A stretch of DNA of 64,000 nucleotides from Methylobacter sp. Its GTDB lineage: Bacteria; Pseudomonadota; Gammaproteobacteria; Methylococcales; Methylomonadaceae. Where the stretch lies: positions 1 through 64,000 of the forward strand of contig NZ_JAUXVR010000045.1 of assembly GCF_030680395.1 (NCBI RefSeq), written 5' to 3'. Of this stretch, positions 1 through 64,000 are shown piece by piece; within the stretch, counting starts at the first letter, position 1, and every line of letters starts with the position of its first letter. Position numbers and translations under genes: made by a program. The notes below the pieces were generated by a model that searched no databases, was not told the origin of the DNA, and saw nothing but the letters and a program-made list of their open reading frames with translations.

Positions 1-1029
1 TTGTTGGCGTAAACTCGATATTAAAGACGAATTCAACACTTCGGAGACGCTGTCAATGTCACGCCCGCTTTTGGCAATGGCTTCTATTTGCTGATATTTG
101 GCTTCAGCTTCCGCCCGCTGGGCGCGGGCGATAATTAACTGACTGTTGACTTCCGACATTTGTTGTTGTGTAAGCCCCACTTCTTTTCGCACTTCCAGCA
201 AATCATGGGTTTTTCGGTATTGCTCCACGGCGCGCTCTGAAGATTCTACCTTTTGTTTTAATTCGCCAAGCTGGCCATATAACCAGTCAGTTGCTTTTTT
301 AGTGGCATCAAACTTGGCTTGTAGTTGCCCGACGATATATTGATCTGCAATTGCATTGGTGATTTTAGCGGCTAATTTGGGATCTTTGAATTCAAACGCC
401 ACATTAATGACCTGTGAACGCTTGACTTGCGAGACTTTCAGTTTACCGAGAAAACTATTGGTTAATCTCGTTAATTGCGATTTTTCCTTTTCTTCAGCAC
501 TACGACTATCAATTTTTACCCATCCCATCGCTTCTTGCCAAGCTATAGGTAATAAGTTTTTGAGCCTAAATTGCGCAAAAAAACCTGGTTTTTTAGGTTT
601 AGAATTAAACTCTTCGTATTGTTCCAAATGTAAAACATTAATGACTTTATGCGCCAGTTCACGGGATTTAAGCACTTCCATTTCCCCAATCACCTCCGTA
701 TCGCCTTTGAAGTTAGCCGTCGTCATCACTTCTTCAATATCCACTACATTGGCGGCTTTGATGCCAGTCAACAACTGTGTAGTGGCTGTATAACGAGGCA
801 CTAACTGATAAATCATCAATACCGACACGATGCTAATTGACAACGTCACGCTGATCAATAAACGCTTTCTCAACAAAAGGATGTGAAGAATATTGCTCAG
901 TGAAAATTCTGTATTGTCATTCTTCAGCAATTCACCGAATATTAAGGATTGTTCTTTTGAATTGTTCACGGGTTTCTCGGTAGTATTTTTATGGGGGGTT
1001 TCCAGGATCTGAAAGCGTAGCCGGAACAT
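1..1029 (-). CDS. Wzz/GumC-type polysaccharide chain-length or export protein, truncated by window edge
   Basis: The minus-strand frame stays open from about position 1100 to the window edge, so the C-terminus is missing. After a ~40-residue N-terminal tail comes one hydrophobic segment (around LISVTLSISIVSVLMIYQLV), then a periplasmic region containing TTQLLTGIKAANVVDIEEVM and a long Glu/Lys/Gln-rich coiled coil. That layout is typical of Wzz/GumC/BceF proteins, inner-membrane proteins that set chain length or help export exopolysaccharide. The start is uncertain: the ATG at 1029 lies 5 bp from an IS6-like end, and the frame runs on into the transposon remnant, so the native 5' region may be displaced. 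A C-terminal tyrosine-kinase domain may lie outside the window. Confidence 0.8.
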   Translation of the reverse strand, partial: MFRLRFQILETPHKNTTEKPVNNSKEQSLIFGELLKNDNTEFSLSNILHILLLRKRLLISVTLSISIVSVLMIYQLVPRYTATTQLLTGIKAANVVDIEEVMTTANFKGDTEVIGEMEVLKSRELAHKVINVLHLEQYEEFNSKPKKPGFFAQFRLKNLLPIAWQEAMGWVKIDSRSAEEKEKSQLTRLTNSFLGKLKVSQVKRSQVINVAFEFKDPKLAAKITNAIADQYIVGQLQAKFDATKKATDWLYGQLGELKQKVESSERAVEQYRKTHDLLEVRKEVGLTQQQMSEVNSQLIIARAQRAEAEAKYQQIEAIAKSGRDIDSVSEVLNSSLISSLRQQ

Positions 1030-1033
1030 TCTC

Positions 1034-1227
1034 GGTTCTGTCGCAAATATTTCCTCCAGTTCCCGATAAGAAAAGCCATGTCGGATATAGAAAAATACCG
1101 CCTAGAGAATCACATCTTTTAGAAAGCGAGTGCATTTAAAACTTATCATCATGCAATTGGAAAATTGTGTAATTTTAGCCCAGACCGGTAATCTGTGCGA
1201 CAGAACCTCAAACTTTACGCCAGAACC
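1034..1227 (-). mobile_element. IS6-family mini-element remnant (copy A)
   Basis: The ends read GGTTCTGTCGCAAA at 1034-1047 and, inverted, at 1194-1207. A further end-like stretch (AAACTTTACGCCAGAACC) follows at 1210-1227. Read on the minus strand from ATG 1149, the interior gives MISFKCTRFLKDVIL, a stop, then AVFFYIRHGFSYRELEEIF. That matches the N-terminus of IS6-type transposases before it runs straight into the terminal repeat. I see no 8-bp target duplication. It is a deleted, non-coding mini-copy. Confidence 0.75.
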
Positions 1228-1682
1228 ACAATTAAGGCATAATAAAAAATTATTGAGGTCAATGACGGCCGGCGCAAAAAGGTTTTAGTTCGGCATTAAG
1301 TTTTATTTATTGCTGAGTCATTGATTTTAAATAACTTCTTAGGTAATACTCGGCTTCTCCAACTCAATTGGGTTTAAATTCAGCAAATTGCTTAATATCA
1401 AATTCACCTAAACGGGTACTGCGGCGAATCAATGTGTTATAGAAAAAAAGCCGCAACTTCAAGTTATTGTTTAAAGGATATATTTAAAAGTCAAATGAAT
1501 AGCTCTGACTTGCAGAGACTACTCAACTGATGCCGACATTTTCTTTCGTGCTGAAAATAGCTTCATGGAGTAAATATTTGTCTTCTCAGCAAGTAGAGCA
1601 GATTATTGACGACCATGCTGAAGTTATGCAATGCCTTGATCATTTGAATGACCAAGGGTCAACTTTGTATAGGAGTATTGCT
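1228..1682. other. Intergenic region with no recognised gene
   Basis: AT-rich sequence between the IS6 scar and the PqqD-like gene. The frame of the PqqD-like protein is open back to 1530, but that upstream part has no family similarity I recognise and the better ribosome site is at 1671. I see no RNA gene here. Confidence 0.5.
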
Positions 1683-1967
1683 GTGGAAACTATCAATTTG
1701 ACTGATTCAATTATGCAGCGTTCTGATCTGCTAGCTAGTCAACTTAACAACGATTTAATTATTTTACACCACGAAACCGGCAAGTACCTGCATGCCGGGC
1801 CAGTTGGTAATCGTATTTGGAAACTCATTGAGCAGCCCATTACGTTAACTGAATTACATCGCGAATTGCTTGAAATTTATAACGTAGATACCGAAACTTG
1901 TCGCATTGAACTGCTGGAATTTGTTCAACAATTACTTGAGGAACAATTAATTATACATTCACGGTAA
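1683..1967 (+). CDS. PqqD-family peptide chaperone / RiPP recognition element
   Basis: This 94-residue protein has the PqqD fold pattern. A run of strands (SDLLASQLNNDLIILHHETG) leads to the conserved turn YLHAGPVGNRIWKLIEQP, then helices (TLTELHRELLEIYNVD, CRIELLEFVQQLLEEQLI). PqqD-like proteins bind leader peptides of ribosomally made natural products. They are the B1 part of lasso systems and also occur with HprK-related kinases near polysaccharide genes. I chose the GTG at 1683 because AGGAG lies 7 bases upstream at 1671-1675; an ATG at 1530 would add 51 residues without family similarity. It sits between two IS6 scars and may act on the candidate precursor at 8513-8698. Confidence 0.75.
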   Translation: METINLTDSIMQRSDLLASQLNNDLIILHHETGKYLHAGPVGNRIWKLIEQPITLTELHRELLEIYNVDTETCRIELLEFVQQLLEEQLIIHSR

Positions 1968-1980
1968 CTACTCAGCCGCG

Positions 1981-2131
1981 GGTCCTGCCTCAAAGCTTAC
2001 CGGCCTGAGCTAAAATCGCGCATTTTCCAAGTGCACGATGATAAATTTTAAAGGCGTTCGTTTTCCAAAAGACGTCATTCTCTACCCGCAGATAGGCGTC
2101 ATCCGCAATCTGTTAAACTTACGACAGAACC
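1981..2131 (+). mobile_element. IS6-family mini-element remnant (copy B)
   Basis: About 150 bp. The left end (GGTCCTGCCTCAAAGCTTACC) and following bases align with the outer part of copy A. From ATG 2038 it encodes MINFKGVRFPKDVIL, the IS6 transposase N-terminus, then jumps by deletion to a right end, TTAAACTTACGACAGAACC at 2113-2131. The ~20 bp before that end resemble copies C and D. Flanking 8-mers do not match, so I cannot show a target duplication. Confidence 0.75.
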
Positions 2132-2291
2132 GGGTTTTCAGTAGGATCTGCCAACAACGCGTCCTGATAGAATTGCGCTACCGTCGGATTCAGCGATTCA
2201 TACACGAACATGATTTAACCAATGTTTAACACCTTTCCTGTGCTTTGTCGCCACAATAAAATAACCTATTGATTTTATGGTGCTTTAATTA

Positions 2292-2516
2292 ATGAAACAC
2301 TTAACGTTAATTATTAAAAAAGTTTTAAAGTTAATTCTTAATAGATTTCGCTCTTTTATTGCCAACAATACAAGGTTAGCCAAAGAAAGAATTAAGATTT
2401 GCAAGGCTTGCCCGAAACAAGTTGATGGTTGGTGCAGCAAAAAACGAGGGGGATGCGGATGTTTAATCTCAGCCAAGACTAAGATATCCAGTAAATGCCC
2501 TGATAATCGTTGGTAA
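2292..2516 (+). CDS. Small Cys-rich zinc-ribbon-like protein
   Basis: A 74-residue protein with a basic, hydrophobic N-terminal helix followed by KICKACPKQ, WCSKKRGGCGC, then KISSKCPDNRW. The spacing CxxC, CxnCxC, C is what a zinc-binding ribbon would show. Similar short CP/CGC/CP-W proteins are common in phages and accessory regions. I do not recognise a specific function. It lies between IS6 scars B and D. The overlapping minus-strand frame is far less protein-like. Confidence 0.6.
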   Translation: MKHLTLIIKKVLKLILNRFRSFIANNTRLAKERIKICKACPKQVDGWCSKKRGGCGCLISAKTKISSKCPDNRW

Positions 2517-2544
2517 ACTGTTATGTATATGCGCTTGCTCTGGA

Positions 2545-2620
2545 TAATATCCCTTGTCCTTCATAAAGTTTAACCGACTGTAGATAACGCCTATCCCGGC
2601 TTGGATTGCTATGCTTGTAT
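2545..2620. mobile_element. Degenerate IS6-family end (copy D)
   Basis: The stretch AAAGTTTAACCGACTGTAGA at 2564-2583 and the bases after it match the inside of copy C (AAAGTTTAACCGAATGTAGA, minus strand) and of copy B (inverted). The outer terminal bases are eroded (TTGTCCTTCAT instead of TTCTGTCGC). No transposase frame remains. The rest of the 2517-2699 gap shows nothing I recognise. Confidence 0.5.
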
Positions 2621-2699
2621 TATCTGGATCACCTGCCCATGCCGCAAAAAAATGGCGGTTGCATATCGCCATATGCACCAGCCTAAGCGTGTTTAGAAT

Positions 2700-3677
2700 A
2701 TGACTACCTTTCAATGTGAATTGGGAAGGGAGACAAACTTTAGCCGAAAAGTACCGGCCGGCGCGCGTTTCGACTTAGCGCTGAACTTCGATATTCCTGT
2801 ATTCGATAATCCGCTGCCCTATGTACCTGAGTTAGACCCCGACTATTTTTTCGATGCCGAAACGACTACGGCATTGTTGATTGGTTTTGCACGCAACCGG
2901 CGCGTGTTGTTGCATGGATTGCATGGCGTAGGCAAATCGACCCATATTGAGCAGATAGCAGCCCGCCTGGGCTGGCCTTGTTTACGCCTGAACCTGGACA
3001 GTCAAATTTCCCGCATGGATTTGATTGGCAAGGACAGCATTCGGCTGAGTGAGGGGCTACAAATTACGGAGTTCCAGGACGGTGTGCTGCCTTGGGCGCT
3101 ACAACGGCCGGTAGCGCTGATTTTGGATGAATATGATGCGGCTCGGCCTGATGTTTTGTTTGTTTTTCAACGGGTATTGGAGAACAACGGCAAACTCGTG
3201 TTGCCCGATCGCGCGAGGGTGATTCAGCCTCATTCCTGTTTTCGTTTGTTTGCGACAGCGAACACGCTGGGGATGGGCGATGCAACCGGCATCTATCATG
3301 GCACTCAGCCTTTGAATCAAGGGCAATTAGATCGCTGGAACCTGGTAGCGGAGCTGCGTTACTTAAAACCTGAGCGCGAGGTGGAATTGGTGCTGGCAAA
3401 GATGCCGGAATTAGCGGCAGTCGAGGGCCGCGCCTTGGTTGAAGCGATGGTGGTATTTGCGGGGCTGACGCGCGAGGGCTTTCAATTAGGCGATGTCGCG
3501 ACCATATTGTCGCCGCGTGGCGTGATTGGTTGGGCGGAGAATTGGTTGATTCTGAGTGATCTTATTTCTTCGTTTCGGCTGAGTTTTCTCAACCGTTGTG
3601 ATCCTGCTGAACGGCCGATTTTTGCAGAATACTTTCAACGTGCCTTTGGAGTTGAGTTGCCCGGACTTCGGATCTGA
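2700..3677 (+). CDS. cobS: CobS-like AAA+ ATPase (MoxR class)
   Basis: This 325-residue protein matches aerobic cobaltochelatase subunit CobS over its whole length. The N-terminal part ends in VPELDPDYFFD, then Walker A GLHGVGKST, the region RLNLDSQISRMDLIGKDSI, Walker B ALILDEYDAARPD, sensor 1 FATANTLGMGD and the C-terminal YFQRAFGVELPG. CobS works with CobT as the ATP-driven motor that lets CobN insert cobalt into hydrogenobyrinate diamide. No cobN or other cobalamin gene is in the window. The genes next door look like RiPP modification genes, so the substrate here is not certain. cobT follows after 3 bp, so the two are surely co-transcribed. Confidence 0.8.
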   Translation: MTTFQCELGRETNFSRKVPAGARFDLALNFDIPVFDNPLPYVPELDPDYFFDAETTTALLIGFARNRRVLLHGLHGVGKSTHIEQIAARLGWPCLRLNLDSQISRMDLIGKDSIRLSEGLQITEFQDGVLPWALQRPVALILDEYDAARPDVLFVFQRVLENNGKLVLPDRARVIQPHSCFRLFATANTLGMGDATGIYHGTQPLNQGQLDRWNLVAELRYLKPEREVELVLAKMPELAAVEGRALVEAMVVFAGLTREGFQLGDVATILSPRGVIGWAENWLILSDLISSFRLSFLNRCDPAERPIFAEYFQRAFGVELPGLRI

Positions 3678-3680
3678 CCG

Positions 3681-5525
3681 ATGCGCAAGCCGAGTGCCCT
3701 TGAAGCGGGATTGGATTGGCAAGCGGCTAATATGGCGGCCGGACGGGCGATGAGTGGAGCGGCGGCCGCTAAGGAAGAAAATTGGCAAGCGGGCGAGGAC
3801 GGGCTTATCCATGCCGTTGACGCCGCAATGGCTGTCTGGGAACAACGTTGGCCCGTTGAACACGGACTAGCGCTTTTGCCCCATGAAATGGACGAGCATT
3901 CCAGAATGCGTGGGCGAATTGATGCGCGGATGGCCTTGCTGCGCTTTCACGATCCATCTCGCCATCGTGTCTTGTTGGCTGCATCAGATGCAAGCGAATG
4001 CGAGTTGCTTGAACTGTTCGAGCCTTTGCGTTGCCAGCGGCTGGCGATGTCGCTGGCTGCAGGCGTGACGATCAACTTGCTTGGACTCTGGGCCGAACTG
4101 TTGGGACAAACAGCAACGGAGCGGCGGGCAAACTTAGCAAAGTTTATGTTGGCCATGCTTTCGCCGTCTCAGTGCGAAAGTCTCATTCTGCACACTTGCG
4201 CCGGCCTTGATAGCGCTTGTCTATTACCGGCTAAAGAGCTCTCCCCCTTAGCGGCAGCAGTGAACGATCAAGGCCGCTTTGCCGAACTTTTGATAGAGCT
4301 TGCGCGTACGTGCGCCGGTAGTTTGCTGTTCACATCAGCAGGCACCATCCGTGCAGTGAAAGAAAAGCCCGAGGCGGAATTTGCAGCCGATTTTCCTTCA
4401 GAACAAACCGAGTCTCAAGCCCGCATCATCCAGCCGAACATCACGCCCGGCACGGAATCCTGTCAAGATGAAGATAAGGCTGAACACAGCGATAGCGATA
4501 CTTACAAACAGGACTCCTCTGGCGCTTCCCATCTTGAGTTGCAACGCGGAGCTGCGCTAGCGAAAGCCCTATCCTATTCAGAGGACTATCGCGTGTTCTG
4601 GAGTGGCGGCGACCGCATTCTTCGTCCGGAAAAGCTGGTTGCGCCACAGCGGATGGAAACGCTTTGGCGCGAGTTTGGCAAGCCCCCCCAGCCCGATAAT
4701 ACTGCCCGTTATGCGGCCAAGCTGAGACGCTATCTGCTTGGACTCAACCTTCACAGTATTGAACCTGAGCAGGAAGACGGCTGGCCAGACCCCAACGCGT
4801 TGTTCCGACTGATCACAAGCCCAGGTTTTGATCGAGTCTTCCAGCGTGAAAGCGAATCAGTCCATCCCCGCATCGCCTTTAGCATCTTGCTGGATTGTTC
4901 CGGCTCAATGAAAGGCAAACCGATGCACATTGCCGCCCATTGCACCGACGGGTTAATTCGAGTCCTCGAACGGGCAAATCTGACAGTGGAGCTTTTGGGC
5001 TTTACAACAGGGTCGCGCGGAGAAGGTCCGGCTTTAATGCGCTGGCAGCAGGCGGAGTCGCCGCCACAAGCCGGCAGACTCAATGAAACAGTGCATTTGT
5101 TATTCAAAAGCGAACATGAACCTTGGCGTCGTGCGCGCCATCGACTGGGCGCGCTTTTTGAACCGTCATGGCTCAAGGAAAATCTCGATGGCGAGGCGCT
5201 GGCCTGGGCGGCTTCACGGTTGTTATTGCGATCCGAACCGCGCAAAATTTTGCTCGTCATCTCCGACGGTGCGCCACTTGATCGCAATACGGCCCAAAAC
5301 CATTCGGATGGCTATCTTGAAGCCCATCTTCACAATGTCATTGCCAACATCGCTAAAACCCCGATTGAACTGGCAGCGATCGGCTTAAACTATAATATCC
5401 ACCGCTATTACCCCAATGCCGTACGTTTAAGTCGACTTGATGAACTTGGCCTTGTGTTATTTGAGTGGGTAGAGAGATTGATAAGAAAAAAAGCTCAAGC
5501 CCCCGGAAATCGCACCTTGCGTTAA
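3681..5525 (+). CDS. cobT: CobT-like VWA-domain partner of CobS
   Basis: A 614-residue protein close in length to known CobT. The middle is acidic and low-complexity (around DEDKAEHSDSDTYKQDSSG), as in CobT. The C-terminal third is a von Willebrand A domain with an intact metal site: DCSGSMKG (DxSxS) near residue 411, and ISDGAPLD further on. It ends in YPNAVRLSRLDELGLVLFEW, a CobT-like tail. It should assemble with the upstream AAA+ protein into a chelatase-type complex. Transcription continues toward the kinase gene 110 bp downstream. Without CobN nearby, a role in cobalt insertion is family-based inference. Confidence 0.75.
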   Translation: MRKPSALEAGLDWQAANMAAGRAMSGAAAAKEENWQAGEDGLIHAVDAAMAVWEQRWPVEHGLALLPHEMDEHSRMRGRIDARMALLRFHDPSRHRVLLAASDASECELLELFEPLRCQRLAMSLAAGVTINLLGLWAELLGQTATERRANLAKFMLAMLSPSQCESLILHTCAGLDSACLLPAKELSPLAAAVNDQGRFAELLIELARTCAGSLLFTSAGTIRAVKEKPEAEFAADFPSEQTESQARIIQPNITPGTESCQDEDKAEHSDSDTYKQDSSGASHLELQRGAALAKALSYSEDYRVFWSGGDRILRPEKLVAPQRMETLWREFGKPPQPDNTARYAAKLRRYLLGLNLHSIEPEQEDGWPDPNALFRLITSPGFDRVFQRESESVHPRIAFSILLDCSGSMKGKPMHIAAHCTDGLIRVLERANLTVELLGFTTGSRGEGPALMRWQQAESPPQAGRLNETVHLLFKSEHEPWRRARHRLGALFEPSWLKENLDGEALAWAASRLLLRSEPRKILLVISDGAPLDRNTAQNHSDGYLEAHLHNVIANIAKTPIELAAIGLNYNIHRYYPNAVRLSRLDELGLVLFEWVERLIRKKAQAPGNRTLR

Positions 5526-5571
5526 GCATTATTATAGATTTTTTGCCGTTTTTGCGGAGGACTAAGGGATA

Positions 5572-5643
5572 ATGCCGAGCTTTATCTGCGTTTATTTTTT
5601 CTGCACGAAACGACCGAGAGCGAGAATGCGCCCAATTGCTTAG
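5572..5643 (+). other. 23-codon mini-ORF overlapping the kinase start
   Basis: An ATG at 5572, preceded by GGAGG and AAGGG, opens a 23-codon frame that closes with TAG at 5641-5643. This overlaps the TTG start of the kinase at 5636. The peptide has no recognisable motif. It may couple translation of the kinase, or it may be chance. Confidence 0.3.
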
Positions 5644-6541
5644 CCTATATAATTTATTCAATTTTACGATTGCCTCTGAAATCGCTTTTCCCTGTGCGGC
5701 AACAAGTACAAGAAATCCGGATGTCTGGATTCGTTTTCAACGTTTCGACTACAACCCTTCCCTGGTCGGCGAGCGGGGTGGTCAGGGTTTGTGGGGGCGA
5801 GCCACGGCCGACACTTTTGACCTGAGGGCCAACGGCATTGCGCGATACCAGGTGCGCAACGGCTGCGAGATCCTCATCGATCCTTTCGCAGGCGCGGACG
5901 AACAAGCTATTCGCGGCCCCTTGATGGTAATCGTTTTAGCTGCGCTTTTGCAGCAGCGCGGATTTCTTGTGTTGCATGGCGGCGTGGTTGATTTCGAAGG
6001 TCAGGGCATGGCGCTATTGGGAGATTCAGGGATGGGCAAATCCAGCCTTGTTTCGTTCTTGCAACGTCAGGGTGTCGCCGCATTTTCTGACGAACTCTGC
6101 GTCGTTCATCCCGACGAACTGGGCCGGATGTGTGTCTGGCCCGTGTCTCAAGTTATAGCACTTTGCGAGGATGCCGTTTTGCGTCAAGGCATAGATCGGC
6201 ATAATGCTCAACCTACACTGGATAAGTTCCGGATTTTTGCTGATCATTATGCTGAAAAACCAATCCCGTTGACCCGACTGACCGCATTGCGTAAATCTCC
6301 AGCCGGCTTATATTGGCAAATGCCTAAAGATAATGAAAAGCTGGCCATGCTACTGAGAAATACTTATCTTCGGAGTTTTCTAAACGATATAGGGCCTGAA
6401 AAAAGGATGCATCATCTACAACACTGCCTTGCCCTAATTCGGCAAGCAGAATTCCGCATTGTTTACCGGCCCTTCGAACCGGTAGATGAAGCGGATTTTA
6501 TCCAGCAGATCAAGCTAAGCTTTGAAGGAGCTTCGCAATGA
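5636..6541 (+). CDS. HprK-like kinase of lasso/RiPP type (first copy)
   Basis: A 301-residue protein resembling the C-terminal P-loop domain of HPr kinase/phosphorylase, in the form found in lasso-peptide and PqqD/HprK-related clusters. FTIASEIAFP at the N-terminus is shared with the second copy at 9561-10463. Walker A GDSGMGKSS is at residues 129-137 and FSDELCVV follows about 20 residues later. In the paeninodin family such kinases phosphorylate the C-terminal serine of the precursor. The TTG start at 5636 gives the same short lead-in to FTIASEIA as the paralogue has, and no in-frame ATG exists upstream. Its stop overlaps the cyclase start by 4 bp (ATGA), a sign of coupled translation. Confidence 0.75.
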   Translation: MLSLYNLFNFTIASEIAFPCAATSTRNPDVWIRFQRFDYNPSLVGERGGQGLWGRATADTFDLRANGIARYQVRNGCEILIDPFAGADEQAIRGPLMVIVLAALLQQRGFLVLHGGVVDFEGQGMALLGDSGMGKSSLVSFLQRQGVAAFSDELCVVHPDELGRMCVWPVSQVIALCEDAVLRQGIDRHNAQPTLDKFRIFADHYAEKPIPLTRLTALRKSPAGLYWQMPKDNEKLAMLLRNTYLRSFLNDIGPEKRMHHLQHCLALIRQAEFRIVYRPFEPVDEADFIQQIKLSFEGASQ

Positions 6542-8466
6542 GTACTTTTGGGGCGTTGCTCTATTTCGATGGTCGGCCTGTTGCTCGCACCGATATTGAA
6601 CGTATGTCGCAGGCACTGATTGTATCCAGAAAATATGAGCCGCGCATTAAGCTGAACGGGGCTTTTGCCATGGCCCACCAACTCAATCCCTTTACACCCG
6701 AAGATTTATTCGAACGCCAGCCTTACACCGATCCGAGTGGACGTTATTGGCTGCTTGCAGACGCTCGACTGGACAACCGCGATGAATTGCTGAAGGAGTT
6801 TGGAATCGCCGCCGCTACAGCTTCATCGGTAGCCGACGGTAGCTTGGTGATGGAAGCGTTTTGCCGGTGGGGCCATGATTCACCTCAAAAACTCCAGGGC
6901 GATTTTGCTTTCCTGGTATGGGATTGCTTGGAAAAGAGCCTGTTTTGCGCCTGCGACCCGATGGGTTCGCGGACCTTGCTGTTTTACTGGAAACCGCCAT
7001 TTTTAGCGGTGTCTACGCTATTGAGGGGATTGCACGCCTTGCCGCAGATACCTAGAACCGCAGACCGGACTGCGCTGATTGATTATTTGGCATTACGCCC
7101 ACTGGCTATTGGTCATACTTTATTTGAAGGTATTGAAAGGGTTCCGGCCGGCTATACTTTTTTTGCCACTGCCGGGCGACGCCAGCTTAAACGCTACTGG
7201 TTTTTGGAGGGCAGAAAGGAGATCCGCCTTCCCAATGATGAGGCTTATCGCGAAGCCTTTATGGAACTGTTCACCAAGGCCGTGCATTCCAGACTGCGTG
7301 CGATTGGGCCGGTGGGCATATCGATGAGCGGCGGCCTGGATTCCGCTTCGGTGGGTGCGCTTGCGGCAACTGAGCTGGCTAAGAAGAACCAAAAACTTAC
7401 CGCTTTCACGCTGGTTCACCGGCGAAGTTTCGATCCGAATATTCGCACGGAACGGATCGATCCGGAATATGCATTTGTCGAGGCGATGAAAGCCAGGTAT
7501 GCGAATCTTGAGGCGGTTTATCTGACGGGAAAGGATCAGCGCTTGCTGGATGAACTGGACGCCGATTTTGAAGCGGCCGGCATAATGCCCCACAGCGTGC
7601 TTTTTCAACGTCGGCATCGTACGCTTTTTCCGGAAGTTCAGTCTCGCGGAATTCGCGTTTTACTGAACGGCTATAACGGCAACGCCACCCTGTCTTACTC
7701 CGGCCTCGATTCTATTTTCCCTTTGTTTGTCAAAGGCCGTTGGCTGAGCGCTTTTGAAGGCATTCGAGCGCTACAGCCGCTTCATCGAAACTCATTCAGA
7801 CAGCTGTTCTTTAGACTGTTGCTCAGCCCTTTTTATCCGCAGACGCTTGACTTACTGATCAATGCTTTCTTTCCTGACAAACGGGCCCATGTTCGCCAAA
7901 CCTACGGGATAAAACCGGAATATTACTACGGCGCTAAGAGCCCGGCTTTCAAGGATGCCTTGGGCTACTTTAAAAATATTACCATGCGCATGAATCCAAA
8001 TTTTGCACGGGAGCGCATGTTCATTGACGGTATTCAGAACAATGTGGCCGACTTATGGCCTGCGACGCGAGCTTCCTGGCAAATCGATGAGCGGGACCCT
8101 GCCTCAGACCAAAGATTGGTCGAGTTTTGCTTGTCCATACCGATGGAACAGTTTTTGCGCAAGGGGGCAAATCGATTCTTATTGCGCAATGCGATGAAAC
8201 CGTACCTGCCTGAACAGATCCTCAACCGCGCATCCTTTGGGCTGCGCGAACCTGATTTAGTTGAGCGCGTTGACGAGGTCAGGGAAGGCATGCACTTGAG
8301 GTTTCAACGCATCAAAGCGGCGAATCGTCTGGATTTTCTGGATTATGAGCAGCTGCAGACCATGCTTGATGCGCCGGCCAAACAAGGTTGCGACGCGGCG
8401 CGATATGCCATGAGGGCGATTACGATGGGTGAGTTTGCAGCATGGCTGGCGGGCTCTAATGACTGA
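6538..8466 (+). CDS. Asparagine-synthetase-like cyclase (lasso cyclase type)
   Basis: A 642-residue protein with an N-terminal Ntn-hydrolase-like glutaminase half (KLQGDFAFLVWD, DPMGSRTLLFYW) and a C-terminal ATP-pyrophosphatase half with SGGLDS at residues 264-269. The usual Cys-2 nucleophile of a true glutaminase is missing: the protein begins MSTFG, so it should not take ammonia from glutamine. This is the state seen in lasso-peptide cyclases, which adenylate a side-chain carboxylate and close an isopeptide ring. The length is normal. It overlaps the upstream kinase by 4 bp and faces the candidate precursor 46 bp away. Asparagine synthesis is less likely given the missing Cys and the neighbours. 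Confidence 0.75.
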   Translation: MSTFGALLYFDGRPVARTDIERMSQALIVSRKYEPRIKLNGAFAMAHQLNPFTPEDLFERQPYTDPSGRYWLLADARLDNRDELLKEFGIAAATASSVADGSLVMEAFCRWGHDSPQKLQGDFAFLVWDCLEKSLFCACDPMGSRTLLFYWKPPFLAVSTLLRGLHALPQIPRTADRTALIDYLALRPLAIGHTLFEGIERVPAGYTFFATAGRRQLKRYWFLEGRKEIRLPNDEAYREAFMELFTKAVHSRLRAIGPVGISMSGGLDSASVGALAATELAKKNQKLTAFTLVHRRSFDPNIRTERIDPEYAFVEAMKARYANLEAVYLTGKDQRLLDELDADFEAAGIMPHSVLFQRRHRTLFPEVQSRGIRVLLNGYNGNATLSYSGLDSIFPLFVKGRWLSAFEGIRALQPLHRNSFRQLFFRLLLSPFYPQTLDLLINAFFPDKRAHVRQTYGIKPEYYYGAKSPAFKDALGYFKNITMRMNPNFARERMFIDGIQNNVADLWPATRASWQIDERDPASDQRLVEFCLSIPMEQFLRKGANRFLLRNAMKPYLPEQILNRASFGLREPDLVERVDEVREGMHLRFQRIKAANRLDFLDYEQLQTMLDAPAKQGCDAARYAMRAITMGEFAAWLAGSND

Positions 8467-8512
8467 AATCGTTTCGCGGGTATGGTCTTAATAACAAAAT
8501 ACGGCTCAAAAA

Positions 8513-8698
8513 CTAGCAGGTTCCGCAGTCTTCCGGCCCAAAGCTGGATTGTTTGGTACAGGGGCTATCTACCGTTCCGCAAGCAGGGGTGTTTTTAGTG
8601 GCCTCAGATATGAAAACAGCTTCAAGCTTGGGTGTTTGCCACGTAGCTTTATTTTCAGCATCCATTTTCAGTTCCGGAGAAATTGTAGAAGTTGTCAT
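8513..8698 (-). CDS. Candidate RiPP precursor peptide, Cys-rich core
   Basis: A 61-residue peptide starting MTTSTISPELKMD. Residues 20-34 (W20, P23, L25, T34) resemble the lasso leader motif Y/W-xx-P-x-L...T. If T34 is the penultimate leader residue, the core would start at N36. It would then have D44 as ninth residue (a possible ring acceptor) and four cysteines at 40, 47, 58 and 61 (ending DCGTC). Asn as first core residue would be unusual for a lasso peptide, and the C-terminus is Cys rather than the Ser used in paeninodin-type phosphorylation. It lies 26 bp after the sulfotransferase, last in the kinase-sulfotransferase-peptide operon. Function is inferred from size, motif and context. 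Confidence 0.6.
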   Translation of the reverse strand: MTTSTISPELKMDAENKATWQTPKLEAVFISEATKNTPACGTVDSPCTKQSSFGPEDCGTC

Positions 8699-8724
8699 TG
8701 AAAGTTACCTAATTTTTCAGAGGG

Positions 8725-9564
8725 TTACAGATAGCCGAACTGCGCCATGATCTGTCCATGATTCGCGATGATGCTCGCCACTTGCGAGCGCGAGAGCATA
8801 GCGTACCCCATTCCGTTTTGTCCAGATCTAAAAAATTTTTTAGATCTGGACGGTTTTTCCTTAAACGAGTTTAGAGACTCCTGTTTTTGGAGCTCTTCAA
8901 ACGAAGAATTCTTTATGGCTTGACGGATCTCAAGCTCACTCTTGTTTACCCCCAAATGCGCCGCTACTCGGGAGAAAGCCTCATAGGGATTGTTTTTCAT
9001 GTCTTCATAGCGCAAAAACAACACAGGAAATCCCTCGACTGAGAGCCAGCTTTCGACGTTTAGACTCCAACTGAGAATTTTTTGGCGGGCCTGCCAAAAT
9101 GGCTGGTCTGTGTCGGAACAAAGACAACTCGCCGCGTCCGCCATCTCGGCAATGATGCGGTCGTAATCGGAATAACCTCGGTGATGGGCATAGGAAATGC
9201 AAACGTCCAGGGGATTACGAATCAGGTAAATGGCCGCTTTAGTCGCTTCATCCGGAAAAAACGCTTCTCCGCTGCCGGTAAAACTGTAAGCGCAGTGGGT
9301 TTTGAAGTACTTGACGTTTTCCCATTGCGAATCGATATACGTATATATTTCCGGCCTTAGTCTATCGATCTCGTCATGGCTCAACAACGAAACATCCCAA
9401 CCGCACTCATGATCAAAAAGATCCAGCGAACAACTCATAAAACTTGAGCGAAGATTATTGATGTCACAGGGCTCGTCTGTTGCGAAAAATAAATTTTCAA
9501 GGAATATCCGCAGCCATGTATTTCCTGATTTTGGATAGGAAGCCAGCCAAACGATGGATTTCAT
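8725..9564 (-). CDS. PAPS-dependent sulfotransferase
   Basis: A 279-residue soluble sulfotransferase. The 5'-phosphosulfate loop is YPKSGNTW at residues 10-17. The 3'-phosphate motif RNPLDVCISYAHHRG begins near 116. YEDMKNNP and the late motif FFRSGQNGMGY (compare FRKG.VGDW) are also present. It should transfer sulfate from PAPS to a hydroxyl or amine, here perhaps of the neighbouring peptide. I chose ATG 9564 because MKSIVWLASYPKSGNTW is the natural N-terminus; the frame is open 70 codons further but that part is shadow of the kinase. It overlaps the kinase stop by 4 bp (ATGA). Confidence 0.8.
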   Translation of the reverse strand: MKSIVWLASYPKSGNTWLRIFLENLFFATDEPCDINNLRSSFMSCSLDLFDHECGWDVSLLSHDEIDRLRPEIYTYIDSQWENVKYFKTHCAYSFTGSGEAFFPDEATKAAIYLIRNPLDVCISYAHHRGYSDYDRIIAEMADAASCLCSDTDQPFWQARQKILSWSLNVESWLSVEGFPVLFLRYEDMKNNPYEAFSRVAAHLGVNKSELEIRQAIKNSSFEELQKQESLNSFKEKPSRSKKFFRSGQNGMGYAMLSRSQVASIIANHGQIMAQFGYL

Positions 9565-10463
9565 AGCGCCAGGTTCGTTCTGACAAAATGGAAAAAAGCA
9601 TCCTCGGACGTTACCGTTAAATGCCTTTGCGCAATATAAAAACGTGATTGCTGAATTAATGCCGTGGATTGTAAAAAGTGCGCATCTTTTAATGCCATGC
9701 CAATCAGAAAACGGTGCCGATAGGTATTTCCGAGTACAAGGGTTATAGCCTCTTTCACATCGACAGTCTTCCATAATAAGTCCCCGTGATAATCTTTCAG
9801 TTCAACCACCTGGGTCAAGGGAACCGGAGATAAGCTCTTGGCGTGGGTGGGAACAAGGTATTTTCTTATACTTGGGCGTATCGGGCGCAGCTTTGTTACA
9901 TCGCCCCCTTGTTGAATGAGGGTATTTTCCCAAAGTGATAGGGCTGGCAGAACGGGCCATGCCATCATGCGCCCGGAACTGTCTTGTTTAATAGCACAAA
10001 GCTCATCGGAAAAAAGTGACGCCCCGATGCGCTGAAATGCTGCTGCGAGTGTTGATTTACCGGCTCTTGAACAACCCACCAGTGCGATCCCTTCACCATC
10101 TACATTGAATACGCCGCCATTTAGCACCAGAAAGCGGCGTTGCAGTAACAGCACTCCCAAGACCGATGACTGTAAAAAGGCGACAATCGAATCTTCATCC
10201 GCGTGCGGAAAGGGTTCAATCCATATTTCCTTGCCGCCACGTATTAAATAACGAGCTACTCCGTCGACGCAAATCAAAAGCTCGTTTGGCTTGGCATGGA
10301 AGCGGAATCCGCGTTCGCCGCCTTCACCTAAATCTGTTGGCAGATTTCGATAGCGAATTTCGACTTCAGGCTCCCTCGATGCAGGAAAACTAACTGGCCA
10401 AGCGATTTCTGAAGCGATGGTGAAGTCGCAACAATCAAAATAGTGCATTGAGGACATGGGCAT
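9561..10463 (-). CDS. HprK-like kinase (second copy)
   Basis: About 300 residues and clearly paralogous to the kinase at 5636-6541. Shared features are FTIASEIAWPV near the N-terminus, FLVLNGGV before Walker A GCSRAGKST, FSDELCAI, LGNTYRHRFL and a C-terminal QSRFYIAQR. Identity between the copies looks modest, so they probably diverged to separate substrates. Starts possible at ATG 10463, 10457 and 10448 (and TTG 10466); none has a strong ribosome site. It is first in a leftward operon with the sulfotransferase and the peptide. Activity as a peptide kinase is inferred from the family. Confidence 0.72.
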   Translation of the reverse strand: MPMSSMHYFDCCDFTIASEIAWPVSFPASREPEVEIRYRNLPTDLGEGGERGFRFHAKPNELLICVDGVARYLIRGGKEIWIEPFPHADEDSIVAFLQSSVLGVLLLQRRFLVLNGGVFNVDGEGIALVGCSRAGKSTLAAAFQRIGASLFSDELCAIKQDSSGRMMAWPVLPALSLWENTLIQQGGDVTKLRPIRPSIRKYLVPTHAKSLSPVPLTQVVELKDYHGDLLWKTVDVKEAITLVLGNTYRHRFLIGMALKDAHFLQSTALIQQSRFYIAQRHLTVTSEDAFFHFVRTNLAL

Positions 10464-10691
10464 CAATCTAATAGAATGTTAACTCAAATTTCGGAGTTCA
10501 TTTTTAAACAAAAACAGCAACTTCTCATTACCTTAAATAATATTATAAATCAATAGCCTTCACCGATAAAAAGCGCATATCAATGAATCTCCATGTCGCT
10601 AACTCATTGAAAAATAATTTACCTGTGCCTAATGAGAAGTTAGGAAGCCATCTCAACAAAACCGATCAAGCCTGCCAACATCAGCAGAAAA

Positions 10692-10805
10692 TTAACAGCC
10701 GCCAATATCCGGCATAGTTTGCACAGCTGGGAACCCATTAGCGTTGGTAGCTTGCTTGAAGAAGGCTGTAGCAGCGTCTTCATCACTAGGTCCGGAAACT
10801 ATGAA
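10692..10805 (-). pseudogene. Open fragment without start codon, ending GGC
   Basis: After a TGA at 10806-10808 the minus frame runs VSGPSDEDAATAFFKQATN, then 14 more residues ending MPDIGGC and TAA. It has no ATG, GTG or TTG, and its 5' side abuts the IS6 end at 10797-10880. It could be the tail of a gene cut by the element, or chance. I do not recognise the family. Confidence 0.3.
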
Positions 10806-10880
10806 TCAATGGCGTCTCCAGATTTATCGCCAGCCCTCATGACGCCCTATCTACATTCGGTTAAACTTTGCGACAGAACC
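10797..10880 (+). mobile_element. IS6-family right-end scar (copy C)
   Basis: TTAAACTTTGCGACAGAACC at 10861-10880 is a terminal repeat of the same type as copies A and B. About 20-40 bp inside it match copies B and D. No transposase remains. It forms part of the apparent upstream extension of the oxygenase frame, which is why the oxygenase start was moved downstream. Confidence 0.6.
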
Positions 10881-10901
10881 CTCAAAAATCCGAATATATC
10901 C

Positions 10902-11543
10902 ATGACTCTCAAAGAACCAATCAATGCGTTTGACCGTACCCCTCCTTACTGCATCGTACACAATTTTCTGGGGGGCGATTTGATCGAGCGTTTGCTGACG
11001 CATGCGAAAACACACGAGAGCGAATTTACTTCGGCAAAAGTCAGCGATCATCAATTACATACGGAAATGCGTGTTTCACGTGTATTACGGAATTTAGGCG
11101 AGTTGAGCACGGAAATAGATGCGAAGTTCAAAGCGGTAATATCACAGGCCATTCTTGATCTCGGCTTATTTCCTTTCGAACTGGCTCGCTGTGAAATTGA
11201 GCTGGTGGCGCATGAAGACGGTGCTTTCTTCAAGCGCCATATTGATACGAAAACCGGCATGCATGATCAAAAATCCCAGCGGGTAATGACCGGAGTGCTT
11301 TATTTTTACTCAGCTCCTAAAGGTTTTAGTGGCGGACAGCTTAGATTGTATCCTTTATCTCCTTCGGCAGTGAGTTTCGTCGATATAGAACCGGAGTGCG
11401 ATCGACTTGTTTTGTTTCCGGCTTGGGTTCCCCATGAGGTTATGCCAATATCTTGCCCATCCGGTTCATTCGGACAATCCCGTTTTGCCATAAATTGTTG
11501 GTATCGGCGTCCAATCCTCACCGTATCGTCTGTTGATGGCTAA
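10902..11543 (+). CDS. 2-oxoglutarate/Fe(II) oxygenase, prolyl-4-hydroxylase type
   Basis: A 213-residue protein with the double-stranded beta-helix metal site. H113 and D115 lie in KRHIDTKTG, H178 in WVPHEV, and the 2OG-binding Arg194 in GQSRFAINCWY. TGVLYFY and GGQLRLYPL are typical of P4Hc-type enzymes. It would hydroxylate a protein or small-molecule substrate. Given its neighbours, peptide tailoring is plausible, but these enzymes also occur near polysaccharide genes. The frame is open from 10719, but its first 61 codons lie over the IS6 scar, so I prefer ATG 10902. The enzyme may thus run from a new promoter. The 10464-10691 gap shows nothing recognisable. Confidence 0.75.
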   Translation: MTLKEPINAFDRTPPYCIVHNFLGGDLIERLLTHAKTHESEFTSAKVSDHQLHTEMRVSRVLRNLGELSTEIDAKFKAVISQAILDLGLFPFELARCEIELVAHEDGAFFKRHIDTKTGMHDQKSQRVMTGVLYFYSAPKGFSGGQLRLYPLSPSAVSFVDIEPECDRLVLFPAWVPHEVMPISCPSGSFGQSRFAINCWYRRPILTVSSVDG

Positions 11544-11573
11544 AGGGTATGCTCACTGCGAATTTAAGGCCTA

Positions 11574-12806
11574 TTATTGACCGGCATTCCCCGTTTTTAG
11601 CTTGCGCACTTGCCGGATTTGGACTTGCCGTATGCTCCATAATACCGGGCGTAGCGGAAAATAGAGCAGTTGCAGCCAGGATGGGAGTTTGAGCAGTCGA
11701 TAGTCGTCGACATTCGGGTAAAACATCATGGCACAATACCACCCTAGGACTTTTATTTTACGGGCGGTTAGAATACGGTTTATCCATTGCTGCAATTTTA
11801 ATCGAACGGGGAGATGTTCCATCCACTGTTCAGGACCTTGCTGAAGGGTGTAAATACTCTGCCATTGGGATAGATTGATGCTGTACATGAACCCGCGTTT
11901 AATCTCCCGACTCAGGTCTATGCGGCAATATTTTTGAGCCAGTAACAGCCCCTGCTGTAGCGCCAGCCCTGCACCGAGTTGGTGAGCGCGTTGCCACAAC
12001 TTCGGCCAGTCCAAGTCGTGCGTAGCCAATATATTGGGCAGATCGAAAAGCCATTTCAAGCGCCCCCATCCATGCTTGGCGCCGTGCAGACACAGGTAAA
12101 TCATCAGGTCTTCATTAGCTAAACCGGGAATGCCTATATTTGACTTTTTCGAGACCGACAAAGCTGGCCAATCATCCATCGGGAATTCAAATGGGTTATG
12201 GGTGGCCCGCCAATGCAACTCCATATGCGGAAATCCTTTCCTGATCAAGAGACAGTGGTTTTGGTTTCGGAGCAAAATATTTCTAGTTTCAGTAAACAAA
12301 ATTTCAGGTTCATCAATATTCCATCCTAGCTCCTTCAGTTTCGTTAGGGCTGCATCGAGTTGTTCGGGATTAACCAGGATATCTATATCGCCTATACCAC
12401 GAGCGGCCAGATCGCCATAAGCCCGTGCAGCAACATCGAGCCCTTTCATTACAAGCAAATTCAGGCCCGGACCGGCAAGCATCAATTCATGTATTGCCAG
12501 CAAGGCTTGTGATGCACGCTGTATATTGCGTTTGTGCCTCATGGCCAGCTTGTCCAGCAACTCGTTCGGAAATGTGCCGACCGGATGACTGCGTAAATTG
12601 CAGTACAGCAACGATGAAACATCGTGTCTGTATGCATACGCCAGGACTTTACCGCTATCCAGTTCGGTAGCGGCCAACTGCTGCTGACGCAAATAATGCG
12701 CCTCGGTGGGCTTGGGACGGCAGCAGGTCAGTACCAGTTCGAATTCCGGGCCTTCCTCAACCGGGTTTAGCGGGCATTCAAGGAGACGATGGCATTTTCT
12801 TGTCAT
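11574..12806 (-). CDS. Nucleotidyltransferase family protein (NTP_transf_5 type)
   Basis: A 410-residue protein with the minimal nucleotidyltransferase signature: GLDVAARAYGDLAARGIGDI followed by DILV. The two Asp residues of IGDIDILV are the likely metal ligands. ELHWRATHNPF and a helical region with YLCLHGAKHGWGRLKWLFDL follow. This uncharacterised family is often found in lasso and PqqD/HprK clusters as well as polysaccharide loci; the nucleotide and acceptor are unknown. It converges with the oxygenase (30 bp between stops). Its upstream side borders the IS982 remnant. The family call is firm; a role in the RiPP locus is inference. Confidence 0.75.
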   Translation of the reverse strand: MTRKCHRLLECPLNPVEEGPEFELVLTCCRPKPTEAHYLRQQQLAATELDSGKVLAYAYRHDVSSLLYCNLRSHPVGTFPNELLDKLAMRHKRNIQRASQALLAIHELMLAGPGLNLLVMKGLDVAARAYGDLAARGIGDIDILVNPEQLDAALTKLKELGWNIDEPEILFTETRNILLRNQNHCLLIRKGFPHMELHWRATHNPFEFPMDDWPALSVSKKSNIGIPGLANEDLMIYLCLHGAKHGWGRLKWLFDLPNILATHDLDWPKLWQRAHQLGAGLALQQGLLLAQKYCRIDLSREIKRGFMYSINLSQWQSIYTLQQGPEQWMEHLPVRLKLQQWINRILTARKIKVLGWYCAMMFYPNVDDYRLLKLPSWLQLLYFPLRPVLWSIRQVQIRQVRKLKTGNAGQ

Positions 12807-12922
12807 GGGCAGGATTCAGAGTCACTCAGATGATTTCACAGCAGTATAGCATGGAGAAATAGGCGAAATAATCAATGAGGATTGCCGGCAATTTTCGCCG
12901 TAAATCAAATGAAGCGGGTCTC

Positions 12923-13234
12923 CTATCGAGCATATCCGATCAGTAGCTGTTGCAGGTTGATATTTGCTACGTTTATGATGTTAGTGCAGTACTTGGCAAA
13001 GTTATACTGCGATCCCAAATGGGGAAACCACGGTAGCCAATGATTCCTGAAATATTCCCAAATTCCCTTGTCATTATCTTGACCCAAAAACTCGCCTACG
13101 GTTTCCATCGCAATCGCCTCACTATCCGTCAACTTGGGCTCAAAACCTCGGCGTCGGAGTGGAACATCGACCTCTTGAGGATAAATATCCGCTACACAAC
13201 ACTAAACATAAGTGATAAAGTCTTTTATGAGCAT
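12923..13234 (-). pseudogene. IS982-family transposase fragment with internal stop
   Basis: From ATG 13234 the minus strand reads MLIKDFITYV, a TAG stop, then CCVADIYPQEVDVPLRRRGF, EPKLTDSEAIAMETVGEFLG and ...DKGIWEYFRNHWLPWFPHLG. This is the N-terminal third of an IS982-type transposase. The catalytic DDE part is absent. No terminal repeats were found. It marks a past insertion at the right-hand edge of the RiPP-like locus. Confidence 0.75.
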
Positions 13235-13426
13235 GACACAGCTCCCGCTATCGTATGTTTTACGGCAGACGAGGTTGTCATGCCAACTTCCTTCATTTAG
13301 AAGGTTGAGCATCGCGCATATAAAAACAAAGTCGTGTTATTTTATTTAGAATACTTTTAAATCAAACTGTTATATTCAAATTTCTTTTACAAAATAACTA
13401 CCGGGTGAACTTAACCGTTTTAATTT

Positions 13427-13852
13427 ATGGGAAAAATATCAGATAATCCCGGAGCAGACCGGCCAAAAGTTTGTATTACTGAGCGCAGTCTGCTGGTGGC
13501 TCACGGTCAAAGTAAAAAATTGGCTGATATGCGCAAAAGGCTGCAACCTGAGTTACCGGTTGATGTCGCGCCATTGCCGGGCAAGCAGTTGTTAACCTTC
13601 TTGAAACCGGAAGTCGCTACGGAGCTGATCAAAGCAAGCACGCTTATTGATGATCGCATTAATGAAATAATGCGCAGTTTTCCTGAGGGCAAGAGAAACA
13701 GGCTGTTTGGTCTTAGGTTCGGTTCTGTCGATGCCGTAAAAGCCATGAGCATAAAAACTGCTTTTAAAACATTAGGCATTGATGACAAGTTGGTAAAAAT
13801 GAAGTCGGTTGCTGAAATGGACTTTTACGGAAACGAGGTGACAGGAAGCTAA
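13427..13852 (+). CDS. Hypothetical protein next to ABC-class ATPase
   Basis: A 141-residue soluble protein I do not recognise. It is basic and mostly helical in the first half (SKKLADMRKRLQPE) with TLIDDRINEIMRSFPEGKRN in the middle. No signal peptide, membrane segment or Cys motif is present. It ends 36 bp before the ATPase gene on the same strand, so the two probably form an operon. The ribosome site is weak. Confidence 0.6.
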   Translation: MGKISDNPGADRPKVCITERSLLVAHGQSKKLADMRKRLQPELPVDVAPLPGKQLLTFLKPEVATELIKASTLIDDRINEIMRSFPEGKRNRLFGLRFGSVDAVKAMSIKTAFKTLGIDDKLVKMKSVAEMDFYGNEVTGS

Positions 13853-13887
13853 TTTCTTCGTTTTTTAACGGCAAGGCGGGTGGGGAT

Positions 13888-15711
13888 GTGAATAGATTAC
13901 AACCATTACTGACTTCTATCGCCGACCAGTCTTTTCAGAACATCCACAAATTACGCGGTTCTTATTGTTTCCCCCGATTTCATCTCAGCTTGATCAAAAT
14001 GCAGGGTAGCCCCGGCGCTAACCCTGCTTCGATTGCCTCGATAAAAATAGCGTTATCCGACAGTAAAATCCCTCAGGAATTTTTCCAGACCGCCGAATGC
14101 AGACTGGCGGTGGCCGATTTTTTAATTCGGCGCTTTCGTCACGGCATTGATCGCTTCGCTCAGCAAAACCGCGGCAAAGACGGCAGCGGCTCTTTTAACA
14201 CCATCGCCTTGAGTCAGAAAATGCTGATCCGGGATAGCGTTTTGTTGGCTGACGATGCCGTTTATTTGCGCTTTATGATCAGCCTTCCGGCTAAAGGGCA
14301 AGGCGGTGTTTTTGATGCCGAACAGGCTTGGATCATGTTCGATCAGGAACTGACGGCAATTGTTGAGGCTACATTTTTTTATCGACACTACGACGAGCAA
14401 TCCAGAACGCGGCTCCAGCAGTTTGTGGATGTGCAAAAAATACGCGCCGAGATCATTGAGTTTATGCGACAACATGATCTGGTTGTTTTTCTTGCCAATG
14501 ATGCCAGACTGCCACGGCATAGCGGCGTCGATGACCGGCCGTCTATGTCCGAATCAGTTAAAACGTTTCAATCCCCTGCATCGTTACACGTAGAAATTCC
14601 CTTATCGGATGGCCGCAACATAACCGGTATGGGCATTAAAGAAGGCATCACCTGCATTACCGGCGGCGGCTATCATGGCAAATCGACCTTGATGCAGGCG
14701 ATTTTAGCCGGGGTTTACGCGCATATTCCGGGAGACGGACGGGAATATGCGGTAACTCGTGAGGATGCTTTTTTTATCCGGGCTGAAGAGGGACGCAGCA
14801 TTCGGGATGTCGACATCAGCGCTTTTATCGGCGACCTGCCGAGCGGCCTTAAAACCGATTGCTTTTCATCCGATAACGCCAGCGGCAGCACCTCGCAAGC
14901 GGCCAATATTGTCGAAGCCATTGAGAGCGGCAGTCGCTTGCTGCTGTTTGATGAAGATACCTGCGCAACCAATTTCCTGGTGCGCGATGAGCTGATCAAA
15001 AAAATCCTAGATGCGACGCAAGAGCCAATCAAGCCGCTTTATTCAATGGTGCGCTCGCTGTGGAAAAAACATCATGTCTCGATGATTTTTGTGGTCGGCG
15101 GCCTGGGTTATTTTTTACAGAAAGCCGACACCTGCCTGTTGATGGACAATTACCGTTGCGATGATATTACCGCCAAAGTGCGTGACAGGCTTGGACCGAT
15201 AGCGGAGGAGGATACGCAGCTCCCCGATTTTTCTGCATCGCGCCGTCTGGCAACCGATAATTTCGATCCTGTTTATATCAATCAGCGTTTGAACAAGACG
15301 CTTTCAAAACGCATAAAAGATTTGCGCAACGCACCTAAGCAGCTGGAATACGGCATGGACCTAATCAACCTGGATGCGGTGGCGCAAATTGCGGAAGCGC
15401 CGCAGGTTCTAACCATCGGCTATTGCCTGTTGGCACTACGAACTCAACTAAAACAATCGGGCGATAAACCTGAAACTATCCGTTTCTGGATAGACCGGTT
15501 GGAGGGAGAAATAAGCAAACACGGGTTAGCCGTCTTGAAGCCTGATTATGCGGGCACTCTTTCCATGCCGCGCAAATATGAGCTGGCTGCCGCCATCAAC
15601 AGGATCAGGTCGTTAAGGATTTTCAGGAATGATGCAGTCGAGTGTCATCCAGATCAGGATGATTGCAATACCAATCAAAAAAAAGACCACCCCAGAGAGA
15701 ACAGGGGGTAG
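13888..15711 (+). CDS. Predicted ATPase of the ABC class
   Basis: A 607-residue protein of the uncharacterised 'ABC-class predicted ATPase' family. Walker A GGGYHGKST is at residues 259-267, a signature-like SGSTSQAANI near 332, and Walker B RLLLFDEDTCATNFLVRD near 350. These are followed by VSMIFVVGGLGYF. The unusual Walker A (GGxHGKST) and the DEDTCATN box are diagnostic of the family. No membrane segments are present, so it is a soluble ATPase of unknown role, not a transporter. The GTG start has GGTGGGG upstream. The last ~20 residues are hydrophilic and overlap a terminator-like repeat. Confidence 0.75.
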   Translation: MNRLQPLLTSIADQSFQNIHKLRGSYCFPRFHLSLIKMQGSPGANPASIASIKIALSDSKIPQEFFQTAECRLAVADFLIRRFRHGIDRFAQQNRGKDGSGSFNTIALSQKMLIRDSVLLADDAVYLRFMISLPAKGQGGVFDAEQAWIMFDQELTAIVEATFFYRHYDEQSRTRLQQFVDVQKIRAEIIEFMRQHDLVVFLANDARLPRHSGVDDRPSMSESVKTFQSPASLHVEIPLSDGRNITGMGIKEGITCITGGGYHGKSTLMQAILAGVYAHIPGDGREYAVTREDAFFIRAEEGRSIRDVDISAFIGDLPSGLKTDCFSSDNASGSTSQAANIVEAIESGSRLLLFDEDTCATNFLVRDELIKKILDATQEPIKPLYSMVRSLWKKHHVSMIFVVGGLGYFLQKADTCLLMDNYRCDDITAKVRDRLGPIAEEDTQLPDFSASRRLATDNFDPVYINQRLNKTLSKRIKDLRNAPKQLEYGMDLINLDAVAQIAEAPQVLTIGYCLLALRTQLKQSGDKPETIRFWIDRLEGEISKHGLAVLKPDYAGTLSMPRKYELAAAINRIRSLRIFRNDAVECHPDQDDCNTNQKKDHPRENRG

Positions 15712-15727
15712 ACCCCGGGCGGTCTTT
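15682..15727 (+). terminator. Imperfect terminator hairpin
   Basis: AAAGACCACCC at 15682-15692 pairs with GGGCGGTCTTT at 15717-15727 with one mismatch. It overlaps the stop of the ATPase gene and would end its operon. The tail is TTTGTAAG, so efficiency is uncertain. Confidence 0.5.
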
Positions 15728-15851
15728 GTAAGAGAGATAATATGACAAACATGACATCCTGCCATTCTTGTCATTTATAGATTAACAAAATATACGGACT
15801 GAGTTTATTCGTATAAACACTTATATTGACGTTCTCTGCGGCGGCTCTTTT

Positions 15852-16877
15852 TCATACGCTCAAATTAATTTGCTGAAGGGTCCCGGTTTTGCCGTCTTCA
15901 GTTAAATAAACGCCGGTATCGGTAATTTCTCCCAACGACCGGTTATCGGCGGTGCGTAATTGAAAGGGTGTGGTGGCGTGCCCCAGATAAATAGCGCCGA
16001 TGTTTTTATCGCCCAATGCAATAAGCTGCTGACTGCCGTCCTCATGTCGCTGCCAGATTCTTAAACGGTTATAGATCGGGTCGGCTTCGTCAATAAAACC
16101 ATTGTTGTCGCTGTCATATTTGGCCAGCTCTGGAAATCCGTTGCCGGAATTCGGGCCAAACAGTTCAGAGCCATTGTTGATAACGCCGTCCTGATTTTTA
16201 TCCAGCGCCAGAAAACCGCTGCCCGGTTTTAATATGGTGATTTGCTCAGTCGTGCCGTTGGCATCGATATCGAACTCAAAGCGTGTTTGTGACAATTCCG
16301 TCGCAGTGCCGTCAAAGTTGATAACGAGAGGATCGATTTTCTTTTCCGGATCGCCGGCCGTGAGGGAAAAATTTGTCTCCATACGGAACTCTCGGCTCAT
16401 ATTCAATTTAACTGAAAACTCGATGCTTTGTCCTGCTTGTGTTTTGATCGAACCAACAGCCGAAAAGCTGACACGTTCAGATTCCTGATAGACAGCATGG
16501 TGTTCGTAAATAAGGCCAGAACCCGCAGAGGGCGGCTGACTGACAGGCCGCGTTGTTGTTATCTCAACATTTACGGCACCGGTAGCGGCAGCCAATTCAC
16601 TCGGAGAAAACAGTTTTAGCTCGTAACCGGTTATTGCTTTAACCATGTGTTTTACAACGAGCAACTTAATGCTTTGGCTGGCGTCAAGCGTTTCGCCAAG
16701 ATCCAACGATTGTTTTTCGATTTTAAGTGTTTGAGCCGAATTGCTTAAGCTGAACGTATCCGCCAGCTGTTCTTTTTGAGTGTTCCAGAACCGTAGCGAC
16801 TCGGATTCTTGAGAGCTTTTTAAAAATTGATGTCTGCTGTTTAATTGAATGGCTGAACTTTTTATGATCATTAGCAT
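15852..16877 (-). CDS. EF-hand-like calcium-binding protein, RTX-associated type
   Basis: A 341-residue protein without signal peptide or membrane segment. The C-terminal half starts with DPLVINFDGTATELS and has two calcium-loop motifs: DKNQDGVINNGSELFG (from residue 226) and DSDNNGFIDEADPIY (from residue 255). Such DxNxDG-NNGSELFG blocks recur in RTX-type and other calcium-binding proteins of Proteobacteria. The N-terminal half is low in hydrophobics and not recognisable. AGGGGGC precedes the ATG. The biological role is unknown, possibly surface- or secretion-linked. It stands alone on its strand. Confidence 0.65.
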   Translation of the reverse strand: MLMIIKSSAIQLNSRHQFLKSSQESESLRFWNTQKEQLADTFSLSNSAQTLKIEKQSLDLGETLDASQSIKLLVVKHMVKAITGYELKLFSPSELAAATGAVNVEITTTRPVSQPPSAGSGLIYEHHAVYQESERVSFSAVGSIKTQAGQSIEFSVKLNMSREFRMETNFSLTAGDPEKKIDPLVINFDGTATELSQTRFEFDIDANGTTEQITILKPGSGFLALDKNQDGVINNGSELFGPNSGNGFPELAKYDSDNNGFIDEADPIYNRLRIWQRHEDGSQQLIALGDKNIGAIYLGHATTPFQLRTADNRSLGEITDTGVYLTEDGKTGTLQQINLSV

Positions 16878-17024
16878 TGCCCCCTAAGATAAAATTTGTT
16901 CACATGCCGTTATCGGCTGACAGCGAAATTAGTTTAGATGACACAAAAAATGGCTCTCGGCAGCAACTACAGGACGGGATTGCTTGGTGTACAATAGATC
17001 TTTTTATTAGATTTAGGATCAACA

Positions 17025-17357
17025 ATGGAAGCTTACCCAGACAAAACCTGTTCGATAGACCGCCTGGTCACGCATGCGAAATTGGTAGAAGCGACAAAAG
17101 CGGGAATGAAAACGCAGCAACGTCGTGATGGCGTATACGGCTGGCCCGGCGAAACTTTCGACCTGGACGGGATGACTTTTGTGGTTACCGATTTAAAACG
17201 TCAGCGCTTAGGCGACATGACCGATGCCGATGCCAAGGCCGAAGGCTATCCCAGCCTTGATATGTACCGGGATATTATCTTGAAAATGCATGCAGGGATG
17301 ACCTGGGAAGCCGACAGTCTGGTGTGGGTGCATAGCTTTGCGGCCCAAGCGGAATAG
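17025..17357 (+). CDS. ASCH-domain protein
   Basis: A 110-residue soluble protein with the ASCH (PUA-like) pattern. KTQQRRDGVYGWPGETFDLDG is followed by MTFVVTDLKRQRLGDMTD, the step ADAKAEGYPSLDMYRDII and a final VWVHSF strand. ASCH domains bind RNA or modified nucleosides, and some hydrolyse N4-acylcytidines. The assignment is to the fold only. A clear terminator follows 12 bp after the stop. Confidence 0.7.
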   Translation: MEAYPDKTCSIDRLVTHAKLVEATKAGMKTQQRRDGVYGWPGETFDLDGMTFVVTDLKRQRLGDMTDADAKAEGYPSLDMYRDIILKMHAGMTWEADSLVWVHSFAAQAE

Positions 17358-17368
17358 TTAAGCGCATA

Positions 17369-17397
17369 AAACCCTCGGCCTTTCCGGGCGAGGGTTT
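17369..17397. terminator. Bidirectional terminator between convergent genes
   Basis: AAACCCTCG at 17369-17377 pairs perfectly with CGAGGGTTT at 17389-17397, giving T-rich tails on both strands. It sits between the ASCH gene and the acyltransferase stop and probably serves both. Confidence 0.75.
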
Positions 17398-18487
17398 AAT
17401 GTTGTCGATCTTGTTTATAGCCGGCTAACGATGCGGCGACAGCAGCTGCCTTCAAGTCATTGGACATCACCGTGGCCATTTTTTGAAACGGCAACTCAAG
17501 ATACCGATACGAGATCATTGCGAACGCAAAAACAACAGCAATATAAAAGAAGGTTAGCCAACCGACGTAATTCCCCGTTACCAATTCCTGCCACAAATAC
17601 ACCGTATAAGAAATTTTCCCTAAATAGCATAACTGTCTGTTTTTAAAAACAAGGGCAATCGCTTTAATCTGTGTGGGCGTACCCAGCACCATGAACAGAA
17701 TCAGCACAGGGTAACAAACCACCTTAACCTGTTTTTCAATTCCAACCGGCGTATAGCCGATACCAATCAGCAACAGCGCAATAACGATTAGCCAAACGGC
17801 AACGTGCATCCGGCGAATACGGCTGATGATCTTTTCGGGTAACAGCGCACCGCAACAACCGGTCAGTAGAAAAATAAAATACATCGAATATTCGCCAATA
17901 AACAGATGCCCCGTCCTGATCAATAACACCGAAGCGATAGTCAGAATGCCTATTGCAATCCCAAAACGCAAACTGTTATTGATCAGCGCTGCAAACAGCA
18001 TCAGCAACGGAAAAATCAGGTAGAACTGCTCCTCGTAAGCCAGCGTCCAGGTATGTCCTGCAAACCACGAACAACCGTCAGGAAACGGCATATTGCATAA
18101 AAACGAGGCTGAGGTGAGCGCTTGTTGTAGCGATATTTCAATAATGTCCGTTGCATCAAGCAGCAAAAGACAGGATAGATACAGCCAAAGTGGCGGAATA
18201 ATTCGATAAAAACGGCGCACATAAAATGCGGGTAAACAAATCGTGCCGGTTCTGCTTTTTTCTGCAACAAGACCGGAACAAATCACAAAACCGCTGATCA
18301 CAAAAAAGACCAAAACCCCCAGTTCACCCAGCCTGTCGAGTTGATCTAAATAAGGTGCCAAGAGCGTTACCTTTAAACCGCTATAGACAAAAATATGCGA
18401 CTGAATGACCATGACAACGGCCAGAAACCGCCAGACATCAATATAATCGATTCTTACCGGGGCAGCTTCTTTATTGGTGTTACACAA
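17396..18487 (-). CDS. Membrane acyltransferase (acyltransferase 3 / OafA type)
   Basis: A 363-residue integral membrane protein with about ten hydrophobic segments. It starts with the family signature RIDYIDVWRFLAVVMVIQSH, whose His is the catalytic candidate, and continues with GVLVFFVISGFVI and YVRRFYRIIPPLWLY. These enzymes move acetyl or similar groups onto sugars of O-antigen, capsule or peptidoglycan. The start is a TTG with no strong ribosome site; little could be trimmed before the RIDYID motif. No polysaccharide genes adjoin it, so the acceptor is unknown. Confidence 0.75.
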   Translation of the reverse strand: MCNTNKEAAPVRIDYIDVWRFLAVVMVIQSHIFVYSGLKVTLLAPYLDQLDRLGELGVLVFFVISGFVICSGLVAEKSRTGTICLPAFYVRRFYRIIPPLWLYLSCLLLLDATDIIEISLQQALTSASFLCNMPFPDGCSWFAGHTWTLAYEEQFYLIFPLLMLFAALINNSLRFGIAIGILTIASVLLIRTGHLFIGEYSMYFIFLLTGCCGALLPEKIISRIRRMHVAVWLIVIALLLIGIGYTPVGIEKQVKVVCYPVLILFMVLGTPTQIKAIALVFKNRQLCYLGKISYTVYLWQELVTGNYVGWLTFFYIAVVFAFAMISYRYLELPFQKMATVMSNDLKAAAVAASLAGYKQDRQH

Positions 18488-18570
18488 TGTTACTTATCCT
18501 ATTTTAGGAAATGGCGGGGCATACAAGTAGCCCCGTTTTATGCGGTGTCGGTTTTTCGACTGTATTTGGA

Positions 18571-18599
18571 AAAATAGCTTTTATCGGATTGGCTATTTT
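18571..18599 (-). terminator. Possible terminator after hupE-like gene
   Basis: AAAATAGC at 18571-18578 pairs with GCTATTTT at 18592-18599, about 50 bp beyond the stop of the HupE-like gene. A second GC-rich hairpin, CGGGGC/GCCCCG, lies at 18515-18535. Confidence 0.4.
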
Positions 18600-18652
18600 A
18601 AAGGATTCTTTATTGAGTGGAATTTAGCGGAGTTCTATCTTGTTATAACTGA

Positions 18653-19219
18653 CTAACCGGCGGCTAAATAATACAAGCCGCTGCTTAAGCAGACCAATGA
18701 AAACAGAGAGTTCATACGCTTGCCAGTGCTCAGCCCAATGAGGCATCCGCCAAGGCAAATGACCAGACTCATCAACATTAACGACGAGAAATACAATACG
18801 GCGCTGGAATCGGCCGGAATTTCTGCAGCGTGCGCATAGCCGTGGAATATGGCGAAAAACGATACGCCCAGAAAGAGCATTTTAGAGCGTTGTTTTTGAC
18901 TGATAGTGACCAGCAAACCAAACACTACCAACGATAAGGCGATTAATGATTCAACAAACGGAATTTGCACGGCTACAGCGTTTAGCAAAGCGCCGGCAGC
19001 CATCAATGCCAGAAAAACAGCAGGGAATGCAAGCACCGCTTTGCCGCCCTGTTTGGCCGCAATCAAGCCGACCGCCAGCAATACCAGCAAATGATCGATT
19101 CCGGTTAAAGGATGCAGTAAGCCGCTCATCAAGCTGTGTTCGATATGTGCTCCGGTATGTGCATAGAGCGAGGGCGATACGAGAAATAAGGCGGCAATCA
19201 GCCAGTTTTTAATGCGCAT
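18653..19219 (-). CDS. hupE: HupE/UreJ-family membrane protein
   Basis: A 188-residue protein. A cleavable signal (MRIKNWLIAALFLVSPSLYA) is followed directly by HTGAHIEHSLMSGLLHPLTG and IDHLLVL, the His-rich HPxxGxDHxL motif of HupE/UreJ. Five further hydrophobic segments follow, one with FFAIFHGYAHAAE. HupE proteins are thought to move nickel across membranes for hydrogenase or urease. This fits the NiFe hydrogenase operon at 43-49.5 kb, although it is 24 kb away. Direct metal-transport activity is family-based inference. Confidence 0.8.
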   Translation of the reverse strand: MRIKNWLIAALFLVSPSLYAHTGAHIEHSLMSGLLHPLTGIDHLLVLLAVGLIAAKQGGKAVLAFPAVFLALMAAGALLNAVAVQIPFVESLIALSLVVFGLLVTISQKQRSKMLFLGVSFFAIFHGYAHAAEIPADSSAVLYFSSLMLMSLVICLGGCLIGLSTGKRMNSLFSLVCLSSGLYYLAAG

Positions 19220-19335
19220 AAATGAGTCCTGTTAAAATTGTTAAATCGGGGTGAATAATGTTCGGCAAGTTTGCAGTCTATCGTTGCTGTAAAAAAGATC
19301 TCAGTCTATTAACTGGCCTTAGGTCTGTCAACGCT

Positions 19336-20214
19336 TTATCGAGTAATGGCCCTAATCGCATCCACCAGCAAAGCGTCGAGCTTGATGCAGGAACTCGGAT
19401 GGTCGATGCTGTCGGTACTCCAAATAGTTTTGACGCCGGACTTAAGGATATGGGCATAAGCATCGCCGCAAAACAGGGCATGAGTGACGACCGCGTAGAT
19501 GTCTTTGCTGCCCGCGGCTTGCAGCAGTCCGGCCGCTTTAGCAATTGTCCTGCCGGTGCTGGCCATATCGTCGATGATGATCACCGATTTGCTGCAAAAA
19601 TCGCCATCCGGCAAAGTCATTTCGACCTGTTTGTCGCCGAGCCTGTTTTTTTGGGCAATGGCGTAATCAAAACCGATGTTTTCGGCGATAGCGGCAACCC
19701 ATTGTTTCGATTCGCTGTCCGGCCCTAACAGCAGCGCATGCTTGAATTGTCGTTTTAGAAAAACCCCGATTTCATCAGCGGCGGTAAGGCTGATCGCGTT
19801 TTTAATCGGAATCGCTTGAGTTAATGACGAGATACGGTGCAAATGCGGGTCTACGGTTAGTACATCGTCAAACAGCTCTGCAAGCAGTTTGCCGACGATG
19901 CGCTGGCTCACCGCCTCGCCGGGCTGGTTGGCGATGTCCTGGCGCATGTAGCTTAAATAAGGCGTAACCAGCGTGAGGCGCTTGGCGCCTAATTCCCGCG
20001 CGGTGGTGGCGCACAGCAATAGTTCGATCAATTTATCGTTGGGTTGATTAAGGCTGCGGCAAACAATAACGTGCTCAGGCAATGACGGCGGCAAGCGGAT
20101 CAAGCTTTCGCCGTCAGGAAAATGATGCAAAACCACCTCCGCCAGCGGTACGTCAAGCCGTGCCGCCAGACGTTGTGCCTGGCTTAAGTAATCGGGAAAG
20201 GCAAGTATCATCAT
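19336..20214 (-). CDS. Ribose-phosphate pyrophosphokinase-like protein
   Basis: A 292-residue PRPP synthetase homologue. The N-terminal half has HHFPDGESLIRLP (FxDGE type) and LTLVTPYLSYMRQDIANQPGE (the YxRQD region). The C-terminal half has the phosphoribosyl loop VIIIDDMASTGRTI. It would make PRPP from ribose 5-phosphate and ATP. It is shorter and more divergent than housekeeping Prs (about 310-320), so a second, specialised copy is likely. It follows the phosphorylase by 19 bp on the same strand, which links it to nucleoside-phosphate salvage. Confidence 0.78.
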   Translation of the reverse strand: MMILAFPDYLSQAQRLAARLDVPLAEVVLHHFPDGESLIRLPPSLPEHVIVCRSLNQPNDKLIELLLCATTARELGAKRLTLVTPYLSYMRQDIANQPGEAVSQRIVGKLLAELFDDVLTVDPHLHRISSLTQAIPIKNAISLTAADEIGVFLKRQFKHALLLGPDSESKQWVAAIAENIGFDYAIAQKNRLGDKQVEMTLPDGDFCSKSVIIIDDMASTGRTIAKAAGLLQAAGSKDIYAVVTHALFCGDAYAHILKSGVKTIWSTDSIDHPSSCIKLDALLVDAIRAITR

Positions 20215-20233
20215 GGGCTGAAATTATTGCGGG

Positions 20234-21769
20234 TTAAAAGGCAATTAACGATTTGATAATTTGCTCTTCGGTGCCTATCGTATAGCCGCTGTTTTGAATC
20301 GCCGCCTCCTGAGCGAATTTAAAATCAGTCGGAAACTCGGCATAAATGCAATATAAAGCCTCGCCTTTTTCTACCGGACTGCCCACTTTTTTGAATAAAT
20401 CGACACCCGCTTTTTTTATCTTCGGCGCACCGGCAAGCCGGGCTATTTTTGCCATTTGAAAGTTGTCGATGCTGGTGACTATTCCGGCACTATCGGCAAG
20501 AACCTCATGACAAAGACTGCCGGGATGCAGGTCGATTATTTTGGCACCTTGCGCCTGAATCAATGCATTCATTTTAGCTCCGGCCCGGCCCGATTCGAGT
20601 ATGTCGCGGGCAATGGCATAGCCTTGGCCGCCGCGTACATCGGGATCGAACTCAATGATTCTACCGGCCAACTGCAAAGACTTCTGGCGTAAATCGAAAG
20701 GCGCCTCAGGATCGTTTTGCAGCACTTGCATAATATCCCGGGCTTCCAGTACCGGGCCTATACCCCGCCCTACCGGTTGGCGGCCGTCGGTAATCATCAC
20801 TTCCAGATGAATGTTGAGCCGGTCGCCGACAAACTCAAACAGTTTGCGCAAGGCCAACGCCTGATTCATGTGTCGCACCTTGGCGGTGGGGCCGACCGGA
20901 ATATCGATAATCAAATGCGTGGAACCGGCGGCCAGTTTTTTGGACAGAATCGACGCCACCATTTGTCCTTGCGAATCGATACCCAGCGGGCGTTCAACAG
21001 AAATCAGCATGTCATCGACCGGCGCGAGTTTGGCGGTCCCGCCCCAAGCCAGACAACCGCGCTCCTGACGCACGATATCGTGCAGTTGATCCGGCGTCAG
21101 ATTAACCTCGGCCAATACTTCCATGGTGTCGGCCGTACCCGCAGGCGAGGTGATTGCGCGACTGGAGGTTTTCGGTATCAACATGCCGTGCGCGGCCACA
21201 ATAGGCACGACCAACATCGACGTGCGATTACCGGGGATGCCGCCGATACAATGCTTATCGGCGACCAGCGATTCATGCCAGTTCATGGTATCGCCGGATT
21301 GCAACATGGCGCGGGTAAGAAAAAACAGCTCATCGCGATCAAGATTGTTTTGCCCGGTCGCAACCAGAAATGCAGCCATTTCCATTTTTGAATAGCGCGC
21401 TTCAACGATATCATTGGTTATACTGTTAAAATCGTCCTGACTGAGACGTTCGCCGTTGATTTTGCGACGCACCGCATCCATAGACTTTGGCGCTTCCGCA
21501 TGATTGACCGTGACCAGACTGCCTTCGGCGACATTCAGCTGTTGGAATGCCTGTTCGGACAGGCCCAACTCGCCCGGCTGAACGATGGAACTATCATCAA
21601 CCACGTTAAGGACTGCGAGCACCTTGGACCCGTTGGCGCTAACCAGGATTTTAGACAGTGCCTGAAAACCCTCAGCCCGGTAAATGCCGCACTCGCGGTG
21701 CATATAAGCGACGTTTTCATGATAGGTATCGATAGCGATACGACGGATTTGCAGGTTGTCATTACTCAT
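20234..21769 (-). CDS. AMP phosphorylase / thymidine phosphorylase-like enzyme
   Basis: A 511-residue protein of the pyrimidine-nucleoside phosphorylase superfamily, in the longer AMP-phosphorylase-like branch. An N-terminal extension of ~90 residues precedes the helical domain ([20 protein letters not shown]). The phosphate-binding region contains [13 protein letters not shown] and [20 protein letters not shown], and a C-terminal domain contains HPGSLC. Archaeal relatives split AMP into adenine and ribose 1,5-bisphosphate; the bacterial substrate is less settled. Pairing with a PRPP synthetase suggests feeding ribose phosphates back into PRPP. Length and extension argue against a plain DeoA. 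Confidence 0.78.
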
Positions 21770-21854
21770 GGAATAAAATGGCTGGTAGATAAACTGGATC
21801 GATGATGCGGTTTGAGGTGAACATTGTCAACCCGTCAAGCATCAACTTGAGAAT

Positions 21855-21909
21855 GGAGTGCAGGCTTTGCCTGCGAATAATGCAACGCGTTGTTTATGGC
21901 CTGCACTCC
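21855..21909. repeat. Inverted repeat before tag
   Basis: GGAGTGCAGG at 21855-21864 and CCTGCACTCC at 21900-21909 form a 10-bp perfect stem around a 35-base loop that itself contains short repeats (TGCAACGCGTTG). It sits between the divergent phosphorylase and tag genes. It may be a REP-like element. Confidence 0.45.
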
Positions 21910-21958
21910 TGTTATACGTCAAACAGTAATTAAGAATATTTTTAAGCCGGGAGTACCA

Positions 21959-22531
21959 ATGAAAAAATGCACATGGGCGCTGTCCAGCCCCTCTGAAGAA
22001 CAATATCACGATCTTGAATGGGGTGTGCCGGTGCATGATGACCGGCTGCTGTTTGAGTTTCTTATTCTTGAAGGCGCACAGGCAGGTTTAAGCTGGTCAA
22101 CTATTTTGAACAAACGCGACGGCTACCGCTTAGCTTTCGATAATTTTGATGCTGACAGGATTGCAGGTTACGATGATAAAAAAATCAATGCACTGTTGGC
22201 TAATCCGGATATAGTAAGAAATAAACTGAAGGTCAATGCGGCGGTCATCAATGCCCAGGCTTTTTTGAAATTTCAGCAGGCTTTTGGCGGTTTTGATGAC
22301 TATATCTGGCAATTTGTCGAGGGTAAACCGCTGCACAATGCCTGGAAAAGCCACGCCGATATTCCGGCTTCCACGCCAACCTCCGAGTTGATGAGCAAGG
22401 ATCTTAAAAAGCGCGGCTTCAAGTTTGTCGGCAGCACCATTTGTTATGCTTACATGCAAGCGACCGGCATGGTCAACGATCACACCATCGATTGTTACCG
22501 TCATGCCGAAATTAAAACCAAGTATTCATAA
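21959..22531 (+). CDS. tag: DNA-3-methyladenine glycosylase I
   Basis: A 190-residue Tag homologue. It has the N-terminal CTWA with zinc-ligand Cys, [20 protein letters not shown] and [16 protein letters not shown] (substrate pocket and helix-hairpin). It ends with [20 protein letters not shown] and [11 protein letters not shown], holding the C-terminal His/Cys zinc ligands. It removes 3-methyladenine from alkylated DNA. I chose ATG 21959 ([10 protein letters not shown]) with GGGAG just upstream; the 23 codons before it are not Tag-like. gloA follows after 11 bp, likely co-transcribed. Confidence 0.92.
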
Positions 22532-22542
22532 GGAGAAACACT

Positions 22543-22983
22543 ATGCGTTATTTACATACCATGGTTCGGGTTCATGACCTGAATGAATCGCTCGATTTTT
22601 ATTGCAACAAACTGGGCCTGATCGAACACAACAGAATAGACAGCGAAGAAGGCCGTTATACGCTGGTCTATCTGTATGCGCCGGAGGATACCTATCAGGC
22701 TGACAAAATGCATGCACCGTTGCTGGAGCTGACTTATAACTGGGATACCGAAGATTACCAGGGCGGTCGCAACTTCGGCCATCTGGCTTTTGAAGTCGAT
22801 AATATTTATGAAACCTGCCAGAAATTGATGGATGCCGGGGTAGTCATTAATCGCCCGCCGCGTGACGGAAATATGGCGTTTATACGTTCACCGGATCAGA
22901 TTTCTATCGAGCTTTTACAAAAAGATGCGCCGCTGCTACCTTCGGAGAAATGGCTGGCTATGGAGAATACGGGGACTTGGTAA
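22543..22983 (+). CDS. gloA: Lactoylglutathione lyase (glyoxalase I)
   Basis: A 146-residue glyoxalase I. Two beta-alpha-beta repeats carry the metal ligands: His in [18 protein letters not shown], Glu in LLELTYNW, His in [11 protein letters not shown] and Glu in SIELLQK. It turns the methylglyoxal-glutathione hemithioacetal into S-lactoylglutathione. The family core ends near residue 130, and the last ~15 residues are a small extension. AGGAG lies 8 bp before the ATG. Its position after tag makes a small damage-defence operon. Confidence 0.92.
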
Positions 22984-22993
22984 GAGCCTAAGC

Positions 22994-23017
22994 GACTCAT
23001 GGCCTTTGTCATGAGTC
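22994..23017 (+). terminator. Hairpin after gloA
   Basis: GACTCATG at 22994-23001 pairs with CATGAGTC at 23010-23017, just after the gloA stop. No T-run follows, so termination is uncertain. Confidence 0.35.
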
Positions 23018-23081
23018 CACCGAAGAACGTGCATTAGAATTATATCTGTCCGCAGATCACGAAAAGAAGAGGTAGCCTTAT

Positions 23082-23222
23082 ATGAAAGCTAATGAATTTG
23101 ACAAGGATTTTGATAAGGGTGATGACATTCAAAATGCATTGGACTTATATAAAGCCAAGAGAAATCCTTGGAAGAAGCCAAGCATAACAGCCAAACTTTC
23201 CGCCAAAAAAAGTCAATTTTGA
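23082..23222 (+). pseudogene. Truncated CopG-type antitoxin remnant
   Basis: A 46-codon frame, MKANEFDKDFDKGDDIQNAL then DLYKAKRN, resembles the N-terminus of CopG/ribbon-helix-helix antitoxins (MKAxEFDxxFDxGED...DLxKAKR). The DNA-binding ribbon part is missing. A different frame stays open to 23308 without recognisable similarity. It is probably a decayed toxin-antitoxin locus. Confidence 0.45.
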
Positions 23223-23337
23223 ATATGTTGAAAGCGATAGCGCCGTAAGTATTGTTAATGTAGAAAATGAAAAAAACGTTACGCGCAAATTGCGCGCTCT
23301 CAAATGAGCAAGGCTAATCAATGTGGAATGAATCACC

Positions 23338-23541
23338 ATGAAAACAGTAAAAATAAGCATTGCTCCAGAAAATCCGGCATCGCTACCTGAAGGTAGAGTG
23401 GATTTCAACCGTTTGGATGCCACTAGCGAGCAGGATATTGCCGCTCAGCAACACATCGATAAAACCAATGCCATGTTAGACGCCGCTAAGGTTGTAATGG
23501 AACACTGCGACAGTCAAATACGAAATACGCAGCCATATTGA
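23338..23541 (+). pseudogene. Truncated HTH-antitoxin remnant
   Basis: A 67-codon frame. LPEGRVDFNRLDATSEQDIA and DAAKV recall the N-terminus of XRE-type antitoxins that continue into a DNA-binding domain. Here the sequence diverges after DAAKV and the helix-turn-helix is absent. No toxin partner is intact nearby. Confidence 0.4.
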
Positions 23542-23634
23542 AGCATGGAAATGTTGGACATAAACAGCATGCCCAACAAGACTGTAAAAACGAAAAATTA
23601 GTGAGTTAAGGTTATATCGTTTCTACGTTACCCG

Positions 23635-24102
23635 TTATAAAGGCAAGCGATACAAAGGAATTGCAAATGACGGTAAGCCTAAACGTTTTGCTGTTGATGA
23701 CGCATATTCTCGCCAATAAGGCCATACGTTAAAACCCACATTGTAATTTGCAAACTCAGTAATTGCTTCATCAGGCAATTCTTCAACCATTGCATAACAA
23801 GCAGAAAATGTTGCAATTACTTCAACGACAGTGCTGCTTTCTTTTTCGTCATCAGGCAATCCTTTCGGTAAGGCTCTAAAGCCTGCTACATAGCGAAAAA
23901 CAATTAAATTCATGTGTTCATGGTCAACACTTTCTCTAGAGATTGTTCTTGAATCTTTAATGAAATGTTTGAATTGAATTTCAATCGGCGTTACTTCTGC
24001 TAAAGGACAAAAATCATCTTTAGTTTTTATTTCCCCAGAATGAAGAAATATATCCTGTATGACTAACCCTTTGTGTGCTTGTTGAACTAACTCCTTATTC
24101 AT
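23635..24102 (-). CDS. SecB-like chaperone of a TAC toxin-antitoxin module
   Basis: A 155-residue protein with SecB-like features. It has a beta-rich core (EIQFKHF, MNLIVFRYVAGFRALP, SSTVVEVIATFSACYAMVEE). A C-terminal segment, FNVWPYWREYASSTAKRLGL, corresponds to the SecB motif 'FPYARExISdxvxrgGFP'. Solitary SecB-like proteins of this kind guard antitoxins in toxin-antitoxin-chaperone systems. I chose ATG 24102, which overlaps the antitoxin stop as ATGA; seven further codons are open upstream. It is third in a tight leftward operon. A housekeeping SecB is unlikely, given the neighbours. Confidence 0.65.
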   Translation of the reverse strand: MNKELVQQAHKGLVIQDIFLHSGEIKTKDDFCPLAEVTPIEIQFKHFIKDSRTISRESVDHEHMNLIVFRYVAGFRALPKGLPDDEKESSTVVEVIATFSACYAMVEELPDEAITEFANYNVGFNVWPYWREYASSTAKRLGLPSFAIPLYRLPL

Positions 24103-24482
24103 GCCGCTTCTGCTTTTTGCCAATCTGGATAATCTTCTGCAATAGGCTCGGCTTTACTCACAATTTGATAACACGAAGGAAGCAAAACCACAGTTGAGTT
24201 TTCCCACTGACAAGAATCAGTGCCATAATCGACAGCTTTTTTCTTGGGCGTAAATTTAATAGACACTTCCACATCCAGCGCAAATGCAATGTCTGACAAT
24301 GATCTAAGCGTCATATTCCTAGAACCTCCAAGCATCTGGGTAACAAACGATTTTGATTTATTTAGCAATCTTGCCAATCTTACCTTAGAGATATTTTCAT
24401 CTTCCATTGCGACAAGAATATCTTCAGTAACGTTCATGATAAGGCTTTCACGCGCATAGACCCTTTCTTCGTTGTTCATCAT
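24099..24482 (-). CDS. XRE-family antitoxin with C-terminal extension (TAC)
   Basis: A 127-residue protein. The helix-turn-helix is in the N-terminal part (ENISKVRLARLLNKSKSFVT, QMLGGSRNMTLRSLSDIAFA). After it comes a ~45-residue tail (from KKKAVDYG) of the type called a chaperone-addiction region in TAC antitoxins. The start follows the toxin stop by one base (TAATATG), with GAGG inside the toxin end. It would neutralise the toxin, repress the operon and depend on the SecB-like protein for folding. The first two are family behaviour, the third inference. Confidence 0.7.
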   Translation of the reverse strand: MMNNEERVYARESLIMNVTEDILVAMEDENISKVRLARLLNKSKSFVTQMLGGSRNMTLRSLSDIAFALDVEVSIKFTPKKKAVDYGTDSCQWENSTVVLLPSCYQIVSKAEPIAEDYPDWQKAEAA

Positions 24483-24483
24483 A

Positions 24484-24852
24484 TTATTCCTCTATTTTTC
24501 TCCAGTTATTGCATACCTTGTCAATATCTGACTTTTTCAATTTATCGAAATCTTTATAGATGTAATGACTTATGTAATAGGTATTTGATATATTTTTAGA
24601 CAACCAAATATACGCCCTTATGGGTATTTTTTTTAATGCTCTAAAGTGGGATTTATCTGGTAACTCCCCTTCCTGGGGAAAATTCTCATTAGACATCCTG
24701 CCACCATCGCCTAGCCTCTTTATGATTGCCGTCATTTGAGCCTTATATTGAATGCGCCTGTTTTTGGGATGCTTAGCTATTGCATGATTAAAACTTTCCA
24801 CAGCGCCTTCACAATGGATAATGTGAAATTTACTTCCTTTGTAATTTTGCAT
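24484..24852 (-). CDS. RelE/HigB-like toxin (TAC)
   Basis: A 122-residue basic protein. Features are YKGSKFHIIHCEGAVESFNH, AIIKRLGDGGRMSNENFPQE, HFRALKKIPIRAYIWLS and a helical C-terminus KLKKSDIDKVCNNWRKIEE. The alpha/beta pattern and Arg/Lys content fit RelE-fold mRNA interferases such as HigB. It is first in the operon, as in HigBA-type modules. ATG 24852 is preferred over 24864. Catalytic residues cannot be fixed by eye, so activity is inferred. Confidence 0.6.
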   Translation of the reverse strand: MQNYKGSKFHIIHCEGAVESFNHAIAKHPKNRRIQYKAQMTAIIKRLGDGGRMSNENFPQEGELPDKSHFRALKKIPIRAYIWLSKNISNTYYISHYIYKDFDKLKKSDIDKVCNNWRKIEE

Positions 24853-24959
24853 AAACAAGATCATCCTGCAGTTAATTTATATATTAACCTTTATTTGTGA
24901 GAGATGAAATAGCGTAGTTATAAAAGGTGGAGAAAAAAGCTGCCCCACCCAACAAAAAA

Positions 24960-26141
24960 TTAAATCGCTTTCTTAATCCGCTCCATAGCGTTTTGCAGAT
25001 TCGCCATACTGGTGGCTATCGAAATTCTGATATGCCCCGGCGTGCCGAATGCGGAACCCGGAACCAACGCAACACCCGCTTCCTCGATCAAATATTCGGA
25101 AAAATCAAGATCGTCATTGATGTTATCCAGTCTGGCAATCAGCTTTTCCACGTTAGGGAACACATAAAAGGTGCCGTCGGTTTCAAGGCATTCAACGCCG
25201 TCAATGCTGTTCAGTTCGGCAACGACATAATCATGGCGCTTTTTAAATTCAACGCACATATCGTCAATAAAGCTTTGGTCGCCGGTTAACGCGGCTTCGG
25301 CGGCATGTTGCGAAATTGACGTCGGGTTGGAGGTGCTTTGTGACTGGATGGTAGTCATCGCCTCGATCAAATCCGCAGGACCTGCGGCATAACCGATACG
25401 CCAGCCGGTCATCGAATAGGCTTTGGATACGCCGTTCATAACTACCGTGCGGTCATAAAACTCAGGATGCGCATTTAAAATATTAACAAACGTGCCTTTG
25501 TTCCAAAGTATGTGCTCGTACATATCATCGGTGGCGATGATGACATTCGGGAAATCCTTGAGCACGTCGCCCAAGGCTTTAAGCTCTTCCAGGTTATATG
25601 CGACACCGGACGGGTTGGACGGGCTGTTGATAAAGATTAACCGGGTTTTATCGGTGATGGCGGAGCGCAATTGTTCCGGCGATATTTTAAAGTTTTGCGC
25701 CTGCGTGGTTTCGATAATAACCGGCACGCCGTCGGCCAATAACACCATGTCAGGATAGGAAACCCAGAATGGCGCGGGAATGATAACTTCATCACCCGCG
25801 TTAAGCAGGGCTTGAGTCAGGTTAAACGAGCTTTGCTTGCCGCCACAGGAAACCAAAACCTGGTTAGCTTGGTAGTCAAGGCCGTTATCGTTCTTGTATT
25901 TTGCGATAATGGCTTTTTTTAAGCTGGGTATGCCGTCAACTGCGGTGTACTTGGTGTGACCATTTTCAATAGCCTTAACCGCCGCAGCCTTGATATGATC
26001 CGGGGTGTCAAAATCCGGCTCACCGGCGCCAAGGCCGATAATGTCTTTGCCCGCAGCACGCATTTGAGCAGCTCTGGCGGTAATCGCCAAAGTCGGTGAT
26101 GGTTTAACTGCCTGGACTCTGTTAGAAAGTTTGATGCTCAT
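24960..26141 (-). CDS. aspC: Aspartate aminotransferase (class I, AAT-Ib type)
   Basis: A 393-residue PLP enzyme. Features are GLGAGEPDFDTPDHIKAAA, NSPSNPSGVAY, IATDDMYEHILW and the Schiff-base lysine in VSKAYSMTGWRIGYAAGP. Arg386-type recognition falls near GHIRISIA. It moves the amino group of aspartate to 2-oxoglutarate; close relatives also accept prephenate, so the exact substrate is not certain. It stands alone, downstream of the TAC operon on the other side. The gene symbol is by function rather than orthology. Confidence 0.88.
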   Translation of the reverse strand: MSIKLSNRVQAVKPSPTLAITARAAQMRAAGKDIIGLGAGEPDFDTPDHIKAAAVKAIENGHTKYTAVDGIPSLKKAIIAKYKNDNGLDYQANQVLVSCGGKQSSFNLTQALLNAGDEVIIPAPFWVSYPDMVLLADGVPVIIETTQAQNFKISPEQLRSAITDKTRLIFINSPSNPSGVAYNLEELKALGDVLKDFPNVIIATDDMYEHILWNKGTFVNILNAHPEFYDRTVVMNGVSKAYSMTGWRIGYAAGPADLIEAMTTIQSQSTSNPTSISQHAAEAALTGDQSFIDDMCVEFKKRHDYVVAELNSIDGVECLETDGTFYVFPNVEKLIARLDNINDDLDFSEYLIEEAGVALVPGSAFGTPGHIRISIATSMANLQNAMERIKKAI

Positions 26142-26233
26142 GTTTCCCCGTGTAAAATCAATGTCAAAGGTGAAGCGGATTATACCCTATGTATAATGGC
26201 TTACTAACAATCCGGCGTTAAAAGTTTTTTATT

Positions 26234-26295
26234 CACCACGAAGATACGAAGGACACGAAGTTTTATTTCTTCGTGTCCTTCGTATCTTCGTGGTG
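26234..26295. repeat. 27-bp perfect palindrome of the CACCACGAAG family
   Basis: CACCACGAAGATACGAAGGA... at 26234-26260 is exactly inverted at 26269-26295 around an 8-base loop. The arm is built from repeated ACGAAG words. A sister copy is at 43866-43935. Between the aspC promoter side and uvrB it is a dispersed repeat, probably a non-autonomous element, and not a simple terminator. Confidence 0.7.
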
Positions 26296-26424
26296 ATAAT
26301 CTTTTAAGTTTTTTTAACCCATTTTTTGTGAATTACCTCGGTTTCACGCCTCGCTGCGGTAATACAGCCAGTGACGCTCCGGCATGGGAACAATTAAAGT
26401 AGTTATGTTCATTGAGAAATCCAA

Positions 26425-28437
26425 GTGAAAAAGAAGTTTAAACTCCACAGCCGTTTTCAGCCAGCAGGTGATCAGCCTACCGCGATACAAGCATTGGTCG
26501 AGGGCTTGAGTGACGGTGAAGTGCATCAGACCTTGCTGGGCGTGACCGGTTCCGGCAAAACCTTCACCATCGCCAATGTAATAAATCAGGTGCAGCGCCC
26601 GGCGATGATTATGGCGCCTAATAAAACCCTGGCCGCGCAACTCTACGGCGAGATGAAGGAGTTTTTTCCGGAAAATAGCGTCGAGTATTTTGTTTCGTAT
26701 TACGACTATTACCAGCCCGAAGCTTACGTTCCGGCCTCCGATACCTTCATCGATAAAGATGCGGCGATCAACGAGCATATCGAACAGATGCGCTTATCGG
26801 CGACCAAGGCGTTAATCGAACGGGACGATACCATAGTCGTCGCCACGGTTTCGGCGATTTACGGTTTGGGCGAGCCGGAATCGTACTTCAAAATGGTATT
26901 GCATTTGGTCAAAGGCGACATGATTAACCAGCGCGACATCCTGCGGCGGCTGGCGGAAATGCAATATACCCGCAACGACATCGACCTGCGCCGTGCGACC
27001 TACCGGGTGCGCGGCGAGGTGATCGATGTGTTCCCGGCCGAGTCGGACAGCGAGGCATTAAGGATAGAGTTGTTCGATGACGAAGTGGAACGCTTGTCGT
27101 TATTCGATCCGCTGACCGGCGAGATCATCCGGCGACTGGCGCGTTATACGATTTATCCGAAAAGCCATTATGTGACGCCGCGAGAACAGTTGTTGGAGGC
27201 GGTTGAAGCAATCAAGGTGGAACTCAAAGAGCGCCTGGAACAATTGCGCTCATTGGATAAACTGGTTGAAGCGCAACGGCTGGAACAGCGGACGCTGTTC
27301 GATATTGAGATGATTCTGGAAGTCGGCTATTGCTCCGGCATCGAAAACTATTCCCGCTACCTGTCCGGCAGAAGCGCCGGCGAATCGCCGCCGACGATGT
27401 TCGATTACTTGCGCGACAATGCGCTGGTGATTATCGACGAAAGCCACGTCGCCGTGCCGCAGATCGGCGCTATGTACAAGGGCGACCGGTCGCGCAAGGA
27501 AACGCTGGTCGAATACGGCTTCAGGTTGCCTTCCGCGCTGGATAACCGCCCGTTGATGTTCGATGAGTTTGAGTTGAAAGCGCCGCAACGGATTTATGTG
27601 TCGGCAACGCCGGGGCCCTACGAACGGGAGCATTCAGGCGTGTTTGCCGAACAGGTGGTCAGGCCGACCGGCTTGCTCGATCCGGTCGTCGAAGTGCGCC
27701 CGGCAACCACGCAAATTGATGATTTGTTATCGGAAATCAACAAACGCGTTGTCGTAAAAGAGCGGGTGCTGGTGACTACGTTAACCAAACGGATGTCGGA
27801 AGACTTGACCGAATATTTGATGGAGCACGGAGTGCGGGTGCGATATCTGCATTCCGATATCGACACCGTGGAACGCGTCGAGATCATCCGCGATTTACGG
27901 CTGGGGCAGTTCGATGTACTGGTCGGCATCAACCTGTTGCGCGAAGGCCTGGATATACCGGAAGTGTCCTTGGTTGCGATACTGGATGCCGACAAGGAAG
28001 GCTTCCTGCGTTCAGTCGTGTCGCTGGTGCAAACCATCGGCCGTGCGGCGAGAAACGTCAACGGCAAAGCGATTTTGTACGGCGATAAAATCACAAAATC
28101 AATGCAGCAGGCGATCGATGAAACCGACCGTCGCCGTGAGAAGCAGCACCAGTTTAATATCGAGCATCATATCGAACCGAAGACCATTTTTAAATCGGTA
28201 ACCGATATTCTACAGGTATCGATACCCGGTGCAGGCATGACCAGCGCCAATAAGCTGTTGAGCAAAGTGGCGGAATTTCCGGCCGACTATAAGGCGACCA
28301 TGACGCCCAAGCAGGCGGGCAAGAAACTGAAACAACTGGAAGACGAGATGTACCAGCATGCGAAAAATCTCGAATTCGAGCAGGCGGCTAAGATCAGGGA
28401 TGAGATTAAGATATTGCAGGGGTTGATGTTGGTGTAG
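26425..28437 (+). CDS. uvrB: Excinuclease ABC subunit B
   Basis: A 670-residue UvrB of normal length. Features are Walker [11 protein letters not shown], the beta-hairpin region [12 protein letters not shown], the DEAD-like IDESHV, motif [11 protein letters not shown] and the C-terminal UVR motif with [15 protein letters not shown]. It takes damaged DNA from UvrA and presents it to UvrC in nucleotide excision repair. The start is GTG 26425 (VKKKFKLHS). I found no LexA box with the CTGT-N8-ACAG spacing upstream. Confidence 0.96.
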
Positions 28438-28477
28438 GTGTTTTGCCCACCTTGCCTGACTATAAATTTGCAGCTAA

Positions 28478-28589
28478 GCGGGGCGGGGTTTGTAACCCCG
28501 CTCCTAACGTTTCCGCAATACCTAAGCAAAGTGGTTACACTTAATCAACGCAAAACGTTTCGGACGGGGCAACATGCCCCGTCCGGCTT
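28478..28589. repeat. 112-bp double-hairpin repeat, copy 1
   Basis: It starts GCGGGGCGGGGTTTGTAACC and ends with the palindrome GGACGGGGCAACATGCCCCG TCC. The two GC-rich hairpins are separated by ~60 bases containing CTCCTAACGTTT and AAAACGTTTC. Copy 2 at 29178-29289 has the same length and order with about a dozen differences. It is REP/BIME-like. Confidence 0.8.
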
Positions 28590-28778
28590 GGGAGAATACG
28601 CGCGTAAGCATTAACTTACTGAATATAAAGTGTTTTCATGCTTTTTATCTTGACTCAGACCGCCTGATGCTTTATTTTTCATCCACCTAAAATACGTTGG
28701 GCATCATGAGGGCTTCCTTAAGATCACTACTGACGGTTTATGGTTCTATTTAGTGAAAACAGCAAAGGAGAGAAAAAT

Positions 28779-29063
28779 ATGAGTGATTTAGCCTGTCCTC
28801 ACTGCCGAGGAACAGTTCCACGGGGTGCATCAGTTTGCCGTGGTTGCCAAGCAGAAGTTGAGTATGGCGCGCCCACCTTCGCAATCCTTTTTGTGGCGAT
28901 AGTAAGCGCGGTTTTGGGGGTCAAAACATCGGGGGCTGTCCCTGAAAGTTTGTCATTCTTATCTTGGGTTGTTGGAGTAGGTTGTTTCGTCGCTGGAAGC
29001 TTGTTGCTTAGAAAGATATTTAAAGATAGGGTTAATTTTAAACGCATCTATCGCACAAAATAG
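28779..29063 (+). CDS. Small zinc-ribbon membrane protein
   Basis: A 94-residue protein. An N-terminal zinc ribbon (CPHCRGTVPRGASVCRGCQA) is followed by two hydrophobic segments (PTFAILFVAIVSAVLGV and FLSWVVGVGCFVAGSLLL) and a basic tail. AAAGGAGAG just before ATG 28779 decides the start; the frame is open 13 codons further. Function is unknown. It is boxed between two copies of a 112-bp repeat, which suggests the segment may move or recombine as a unit. Confidence 0.65.
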   Translation: MSDLACPHCRGTVPRGASVCRGCQAEVEYGAPTFAILFVAIVSAVLGVKTSGAVPESLSFLSWVVGVGCFVAGSLLLRKIFKDRVNFKRIYRTK

Positions 29064-29177
29064 TTGGTCTGGCAAACAGTTCGTTGCCTGACATTTTAGC
29101 GCTACGGTAGGTTTTTTATTTCAGGGCAAAGGGTTTTCATTGTCTTAAAAATCATTTAAACCGGTTTAAATTCCCGA

Positions 29178-29289
29178 GCGGGGCGGGGTTTGCAACCCCG
29201 CTCCTAACGTTTTCGCAGTGTCTAAGCGAAATGGTTACCGTTAATTAACTCAAAACGTTTCGGACGGGGCAACATGCCCCGTCCGGCTT
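29178..29289. repeat. 112-bp double-hairpin repeat, copy 2
   Basis: Direct copy of 28478-28589 with the same two hairpins. It ends 29 bp before the clpB stop, where its GC-rich stem could also act as a transcription end for clpB. Confidence 0.8.
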
Positions 29290-29318
29290 AGAATGAATTG
29301 AGTTATCTAACCTACGCC

Positions 29319-31895
<2,577 letters not shown>

Positions 31896-31933
31896 AATAT
31901 TCGCCTCATATAAGAGTTTTTAAGTTAGTGCTA

Positions 31934-31962
31934 ACATGGGGGATAGCCCGACTGTTTTCAAG
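31934..31962 (-). promoter_or_regulatory. Sigma-32 (RpoH) heat-shock promoter of clpB
   Basis: On the minus strand CTTGAAA (31956-31962) is followed after 14 bases by CCCCAT (31936-31941) and GT. This is an almost perfect match to the heat-shock consensus CTTGAAA-N13/14-CCCCAT-T, placed about 40 bp before the clpB start. Confidence 0.85.
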
Positions 31963-32121
31963 CAAGTTAGTCTGGCAAGAGAAATAACAAGACGTATAAA
32001 AGTGGTCTTCTTTATTATTCAAGCGATGTAGATGGGTACGCGCTACTGCATCAATTTGGTGACTTTACCGCCCGCCGTAAATCCTCATTCCTCAGGAGGA
32101 CAATCCATTGCCTCTGATTAA

Positions 32122-33378
32122 TCAAAGTATATCGGTAATTTTTTGCCGATTATTGTCGCTATGAGGAGGTGCGCTTGTATCGTAACTTCGCCACTGTGCT
32201 ACAGCCTTGGAATACTTGTTGTGGCCTATCTCACACGCCAGAGTTTTACCATTCATGCGTACGGGTTGATTGTTGGCAACGCCAGCCAGCCAATGATGCG
32301 TCAGTTTTTTGATCAAATTCACGTCGTATTGATCAACGGCATCCAAGCCTAATTCGCTGAGACGTATAAACTCATTAACACTAAATCCAGGAAGATCCCA
32401 TGGAAACGGAGCTCCGGCAGCAGCCTTGATTGGCTGTACCAAGGGATTCATGCGAACTACCGGACCGTCTGTAACCGGGTCAGCGGTTAAGGGCAAGCTT
32501 CCTCCCAGCACCACATGCGCCGTAAAAGAAGCGGCATCCGGCGGATCACTGATAATGGCGCCTGCGAGCAGGTTAATATCGTTTATCAAACATGGTTTTT
32601 CGGGCATCTTATATAAGCCGAAACTGTTGTTTCCTTCAGTTCCTAGCGGTAAAAAAACATTGCCGGTGCCGATGCTCAGCGCTCGAATATTTTTAGGCTT
32701 TGGATTCTTCGCCAATACCTCCACTAAGCCAGCCATTACCGGGTTGTTGTAGCCGCCGACAGCCCCATCCCAAAAACGGACTTTGTCGGCCTCAGGTTTG
32801 TTATCATGAATTAATGCCGGATCGTCGAAATACTTAACAGGTGCAGTGGATGATGCGTGTATGGCTTGGAGGAGGGTTAAGTTCTTGAGGCCTGAACCGC
32901 CAAGGGAGGCTGTCAAGGACTTGGCATTAGAGCGGAAAAATGTAGCCCGCTCCCGATCATAATTGAACGCGCAAATTACAATTTCCGTGCTGATTTTAAA
33001 CTCGCCAGCAATGTCCGAAATTTTGCAATCAATCGGGTAGCCTTCAAAAGCTTTTGTCAGCCCTGCCAATTTGGCTTTAGTACTGTATTTGCGAAAATCA
33101 AGCACATTGATCCATTTATCAACAAAAATATCGTTGCGCATGGATTCATCATTAAACCGGTCAAATATTTTTCGCGGCGACATATCCATTATTAAGCCTG
33201 CCAGAACAATGCTTCCGCCGGAGTTGGCGATAGCCAAGTCAAAGTGCTTTAGAATGTCCCGGCCTTTGGTATCCAAGCCGTAAATATCGGCCAAAGCAAT
33301 AGCTTGAATCAACGCCCATGATCCGCCGCCATCAAGCGATAAAATTTTGTATATCTTAGTGTCAGTCTCATTATCCAT
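32122..33378 (-). CDS. Patatin-like phospholipase
   Basis: A 418-residue protein with the patatin signatures: oxyanion loop LSLDGGGSWALIQ (DGGG near residue 16), catalytic Ser53 in AIANSGGSIV, and catalytic Asp204 in FWDGAVGGYNNP. The nucleophile elbow reads A-N-S-G-G instead of the usual G-x-S-x-G, with the following Gly kept. It should hydrolyse lipid acyl esters. No signal peptide is visible, so it probably acts in the cytosol or is injected. It has no operon partner; the flanking ~230 and ~275 bp hold nothing I recognise. Confidence 0.75.
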   Translation of the reverse strand: MDNETDTKIYKILSLDGGGSWALIQAIALADIYGLDTKGRDILKHFDLAIANSGGSIVLAGLIMDMSPRKIFDRFNDESMRNDIFVDKWINVLDFRKYSTKAKLAGLTKAFEGYPIDCKISDIAGEFKISTEIVICAFNYDRERATFFRSNAKSLTASLGGSGLKNLTLLQAIHASSTAPVKYFDDPALIHDNKPEADKVRFWDGAVGGYNNPVMAGLVEVLAKNPKPKNIRALSIGTGNVFLPLGTEGNNSFGLYKMPEKPCLINDINLLAGAIISDPPDAASFTAHVVLGGSLPLTADPVTDGPVVRMNPLVQPIKAAAGAPFPWDLPGFSVNEFIRLSELGLDAVDQYDVNLIKKLTHHWLAGVANNQPVRMNGKTLACEIGHNKYSKAVAQWRSYDTSAPPHSDNNRQKITDIL

Positions 33379-33654
33379 TTTTCAGTCTCCGATTGGAGGT
33401 TAAACAGATGTCGTATCTTACCCATTGGTATAGCGGTCATACCGTTGCCCAAGATATTTTAAGCATGTTCAAAAGTAAAACATCAGGCCGCTCAAGTCAA
33501 GATAATAAATATAAAAAATATTTTATATTCAGTAGGTTAACTTACTTAGGTATTATGCGAATCCAGAATTTTTCAGAAAAATAAGCCGCCAAAAGTCTCA
33601 GGTCAAATCCTGAGCACGATAGGCGCAGGGACCCTGCAAAAAGTCATCTATGAT

Positions 33655-34935
33655 TTAATTACAAGCCCGCTTAGCCGGAAAATGACAACTGAAACAACTG
33701 CCCTTGCCCAATTCACTGACTATATTTAACTTGGCATCATGCCGCATCAGCACATGCTTGACGATAGCCAAGCCCAGCCCGGTACCGCCCACTTTTTTAA
33801 CACGCTTAACTTCAGACCGGTAAAATCGTTCGGTCACGCGGGGAATATCGGTCGCTGCAATACCTTCGCCTTGATCCTCAACATCCAGCACGATGCTGCC
33901 GTTGGACCGATACCAGCGCACTTTTACTACGGAATCATCCGGCGAATACTTAAGTGCATTGCCCAGCAGATTGGTAAAGGCACTACGCAATTCCTGCTCT
34001 TCACCAACGATATGCGCATCTGTTTCCAGGCTTAATTTGATCCGGGCAGGATCGCTGCCGTTCAAGGTCTCTGCTTCCTTACAAATCTGGATTAATAAAA
34101 CGGGGATATTAACGCACTCGGTTTTCTTCTGTTGGGTTTCCAGGCGCGTCAGCAATAGCAAATCGTCGACTAGATGCTGCATACGCTCAGTCTGTCCCTG
34201 CATCTGCTGAAACGAGGTGGTCAATAAGGGCGATTCGCCGTCATCCATGTCCTGCAAGGTTTCCAGATAACCTTTTAATACTGTCAAAGGCGTTCTGAGT
34301 TCATGCGACACATTCGCCACAAAATCCTTGCGCATCCTTTCCATTTTTTTCAGCTGCGTAACGTCCTGAGCCAATAGCAGACGCAGGCCTGCGCCATAAG
34401 TGATAATCCGCACCGCCAGGGTTATGCGATGGTTAACCGGAGAGGGTAATATCACAGCCTCGTTATAATTTCCGGATTTAAGGTAGCGGATAAATTCAGG
34501 GAATCGAATAAGATTGGGAATACGTTGACCTTTATCCGATTGTTGCAAGCCGAACACTTCTCTGGCCGCTTTATTCGCCCACTCAATCTCGTCGTTGGCG
34601 CCCAAAACGACGGCTGCATCCGGTAACGCTTCGGTAGACTGACGAAACTGGTCGACCATTTTTCCCAGTTTCTTTTTGCGTTTTTTCTCGTTCTTTTTGA
34701 TGCGGTAGACATGATAATAAATCTCTTCCCAAATGCCGGTCGTCTTGGGATATTTGGCTCTGCCCCCTGTTCGTATCCATTTTTCAAACCGGTTAATCTG
34801 GAATAGCTGGCGCATTAAAATGCCCAGCGTCAGCAACAGCGCCAAGGGCATAAAAAGCCCGGTCATTCCACCCACTATCGACACCGCTAAAAACAGCAGC
34901 AATGCGGTAACGAGTTCTTTTTGCCAAACGTCCAT
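33655..34935 (-). CDS. phoR: Phosphate-regulon sensor kinase PhoR
   Basis: A 426-residue histidine kinase. Two hydrophobic segments lie close together at the N-terminus (TALLLFLAVSIVGGMTGLF and PLALLLTLGILM), then a very basic linker and a PAS domain (ALPDAAVVLGANDEIEWANK). The HisKA box VANVSHELRTPLTVL and the ATPase boxes (FTNLLGNALKYSP, DQGEGI, GGTGLGLAIVKH) follow. This is the PhoR layout without a large periplasmic domain. It follows phoB by 5 bp, and the two form the phosphate-starvation two-component pair. Confidence 0.92.
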   Translation of the reverse strand: MDVWQKELVTALLLFLAVSIVGGMTGLFMPLALLLTLGILMRQLFQINRFEKWIRTGGRAKYPKTTGIWEEIYYHVYRIKKNEKKRKKKLGKMVDQFRQSTEALPDAAVVLGANDEIEWANKAAREVFGLQQSDKGQRIPNLIRFPEFIRYLKSGNYNEAVILPSPVNHRITLAVRIITYGAGLRLLLAQDVTQLKKMERMRKDFVANVSHELRTPLTVLKGYLETLQDMDDGESPLLTTSFQQMQGQTERMQHLVDDLLLLTRLETQQKKTECVNIPVLLIQICKEAETLNGSDPARIKLSLETDAHIVGEEQELRSAFTNLLGNALKYSPDDSVVKVRWYRSNGSIVLDVEDQGEGIAATDIPRVTERFYRSEVKRVKKVGGTGLGLAIVKHVLMRHDAKLNIVSELGKGSCFSCHFPAKRACN

Positions 34936-34940
34936 ATTAC

Positions 34941-35663
34941 TTATAGCGGCGCTGATGCAGAAGCGGTTGACGGATCCGTTACTGAAAACCGGTAGCCGAA
35001 ACCGCGCACGGTTTGAACCAAATCCTCCCGTCCGTGTTCACCCAGAATTTTCCGTAACCTTCGTATATGCACGTCAACGGTACGTTCTTCGATGTATACG
35101 CTACGCCCCCAGACTTGATCCAGTAGCTGGGTGCGATTGAATACTTTATCAGGATGGGTCATAAAAAACTGCATTAAACGGAACTCGGTCGGACTCACTT
35201 CCAGTTGTTTATCACCGATGCTGAGCCGGTGCTGTTCGGTATCCAGTATCAGATCGCCCAAGGCGATTTGCGCCAGATCGTTTATTTTTCCGCTTCTGCG
35301 CAAAACTGCACGGATACGCGCCACCAGCTCTTTGGGTGAAAAAGGTTTGGTCATATAATCGTCAGCGCCGATTTCCAGACCTCTAACTTTATCCTCTTCC
35401 TCACCTCGCGCCGTCAGCAAAATAATAGGCAGTTCCCGATACATGGGATCTTTCTTTAAGCGTCTGGCCCATTCAACACCGCTGACTCCCGGTAACATCC
35501 AGTCCAGCAGAATCAGATCGGGCAAGGCCGCATCCAGGTTTTTTTGCCCGTCTTCCGCATCCGCAGCAGCAATCGACCTAAAGCCGGCCTGCTCAAGTAC
35601 CATTATCAACATCTCTCTGATAGCATCTTCATCTTCAACAACGAGAATATTTAAATTAGGCAT
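34941..35663 (-). CDS. phoB: Phosphate response regulator PhoB
   Basis: A 240-residue OmpR-class regulator. The receiver domain has the acidic pocket EDED near residue 9, the phospho-Asp in LILLDWMLPGVSG, and Lys in MTKPFSPKEL. The winged-helix domain ends DVHIRRLRKILGEHGREDLV then QTVRGFGYRF. ATG 35663 (MPNLNILVVEDE) is the right start; 13 further open codons are not PhoB-like. It should activate Pho genes when phosphorylated by PhoR. Confidence 0.93.
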   Translation of the reverse strand: MPNLNILVVEDEDAIREMLIMVLEQAGFRSIAAADAEDGQKNLDAALPDLILLDWMLPGVSGVEWARRLKKDPMYRELPIILLTARGEEEDKVRGLEIGADDYMTKPFSPKELVARIRAVLRRSGKINDLAQIALGDLILDTEQHRLSIGDKQLEVSPTEFRLMQFFMTHPDKVFNRTQLLDQVWGRSVYIEERTVDVHIRRLRKILGEHGREDLVQTVRGFGYRFSVTDPSTASASAPL

Positions 35664-35710
35664 AATTAAATTAAGATAAGAGTAAACGGTACATTTTAAC
35701 AAATTACATA

Positions 35711-35735
35711 TTACCTTTTTATGACAATCAGGATT
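35711..35735 (-). promoter_or_regulatory. Possible Pho box upstream of phoB
   Basis: The minus strand carries TTGTCATAAAAAGGTAATAT about 50-70 bp before phoB. Its first half fits the Pho-box half-site CTGTCATAAA, while the second half is poor. Autoregulation of phoBR is usual, but this site is only a weak match. Confidence 0.3.
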
Positions 35736-35907
35736 TGCTTATTGTTATATGAAGTTAAAACCACCTCACAAAAGAGGCCCAAAAAAATTCCAAAACTTAT
35801 TTATTACGAGTATCATTTCGTTCATCTCACCTACGTATTAATACCTATTTTGCAGATTAACGTCGCGTAACTCGATAACCGCTACCGCAGAGCTTCAACT
35901 TTATATA

Positions 35908-36954
35908 ATGATTGAAATTTTACGCCGATATAGTCTAATAACGCTGCTGTTGATCTTTAACTTCACTGTTTCCGCCGACGCCTCCTTGCAATCGGTAACG
36001 GACAAAGCCAAAACCACCCAAACATCGAAAGAGGGTTCTGAACACCAGGAAGCTGCCATCACGAAATGGTGGAAATTATTATTGGATTTACCGTTGCTTG
36101 CCGGCTGGAACAAGCAGTCCGATGACATTTATGAGCCCAGTTTCAGCGCTCAAAGCAAATCCAAACTACCCAAATATATAATCGGCATTCATCCTTTGCA
36201 TAATCCCAAACGGCTGTTTGAAGTTTACGGTCCCATTGTCGATTTTCTTAACGCAAACATACCGGAAGCAGATCTTGTCTTGGAAGCATCGCGCAATTAT
36301 GAAGAATTTGACCGGAAGCTCTACAGCGGACACTTTGACTTTGCGATGCCCAATCCTTATCAAACCGTCAACACGCTTAAGCATGGCTATCGCGTGTTCG
36401 GCAAGATGGCCGATGACGATGATTTTCGCGGTATTATTCTGGTGCGTCGCGACAGCGGCATTAACAGCGTCACCGACCTCAAGGGCAAAGCCGTATCCTA
36501 CCCTGCGCCGACTGCGCTGGCAGCAACCATGATGCCCCAATATTATCTGCATACCCACGGCATTGATATTAACCGCGACATCGAAAACCGCTATGTCGGT
36601 TCGCAGGAATCCTCTATCATCAACGTGCTGCGCGGACATGTCGCGGCCGGAGCAACTTGGCCGGTGCCATGGAAAACATTCAGCAGGGAAAACCCCCAGT
36701 TAGCAGCCCAGCTCGAAGTCAAATGGAAAACAGAGCCGTTGCAAAACAACGGCTGGGTAGTGCGTAAAGACGTGCCGACGGAGATAGCAACTAAGCTTGC
36801 CGCCTTGTTGTTTAATCTTGACCGGCATGAACAAGGCCGGGAAATGTTGGCGCATATCCCGGTCACCCGCTTTGAACCGGCCAATGATGACAGCTATGGG
36901 CCGGTTCAGGCCTTTATTACGACCTTCATCAAAACAGTGCGACCTTTAGACTAA
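35908..36954 (+). CDS. PhnD-like phosphate/phosphonate-type binding protein
   Basis: A 348-residue secreted protein. A signal peptide (LITLLLIFNFTVSADA) is followed by a ~60-residue linker. Then comes a PhnD-type periplasmic binding fold: YIIGIHPLHNPKRLFEVYGP, DFAMPNPYQTV, LKGKAVSYPAPTALAAT and VLRGHVAAGATWPVPW. No permease or ATPase follows. Instead a GGDEF-EAL sensor starts 11 bp downstream, so this protein more likely presents a ligand to that sensor than feeds a transporter. The nearby phoBR pair suggests a link to phosphorus status, by inference only. Confidence 0.75.
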   Translation: MIEILRRYSLITLLLIFNFTVSADASLQSVTDKAKTTQTSKEGSEHQEAAITKWWKLLLDLPLLAGWNKQSDDIYEPSFSAQSKSKLPKYIIGIHPLHNPKRLFEVYGPIVDFLNANIPEADLVLEASRNYEEFDRKLYSGHFDFAMPNPYQTVNTLKHGYRVFGKMADDDDFRGIILVRRDSGINSVTDLKGKAVSYPAPTALAATMMPQYYLHTHGIDINRDIENRYVGSQESSIINVLRGHVAAGATWPVPWKTFSRENPQLAAQLEVKWKTEPLQNNGWVVRKDVPTEIATKLAALLFNLDRHEQGREMLAHIPVTRFEPANDDSYGPVQAFITTFIKTVRPLD

Positions 36955-36965
36955 ATTTAGAGTAA

Positions 36966-39900
36966 ATGGACATAATGACAACGGATCGTAATCAAAACAA
37001 AACGCAACGGACTTTTTTTAACGGCTCCATTCGGCATCAATTGGCATGGTCATTGGGCAGTGTTGCGCTAATTATGATGATAGGACTGGCAGGCCTGTTA
37101 TTCGATCAGCAACGTAGTTTTCTTTATAGCGCCGCCATGCAGCAGGGTAAGTCGCTGACTTCATCGCTAGCCGGCAGCAGCGCATCATGGGTATTAGCCA
37201 ACGATATTGCCGGACTAAAAGAAGTGTTACAGGGCTTTGTCGGCTTACCCGATCTCGAACGGGCCTATATCTTATCGTTGCGCGGCGAAGTACTGAGCTC
37301 CACACGATCTGAAGAAGCCGGGCTATTCGTTACCGATGCGCAAAATCAAAAACTGTTAAGCTCCCCGCCGACAACTCAAGTACTGCTGTTCAATACCCAT
37401 CAAATTGATGTTGCCGCCCCCGTGATGGCGGGACTGCGCCATGTGGGATGGGCGCGAGTGGAAATGTCCATGATCGGGGTCAATGCGAATCTTCGCTCCG
37501 TTGTGCTCACGGGCGTCAATTTTATAGTGTTTGCGGCGCTTGCAGTAGTGACTGCTGCAATACTTCTGGCACGAAGACTTACAAGAAGATTGCATCACCT
37601 GATGCGGGTAGCTGCCGAGGTCGAGAAAGGGAGCCTTAACGTGCGCGCACATATCTCAGGCAAGGATGAGGTTGGTATACTGGCGCACGGTTTCAATCAA
37701 ATGCTGGACGCCCTGTCCAATTCCGAACGGCAGCGGGAACGAATCAACCACTTATATGCGGCATGGACCCAGAGCGCCGATGTTATTGTGCGCGAGTCGG
37801 ACGAAGTTAAGTTGCTGAATGAGGTCTGCCGGATCATAGCCAGTCATGTCGCGTTCAAACTGGTCTGGGTGGGTATGACCGGATCAGATAACTGGGTGTA
37901 TGCAGTAGCGGCCAGTCATCCCGATTCTCATCTCCTCCGGAATATCAAAGTCTCGGTGGATGAGACATTGCCGGAAGGCCGCGGACCGATGGGAACGGCA
38001 ATTCGGGAAGGCGCGCCGAAAATTCTTAATAACTTACTTAATGAACCCAGTACGCTGCTCTGGCAACCTATGGCTGCTGCAGAAAACATTCAAGCATCGG
38101 CGGCATTTCCGCTCATGCGTGGCGGCCGCTGTATCGGAGCTATTGCGGTTTACTCAGCTGAACCAGACTACTTTACCCCCGATCTGATTGATCTGATGCG
38201 TGGACTGACAGACGATATTTCCTATGCGCTGGACAACTTCGACCGCGAAAAATTGCGCCTCAAGGCCGAGCATGAACTGCGCATTGCTGCTGCTGCATTC
38301 GAATCCCAGGAAGGCATCATTGTCACTGATGCCGACAACAATATCCTGCGCGTTAACAAGTCGTTTATCGAGCTAACCGGATACAGTGCCGATGAAATTA
38401 TCGGCAAACCCGCCGGTATACTCAAATCCGGTCAGCAAGACAGTGAGTTTTATGCGTCCATGTGGGCGAGCATTAACCGCGATAAATACTGGCAAGGCGA
38501 AATCTGGAACAAGAGAAAAAATGGCGTCATCTACCCTGAATGGCTGTGCATAACCGCGATTACCAATCCTGAAGGGGTGATTACCAACTATGTCGGCACC
38601 TTCACCGACATTAGCCAGCGCAAAGCCGATGAAGAGCGTATCAGGGATCTGGCTTACTACGACTCCCTGACCAAACTCCCCAACCGCACGTTACTGTTCG
38701 ACCGACTCAATCTGGCGCTTAACTCCAGCAATCGTAACAAGACTCACGGCGCATTAATGTTCCTCGATCTTGACAATTTCAAAACGCTTAACGATACCCT
38801 GGGCCATGATCGGGGCGATCAATTGCTGATTGAAGTGGGACGACGCTTGCAAAGTTGCGTTCGGGAAGTTGATACCGTAGCCAGACTGGGCGGTGATGAG
38901 TTTGTGATCATGCTGGAGTTTCTTGATGAACAGGAGATTGAGGCTGCCATCCAGGCTCACGCAGTTGCCGAAAAAATTCGCAGTAATCTGGCCGAATTCT
39001 ATCTACTGAAAAGCAATATCGACAATATACTACAACCTTTTGTCGAACATTATTCCACCGGCAGCATTGGTTTTGTATTGTTTATGGGCCACGAAACCAG
39101 CAGCGAAGAACTGCTTAAACGCGCCGATGTAGCCATGTACCAGGCCAAACAAGCCGGACGAAATGTGATACGCGCTTTTGTTCCCGAAATGCAGGAAGCT
39201 TTAAATTTGCGGGCCTCTTTGGAAACCGATTTACGCAATGCGCTGGATCGCAACGAATTGAGTTTACATTATCAGATACAGGTAAATGCCTCAGGACAGC
39301 CGGTAGGTGCGGAGGCACTGATTCGCTGGAATCAGGCCGAGCACGGCATGATTCCTCCATCCGATTTTATTCCACTCGCAGAAGAAACCGGCCTGATTCT
39401 GCCCATCGGTCATTGGATATTAAAACAAGGCTGCGAAACTTTGGTTGACTGGGCAAAATACCCTGAAACCCACAAGCTGAAATTAGCGGTAAATATCAGC
39501 AGTCGACAACTTAGTCAGGCTGATTTTGTGGAGCAAGTGTATGCGATATTAGCGGAAACCGGCGCTAACCCCACTTTGCTCAAATTGGAAATTACCGAGT
39601 CCGTGATTCTGGATAATGTGGAAGACACTATTGCTAAAATGCATGCAGTCAGGGAGTTGGGGGTCAATTTTTCGATGGATGATTTCGGTACCGGTTATTC
39701 CTCACTGTCTTACCTGCAAAAACTACCTTTAGAACAGTTAAAAATAGACCAATCGTTCGTCAGGAATATGGCTTTTAACAACCATGACTCGGCTATCATC
39801 CGAACCATTCTGGCATTGGGAAAAAATCTTGCTCTTAACGTCATTGCCGAAGGCGTAGAAACGGAGATCCAACGCGAATATCTGGCAAGCTACGGGTGCC

Positions 39901-40016
39901 TGGTATTTCAGGGGTATTTATTCGGCAGGCCTGTTCCGGCGGATATATTCAAACAAAACCTGTTGGCGGGACAGATGGGAAAATTATCACTGCATAACGC
40001 CATGGATGACGTGTAG
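36966..40016 (+). CDS. Membrane sensor with HAMP, GAF, PAS, GGDEF and EAL domains
   Basis: A 1016-residue protein. TM1 is near 26-47, a ~130-residue periplasmic sensor follows, TM2 is near 178-202 and HAMP at about 203-252. A GAF-like domain spans about 280-425, PAS 435-555, and GGDEF 560-735 with intact GGDEF at 642-646. EAL (745-1000) has EAL at 783, then LEITES, DDFGTGYSS and LKIDQSFV. Both cyclic-di-GMP synthesis and breakdown residues look intact, so either activity is possible. It is coupled with the PhnD-like protein upstream and overlaps the outer-membrane frame downstream. Alternative start: ATG 36975. Confidence 0.88.
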   Translation: MDIMTTDRNQNKTQRTFFNGSIRHQLAWSLGSVALIMMIGLAGLLFDQQRSFLYSAAMQQGKSLTSSLAGSSASWVLANDIAGLKEVLQGFVGLPDLERAYILSLRGEVLSSTRSEEAGLFVTDAQNQKLLSSPPTTQVLLFNTHQIDVAAPVMAGLRHVGWARVEMSMIGVNANLRSVVLTGVNFIVFAALAVVTAAILLARRLTRRLHHLMRVAAEVEKGSLNVRAHISGKDEVGILAHGFNQMLDALSNSERQRERINHLYAAWTQSADVIVRESDEVKLLNEVCRIIASHVAFKLVWVGMTGSDNWVYAVAASHPDSHLLRNIKVSVDETLPEGRGPMGTAIREGAPKILNNLLNEPSTLLWQPMAAAENIQASAAFPLMRGGRCIGAIAVYSAEPDYFTPDLIDLMRGLTDDISYALDNFDREKLRLKAEHELRIAAAAFESQEGIIVTDADNNILRVNKSFIELTGYSADEIIGKPAGILKSGQQDSEFYASMWASINRDKYWQGEIWNKRKNGVIYPEWLCITAITNPEGVITNYVGTFTDISQRKADEERIRDLAYYDSLTKLPNRTLLFDRLNLALNSSNRNKTHGALMFLDLDNFKTLNDTLGHDRGDQLLIEVGRRLQSCVREVDTVARLGGDEFVIMLEFLDEQEIEAAIQAHAVAEKIRSNLAEFYLLKSNIDNILQPFVEHYSTGSIGFVLFMGHETSSEELLKRADVAMYQAKQAGRNVIRAFVPEMQEALNLRASLETDLRNALDRNELSLHYQIQVNASGQPVGAEALIRWNQAEHGMIPPSDFIPLAEETGLILPIGHWILKQGCETLVDWAKYPETHKLKLAVNISSRQLSQADFVEQVYAILAETGANPTLLKLEITESVILDNVEDTIAKMHAVRELGVNFSMDDFGTGYSSLSYLQKLPLEQLKIDQSFVRNMAFNNHDSAIIRTILALGKNLALNVIAEGVETEIQREYLASYGCLVFQGYLFGRPVPADIFKQNLLAGQMGKLSLHNAMDDV

Positions 40017-40113
40017 TAGAGCACCAAAAGTAGGTGTTTCAGACGACAGATCTGTCCAGGTAGAGCGTCAACCGCATAATATTATTCAATTCAGCGCAAG
40101 GAAAATCTTTGCC

Positions 40114-41225
40114 GTGTCGTTCAAGATCCTACTTTTTGCTTTGTTGGCGGCCATTCAACCGTGTATTTACGCAGGCGACACCAATTCCCCCTACTTGAAA
40201 GGCGGCAAAATTGACGCCTTCTACGACCGCAAGGATAACGGCGATTTTCAAGTCAACAGTATCTTATGGAGCCCGATTTTTAAAGGCGGTCACGGTATAC
40301 AGGTATCTGAAACAGGCGGACAGGACATTAACTACTTCGGCGGCTTTGCGCGCGCCTTGCTGACCCGCCCCGAACTCGGCGATTTAATTCTGGGCGCACA
40401 ACAAGTTCTGCAGGGAGACCGTAAACAAACCGAGATGCAAGGCGAATATCGCTTGCCGTCCGGCCTGGGTTTTGGCGGTGGATTTGTCGATAGAAACCTC
40501 AGCGATCAGGATATTAAATTCGCCAAGATTTCCTACCGGAATGAGTGGCAATCTATTAAATATATCGTATCTGCCCAATGGCAGCGTTTTCAAGAACAAG
40601 ATCACTCCGGCGGCTACCTCGCCCTGTACAACAAACAATTGATGGCAAGCTGGGGCAGCGATGGCGAACAATGGCGCAGTACCTTAGGTTATGTTGCGCC
40701 CGACCAAGGGGCAAACAAACTGCGACCGGCCATCGAAATATTTTATGTTGATAACACGATCGGTCAAGTTAACGGCTCCAAAGATATGATGGTGACCGGC
40801 AGCCTGGGATTTCGAAAAGGTTTTTTGGGACATAAATCCCGGCTGGGCCGCGCCATGGGACCGACCGGCGTGGAGTTTGCCAATCCGCTAGGCTATCTGA
40901 ACCCTAACTTCAATCGACGTCTTACCGCGTGGGAAGTCGGCGATTTTGTCAATTTCCGCTTTATTCACAAAACCTTGCCGAATACCGGTCGTGAAGAAAC
41001 CTTGGAAACCGCCATTTATCCCGGCCAGTTGCTCGGAACCGACAGCCTGGCCAACGCCCTGTTTGTGGGTATCGGCGTACCAGCCCGAATCCGGGGCAAA
41101 ATGGCGTCAGCGGCCTGTTGGGTTATCACAAGCGCATTGATAACATTGAATCCAGCTTTAGGGTGCAACACGATTTTGACCGCGATGATACCTCTATCTT
41201 TTTCAGTTTGATTCACTGGCTGTAA
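40114..41225 (+). pseudogene. Outer-membrane beta-barrel protein with frameshift near its end
   Basis: The start GTG 40114 gives a signal peptide (VSFKILLFALLAAIQPCIYA, cut before GDTNS) and ~325 residues rich in alternating beta strands (SILWSPIF, YFGGFARALL, GLGFGGGFVDR). Around 41092-41096, at a GGGG run, the frame breaks. The first frame ends at 41211 with an unrelated tail, while another frame continues GLLGYHKRIDNIESSFRVQH and ends DTSIFFSLIHWL, a typical barrel end, at 41225. One missing base would explain this: a true mutation or a sequencing error. It probably belongs with the two genes upstream. Confidence 0.7.
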
Positions 41226-41444
41226 TTTACTTTGGCAAACCGCTTTTTTATAAAAAATGGATCTTATGCAATAATAAAATTCCGTTAAGACCGTTTTTCT
41301 AGGTGTTTTAACTTATTGAAGTACAATCAAATAAATCTAAAATAACTTATATTGTTTGTCCGTCCGCCCAGGACAAGCTTTTTCCTCTGCAGAACTTGGA
41401 TTTTGCACATACAATTGCCCCCCAACCCAACAAAGGTGATCCCG

Positions 41445-41792
41445 ATGAAACATTTATATAAATCCACTGCCGTCCTATTGCTGTTATTACCCATAAGCAT
41501 GACAAGTTCCGCTGCAGAACCGCAAAAAGCCGGCGAACCCATGAAGGAAATGGGCACGCATCAGCAGGGTATGGGCATGATGGGCGGCATGACTGAAGAA
41601 CAAAAAACGCAACATATGCGCACTATGCAGGAACACATGTTGACGATGCATGATCTCTCAAATCAGATCTTGTCAGAGAAAGACGCCACCAAAAAAGAAG
41701 CGTTAAAAAATCAGCAATTGGAGCTCATGAAATCGCACCATGCTCAAATGATGCAACACCGCCAACAAAAGATGCAAGAACATAAGAAGTAA
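41445..41792 (+). CDS. Small secreted Met/His/Gln-rich protein
   Basis: A 115-residue protein. A signal peptide (STAVLLLLLPISMTSSAAEP) is followed by a stretch rich in Met and Gly (GMGMMGGMTEEQKTQHMRTM) and a helical, His/Gln/Lys-rich end (SHHAQMMQHRQQKMQEHKK). Met/His content suggests metal (copper) binding in the periplasm, by inference only. AAAGGTGAT sits before ATG 41445; 31 more open codons upstream lack a signal. Confidence 0.65.
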   Translation: MKHLYKSTAVLLLLLPISMTSSAAEPQKAGEPMKEMGTHQQGMGMMGGMTEEQKTQHMRTMQEHMLTMHDLSNQILSEKDATKKEALKNQQLELMKSHHAQMMQHRQQKMQEHKK

Positions 41793-41951
41793 ATATATCA
41801 GGAAGGCGAGTCCCGGAAACTATAACTTTCAAGGCCGAACAGACAGGGAACTTTAACCCGTGACGGCCCCCCATTCGTCCAGGGCTTTCTGCCTGAGGAC
41901 GCAAGCAAGCCATCAGCCTTGTGAATACAACAAAAATAAAGGATAGCGGTT

Positions 41952-42356
41952 ATGAGCATGTTGCAAGAATTTAAAGAATTCGCCGTCAAGGGCAATGCTA
42001 TTGATATGGCTGTGGGCATCATTGTGGGCGCCGCTTTCGGTAAAGTTATTTCATCTCTTGTTGCCGATGTATTCATGCCGCCGATTGGCGTATTAATCGG
42101 TGGCGTAGACTTTACCAAGCTGGCATTTACCCTAAAAGAAGCAGTTGGAAACACGCCTGCAGTGACGCTTAATTATGGCAATTTTATTCAAACCCTGGTT
42201 GATTTCACCATTATTGCCTTTGTTATTTTTATGGCTGTAAAGTTCATCAATAGACTTAAGAAAAAAGAAGCTGCGGTTCCTACAGTCGCTCCAGAGCTCT
42301 CCAGAGAAGAACAGCTATTGATCGAAATTCGGGACTTGCTCAAGGAAAGGAAATAA
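41952..42356 (+). CDS. mscL: Large-conductance mechanosensitive channel
   Basis: A 134-residue MscL. The N-terminal [20 protein letters not shown] and the first pore helix [17 protein letters not shown] come first. Then [13 protein letters not shown], the periplasmic loop and the second helix ([16 protein letters not shown]) follow, with the cytoplasmic helix [15 protein letters not shown] at the end. It opens on hypo-osmotic shock to release solutes. Length and motifs are complete. Start ATG 41952 has AGGATAG upstream. Confidence 0.96.
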
Positions 42357-42428
42357 CCAGTAAATTAAAAAAGGGTTACCGTTTTCCAGTTAAGTGAATT
42401 GGGCTATTTTTTAAATAGGACTAAGATT

Positions 42429-42686
42429 ATGAAATATTTACTTATAGCGTTACTTTTGTCAGTGTCTCCAGCAATTATGGCTGATCTTGCATACATGAAT
42501 CAGCAACTGATAGAAATGAGAAATTTCCATCAACAGCAAATGCTACAACGACAACAACAACAGCAACAAGAAACGAGAAGTTATCTGCAACAACAGCAAG
42601 AGCAAGAGAGTATTCGCCAGCATCGTGAACGGCAGCCCAGGAGGGAGGCAGTGGGACTTAAAAGTGACGACACCACAGCCTATTAA
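42429..42686 (+). CDS. Small secreted Gln/Arg-rich protein
   Basis: An 85-residue protein. A signal peptide (MKYLLIALLLSVSPAIMA) is followed by a helical region made largely of Gln (QQMLQRQQQQQQE, YLQQQQEQE) and an Arg-rich tail. No family is recognised. ATG 42429 was chosen because it opens directly on the signal; ten further codons are open upstream. It follows mscL by 72 bp on the same strand. Confidence 0.6.
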   Translation: MKYLLIALLLSVSPAIMADLAYMNQQLIEMRNFHQQQMLQRQQQQQQETRSYLQQQQEQESIRQHRERQPRREAVGLKSDDTTAY

Positions 42687-43010
42687 TTTTTATTGTTTTT
42701 CACTATAAAAAATAATTTATAGCGCTTAATAGCTTAATGTTTTAAGCGAGGCATAATCCGATCTCTAGAAACAAAAAGCTTTAAGTACCCGTTCAAAATT
42801 AACCCGGTATTTTTTCCAGCACTGGCACGAACAATACCTTAAAAAAACAGCAAGTTAATTATTATTGGCACCTAAATATTTATGAATGAGCGCTTATTAT
42901 TCATTTAGAATGATTAATATCAGAAAATTAAAAAATTAGTAATACTGAAAGAGCTCTTTGGTAGGGATGCTGCACATTACAATGCTTTACCGTACTTAAT
43001 TTAACTTGCT
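42687..43010. other. AT-rich intergenic gap
   Basis: About 320 bp with no convincing frame on either strand and no RNA gene that I can recognise. It separates the convergent small-protein gene and hypB. Confidence 0.5.
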
Positions 43011-43046
43011 TATATGAAACGGCCATTTTTCGAACCGTTTCATATA
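43011..43046 (-). terminator. Hairpin ending the hox/hyp operon
   Basis: TATATGAAACGG at 43011-43022 pairs perfectly with CCGTTTCATATA at 43035-43046, directly after the hypB stop. The T-run is weak, but the 12-bp stem is perfect. Confidence 0.6.
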
Positions 43047-43047
43047 C

Positions 43048-43830
43048 CTAAACGTGAGATTCCAGCTTAACATGTGCAGCCAACCAGTCTGTCCAGACTG
43101 AAAAATTATCGCCTTTGGTAGATGACAGCTGAATGATTTGGATGTCGGGATTAACCTGTCTGGCATAGTTAATACATCGCTCCACATCAAAATCGACATA
43201 AGGCAGCAAGTCGGTTTTATTGATCAGCATTAAGTCCGCAGCATGAAACATATCCGGATATTTGAGCGGTTTATCGTCGCCTTCAGTCACTGATAGCACC
43301 ACGACTTTATGCGCTTCGCCCAAATCGAATGACGACGGACAGACCAGGTTACCTACATTTTCTATGGCCAGCAGGCTGTTGGCTTTTATGCCCAGCTCCA
43401 TGATCGCATGGCCAATGCCGTGCGCATCGAGATGACAGGCTCGGCCGGTGTTTATTTGCAACGCGGGCACACCGGTAGCCCTGATCCGATCCGCATCATG
43501 TTCGGTCTGCTGGTCGCCTTCGATGACTGCAATTGGGAAACGGTCTTTCAAGACTTTAATGGTTTCTACCAACAAGGTGGTTTTACCGGCGCCGGGGCTG
43601 GAAACCAGATTCAGCGTAAAAATATTATGCTGCTGAAAATAAGCCCTGTTTTGCTCTGCATAAGTATTATTTTTACTGAGCAAATCCTGCTCGACTTTAA
43701 CCAGGCGCTCTGCTTCATGATCATGATGTTGATGACCGTGGTCATTGTCATGCTGATGAACTCGCCCGTTTACAGGCTGGAGTCTGTTGTTAATTTTGCC
43801 GGGTTGGCTGCAACCGCATATTCCGCACAT
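43048..43830 (-). CDS. hypB: Hydrogenase nickel-incorporation GTPase HypB
   Basis: A 260-residue HypB. The N-terminal metal motif MCGICGC and a His-rich stretch (HQHDNDHGHQHHDHE) suit nickel binding and storage. The G domain has Walker A SSPGAGKTTL, then EGDQQTEHDADRI, the metal-site CHLDAHGIGHA (Cys/His) and NKTDLLPYVDFD. It delivers nickel to the HoxH active site together with HypA. It is the last gene of the leftward hydrogenase operon, about 125 bp after hypA with a palindromic repeat between. Confidence 0.95.
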   Translation of the reverse strand: MCGICGCSQPGKINNRLQPVNGRVHQHDNDHGHQHHDHEAERLVKVEQDLLSKNNTYAEQNRAYFQQHNIFTLNLVSSPGAGKTTLLVETIKVLKDRFPIAVIEGDQQTEHDADRIRATGVPALQINTGRACHLDAHGIGHAIMELGIKANSLLAIENVGNLVCPSSFDLGEAHKVVVLSVTEGDDKPLKYPDMFHAADLMLINKTDLLPYVDFDVERCINYARQVNPDIQIIQLSSTKGDNFSVWTDWLAAHVKLESHV

Positions 43831-43865
43831 AAATGGTGACCTGTAATAGTGTAGGTATTTTTATT

Positions 43866-43935
43866 CACCACGAAGGCACGAAGAGCACGAAGTTTTTTAT
43901 CGTTTTTCCTTCGTTAACTTCGTGCCTTCGTGGTG
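43866..43935. repeat. Palindromic CACCACGAAG repeat, second copy
   Basis: CACCACGAAGGCACGAAG at 43866-43883 is exactly inverted at 43918-43935, with extra ACGAAG words in the loop. It belongs to the same family as 26234-26295. It sits between hypA and hypB inside the operon, so transcripts would carry an 18-bp stem there. Confidence 0.7.
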
Positions 43936-43955
43936 ATATATCTTAAGATTGTTGC

Positions 43956-44297
43956 TTAAATAACAATCAAGTCTTTAATTTTCATTTCAGCGCCCTGAAT
44001 GACTTTAACAAAAGGGCTTCCGCAATGGGAGCATGGCTCATGCGAAGTTTCCATCTCGACTTGCAGACTGCATTGCTGACAAACGCCCAGCCCTGCTATA
44101 TCGGAAATAATCAATTCGGCATTTTCCGCCAGTGAACCTTTCATCACTACGTCGAAACCGAACCGCAATGCCTCCGGCTCCACGCTGGAAAGTTTGCCGA
44201 TTTCCAGTGTTACTTTGGTGACCTTGCTGAACTTCTGGCTCACCGCATGATTTTCCAGAATTTCCCTGACGTTTTCCAGGAGGGAGAGTTCATGCAT
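43956..44297 (-). CDS. hypA: Hydrogenase nickel metallochaperone HypA
   Basis: A 113-residue HypA. It starts MHELSL, whose His2 is the nickel ligand, and carries the zinc site CQQC...CSHC about residues 74-93. It loads nickel into the hydrogenase large subunit with HypB. AAGGGATAGCC lies upstream of the ATG within a duplicated segment (44291-44415). Confidence 0.95.
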   Translation of the reverse strand: MHELSLLENVREILENHAVSQKFSKVTKVTLEIGKLSSVEPEALRFGFDVVMKGSLAENAELIISDIAGLGVCQQCSLQVEMETSHEPCSHCGSPFVKVIQGAEMKIKDLIVI

Positions 44298-44415
44298 GGC
44301 TATCCCTTCTGCACCCTTCGGGCAAGTGCAAATCTGCTCCTGACAGATTTGTCATGCATGGCTATTCTTGCCATGCAGCCTTCGGACCTGTGAAAATCTG
44401 CTTCGCACCAATTTT
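44291..44415 (-). repeat. Tandem ~62-bp duplication between hoxW-like gene and hypA
   Basis: Two imperfect units with a period near 62 bp each hold CATGCATGGCTAT (44291, 44353), CCTTCGG and AAATCTGCT. On the minus strand the unit contains the hairpin CAAATCTG-CAGATTTG and ends AGGGATAGCCATGCATGA, the hypA ribosome site and start. A third relative lies at 54450-54510 beside ftsQ. Confidence 0.6.
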
Positions 44416-44898
44416 CTATGCATGATTTGCCTGTTTCAGCCAGAAATCAAGATCGGGATTGCGAAGCAAGTGCTCTGCAAATGAGCACGCTTCTACTAAA
44501 TTAGTTTCAGCGTTGGCGCTCAATCCATCGCCCAGTTCAAACTTATCGGCTTTAATGCTCAGCAGAAAACACGGCGGCGGCGTTTGGTTTTTTATCGATT
44601 GATACACATCTAAAACCGCCGCAGGACTCATCGCGTGAGTCGTGTAGCTCTTATCCCTGGCGGGTTCCAGCACGGTAAAGTCAAACGCATTGACACAAGC
44701 TACGGATGCATCGACAAACAACACCAAACGCCTGTTTTCCAGGTCCAGCGCATGTTCGATTTGTAATTGGAAGTCGGACAATATTTCAATCGCATCCAAG
44801 CTACAATGAATTTCAACGTATTCCAGCAGTAACGGCCCCAGCGCATCGTCGCCGCGACTGAGATTACCGTAGCCGAACAGCAAAACAGGTTTAAGCAT
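44416..44898 (-). CDS. hoxW: Hydrogenase maturation protease (HoxW type)
   Basis: A 160-residue endopeptidase of the HyaD/HycI/HoxW family. It has GYGNLSRGDDALGPLLLEYV with the nickel-sensing acidic residue, LVLFVDASVAC with the conserved Asp, and THAMSPAAVLDVY with the His. It clips the C-terminal tail of HoxH after nickel insertion. ATG 44898 (MLKPVLLFGYGN) overlaps the hoxH stop by 8 bp; a TTG at 44910 is also in frame. The HoxW assignment, rather than a general protease, rests on its place in the operon. Confidence 0.88.
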   Translation of the reverse strand: MLKPVLLFGYGNLSRGDDALGPLLLEYVEIHCSLDAIEILSDFQLQIEHALDLENRRLVLFVDASVACVNAFDFTVLEPARDKSYTTHAMSPAAVLDVYQSIKNQTPPPCFLLSIKADKFELGDGLSANAETNLVEACSFAEHLLRNPDLDFWLKQANHA

Positions 44899-46390
44899 TA
44901 TCCCGCTCAATGTGACCGTCGCTGTGCTTAATCAATTTATCGATCAGCTTGCCTTCAATATCGACCAACTCAAGTTGCAGGGGCATTTTTCCTACAGCAT
45001 GAGTCGCGCAGGACAAACAGGGATCATAAGCGCGAATCGCCACTTCCAGATTATTCAACAAAGGCTCGGTCAGCTCCCGACCGGACAAATATTCCGCCGC
45101 CACTTGCCGCACCGATTCATTCATCGCCATGTTGTTGCTGGTGGTCGAAACGATTAGGTTGGCTTTGGTGACGATGTCGTTTTCATCGACTTGATAGTGA
45201 TGAAACAAGGTACCGCGCGGCGCTTCAATTACGCCTATGCCCTCATAACGTTTTTCGCCTTGTGCGACCAAATCATGACCCATGATGTCCGGGTCATTCA
45301 GCAACTCTTTAATGCTTTCGGCGCAATGCAGGACTTCAATCAAGCGCGTCCAGTGAAATGCCAGAGTGCTGTGTACCATCGCTTCGCCGCTATGCGCTTT
45401 AAACTCGACACGGGCAGCTTCCGCCAACGGTGTGTTTATATAGTCGCAGTTATTGACCCGCGCCAAAGGCCCTACCCGATACCAGCCTTGTTCCTGTCCC
45501 AACGACAACAGGTAAGGAAATTTCATGTACGTCCACGAGCGGACTTCTTCATGGATATAATCGTTATATTTGCAATAATCGATGTGATCCATAATGGTTT
45601 CGCCGTGCTCATTTTTAGCGCGAATACCGCCATGATAAAGTTCCAGCGCGCCATCAGGTTTGGTTAATCCCAAATAATTAGTGCGTATAGTGGCAAAATC
45701 ATCGTAATAAGGCAGATTGGAGCAATGCACTTTCTTTATCAGCGCAACTGAGCCTGCTGCCCAATCTATCATCTGGTCTATATCCTCCAGCAGATAGTCG
45801 CGTTCGGCTTTGCTTAATGATTTATTCATGCCGCCGGGAATCGCACCGGTACCGTGAATACGTTTGCCCGATACCATACGAATAACTTCCTGGCCGTATT
45901 TGCGCAGCTTTACGCCCTGTACGCCGATTTCGGGATACTCGGCCAATACCGCGACAACTGAACGCTTGCTGATATCGCTTTCAAAACCGAACAGTAAATC
46001 CGGGCTGGATAAATGAAAGAAATGCAGGGCATGGGATTGCAGCACTTGCCCGAAATGGAGCAAGCGTCTTAATTTATCCGCTGAAACAGGTAAGTTCTCG
46101 GGATCGATGCCAACCAATTGATCGATAGCTTTAGCTGCGGCCAAATGATGACTGACCGGACAGATACCGCACAAACGCTGCACCAAAACCGGCAGCTCCC
46201 AATAGGGACGGCCTTGAATAAAACGCTCAAAACCGCGAAACTCAACGATATGCAATCTGGCTTGTTGGACTTTATTATTTTCGTCCAGTAATAAAGTAAC
46301 TTTGCCGTGACCTTCAACGCGCGACACCGGATCGACGACAACGCGTTTTAAACTTTCCCGGTTTTCAGCTGTTTCTAAATATTCGTACAT
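44891..46390 (-). CDS. hoxH: NAD-reducing hydrogenase large subunit HoxH
   Basis: A 499-residue [NiFe] large subunit. The four nickel-binding Cys are in RLCGIC (C74, C77) and DPCLSC (C458, C461). RVEGHGKVTLLLDE is the other L1 motif. DPCLSCATHAVG is followed by a ~34-residue tail, the part removed on maturation. Sequence and operon fit group 3d bidirectional hydrogenases. With HoxY it oxidises H2 or reduces protons in the cytoplasm. The gap to hoxY holds palindromic repeats. Confidence 0.95.
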   Translation of the reverse strand: MYEYLETAENRESLKRVVVDPVSRVEGHGKVTLLLDENNKVQQARLHIVEFRGFERFIQGRPYWELPVLVQRLCGICPVSHHLAAAKAIDQLVGIDPENLPVSADKLRRLLHFGQVLQSHALHFFHLSSPDLLFGFESDISKRSVVAVLAEYPEIGVQGVKLRKYGQEVIRMVSGKRIHGTGAIPGGMNKSLSKAERDYLLEDIDQMIDWAAGSVALIKKVHCSNLPYYDDFATIRTNYLGLTKPDGALELYHGGIRAKNEHGETIMDHIDYCKYNDYIHEEVRSWTYMKFPYLLSLGQEQGWYRVGPLARVNNCDYINTPLAEAARVEFKAHSGEAMVHSTLAFHWTRLIEVLHCAESIKELLNDPDIMGHDLVAQGEKRYEGIGVIEAPRGTLFHHYQVDENDIVTKANLIVSTTSNNMAMNESVRQVAAEYLSGRELTEPLLNNLEVAIRAYDPCLSCATHAVGKMPLQLELVDIEGKLIDKLIKHSDGHIERDNA

Positions 46391-46411
46391 GATTTTTCTC
46401 GTATTGTAAGT

Positions 46412-46472
46412 CGGGTTAGCAACCCGGCATTTTATCGATAGGGTTTGTCGGATTACGCTAACGCAATCCGAC
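46412..46472. repeat. Palindromic repeat pair between hoxY and hoxH
   Basis: Two adjacent hairpins: CGGGTTAGCAACCCG at 46412-46426 and GTCGGATT...AATCCGAC at 46447-46472. The second is the GTCGGATT-CGCTAACG type seen widely as a dispersed repeat in Gammaproteobacteria. It may tune the ratio of transcripts on each side. Confidence 0.6.
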
Positions 46473-46489
46473 CTACGAAACTACGGAAC

Positions 46490-47029
46490 TTAATCGTAAT
46501 GAACCAATTCATAAGGCAACGAAGGCTCGCGCCCTTCAATCAAATCGGTCAGAAATTTCCAGAATACGTCCGCTGACGGCGGACAGCCGGGCAGGTAATA
46601 ATCTATTTTTACGACTTCATGAATCGGGTGCACCTGATCCAACAGCAAGGGTAATTCTATATCGCTGGGAATCTTGGGGTTTTCTACGCCGATTCCGTCT
46701 ATATAGGATTCATTCAGGCATTCTTCGAGCGGGATATGATTGCGCAAAGCGGGCAATCCGCCGTTAATCGCACAGGCCCCGACCGCAACCAAAATTTTGC
46801 AGTTTTTACGGAACTCCCGCAATACATGAACGTTTTCGGAATTGCATACGCCGCCTTCAATCAGGCCTATATCGCAGTTGGTGCAGTGCTCTATATCGGT
46901 AAGCGGCGAACGGTCGAACTCAACAACTTCAACCAATTGCAACATCCGCTCGTCTATATCTAAAAACGACATGTGACAACCGAAGCAGCCTGCCAGCGAT
47001 GTTGTCGCTACTCTAATTTTATTCGCCAT
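46490..47029 (-). CDS. hoxY: NAD-reducing hydrogenase small subunit HoxY
   Basis: A 179-residue short small subunit, as in soluble group 3 enzymes. The proximal 4Fe-4S ligands are in LAGCFGCHMSFLDIDER, IEGGVCNSEN, GACAINGG and LPGCPPSAD. No Tat signal is present, so it is cytoplasmic. It passes electrons between HoxH and the HoxFU module. ATG 47029 or 47038 overlaps the hoxU end by about 10-20 bp; the longer open frame is not HoxY-like. Confidence 0.95.
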   Translation of the reverse strand: MANKIRVATTSLAGCFGCHMSFLDIDERMLQLVEVVEFDRSPLTDIEHCTNCDIGLIEGGVCNSENVHVLREFRKNCKILVAVGACAINGGLPALRNHIPLEECLNESYIDGIGVENPKIPSDIELPLLLDQVHPIHEVVKIDYYLPGCPPSADVFWKFLTDLIEGREPSLPYELVHYD

Positions 47030-47738
47030 GTTTGACATGCTCCGTTTCCAGACTGACTTGATCGATTTCTTTATGATCGTAAATACGCTCACCTATCGGC
47101 ACCCGATAACCGGTACGTTTAATTAAAATAGCGCCGGTAGGACAAATATGTGCAGCATGGTCCGTCGCTTCCAGATCGGTATCTTTTAACAATCCGCTTT
47201 GAGCATTAACGATCAAATGCTTGTTGATGCCGCGTCCACTGACCGCAAACACGTCTTTACCGTCTTTTTGCTGGCTGGCACGAACGCACAATGTGCAAAG
47301 AATGCAACGACTCTGGTCAATCATGACATCAGCATGAGAGGCGTCCACTTCCCGATTCGGGTAAAACAACGGAAAATGGTTGTCGAGCATATTCAAATGG
47401 TAGGCAACGGCTTGCAGCTGACAGTTACCGGTTTTTTCGCAACCCGGGCACAAATGATTGCCTTCCACAAACAGCATCTGGGTGATCTTCTTCCGGTCGT
47501 TGATCAGTTCTTCGGTTTCACTCAGCACATCCTGACCGTCCATTGCCGGAAAGGTGCAGGCGGAACAGTTGCGCCCGTTTACTTTCACCGTACATAGCTT
47601 GCAGCTGCCGTGGGGGGTAAACTCGGGCTGATGGCATAAATGCGGGATATATACTCCGGCAGCCATTGCTGCATCCATAATGGTTTGGCCGTCTTCAAAA
47701 GGAATGATTTTTCCATCAAGGGTAATTGTTTTACTCAT
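47019..47738 (-). CDS. hoxU: NAD-reducing hydrogenase diaphorase subunit HoxU
   Basis: A 239-residue NuoG-like iron-sulfur protein. The 2Fe-2S domain has HGSCKLC and CSAC, then the His-Cys 4Fe-4S motif GNHLCPGCEKTGNC. A ferredoxin-like part follows with CILCTLC and HICPTGA. It links HoxF to HoxY. ATG 47738 (MSKTITLDGK) overlaps the hoxF stop by 8 bp. Confidence 0.95.
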   Translation of the reverse strand: MSKTITLDGKIIPFEDGQTIMDAAMAAGVYIPHLCHQPEFTPHGSCKLCTVKVNGRNCSACTFPAMDGQDVLSETEELINDRKKITQMLFVEGNHLCPGCEKTGNCQLQAVAYHLNMLDNHFPLFYPNREVDASHADVMIDQSRCILCTLCVRASQQKDGKDVFAVSGRGINKHLIVNAQSGLLKDTDLEATDHAAHICPTGAILIKRTGYRVPIGERIYDHKEIDQVSLETEHVKHGE

Positions 47739-49518
47739 GTTCGCTCTCCGTCTGAGACAAGTGCGCACCGGTATCATACCGATTTGCCATGCGCCGCGCT
47801 GTTTCCAGTGCGCCATCCAAATCAAATCCGGGTTCAAAACTGATTTCTTTTAACCGACTTTGGTACAAATCAGGGTAGCGTTCCAGCGTTGTTAATATCG
47901 GATTCGCAGCTGTTTGTCCGAGACCGCAGTGGCTATAGCTTTTAACCAGCTGGCACAGTTCTTCAAGCGCAACAACATCGCCCGCCGAGCCATGACCTTC
48001 GACAATCTTATCGATCTGTTTTTTTAATAGCGAGGTGCCGACCCGACAGGGCGTACAAAATCCGCAGCTTTCATGGGCAAAAAAATGGGTGAAGTTATGC
48101 ACCGCATCGAGAATATTACGGCTGGAATTGAAAATAATGAATGATCCGCCGGTGGCTAAATCCTCAAAAGCCAGCTTACGATCAAATTCCTGGTTGGAAA
48201 TAAAAACTCCCGACGGCCCTCCGACCTGAATGCCCTGCACATCGACCGCTCCGCAGCCATTTAAAATAGTCTGGACGGTTACTCCAAAAGGATATTCATA
48301 GGTACCGGGACGCGCACAATCGCCGCTGATACTGAGTATTTTTGTGCCCTTTGATTTTTCGGTGCCGATATTTGCAAACCAGTCGCCGCCATTGATCGCA
48401 ATGCTTGCCGCCGCCAGAAACGTTTCTACATTATTAACGACGGTCGGTTTACCCAAATAGCCTTGGGTGACCGGATAAGGCGGACGATTGCGAGGAATAC
48501 CGGCTTTGCCTTCCAGTGACTCGATCAGCGCGGATTCTTCACCGCAAATATAAGCACCTGCACCCAGACAGATTTCAATATCGAAATCCAAGCCTGAACC
48601 CAGAATGTTGCTGCCCAACAAACCGTTCTGACGGCGCCGATCCAAAACACTTTGCAACTTATCGTGAAGGTGCAAATACTCGCCGCGCAAATATAAAAAG
48701 CCCTGTTTGGCTCCGATAATCGTAGCGCACACCGCCATGCCTTCAAGAACCTGATCCGCATAGGAATTTAACAGCACTCTGTCCTTAAATGTGCCGGGTT
48801 CGCCTTCGTCGGCATTGCAAACCACATAGCGCTCAGTCTGCTGCTCTTCCGAACAGAATTGCCATTTAATCGCTGTTTTAAATCCGGCACCGCCCCGACC
48901 GCGTAAACCCGAGTTATCGATTTCCTTCAGCGTTTCCTTGATACCTCGTTTAAAGGTCGATCTAAGCGCCGCGCCTTGCTCAATCTGTTGATTCAGCAGT
49001 AAGCCGGACTTATAAATATTGTCATCTACCTGAAATAACTCGATCGGCCATTCGTTCAGCGGTTTTTGTTGATTAATCAGCTCTGCGATTTTATCAATCG
49101 AGGAGCGATCCAACCGGGTCAATGCATAGCCGTTAACCAAACCGGCCGGCCCCTGATCGCACATGCCGGTACATGACGTATTATCCAGGCTGACCAAGCC
49201 ATCGTCTCTAAGCTCGCCAACTGCAACACCTAATGTCTTTGTCAGATAGTCGAGCATATCTTTTTTGCCCAACATATGATCAGTTATGGAATCGCTGATC
49301 AAGAGCTCATATTGCCCTCTGGGGGCCAGATGAAAAAAACTGTAGAATTCAACGACGCTGATGATTTGCGTCCGGGGAATGTTTAACAAACCGGACAACT
49401 GCTCTATCGCTGCCTCCGGTATATAATGATAATGGGATTGGATCTGTCTTAGAATGTGCAACAAATGCGTTGCCTGATAGTGGCTGTTTTCTGCGATACC
49501 CTGAATAAATTGTCTCAC
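47731..49518 (-). CDS. hoxF: NAD-reducing hydrogenase diaphorase subunit HoxF (HoxE-F type)
   Basis: A 595-residue protein made of a NuoE-like N-terminal domain (ISVVEFYSFFHLAP, CTGMCDQGPAG) and a NuoF-like part. NuoF motifs are GLRGRGGAGFKTAIKW (NAD site), NADEGEPGTFKDR and GAGAYICGEESALI (FMN site), ESCGFCTPCR (4Fe-4S) and a late SHCGLGQT. Length matches the Ralstonia HoxF, which also carries the NuoE-like domain. It reduces NAD+ with electrons from H2. First in the operon; no sigma-54 site was recognised in the 170 bp upstream. Confidence 0.95.
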   Translation of the reverse strand: MRQFIQGIAENSHYQATHLLHILRQIQSHYHYIPEAAIEQLSGLLNIPRTQIISVVEFYSFFHLAPRGQYELLISDSITDHMLGKKDMLDYLTKTLGVAVGELRDDGLVSLDNTSCTGMCDQGPAGLVNGYALTRLDRSSIDKIAELINQQKPLNEWPIELFQVDDNIYKSGLLLNQQIEQGAALRSTFKRGIKETLKEIDNSGLRGRGGAGFKTAIKWQFCSEEQQTERYVVCNADEGEPGTFKDRVLLNSYADQVLEGMAVCATIIGAKQGFLYLRGEYLHLHDKLQSVLDRRRQNGLLGSNILGSGLDFDIEICLGAGAYICGEESALIESLEGKAGIPRNRPPYPVTQGYLGKPTVVNNVETFLAAASIAINGGDWFANIGTEKSKGTKILSISGDCARPGTYEYPFGVTVQTILNGCGAVDVQGIQVGGPSGVFISNQEFDRKLAFEDLATGGSFIIFNSSRNILDAVHNFTHFFAHESCGFCTPCRVGTSLLKKQIDKIVEGHGSAGDVVALEELCQLVKSYSHCGLGQTAANPILTTLERYPDLYQSRLKEISFEPGFDLDGALETARRMANRYDTGAHLSQTESEHE

Positions 49519-49686
49519 TTTATCTCCCTAGCTTTATCTTTCTGGACGTTTGTGGATATGATACTAGCGAATTATTACACTTAGAGTTGCTTATTCCCTT
49601 ACATAAACTAACTATATCCCACTATCTTAAATAAACCAATAATCCGGTAAAAAGACTTTCCGTCGCTAATTGACAGACAAATACCC

Positions 49687-50199
49687 ATGAGAAAAAAATT
49701 AACTTCTTTTAAAGCCGCATTGTCATTCCCAAACAACACTATCGCTTACTTGTACAGCCGGATTGAGCAACAACAACAGGTTTTACAGCGTATTCATGAT
49801 GTGTTACCGGCAACGATAGCCGAGCATGCACTGCACTGCGTTGTCAATGGCAAGAAATTGCTGATTTATACCGACACGGCTGCATGGGCATCGCAGCTGC
49901 GCTTTTATAACAGCGCGATTCTCTCAGCTATCGCTCCGGTAACCAGGGAATCGGTCTCGATTATGCAGATTAAAATATGGGTAGAAGCGTCGCCTACAGG
50001 ACTTAGGCGAGGGACGCTAGCAGGAGAGAGAGCCTTGCAGGCAATGTCTTCCGGCAGAAAACCGAATATTCCTTCGGCAGAAAAAATAGAGTTCATCCAC
50101 AACCACAGTCTCACTGTCTCGGATGAACAATTGAAGCTGGCGCTGCTGAGATTAAGTGCAACGCTTGCAAAACTGTCGAAGCGTCAAGCCCCTGTCTGA
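49687..50199 (+). CDS. DciA-like (DUF721) protein
   Basis: A 170-residue protein with the DUF721/DciA pattern: VLPATIAEHALHCVVNGKKL, LLIYTDTAAWASQLRFYNSA and IMQIKIWVE. DciA helps load the DnaB helicase. Genes of this family often lie beside lpxC, as here. The C-terminal ~70 residues are less conserved. Convergent with lpxC, with a shared terminator whose stem begins inside its last codons. Confidence 0.75.
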   Translation: MRKKLTSFKAALSFPNNTIAYLYSRIEQQQQVLQRIHDVLPATIAEHALHCVVNGKKLLIYTDTAAWASQLRFYNSAILSAIAPVTRESVSIMQIKIWVEASPTGLRRGTLAGERALQAMSSGRKPNIPSAEKIEFIHNHSLTVSDEQLKLALLRLSATLAKLSKRQAPV

Positions 50200-50223
50200 T
50201 AAACCAGGCAGGGGCTTGACGCT
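50180..50223. terminator. Bidirectional terminator between dciA-like gene and lpxC
   Basis: AGCGTCAAGCCCCTG at 50180-50194 pairs perfectly with CAGGGGCTTGACGCT at 50209-50223. The dciA-like stop codon lies in the loop and lpxC ends at 50234. It is long and GC-rich, so it could work both ways. Confidence 0.7.
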
Positions 50224-50233
50224 CGCGGCAGCC

Positions 50234-51157
50234 TTATGCAGCAGGTCTCGGCGACTCTGCAGAACGCATAAAAGAAATCGGGGCGTTTTCTTCATCATCA
50301 AAAGTAACCATTTCCCAAGCCTCTTTATCATTTAATAAAGCACGTAGTAATTTATTGTTTAAACCATGACCCGATTTATAGCCGGTAAACTCGCCAATCA
50401 AGCTATGTCCCAGAAGATATAGGTCGCCTATGGCATCAAGAATTTTATGCTTAACAAATTCATCAGCATAACGCAGACCGTCTTCATTGATAACTTTATC
50501 ATCATCGACGACAATGGCATTATCAAGGCTTCCGCCCAAAGCCAGGTTATTTTGTCGTAGCATTTCAATGTCTTTCATGAAGCCGAAAGTTCTGGCTCGA
50601 CTCACTTCTTTGACAAAAGTAGTTGATGAAAAATCCATGGTGGCAGTTTTCACATGCTCTTCAAAAGCCGGATGTTCAAAATCAATCGTAAAAGTAACCT
50701 TGAATCCTTCAAATGGCTCAAAAGCAGCCCATTTATCACCATCCTCAACCCTTATGCTGCGCCTTATACGGATATACTGCTTCGGGCTGTCCTGTTCTTC
50801 AACCCCCGCAGACTGTAGCAAAAATACGAAAGGCCCGGCACTACCATCCATAATCGGAACCTCTGCGGCACTGACATCGATAATTGCATTGTCTATGCCT
50901 AATCCGGCAAAAGCCGAAAGCAAATGCTCTATGGTTGATATTTTCACATCGCCCGCAACCAAGGTTGTCGAGAGCATGGTTTCGCCAACATTTTCAGGTG
51001 TTGCTGCAATAGTCACCGGAGCATCCAAATCGACTCTGCGAAATCTGATCCCGGTATTCGCTTCAGCCGGACGCAAAGTTAAATAGACTTTATCGCCGGT
51101 ATGTAGCCCTACACCTGTTGCCCTGATTGTGTTTTTTAAAGTTCTCTGTTTAATCAT
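50234..51157 (-). CDS. lpxC: UDP-3-O-acyl-N-acetylglucosamine deacetylase
   Basis: A 307-residue LpxC. Features are [20 protein letters not shown], the zinc His in [36 protein letters not shown] (zinc His and Asp) and the late [13 protein letters not shown]. It makes the committed step of lipid A synthesis. ATG 51157 was chosen because MIKQRT is the family start; 13 open codons precede it. It closes the dcw cluster downstream of ftsZ. Confidence 0.97.
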
Positions 51158-51206
51158 AAAATCAATAACGCTAAGTAAAGAGGGCAAAAAGGGCAAATAT
51201 TATCAC

Positions 51207-51233
51207 AATCAGCCTCCAAAATGGAGACTGATT
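51207..51233 (-). terminator. Terminator after ftsZ
   Basis: AATCAGCCTCC at 51207-51217 pairs with GGAGACTGATT at 51223-51233 with one mismatch. It lies 20 bp past the ftsZ stop on the minus strand and could separate ftsZ from lpxC. Confidence 0.5.
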
Positions 51234-51252
51234 CCATTGTTAAACGCACTCG

Positions 51253-52428
51253 CTAGTCAGCTTGACGCCTTAAAAAAGCAGGAATATCCAAATAATCTAA
51301 ATCCATATCTTTTTTAGGTTGAGCTCCAAAACGGGTTTCTCTGCCTTCAGTTTTGTTTTGACGCATGACCGTGGGTTTATCCAGTCCTTCATAATTGACT
51401 TCACCGGCCACATTTTGATTAATGTATCCAGCTGTCGATTTTGGCGCCAGTTTAACCACGCGAGACGGCAGCCCCATTCCTGTAGCAACAACAGTCACTT
51501 TAATCTCATCGCCTAACTCGGGATTGATAGACATGCCGATTTTGATAACAGCATCCTCCGAAGCAAACTCGTGGACAATATTACCCACCTCATCGAACTC
51601 TGCAATGCCCATATCAGCGGCAGAAATATTAACCAAAATGCCGCGCGCACCTTGTAAATTAATGTCCTCCAGTAATGGACAGGCGATGGCTTTCTCAGCC
51701 GCTTCGCGAGCCCGATACTCCCCTTTTGCCGAGCCTGTACCCATAATTGCGGCACCCATACCGGACATTACCGTTCTGACATCGGCAAAATCGACGTTAA
51801 TCATACCGGGATGAACGATAAGTTCGGTAATTCCCTGCACGGCATCCAATAATACATCGTTAGCCGCTTTAAATGCATTCACCAACGACACATCGTTGCC
51901 TAGTACCGGCAATAGTTTTTGATTTGGAATGATAATCAATGAGTCAACAAACCTTTCAAGCTCCGCTATACCCAGCTCCGCAGTTGCCAATTTCTTTTTG
52001 CCTTCAAATGAAAACGGCTTGGTCACCACGGCAACCGTCAAAATACCCATGCCTCTGGCAATTTCGGCAATAACAGGAATCGCACCGGTACCCGTACCGC
52101 CGCCCATACCTGCCGTCAGGAAAACCATATCGGCGCCCTGTAAAACTTCCCTGATACGCTCTTTGTTTTCGTCGGCGGCCATTCTTCCAACTTCAGGATT
52201 GGTGCCTGCGCCCAAACCCTTGGTTAATTCAACGCCTAACTGGATAATCGTATCAATATTTAACTTTCTTAATGCCTGCGCATCGGTATTTGCACAGATA
52301 AATTCAACGCCCTCGACAAGACTCCCAACCATGTGGTTAACCGCATTGCCACCGCCCCCGCCGACACCAATAACTTTGATGACCGCATGTTCATTGCTCA
52401 TATCCATTAACTCATATTTCATTGCCAT
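51253..52428 (-). CDS. ftsZ: Cell-division tubulin homologue FtsZ
   Basis: A 391-residue FtsZ. The GTP motifs are GVGGGGGNAVNHM, the tubulin signature GMGGGTGTGAIPVIAE and T7 loop GMINVDFADVRTVM. The C-terminal peptide DLDYLDIPAFLRRQAD binds FtsA and ZipA. It forms the Z-ring at midcell. It follows ftsA by 32 bp. Confidence 0.98.
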   Translation of the reverse strand: MAMKYELMDMSNEHAVIKVIGVGGGGGNAVNHMVGSLVEGVEFICANTDAQALRKLNIDTIIQLGVELTKGLGAGTNPEVGRMAADENKERIREVLQGADMVFLTAGMGGGTGTGAIPVIAEIARGMGILTVAVVTKPFSFEGKKKLATAELGIAELERFVDSLIIIPNQKLLPVLGNDVSLVNAFKAANDVLLDAVQGITELIVHPGMINVDFADVRTVMSGMGAAIMGTGSAKGEYRAREAAEKAIACPLLEDINLQGARGILVNISAADMGIAEFDEVGNIVHEFASEDAVIKIGMSINPELGDEIKVTVVATGMGLPSRVVKLAPKSTAGYINQNVAGEVNYEGLDKPTVMRQNKTEGRETRFGAQPKKDMDLDYLDIPAFLRRQAD

Positions 52429-52460
52429 TGCCGCTGCCCCTTAAATTATTTACAAAACTA

Positions 52461-53687
52461 TTAAAAATTACCTTGAAACCAATTCTTCATTCTTGAGAAC
52501 ACACTGGGGCCGTCAGAATCAATACTCCTGCCAACGCCCTGGTGTTCTTTTCCGTACATTAATAACCCGACCCCTGTAGAGTGAATCGGGTTTTTTACCA
52601 CCTCGGTTAACCCTGTCACATTTTGAGGCCCGCCCATACGCACCGGCATATGGAAAATCTCTTCCGCCAAATCGATCAGCCCCATTACTTTCGAACTGCC
52701 GCCCGTTAACACTATTCCGGCGGCAATTAACTCTTCATACCCGCTTCGTCTTAATTCTGACTGAACCAACAGCATTAATTCTTCATAGCGAGGCTCAATA
52801 ATCTCTGCCAGGTTTTGCGTTGAAATCTTGCGCGGCGCTCTATCTCCGATACTGGGCACCTCGATAATTTCATCCACATTTGCCAGCTGCGTTAAGGCAC
52901 AGGCATATTTTCGTTTAATATCTTCGGCATTGAGCGTCGGGGTACGTAGCGCAACAGCTATATCATTGGTCACCTGATCGCCGGCGATGGGGATCACTGC
53001 TGTATGTTTTATCGCTCCCTCTACAAAAATCGCAATATCCGTGGTGCCGCCGCCAATATCAATCAGGCAAACACCCAATTCTTTTTCATCATCCGTCAGT
53101 ACCGAATTACAGGATGCCAATTGTTCCAGCACAATATCATCAACTTCCAGGCCACAGCGCCGAATACATTTGACGATATTTTGCGAAGCGCTGACACTTC
53201 CGGTAACCATATGAACCTTGGCCTCCAAACGAATGCCCGACATCCCGATAGGCTCCTTGATGCCTTCCTGGAGGTCGATCACAAATTCTTGTGGCAAAAT
53301 ATGTAAAATTTTCTGATCCGCAGGAATTGCCACAGCGCGAGCGGAATCTATTACCCTGTCTATATCGTACTGGGTCACTTCCTTATCTTTAATGGCCACG
53401 ATGCCGTGAGAATTGAGACTTCTGATATGACTGCCCGCAATACCCGCGTAAACCGATCTGATCTGGCATCCGGCCATTAATTCAGCTTCTTCAATAGCGC
53501 GCTGGATGGATTGCACAGTCGATTCCAGATTAACCACAACTCCTTTTTTCAAGCCGCGCGATGGTGTTGATCCAATACCTATGATTTCTATATTGCCATC
53601 ACTGGTAATTTCACCAACAATAGCGGCAACCTTTGACGTACCGATGTCCAGTCCGACTATTAAATTACGCTCTGTTTTTTTCGCCAT
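52461..53687 (-). CDS. ftsA: Cell-division protein FtsA
   Basis: A 408-residue actin-like protein. It has IVGLDIGTSKVAAIVGE (phosphate 1), the 1C domain, CLIDIGGGTTDIAIFVEGAI (phosphate 2), GIVLTGGSSKVMGLID (adenosine) and a C-terminal amphipathic helix FSRMKNWFQGNF. It anchors FtsZ to the membrane. Full length, in the usual place between ftsQ and ftsZ. Confidence 0.97.
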   Translation of the reverse strand: MAKKTERNLIVGLDIGTSKVAAIVGEITSDGNIEIIGIGSTPSRGLKKGVVVNLESTVQSIQRAIEEAELMAGCQIRSVYAGIAGSHIRSLNSHGIVAIKDKEVTQYDIDRVIDSARAVAIPADQKILHILPQEFVIDLQEGIKEPIGMSGIRLEAKVHMVTGSVSASQNIVKCIRRCGLEVDDIVLEQLASCNSVLTDDEKELGVCLIDIGGGTTDIAIFVEGAIKHTAVIPIAGDQVTNDIAVALRTPTLNAEDIKRKYACALTQLANVDEIIEVPSIGDRAPRKISTQNLAEIIEPRYEELMLLVQSELRRSGYEELIAAGIVLTGGSSKVMGLIDLAEEIFHMPVRMGGPQNVTGLTEVVKNPIHSTGVGLLMYGKEHQGVGRSIDSDGPSVFSRMKNWFQGNF

Positions 53688-53716
53688 TTTGTTTACTCTG
53701 TGTCACTTTTATAAGA

Positions 53717-54448
53717 TTAGCCATCTATTTCATGTTGCGGATTGGCGATTTTCTTCCAGTCAATTTCTTCAGTGTCGGGTTTCCATGAAACCGCATATCC
53801 GTTGGGATATCTCAAATCGACTATTGCTATTTTCTCAACCTGCTCTTGTCCTAATACTTCCAGCGTTTTCAAAAACCGTTGTAATTTCTTTAACTGTTCA
53901 TTTCGTCCCAACAGTATCTCCAAGCCCGTTGTTAATTTAATCTTCCATGCCCACCGATCGTTAATAGTAAACTCCGCCATTTTCATCGACTGATCAGCTA
54001 ATGCCGTGTTAACGCCTTTCATTATCTCCAGCGTCTTCAACTGTTGCTGCTCAGGGCCTTGCAATATGGGCAAGGTATTAAACTGATCTATATTCTTTGG
54101 TGTAATGATCTCCCCCCGCGCACTGACCAGACTTTGTTGTCCCCACCGCACATAGGGCTTCTTTTCGCGTATTTTTATGTCAATCGCATCGGGCCAGACT
54201 CGTTTAACCGTAACGGTATCGACCCAGGTCAATTGCGAAACAGCCTGATGAATGGCCTGCATATCTGCATCAAAAAAACTGATCATCACCAAAGGCTGCA
54301 AAGCCGTCTTTATCTCGTCCTTACTGAGATATTGAAAAACGCCTTCGGTCCTTACATATTTAATCGGGATACGCTTAATGCCGTAACCCGCCATCCAGAC
54401 CAGAGCTGTCAACAACAATACGGTTATCATGACTTTTACAACGGCCAT
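53717..54448 (-). CDS. ftsQ: Cell-division protein FtsQ
   Basis: About 243 residues. One N-terminal membrane segment (MITVLLLTALVWMAGYGI) is followed by a POTRA domain (KYVRTEGVFQYLSKDEI to VTVKRVWPDAIDIKIREKKP) and the FtsQ beta domain (ILLGRNEQLKKLQRF, DLRYPNGYAV). It bridges early and late divisome parts through FtsB/FtsL. ATG 54448, or GTG one codon upstream. Its start lies at the edge of a ~60-bp dispersed repeat that is also found beside hypA. Confidence 0.93.
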   Translation of the reverse strand: MAVVKVMITVLLLTALVWMAGYGIKRIPIKYVRTEGVFQYLSKDEIKTALQPLVMISFFDADMQAIHQAVSQLTWVDTVTVKRVWPDAIDIKIREKKPYVRWGQQSLVSARGEIITPKNIDQFNTLPILQGPEQQQLKTLEIMKGVNTALADQSMKMAEFTINDRWAWKIKLTTGLEILLGRNEQLKKLQRFLKTLEVLGQEQVEKIAIVDLRYPNGYAVSWKPDTEEIDWKKIANPQHEIDG

Positions 54449-54449
54449 C

Positions 54450-54510
54450 ACAAATCTGCCTGGAACTGATTTGCACTTGCCCGTGTATGGCAGGGATAGC
54501 TATGCATGAC
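54450..54510 (+). repeat. ~60-bp dispersed repeat between ddl and ftsQ
   Basis: It reads CACAAATCTGCCTGGA...TGATTTGCACTTGCCCG and ends GCAGGGATAGCTATGCATGA. It matches the hoxW/hypA units (minus strand) in order and spacing, with the same CAAATCTG/GATTTG hairpin. It fills the entire gap between ddl and ftsQ. Confidence 0.6.
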
Positions 54511-54513
54511 TCA

Positions 54514-55446
54514 TTACCTGCAACTGGTTTCCAAAATACGCCAAACCAACTCTTCAAAATCCATACCCGCCTGCCTGGCCGCCATTGGCACCAAGCTGTG
54601 GTCAGTCATGCCGGGGACGGTATTAACCTCAATCAACTGGTACTGTCCCAAGTCATCGATAAATACATCTACTCGCCCCCAACCTTTAACGCCAACTATC
54701 TTGCAGGCCGTTACCGCCAAGTCCCTTATAAACTGCTCCTGATCCTGACTCAGACCGCAAGGACAATGATATTGCGTTGTTGTTGCCTGATATTTTGCTT
54801 CGTAATCATAAAATGTATTGGGCGTTTCCAGACGAATAACCGGCAACGCCTCGCCATCCAGTACCGCAACGGTATATTCTTTACCGGTAACCCAGGCCTC
54901 CGCATAGACATCACAGCGATATTTCGCCGCAACGCTCAGAGCCGTCAACAATTCATCCCGGTTGGTTGCCTTGCTCATGCCGATGCTGGAACCTTCCTGT
55001 GCCGGTTTGACGATAACCGGGAAACCCAGTTTTTCAATGCAGCCGTCAAGATCGGATTTGTCTTGCAACAAACACCATTTGGGCGTAACCAGGCCGTAAC
55101 CCTGCCAACACAGCTTGGTTCGAAGTTTATCCATACTTAACGCCGATGCCATCACACCGCTACCGGTATAAGGGATACCCAGCACTTCCAGCACGCCTTG
55201 CAGTACGCCATCTTCGCCGCCGCGTCCGTGAATAATGTTAAATACCCGGTCAAACTTCTGTCCTGCCAACGCTTCAATCGGGCTATCCGTTACATCAATG
55301 GCAACAGCGTCGACGCCTTTACGTTTCAAAGCTTCGTAAACGGCCGCTCCGCTTCTCAACGAGACTTCCCTTTCCGCCGCCGAACCGCCCATCATTACCG
55401 CGACACGGCCGAATTGCTCCGGCTTGCTTAAGGCCAATGCTTTCAT
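54514..55446 (-). CDS. ddl: D-alanine-D-alanine ligase
   Basis: A 310-residue Ddl of the DdlB type. Features are VMMGGSAAEREVSLRSG, the ATP-grasp region PVIVKPAQEGSSIGMSK, EAWVTGKEYTVAVL, VDVFIDDLGQYQLIEVNTVP then GMTDHSLVP. It makes the D-Ala-D-Ala dipeptide of peptidoglycan. Its start overlaps the murB stop by 4 bp (ATGA). Confidence 0.97.
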   Translation of the reverse strand: MKALALSKPEQFGRVAVMMGGSAAEREVSLRSGAAVYEALKRKGVDAVAIDVTDSPIEALAGQKFDRVFNIIHGRGGEDGVLQGVLEVLGIPYTGSGVMASALSMDKLRTKLCWQGYGLVTPKWCLLQDKSDLDGCIEKLGFPVIVKPAQEGSSIGMSKATNRDELLTALSVAAKYRCDVYAEAWVTGKEYTVAVLDGEALPVIRLETPNTFYDYEAKYQATTTQYHCPCGLSQDQEQFIRDLAVTACKIVGVKGWGRVDVFIDDLGQYQLIEVNTVPGMTDHSLVPMAARQAGMDFEELVWRILETSCR

Positions 55447-56330
55447 AGTGATTCACCTACCATACAAACCTCCGTCTGCAAAACTACCCCCTGCTGTTGT
55501 TTAACTTTATCCTGCACATAATGTATTAGATCTTCGATATCGGCTGCTGTTGCATTACCGATATTGACAATAAAATTCGCATGTTTTTCCGACACACAAG
55601 CACCGCCAATCGCGTAGCCTTTTAAACCGGTTTGTTCTATCAGCCGCGCCGCATAATCGCCTTCTGGATTTTTAAATACCGATCCGCAACTGGGTTGATT
55701 GGTCGGTTGTGTTGCCCCTCGTTTTTCCAATAAACCTTTGATTTTCTGCTGGCTCGCTATCGTATCGCCTTGCTGTAAAGTCAATAGGCAAGCCAGAAAC
55801 CATTCGTTTTCAAAGCCCTTTACAGACCGATAACTCACCTTAAAATCCTGTGGCATTCTATGAGTTACATTACCCACTGTATCCAGCATTTCTACACTTT
55901 TAACGATAGTCCAGGTTTCTCCGTCAAAGGCTCCTGCATTCATTTTCAAGGCTCCGCCCATGGTGCCGGGTATACCTGCCAAAAATTCCGCCCCGATTAA
56001 GCCCTGTTCTCCACAAAAACGCGCCACATGTGCACAAGGAACACCTGCTTCAACATAAACTGAGCCCTCATCGGTCAAGCTCATTTCTTTTAATCGTCCT
56101 TTAGTATTAATCACTGTGCCGCGTATACCGCCATCCCTGACTAATAAATTACTGCCCAGGCCCATCCAGAATACCGGCTCGGCATCGGGCAGCGTTTTTA
56201 TGTATTCGATCAGATCCAGCCGGTCTTGCGGTATATACAGTTGATCGGCCGGTCCGCCAACTCGCCAACTGGTGTACTTCGCCAGCTTTTCATGCTTTAG
56301 CAAACGGCCTTTCGGTAATTGCTCCTGCAT
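55443..56330 (-). CDS. murB: UDP-N-acetylenolpyruvoylglucosamine reductase
   Basis: About 295 residues with FAD-binding motifs KYTSWRVGGPADQLYIP, GLGSNLLVRDGGIRG and GAEFLAGIPGTMGGALKMNA. The active-site GSVFKNP has the type-II-like Ser, and VSEKHANFIVN follows. It reduces enolpyruvyl to muramate. ATG 56330 is decided by AGGAGG 7 bases upstream; 21 more codons are open beyond it. A ~360-bp gap to murC is unusual for this cluster. Confidence 0.95.
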   Translation of the reverse strand: MQEQLPKGRLLKHEKLAKYTSWRVGGPADQLYIPQDRLDLIEYIKTLPDAEPVFWMGLGSNLLVRDGGIRGTVINTKGRLKEMSLTDEGSVYVEAGVPCAHVARFCGEQGLIGAEFLAGIPGTMGGALKMNAGAFDGETWTIVKSVEMLDTVGNVTHRMPQDFKVSYRSVKGFENEWFLACLLTLQQGDTIASQQKIKGLLEKRGATQPTNQPSCGSVFKNPEGDYAARLIEQTGLKGYAIGGACVSEKHANFIVNIGNATAADIEDLIHYVQDKVKQQQGVVLQTEVCMVGESL

Positions 56331-56691
56331 TACTCTACCTCCTGCATCCATGCAGTCGTCCTGTGTCGATGCAGTCGTCATTTCAATTGTCATTTCTTGT
56401 AGAGGCCTTGCTCTGCAACGTCTGTATAAGGCATAGTCGACATTCCATTAAATATCATTTCAGAACAATAATTTGCCAGTACTTGCATAATTTATTAAAT
56501 AATTGATTTAATTGATAACTATCCAATAATGTACGGCGATAAATCGCCCATTTTAATGAATCAGCGATTAATGTACGGCATTAATTAGTGGAAATACATA
56601 CGCAAAACCACTTAGGCCATGCCGACATATCAATGATAAGCTTTAAAAAACAAAGCCTTATGACCTAAAAAATCAATCCCTAGATCAGTAT
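56331..56691. other. Long intergenic gap inside the dcw cluster
   Basis: About 360 bp between murC and murB, where these genes usually touch. It is AT-rich with no convincing frame. Short repeats are visible: ATGTACGGC twice (about 56530 and 56570) and GATGCAGTCGTC-like words near 56350-56380. It could hold a promoter for murB and the genes downstream. Confidence 0.5.
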
Positions 56692-58137
56692 TTAACATTC
56701 CATAGCGAGAGTTGCTACCAACAACTGCGGTAACTGTGCAGCAATCTGCCCGACATTGCCTGCACCCATGGTCAATATCACATCCTCGGGTTTTACGATG
56801 CCCGCCAATATTTGCGGCAATTCTTCCCAATTTTCGACAAAGACCGGATCAACTTGTCCGCGTATACGGATTGCCCTGCTCAATGCCCGGCCGTCCGCAC
56901 CTGGAATCGTCGTTTCACCTGCCGCATAAACGTCCATCAGAATCAGTACATCAACGGTTGACAGTACTTGCACGAAATCTTCGAATAAGTCTCTGGTTCG
57001 GGTATACCGGTGAGGCTGGAAAATAATTACTGAACGACGATCCGGCCAAGCCTGACGCAAGGCTTCAAGCGTCGCGGCAATCTCGCGCGGATGATGTCCA
57101 TAATCATCAACCAGCGTCAGTTTGCCCTCACCCATCGGTAAATCACCGTTAAGTTGAAAGCGTCTGCCTACGCCTTTAAAAGCCCCCAAACTCTTGATAA
57201 TGGCTTCATCATCGACCGCCAGCTTGGTTGCGACGCTAATCGCCGCCAGCGCATTGAGCATGTTATGCCAACCCGGCATATTCAACGTAATCTGTAACGG
57301 CGGATAATCGCCTCTTCGTATCACCTCAAAAGAGGTATGCATACCCTTCTGTTTAATATTGACCGCACGTACATCGGCATCTTCATGGACACCATAAGTC
57401 GTTACCGGCTTGGATATTTCCGGCAGGATGGCCCTGACGCCTTCATCATCCAGACACATCACCGCTAGCCCGTAAAAAGGCAGATGATGTAAAAACTCTT
57501 TAAACGTGTCTTTTAACCGCTGAAAACTGCCTTCATAGGTCGCCATATGATCTTGATCAATATTGGTGACTATGGCCATCATCGGCTGCAAATATAAAAA
57601 TGAAGCGTCGCTTTCATCGGCTTCGGCAACCAGATAATGCCCTAAACCTAATTTTGCGTTGCTGCCTGCGCTGTTTAAGCGTCCGCCGATCACAAAAGTA
57701 GGATCAAGGCCGCCCTCGGCCAGAATACTTGCAGTCAAACTGGTGGTTGTGGTTTTGCCATGGGTTCCGGCAACGGCAATGCCAAACCTGAAACGCATCA
57801 ACTCGGCCAGCATTTCCGCACGCGGAATGACCGGTATTCGTTGAATATAAGCCTCGTCAATTTCTTCATTACTGCGGTCAATCGCGCTGGAAGCCACCAC
57901 GACATCGACCTCTGCTATATTTTCCCGCTTATGCCCGATATTGATGGTCACGCCCAAGCTGGCCAGTCTTTCTGTTACCGCGCTTTCCTTGATGTCCGAG
58001 CCAGAGACTTGATAACCAAGATTCGACAGCACCTCGGCAATGCCGCTCATACCGGTTCCGCCTATGCCGACAAAATGTATCCTGTCGATGCTACCTAATA
58101 CTTGAGTGGGCATCTGACTATTAGGAAAATTCTTCAT
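56692..58137 (-). CDS. murC: UDP-N-acetylmuramate-L-alanine ligase
   Basis: 481 residues from ATG 58137 ([15 protein letters not shown]). Features are [18 protein letters not shown], the ATP loop [38 protein letters not shown] and [16 protein letters not shown]. It adds L-Ala to UDP-MurNAc. The frame is open 38 codons further upstream but with no family similarity; AAGGG sits before ATG 58137. Confidence 0.97.
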
Positions 58138-58189
58138 TGCGTACCCTTTGGACAATTGCACCGTGCAAATCGTCTTTCCTGCCGAGTTG

Positions 58190-59260
58190 TCATAGTTCAG
58201 CCTCGACCATGCAGACCCCTGCAACAACATCCGTCGCATCCAATCGTGCATATTTTTTTGCTGTTTTACTCATTACATCCAATTGCTTAACTACCTTTGT
58301 TATATGTTCTACCAGCGTTACTGTATTCAAATCTTTTTGCATCAATATCAGCCCCGCACCGGCATCGGTTAAATATCGGGCATTAGCTGTTTGATGATCG
58401 TCAATTGCGCTAGGCAACGGTATAAATATGGCCGGGATCCCTGCTGCGGCCACTTCGCTGACAGTCATTGCACCGGACCTGCAAATCACCAGATCCGCCC
58501 ACTGATAGGCCGACACCATATCATCAATAAAGGCATTCACTTCCGCGTTCATGCCTAGTTCTTTATACCGACTGTCAACTTGCCCCTGCATTGCCGTACC
58601 GGTTTGATGCTTTATTTGTACTGTATTTCCATTAGCCATATTGGAATCCAAAGCTGCAAGTGCATCGGGTACAACTTCATTCAATATCTGGGCGCCCTGA
58701 CTGCCGCCTACGACTAATATATTAACGCCCGAATGCATTTCTTTGCGTTCAGCACATCCTATAAACTGTTTTCTTAACGGGTTTCCGGTAAATCTGGCAT
58801 TCAGCTTTTTATTAAAACTTCCTGGAAATGCTTCCAATACCTGGCTAGCTATACCAGCCAACAACCGGTTAGTGGTACCGGGCACTCGATTTTGTTCATG
58901 AATGATCAGAGGTATACCTAATAGCTTTGCCATGAGTCCGCCAGGCCCTGCTACAAATCCGCCCATCCCCAACACCACATCGGGTTTGCGCTTTCGCAAT
59001 ATTTTCAATGCCTGGATGCACGCCTTTATTAACAGCAATACGGCCGTTATTTTCGACAGCCAGCCTTTGCCACGTACACCGGCAACCGACAACCAGTCGA
59101 TCTCTATATCCTGTTCAGGAATCACCCGGCCTTCCAGACCCTTCTGCGTACCCAGCCAACTGACCTGCCAGCCTTTTTCGATTAACGTTTGAGCCACTGC
59201 CAACGCAGGAAACACATGCCCGCCGGTTCCTCCAGCCATAATAACGATGCGCTTACCCAT
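58190..59260 (-). CDS. murG: Undecaprenyl-PP-MurNAc-pentapeptide GlcNAc transferase
   Basis: 356 residues from ATG 59260 ([20 protein letters not shown]). It has the second G-loop [18 protein letters not shown], and [20 protein letters not shown] with the UDP-GlcNAc-binding part [16 protein letters not shown]. It turns lipid I into lipid II at the inner membrane. It overlaps the ftsW stop by 8 bp. Confidence 0.97.
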
Positions 59261-60413
59261 GTCGGCTTCTCTTTGGCGTACCGGCATTTATTTCGGCGAC
59301 TTCACTTTGTACCCGAAACAACAATGCAACCGCACAGCACATGATCATCATGCTGCCGCCGCCATAACTCATCAATGGCAATGTCAGACCTTTGGTTGGT
59401 AAAATCCCCATATTGACGCCCATGTTGACGAATGACTGAAAACCGAACCAAATCCCCAATCCATAGGCAATAAATGCGGAAAATCGTAGGCCCGCCTGTT
59501 CCGCAGCCGCAGCTATTGCAAAAGTGCGCCATACCAACACCGAAAATAAAACAATCACCGTAACCACGCCCAACAAACCCAATTCTTCCGCGATCACTGA
59601 AAACAAAAAATCAGTATGTGCTTCGGGCAAATAAAATAGTTTTTGTACGCCGCTACCCAAACCCACGCCCAACCATTCCCCACGCCCGAACGAAATGAGC
59701 GCCTGGACTAATTGAAAGCCGGTTTTCAAAGGGTCAGCCCATGGATCCATAAAGCTTGTGACCCGAACCAAACGGTAAGGCGAAAAATAAACCAGTAACA
59801 TTGCCAGCACGCCAATTACCAACAGCAGCACTATAAATTGAGATAATCTCGCTCCGGCTAAAAACATGATACCCATGGCTATCATTATAATAACTACGGC
59901 TGAACCGAAATCCGGCTCCAACAACAACAGCAAACTGGCCACCGAAAACAGTCCCAGCGGTTTGAGCAACCCGAAAGCCGCGTTCTGCACTGACTCCTGA
60001 TACCGAGTTACATACCCGGCCATATAGATGACGGAAAAAAATTTGACCACTTCAGATACTTGTATCCTCATTCCGCCTATCGATAGCCAGCGCACACTGC
60101 CGTTAACCTTTACGCCAAGACCGGGAATCAGCACAATAACCAGTAACAGCAATCCCGCTATAAACAACTGGGGACCATTCTCTTCCCAGACCCGCATTGG
60201 AACGGCCGCCACGATACCCCCGAAAAGCAGCCCCAAACCTATGTGCAGCAGCTGCCTCAGAGGATAATACAAACCGCTACCCGTCATTTTTATACCCAGA
60301 TGCAATGATGCGGATGCCACCATCACATAGCCGATCAACAATAAACTGGTACTCACGATCAGCAATACCGGATCTAAATGAAATCGACCAATCCGTATTC
60401 GCGATAATCTCAT
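59253..60413 (-). CDS. ftsW: Septal peptidoglycan glycosyltransferase FtsW
   Basis: A 386-residue SEDS protein with about ten membrane segments. Conserved parts are QLLHIGLGLLFG, VKVNGSVRWLSIGG, QVSEVVKFFSVIYMAGYV, PDFGSAVVI, GVGLGSGVQKLFYLPEAHTD and the end LPLMSYGGGSMM. With FtsI it polymerises septal glycan. A tandem hairpin array lies between it and murD. Confidence 0.97.
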   Translation of the reverse strand: MRLSRIRIGRFHLDPVLLIVSTSLLLIGYVMVASASLHLGIKMTGSGLYYPLRQLLHIGLGLLFGGIVAAVPMRVWEENGPQLFIAGLLLLVIVLIPGLGVKVNGSVRWLSIGGMRIQVSEVVKFFSVIYMAGYVTRYQESVQNAAFGLLKPLGLFSVASLLLLLEPDFGSAVVIIMIAMGIMFLAGARLSQFIVLLLVIGVLAMLLVYFSPYRLVRVTSFMDPWADPLKTGFQLVQALISFGRGEWLGVGLGSGVQKLFYLPEAHTDFLFSVIAEELGLLGVVTVIVLFSVLVWRTFAIAAAAEQAGLRFSAFIAYGLGIWFGFQSFVNMGVNMGILPTKGLTLPLMSYGGGSMMIMCCAVALLFRVQSEVAEINAGTPKRSRHG

Positions 60414-60420
60414 TTACGAC

Positions 60421-60630
60421 CTCCAGGGAGGGAGGAAGTGTCACAATTTGTCTGGAACAAATGTGACCGACCACCAAGGAAGGTGGAAGTGTCACAATTT
60501 GTAAGGAACAAATGTGACCGACCACCAAGGAAGGTGGAAGTGTCACAATTTGTAAGGAACAAGTGTGACCGACCACCAAGAAAAGTGGAAATATCACAAT
60601 CTGTAAGTAACAGATGCGACCAACCTCCAA
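60421..60630. repeat. 51-bp tandem repeat array, four units, between ftsW and murD
   Basis: Units begin at about 60434, 60485, 60536 and 60587 (period exactly 51). Each holds two hairpins: GTCACAATTTGT-AAGGA-ACAAATGTGAC and CCACC-AAGGAA-GGTGG. The middle units are nearly identical and the outer ones have drifted. A 78-codon minus frame with 17-residue repeats exists but looks like a by-product of the 51-bp period. Confidence 0.85.
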
Positions 60631-60642
60631 ATAACGGCTTAC

Positions 60643-62082
60643 TCATATGGCCGCCACGGATGGCGGAAAACCGCCGGAGCGGTCAACTAACGCCAACACT
60701 GCTTTGGTGAATTTCTCGCCTCTATCCTGGTAATTTTTATATTGATCAAGACTCGCGCATGCAGGAGACAGTAAAACGCTTTCGCCGACATCGGCAAGAC
60801 CTGCTGCAATCTGTACCGCTTCTGCCATATTGCCTGCTGAATAAACAGGGACGCAACCATTCAAGGCCTGCTTTATCAGGCCTGCATCCTTACCCATCAA
60901 CACCACGCTTTTTGCTTTTTCTTTTATCGCGGGCGTCAATTCGTTCATGTCGGCGCCTTTCGCGTCACCACCGGCAATAAGAATCACCTTGCGCGCATAG
61001 CCCTGCAAAGCGGCAACGCAAGCCCCGATGTTGGTGGCTTTTGAATCATTAACCCAGGTAACGCCACGTATTTCCGCAACACGCTGCATCCTGTGACTTA
61101 GCCCTTTAAATTTCCGCAAGGCGTCACACATAATTTGTTCATCTAAGCCCATGGATACGCCTAAAGCCAATGCCGCCAAGGCATTGGCCACGTTATGTCT
61201 GCCTTCAAGCGGCAATTCAGCCAGCGGCATCAGGCACGATTCATTGTGCATCAGATATTCTGTATCGTCCTTGTGTCCAAGATAGAAATCGGCTTTTTTG
61301 CTAATCGAGAAAGTAAATACTTTTCTGTAGTCATCCCGCATAGCAAAGACCACAGGATCATCGGCATTGATAACCATGACACCATCGCCTCTAAAGACTC
61401 TTTGTTTTTCTCGCGCGTATTCGGCCATATCAACATGTCTGTCCAGATGATCAGCGCTGACATTGAGCACTGTTGCTGCGACAGCATCCAAGGCTGAAGT
61501 TCGCTCCAGTTGAAAACTTGACAATTCCAGCACGTATAGTTGCGCATTTAACTCCAGTAAATCCAAGGCTGGTGTTCCCAGATTCCCACCTACGCCCACT
61601 TTCATCCCCGTCGCTTTTGCCATTTCGCCCAACATGGTAGTCACCGTGCTTTTACCATTGGAGCCACTGATGGCGACAATGGGCACATCGACAGAACAGG
61701 CAAACAGGTCAATATCACTGACTACTTTCGAGCCGTTGGCAATGGCTTTCATTATCGCCTGCTCATTCAGTGACACGCCGGGACTGACAACCAGATGCGT
61801 CGCGACCTTAAACGCGGCCTCATCAAAACCTCCGGTAAACACAGGCGTATCGGGCATTTGCTGAAAAAACTCTTCCATCATAGGCGGCTTGCTGCGACTA
61901 TCAATAATGGCAAAGTTAAAGTTTAAGCTTTGCAAATAATGCGCGACCGAAATTCCCGTATTGCCAAGACCCACAACCAAAACCTTGGCCGTTTCCGGGT
62001 CCAAAGCAAAATTCTTTTTTAACAATGCGGTAATAGCTGCATTGCTTACAGAATCATGGACAGAGGCGTGGACTTTATTCAT
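60643..62082 (-). CDS. murD: UDP-N-acetylmuramoylalanine-D-glutamate ligase
   Basis: 479 residues. Features are LVVGLGNTGISVAHYL, the ATP loop VAISGSNGKSTVTTML, LELSSFQLE, NVSADHLDRH, WVNDSKATNIGA and SPACASLDQYKNYQDRGEKF. It adds D-Glu to UDP-MurNAc-L-Ala. About 20-25 N-terminal residues precede the family core, slightly long. It starts 3 bp after mraY. Confidence 0.97.
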   Translation of the reverse strand: MNKVHASVHDSVSNAAITALLKKNFALDPETAKVLVVGLGNTGISVAHYLQSLNFNFAIIDSRSKPPMMEEFFQQMPDTPVFTGGFDEAAFKVATHLVVSPGVSLNEQAIMKAIANGSKVVSDIDLFACSVDVPIVAISGSNGKSTVTTMLGEMAKATGMKVGVGGNLGTPALDLLELNAQLYVLELSSFQLERTSALDAVAATVLNVSADHLDRHVDMAEYAREKQRVFRGDGVMVINADDPVVFAMRDDYRKVFTFSISKKADFYLGHKDDTEYLMHNESCLMPLAELPLEGRHNVANALAALALGVSMGLDEQIMCDALRKFKGLSHRMQRVAEIRGVTWVNDSKATNIGACVAALQGYARKVILIAGGDAKGADMNELTPAIKEKAKSVVLMGKDAGLIKQALNGCVPVYSAGNMAEAVQIAAGLADVGESVLLSPACASLDQYKNYQDRGEKFTKAVLALVDRSGGFPPSVAAI

Positions 62083-62085
62083 TGC

Positions 62086-63168
62086 TTATCTCAGCTTCAA
62101 GGTAGCCAGACCGATCAGCACCAGAATGACGGTAATAATCCAGAATCGCACGATAACCCGAGGTTCCGGCCAGCCTTTCAATTCAAAATGATGATGTATC
62201 GGCGCCATACGAAAAACGCGTTTTCCAGTCATTTTGAAAGAGGCCACCTGAATAATCACCGACACCGTTTCCATGACGAATACACCGCCCATAATCACCA
62301 GTACGATTTCCTGTCTGACCAGCACAGCCAACACGCCTAAAGCCGCACCCAACGCCAGCGCGCCGACATCGCCCATGAACACCATCGCGGGATAAGCGTT
62401 AAACCACAAAAAACCCAATCCGGCACCGACCAAAGCTGCACAAAATACGATGAGTTCCCCGGCATTAGGCAAATAGGGTATTGCCAGATATTGCGAGAAA
62501 GTCACATGGCCCGATAAATAGGCAAAAATCCCCAGGCCGGTAGCGACCATGACGGTCGGCATAATCGCCAGCCCGTCCAGTCCATCGGTCAAGTTGACTG
62601 CGTTGCTGGTTCCGACAATCACAAAATAGGTCAGGACTATATATATCCAGCCCATATCCAGCATGACGTCTTTAAAGAACGGGACAATCAATTGCGTTTC
62701 TACCGGCAGTATTGCGGTTTTATACAGAAAAACAGCGGCCATCAGACCAATAACCGATTGCCAGGAATATTTGGCTTTAGCCGACAAACCGTCACTGTTG
62801 CCCTTGATCACTTTTCTGTAATCATCGACAAAACCGATAATGCCATAACCCAGAGTCACCAACAAAATAACCCATATATAGCGGTTGCCCAGATCTGCCC
62901 ACAATAACGTGCTGAATGCTATTGCGACCAGTATCAAGGTTCCGCCCATGGTAGGCGTACCGGCCTTCTCGTAATGCGATTGAGGACCCAACGTACGGAT
63001 ACTTTGCCCGATTTTGTTCCTGCTCAGTTTCCTGATCATGATCGGCCCGATAATAAAAGAAATGACTAGCGAGGTTAGTGCACCAAGAATGGCGCGAAAA
63101 GTCAGGTAATGAAATACCCTGAAGCCGCCATCAAAGGTCATCAAATAATCTGCAAAATAAAGTAACAT
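62086..63168 (-). CDS. mraY: Phospho-MurNAc-pentapeptide translocase
   Basis: A 360-residue membrane enzyme with ten segments. Features are [38 protein letters not shown], the active-site [14 protein letters not shown] and [20 protein letters not shown] (HHH loop). It makes lipid I from UDP-MurNAc-pentapeptide. Three bp separate it from murF and from murD. Confidence 0.98.
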
Positions 63169-63171
63169 TAT

Positions 63172-64000
63172 TTATATCCTGAAGTTCTCAACCAGTGCGG
63201 CAGCTACATTCTCCATGCGCTGAGCCCTTGACCCCTTGATCAAAATCGCTTCATCACCTTTGAGTTCTTGCTTTAACACTTCAATTAAATCATTTTGGCT
63301 GTCAAAAAAAGTGGCTCCTTCGCCAAAAACCTTTACCGTATTTCGGGCATCGGAGCCTACAGCCAGGAGACGCACGACACCACATGATTTAATTAGTTCG
63401 CCCATTTGTTCATGTATTTTTGGGCTTTCAGAGCCCTGCTCACCAAAAGCCCCTAAAACCAGCCAACGTTTCCCGTCGCAGTTAGCCAACACATCCAGTC
63501 CCGCTTTAAGTGACGCGGAATTGGCGTTATAAGTATCATCGATGACGATATTGCCTAACCGGCTGACCAGCGGCTGCAACCGTCCTGTGACTGGATTTAC
63601 ACTTTCCAGCCCCTGTTTAATCTGTTGCAGATCCGTACCCAGCGCCAGACATGCCGCAGCGGCCGCCAATGCGTTCACGACATTATGTCGACCCGCCAGC
63701 CTTAGTTTTACAGTCACCTCGCCTTTTGCGGTCACCAAATCAAAGGTCGTGGCGAATGCATGATCTATAATTTCCGTTTTAACGGAATGCGTCGTCACCC
63801 CTGCCAGTTCATCTATCCCAAACGATATGACCTTTCTTGTTCCGGCTAGCGATTTCCAGTAGTCAAAATAGGCATCATCGCGATTAAGAACCGCCACGCC
63901 GTCCTGCTTTAGCGTCTCAATTATTTCCCCTTTCGCTTTGGCAATTCCGTCGATACTGCCGAAACCCTCTATATGCGCTGGCCCTACATTAGTTATGATC
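63172..64000 (-). CDS. murF: UDP-MurNAc-tripeptide D-Ala-D-Ala ligase, N-terminus beyond window
   Basis: The last 276 codons of MurF; the frame continues past the window edge with IITNVGPAHIEGFGSIDGIA. Visible parts are VAVLNRDDAYFDYW, RHNVVNALAAAAA, DDTYNANSASLKAGLDVL and GAFGEQGSESPKIHEQMGEL. It ends with ILIKGSRAQRMENVA. It adds D-Ala-D-Ala to the UDP-MurNAc-tripeptide. It precedes mraY as in other gammaproteobacterial dcw clusters. Confidence 0.96.
   Translation of the reverse strand, partial: IITNVGPAHIEGFGSIDGIAKAKGEIIETLKQDGVAVLNRDDAYFDYWKSLAGTRKVISFGIDELAGVTTHSVKTEIIDHAFATTFDLVTAKGEVTVKLRLAGRHNVVNALAAAAACLALGTDLQQIKQGLESVNPVTGRLQPLVSRLGNIVIDDTYNANSASLKAGLDVLANCDGKRWLVLGAFGEQGSESPKIHEQMGELIKSCGVVRLLAVGSDARNTVKVFGEGATFFDSQNDLIEVLKQELKGDEAILIKGSRAQRMENVAAALVENFRI

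Follow-up and report, generated by a model that had tools for sequence, protein, structure and literature searches.

A probable lasso-type macrolactam RiPP locus with an overlapping kinase-sulfotransferase gene pair in a Methylobacter-like genome

What does a locus encode that places two HprK-like kinases, a sulfotransferase and a 2OG-Fe(II) oxygenase next to an asparagine-synthetase-like protein and a 61-residue peptide? The locus lies near the start of the window, the stretch of 64,000 nucleotides analysed here, whose position 1 is base 1 of its contig. A sequence-only reading had proposed a lasso-like pathway of the paeninodin type, equipped with kinase, sulfotransferase and 2OG genes, and gene content, the cyclase tree and co-occurrence elsewhere bear this out. 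We consider it probable that the locus encodes a lasso-type macrolactam RiPP pathway that shares its B2 protease and exporter in trans, with a product, and its sulfation, that we infer from the genes. All genes named in that reading (PqqD, two HprK-like kinases, cyclase, sulfotransferase, peptide, 2OG enzyme, and NTP_transf_5) are present close to where it placed them (Table 1). Both kinase genes overlap their downstream neighbour by four bases: kinase A the cyclase, and kinase B the sulfotransferase, the start of which is taken at 9564 on the minus strand.

Table 1. Features at the start of the window and the evidence for each
Feature	Positions	Strand	Evidence or remark
wzc-like gene	1-1029		repeat at contig start
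PqqD/RRE (B1-like) frame	1530-1967	+	PqqD domain residues 76-141; internal ATG at 1713
Small Cys-rich DUF6171-like protein	2292-2516	+	Pfam DUF6171 23.4 bits, cut-off 27
CobS-like AAA+ ATPase	2700-3677	+	TIGR01650 423 bits, cut-off 558.55
CobT-like VWA protein	3681-5525	+	Pfam CobT_C 173.9 bits
HprK-like kinase A	5636-6541	+	Walker A GDSGMGKS; overlaps cyclase start
Glutaminase-dead asparagine-synthetase-like macrolactam cyclase (lasso C)	6538-8466	+	NF033535, tree, no Cys2
61-aa precursor, candidate	8513-8698	-	leader W-QTP-KL, Thr at +14
PAPS sulfotransferase, 279 aa	8725-9564	-	Pfam Sulfotransfer_1 88.4 bits; start picked by motif
HprK-like kinase B	9561-10466	-	overlaps sulfotransferase start
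2OG-Fe(II) oxygenase (P4H-like)	10719-11543	+	Pfam 2OG-FeII_Oxy_3 60.3 bits
NTP_transf_5 nucleotidyltransferase family protein	11574-12806	-	Pfam 165.9 bits

The asparagine-synthetase-like protein begins MSTFG, lacking the glutaminase Cys2, and retains SGGLDS; it scores 323 bits against the NF033535 lasso cyclase model (cut-off 525). In a tree of 66 rows (85 matches reduced to 62 by coverage and identity, then one removal and five additions), it falls on a long branch (1.5) within a 23-row set (support 100/99) that includes the annotated paeninodin-family cyclase of Priestia and a cyclase from an unannotated Paenibacillus plasmid that also carries a similar precursor. The AsnB-like rows are split from it at 100/100. 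The sequence-only reading had named clustering with true asparagine synthetases, together with a peptide conserved in no related locus, as the outcome that would count against it; the cyclase falls elsewhere, and its description as a glutaminase-dead enzyme stands.

Against the Pfam HprK model the two kinases score 18.7 and 15.6 bits, both under the cut-off of 33.3. A profile built from 37 kinase relatives has HPr kinase/phosphatase structures as its top PDB matches, and the AlphaFold model of kinase A has a mean pLDDT of 92.5. The nearest row to kinase B in the kinase tree (94 of 102 matches plus three added) is kinase A, at 37% identity. Both kinases read SDEL where relatives mostly have DD (about 80 of 98 entries), a substitution that we count against our preferred reading; there are five SDE entries, copies of the window's own kinases among them, and four TDE/ADE kinases, which sit in other loci. 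The YPKSGNTW loop, H90, R116, and S124 of the sulfotransferase are invariant or nearly so across 45 relatives, and its model has a mean pLDDT of 94. Judged from its 5'-PSB loop and 3'-PB residues, the protein is a member of the PAPS sulfotransferase family, and its closest solved relatives by profile include Teg12 and Teg14, with StaL lower in the list. These three are bacterial enzymes whose substrates are glycopeptide antibiotics, which are non-ribosomal.

The candidate precursor gene begins 26 bases past the sulfotransferase stop codon. The peptide has a paeninodin-type WxxPxL leader with a Thr 14 residues past the Trp, and its predicted core, NTPACGTVDSPCTKQSSFGPEDCGTC, has Asn1, Asp9, a C-terminal Cys, and Thr at -2, from which an Asn1-Asp9 ring is predicted. 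The peptide thus fits a rule of W/YxxP, Thr at -2, and an acid at ring position 7-9. The paeninodin-family precursor of Priestia has the same leader frame, with 13 residues from Trp to Thr, and a C-terminal Ser, which is where known lasso kinases add phosphate. Among 47 precursor candidates, which retain some false-looking ones (e.g., L038 and L077), 32 have an acid at core position 8 or 9 (shuffle mean 8.3, 0 of 5000 shuffles as high) and 35 end in Ser (shuffle mean 7.3, none as high). The corresponding counts in 39 controls are eight and six, a contrast weakened by real-looking peptides among the controls (e.g., L016, L029, L039, and L041). The C-terminal Cys of the window core departs from this majority and counts against our preferred reading. 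Other candidates also deviate: the core of a sister cluster on contig C12 ends in Ser and, counted from its Thr, has an acid at neither 8 nor 9; neither position is acidic in the W-type candidate of Thalassobaculum either, and Gly is the last residue of the one from Azospirillum TSH100.

An overlapping kinase-sulfotransferase gene pair marks out a subfamily that spans many phyla, as the nearest relatives show. Among the closest 80 sulfotransferase loci in the matches listed, 70 have an HprK-like kinase, in 69 directly upstream of a sulfotransferase; PqqD is present in 60, a cyclase in 53, B2 in 49, and an NTP_transf_5 match in 43. Cyclase, HprK, and PqqD occur together in 46, and a W-type precursor candidate was found in 27 of the 46 full loci and in none of the other 19. 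The joint occurrence of kinase, cyclase, sulfotransferase, and WxxP precursor, which had been proposed as a check, is therefore seen in many loci. Pairs beside lasso-type cyclases come from about 12 phylum-level groups, mostly as metagenome bins, and also from the named strains Tistrella mobilis and Thalassobaculum sp. OXR-137. In Tistrella mobilis the pair is on pTM1, together with two candidate precursors that end in Ser. The 2OG enzyme type occurs in three of the 80 loci, and relatives of the window's enzyme lie within the clusters of genomes G104 and G114.

The sequence-only reading had reported no protease or exporter, which is true within the window; the genome has both. Its only B2 match (Transglut_core3, 78.6 bits) is on C12, which also encodes an exporter relative and a second kinase-sulfotransferase-PqqD-cyclase cluster alongside B2. 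The absence of B2 and exporter had been taken to mean an incomplete or new variant; this is not supported, and a protease-free variant is ruled out by the B2 on C12. The flanking sequence in which these genes were to be sought ends upstream where the contig begins. B2 matches are present in seven of eight cluster genomes. We found no support for adjacency of the C12 cluster to the window through contig ends: C12 and C13 (the window side) have no common 20-base word in their first 400 bases, C13 and C28 begin with the same wzc sequence, and the gene order of G027, compared by eye, favours a C12-C28 join.

This genome would then carry two lasso-type macrolactam RiPP modules, of which the locus is one. 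By analogy with its family, PqqD would bind the WxxPxL leader, and the HprK-like kinases and the sulfotransferase would act on side chains of the still linear precursor, which the 2OG enzyme may hydroxylate. The single B2 encoded on C12 would cut in trans after the Lys that follows the conserved Thr, the cyclase would activate Asp9 and join it to the amine of Asn1, and the C12 exporter would carry the product out.

Could the window module instead be a decaying duplicate that yields nothing, its remnant genes retained for now? The PqqD frame scores above the cut-off with Pfam PqqD (59.3 bits) and below it with NCBIfam lasso_PqqD_Bac (72 bits, cut-off 80), and about 40 codons at its 5' end (about 1554-1679) correspond to a sulfotransferase C-terminus (25.9 bits against the sulfotransferase HMM; short-BLAST E of about 1e-4 to sulfotransferase C-termini), a relic that the earlier reading missed. 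This fused relic, the long cyclase branch, and the sub-cut-off cyclase and PqqD scores make decay possible, and the atypical C-terminal Cys, the lack of B2 and exporter within the module, and the wzc repeat at the contig start point the same way. However, the remaining frames are open, the Walker A, SGGLDS, and sulfotransferase motifs are intact, and the overlapping gene starts are retained; the genome's two cyclases also lie apart in the tree, which means that the window module is not a recent copy. We therefore regard decay as unlikely.

We judge it highly unlikely that the locus encodes a phosphopeptide pathway of the LPP kind (PMC13381572), its product non-threaded or uncyclised, its working core made up of kinase and RRE, and its cyclase serving another purpose. 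According to the available part of that source, LPP clusters likewise use a discrete RRE, an HprK-like kinase, and an NTP transferase, and only about one third of LPP peptidases are linked to canonical lasso enzymes; the stretch examined contains no cyclase in 27 of the closest 80 sulfotransferase loci, some of which are cut off by contig ends. Yet LPP pairs an SpI-like peptidase with a YxxP leader, whereas here the leader is WxxP, the genome encodes B2, the window includes a cyclase, and precursor candidates are strongly enriched for an acid at core 8/9. That the cyclase is an ordinary asparagine synthetase, sitting with unrelated kinases in a locus for polysaccharides, is a reading that could draw on the fold shared with AsnB and on the wzc-like gene, but it deserves almost no credence: the missing Cys2 and separate tree position contradict it and rule out a true AsnB, and PqqD and the WxxP peptide also speak against it.

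The lasso-type pathway that we favour resembles the paeninodin type in its WxxP leader, Thr 13-14 past the Trp, split B1/B2, cyclase set, HprK-like kinase, and NTP_transf_5 gene. It differs from that type in the overlapping sulfotransferase gene, the two kinases, the 2OG enzyme, the CobS/CobT-like pair, the core ending in Cys, and the placement of B2 and exporter on another contig. Pseudomycoidin, described as a phosphoglycosylated lasso peptide in the consulted part of a review (PMC8498205), shares the kinase and nucleotidyltransferase family protein, to which the window adds the sulfotransferase and 2OG enzyme. Metanodin (PMC12670498) shares Asn at ring position 1 and Thr at -2, both predicted in the window; the available text of that paper does not use the word kinase.

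That lasso clusters can include kinase and sulfotransferase genes is not new as such: passages of 2014 and 2021 papers (PMC4289311 and PMC8498205) mention both, and place sulfotransferase genes in or by lasso clusters of Firmicutes and anaerobes, in the 2014 paper with HPr kinase too. Neither a pairing of the two, nor its spread, nor a rule for precursors is given in those passages, whereas we find about 12 phylum-level groups; judged by the literature searched, the overlapping pair itself looks new, as do its distribution and the rules for its precursors. That literature yielded no sulfated lasso-type peptide and no description of the sulfotransferase's role in such clusters, and the part seen of a 2026 review (PMC13352647) has 'sulf' in three places, none on a sulfated lasso peptide. 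A one-line remark in earlier lasso surveys thus becomes a testable subfamily with its own precursor rule (WxxP, Thr, acid at 8/9, C-terminal Ser, and a varied residue 1), and the named strains allow direct chemistry. A sulfated lasso-type product, if made, could be the first, given the literature searched.

A tie to the cell surface had also been suggested, for which the evidence is only indirect: the C12 cluster adjoins three tail-collar proteins, and tail-collar genes lie at the cluster in seven of eight known cluster-bearing family genomes, two of the seven having been found via collar genes. Collar triplets elsewhere often have very large surface-type proteins beside them, and a culturable Azospirillum carries both a collar triplet and a cyclase. 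We saw no general association with polysaccharide genes (eight of 58 loci with HprK + PqqD, using small home-made models with few seeds). From the collar genes and giant neighbours we entertain, as a speculation that is very probably wrong, that the pair makes doubly anionic (phosphate and sulfate) macrolactams that decorate the cell surface instead of acting as free antibiotics, with the CobS/CobT-like AAA+/VWA motor of the window and G114 as an added, cluster-specific maturation machine.

The CobS/CobT-like pair (2700-5525) lies inside the interval covered by the sequence-only reading, which did not mention it. It had no match in the closest 80 sulfotransferase loci and is thus a local feature rather than a usual cluster part, and a defence role for CobS was set aside, with just weak IetA matches (best 24.9 bits). 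CobN is encoded in this genome (C4), is absent from G114, and occurs in 54 of 237 family genomes at E<=1e-60. At the same threshold CobS occurs in two of the 237, our genome and G114, both times at such clusters, and in G114 the same pair adjoins an intact B2 gene.

The genome (4.36 Mb) carries the genes of the proposed paeninodin-type lasso-like pathway both in the window, which spans bases 1 to 64,000 of contig C13, and in a sister cluster on contig C12 (see table). In profile comparisons with solved structures, Teg12 and Teg14 were the first matches of the window sulfotransferase, with StaL lower, among animal and plant sulfotransferases, and HPr kinase/phosphatase was the first match of the kinase; both predicted structure models are confident. 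Kinases A and B are each other's nearest in the kinase tree (37% identical), which makes them look like products of an ancient duplication at this locus, with one copy coupled to the cyclase and the other to the sulfotransferase. The relic fused to the PqqD frame looks like the remainder of a truncated upstream unit of sulfotransferase and PqqD.

Coordinates of cluster genes and of features observed in the window and in fetched stretches
Stretch	Position	Feature
Window (C13)	1.5-12.8 kb	Cluster genes, two facing groups
Window		First group, in order: PqqD (RRE, B1-like), DUF6171-like protein, CobS/CobT-like pair, HprK-like kinase A overlapping cyclase
Window		Facing group, in order: kinase B overlapping sulfotransferase, 61-residue peptide
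Window		Last members: 2OG oxygenase, NTP_transf_5 protein
Window	1-1029	wzc-like N-terminus at contig end, first bases identical to L137
L137 (contig C28)	1-966	wzc-like N-terminus at contig end
Window	1554-1679	5' part of PqqD frame: in-frame relic, ~40 residues matching C-terminus of these sulfotransferases
Window	2700-5525	CobS/CobT-like AAA+/VWA pair
L144 (G114)	10878-13569	CobS/CobT-like AAA+/VWA pair
Window	8513-8698	Precursor with KNT(P)ACG..D core stretch
L014 (C12)	6679-6879	Precursor with KNT(P)ACG..D core stretch
C12	within 15 kb	Collar x3, precursor, HprK-like kinase, sulfotransferase, PqqD, cyclase, sugar-transfer ATP-grasp protein, B2
C12	32-34 kb	Closest match in this genome to exporter of G104's cluster, 38% identical
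L014 (C12)	4987-6718	Collar-domain genes beside kinase
L014 (C12)	3015-4737	Asp/Asn hydroxylase and Sulfotransfer_3 protein (Pfam), adjoining each other near Collar triplet
L113	11179-12941	Two neighbours near Collar triplet that resemble the L014 two (by eye), without lasso genes
L017; L018	4007-4867; 11941-12162	Broken second B2 copies (G104, one stop; G114, shortened)
L158 (Tistrella mobilis pTM1)	6403-7168	Two unannotated candidate precursors, both Ser-ending, adjoining kinase-sulfotransferase pair

When the sulfotransferase alignment was run against the species-genome collection, at least 596 stretches matched (595 confirmed), and because only the best 80 were kept, counts over these loci describe the nearest sulfotransferase relatives only. 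Among these best 80 of at least 596, HprK was found in 70, PqqD in 60, cyclase in 53, B2 (the transglutaminase-like leader peptidase) in 49, NTP_transf_5 in 43, an exporter in 26, Collar genes in 9, and a window-type 2OG enzyme in 3. Cyclase, HprK, and PqqD occur together in 46 of these 80 nearest loci. In 69 of the best 80, a sulfotransferase gene is immediately preceded on its own strand by HprK, with a gap of at most 17 bases in 64 of the 69 and often an overlap (starts estimated from a motif). HprK is frequently absent from the lowest-ranked, less similar loci. Groups of kinase, sulfotransferase, PqqD, and cyclase came from phyla including Rhodothermota, Verrucomicrobiota, Chloroflexota, Pseudomonadota, Thermodesulfobacteriota, Bacillota, Acidobacteriota, Bacteroidota, Actinomycetota, Cyanobacteriota, Armatimonadota, and Riflebacteria, labels that may err because the records are mostly metagenome bins. 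Named plasmid records added two more kinase-sulfotransferase pairs, from Tistrella mobilis pTM1 and Thalassobaculum sp. OXR-137; the latter has PqqD, cyclase, B2, and exporter annotated, and its sole W-type precursor candidate lacks an acid at 8/9.

The window system is not a new kind, since passages of a lasso review (PMC8498205) describe some Firmicutes lasso clusters that begin with a sulfotransferase gene, and passages of a 2014 survey (PMC4289311) report HPr kinase and sulfotransferase in some anaerobe clusters. Phrase searches of the literature found no sulfated lasso peptide, and none of the mentions of 'sulf' in a 2026 review (PMC13352647) concerns one.

The window cyclase keeps SGGLDS, and as its N-terminus reads MSTFG, the glutaminase cysteine is absent. 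The sequence-only reading was to fail if the peptide were not conserved in related loci and the cyclase clustered with true asparagine synthetases. In a 66-row tree, a single branch separates the five AsnB-like rows from the others (support 100/100), and the window cyclase, on a long branch (1.5), falls inside a 23-row set (100/99) that includes a paeninodin-family cyclase (so annotated) from a Priestia plasmid and one from an unannotated Paenibacillus plasmid. Because the tree sets the AsnB-like rows apart and places a paeninodin-family cyclase alongside, the outcome named beforehand as fatal did not arise. The C12 cyclase is placed outside the 23-row set.

Seven precursors from this genome and its relatives have W and P at fixed positions, and passages of the LPP paper (PMC13381572) give Trp as nearly invariant in paeninodin-like leaders. 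The Trp-to-Thr spacing is 14 residues in six and 13 in the seventh, and from this common spacing we read the window core as N1 ... D9; metanodin is reported to be the first lasso peptide whose position 1 is Asn (PMC12670498). The core stretch common to both precursors of this genome suggests that the C12 ring, too, could start at Asn, with Cys in place of Thr at -2. A leader rule and position picked out 47 W-type candidates across the loci, and one was obtained in 27 of the 46 loci having cyclase, HprK, and PqqD. An acid at core 8 or 9 is present in 32 of the 47 (shuffles: mean 8.3, maximum 19 in 5000 runs) versus 8 of 39 control frames with the same leader pattern (Fisher p ~1e-5), and a C-terminal Ser, the residue that a kinase phosphorylates according to passages of PMC8498205, in 35 (shuffles: mean 7.3, maximum 18) versus 6 of 39 (p ~3e-8). 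Core residue 1 varied (G 11, S 10, T 6, A 4, N 3, M 3, and others). The window core is atypical, with four Cys and Cys at the C-terminus.

The missing B2 and exporter had been taken to mean an incomplete or variant pathway. Their absence holds for the window, whose start coincides with the contig end, but not for the genome, which has B2 and an exporter relative on C12. Since the single B2 match and the exporter relative both sit there, a single B2 and a single exporter appear to serve both modules. B2 is present in seven of the eight cluster genomes examined, the one without (G152) being incomplete, and the relatives G104 and G114 likewise have at least two modules on a single contig. C12 also carries an NTP_transf_5 relative, whose beginning resembles the window's protein. 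Contigs C13 and C28 open with the same wzc sequence, so this repeat probably broke the assembly. G104 and G114 both have intact B2 copies elsewhere in their genomes.

A CobS-like gene occurs in two of 237 family genomes (E<=1e-60), this one and G114, in both cases within or next to a lasso-type cluster; the CobS/CobT-like pair of G114 adjoins the intact B2 gene. CobN occurs in 54 of the 237, so most CobN-bearing relatives manage without this CobS. This genome's CobN could be a partner for the pair; CobN had no match in G114. A role for the pair in the RiPP cluster is our guess.

Three Collar-domain (tail fibre) genes were found in this genome (E<=1e-6), all beside the C12 kinase. Collar genes lie at the cluster in seven of eight family genomes known to bear such clusters, or five of six without bias, because G027 and G034 were found via their Collar genes; G119 has two, at a contig end, and the incomplete G152 none. 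Two Azospirillum plasmids also have lasso genes and the triplet. Of the Collar loci retrieved from family genomes, three of 20 had lasso genes (some stretches short), as did one of the eight plasmid loci examined through the Collar query; the majority of triplets are without them. Proteins of ~1,000-2,700 residues immediately adjoin the triplet in five of nine listed family loci, and very large surface-type proteins are often present at the remaining opened plasmid loci. The triplet thus seems to be an independent module, paired either with giant surface-type proteins or with these RiPP clusters, and it is context for the C12 sister cluster, not for the window. Elsewhere, Collar triplets accompany GNAT genes and giant proteins.
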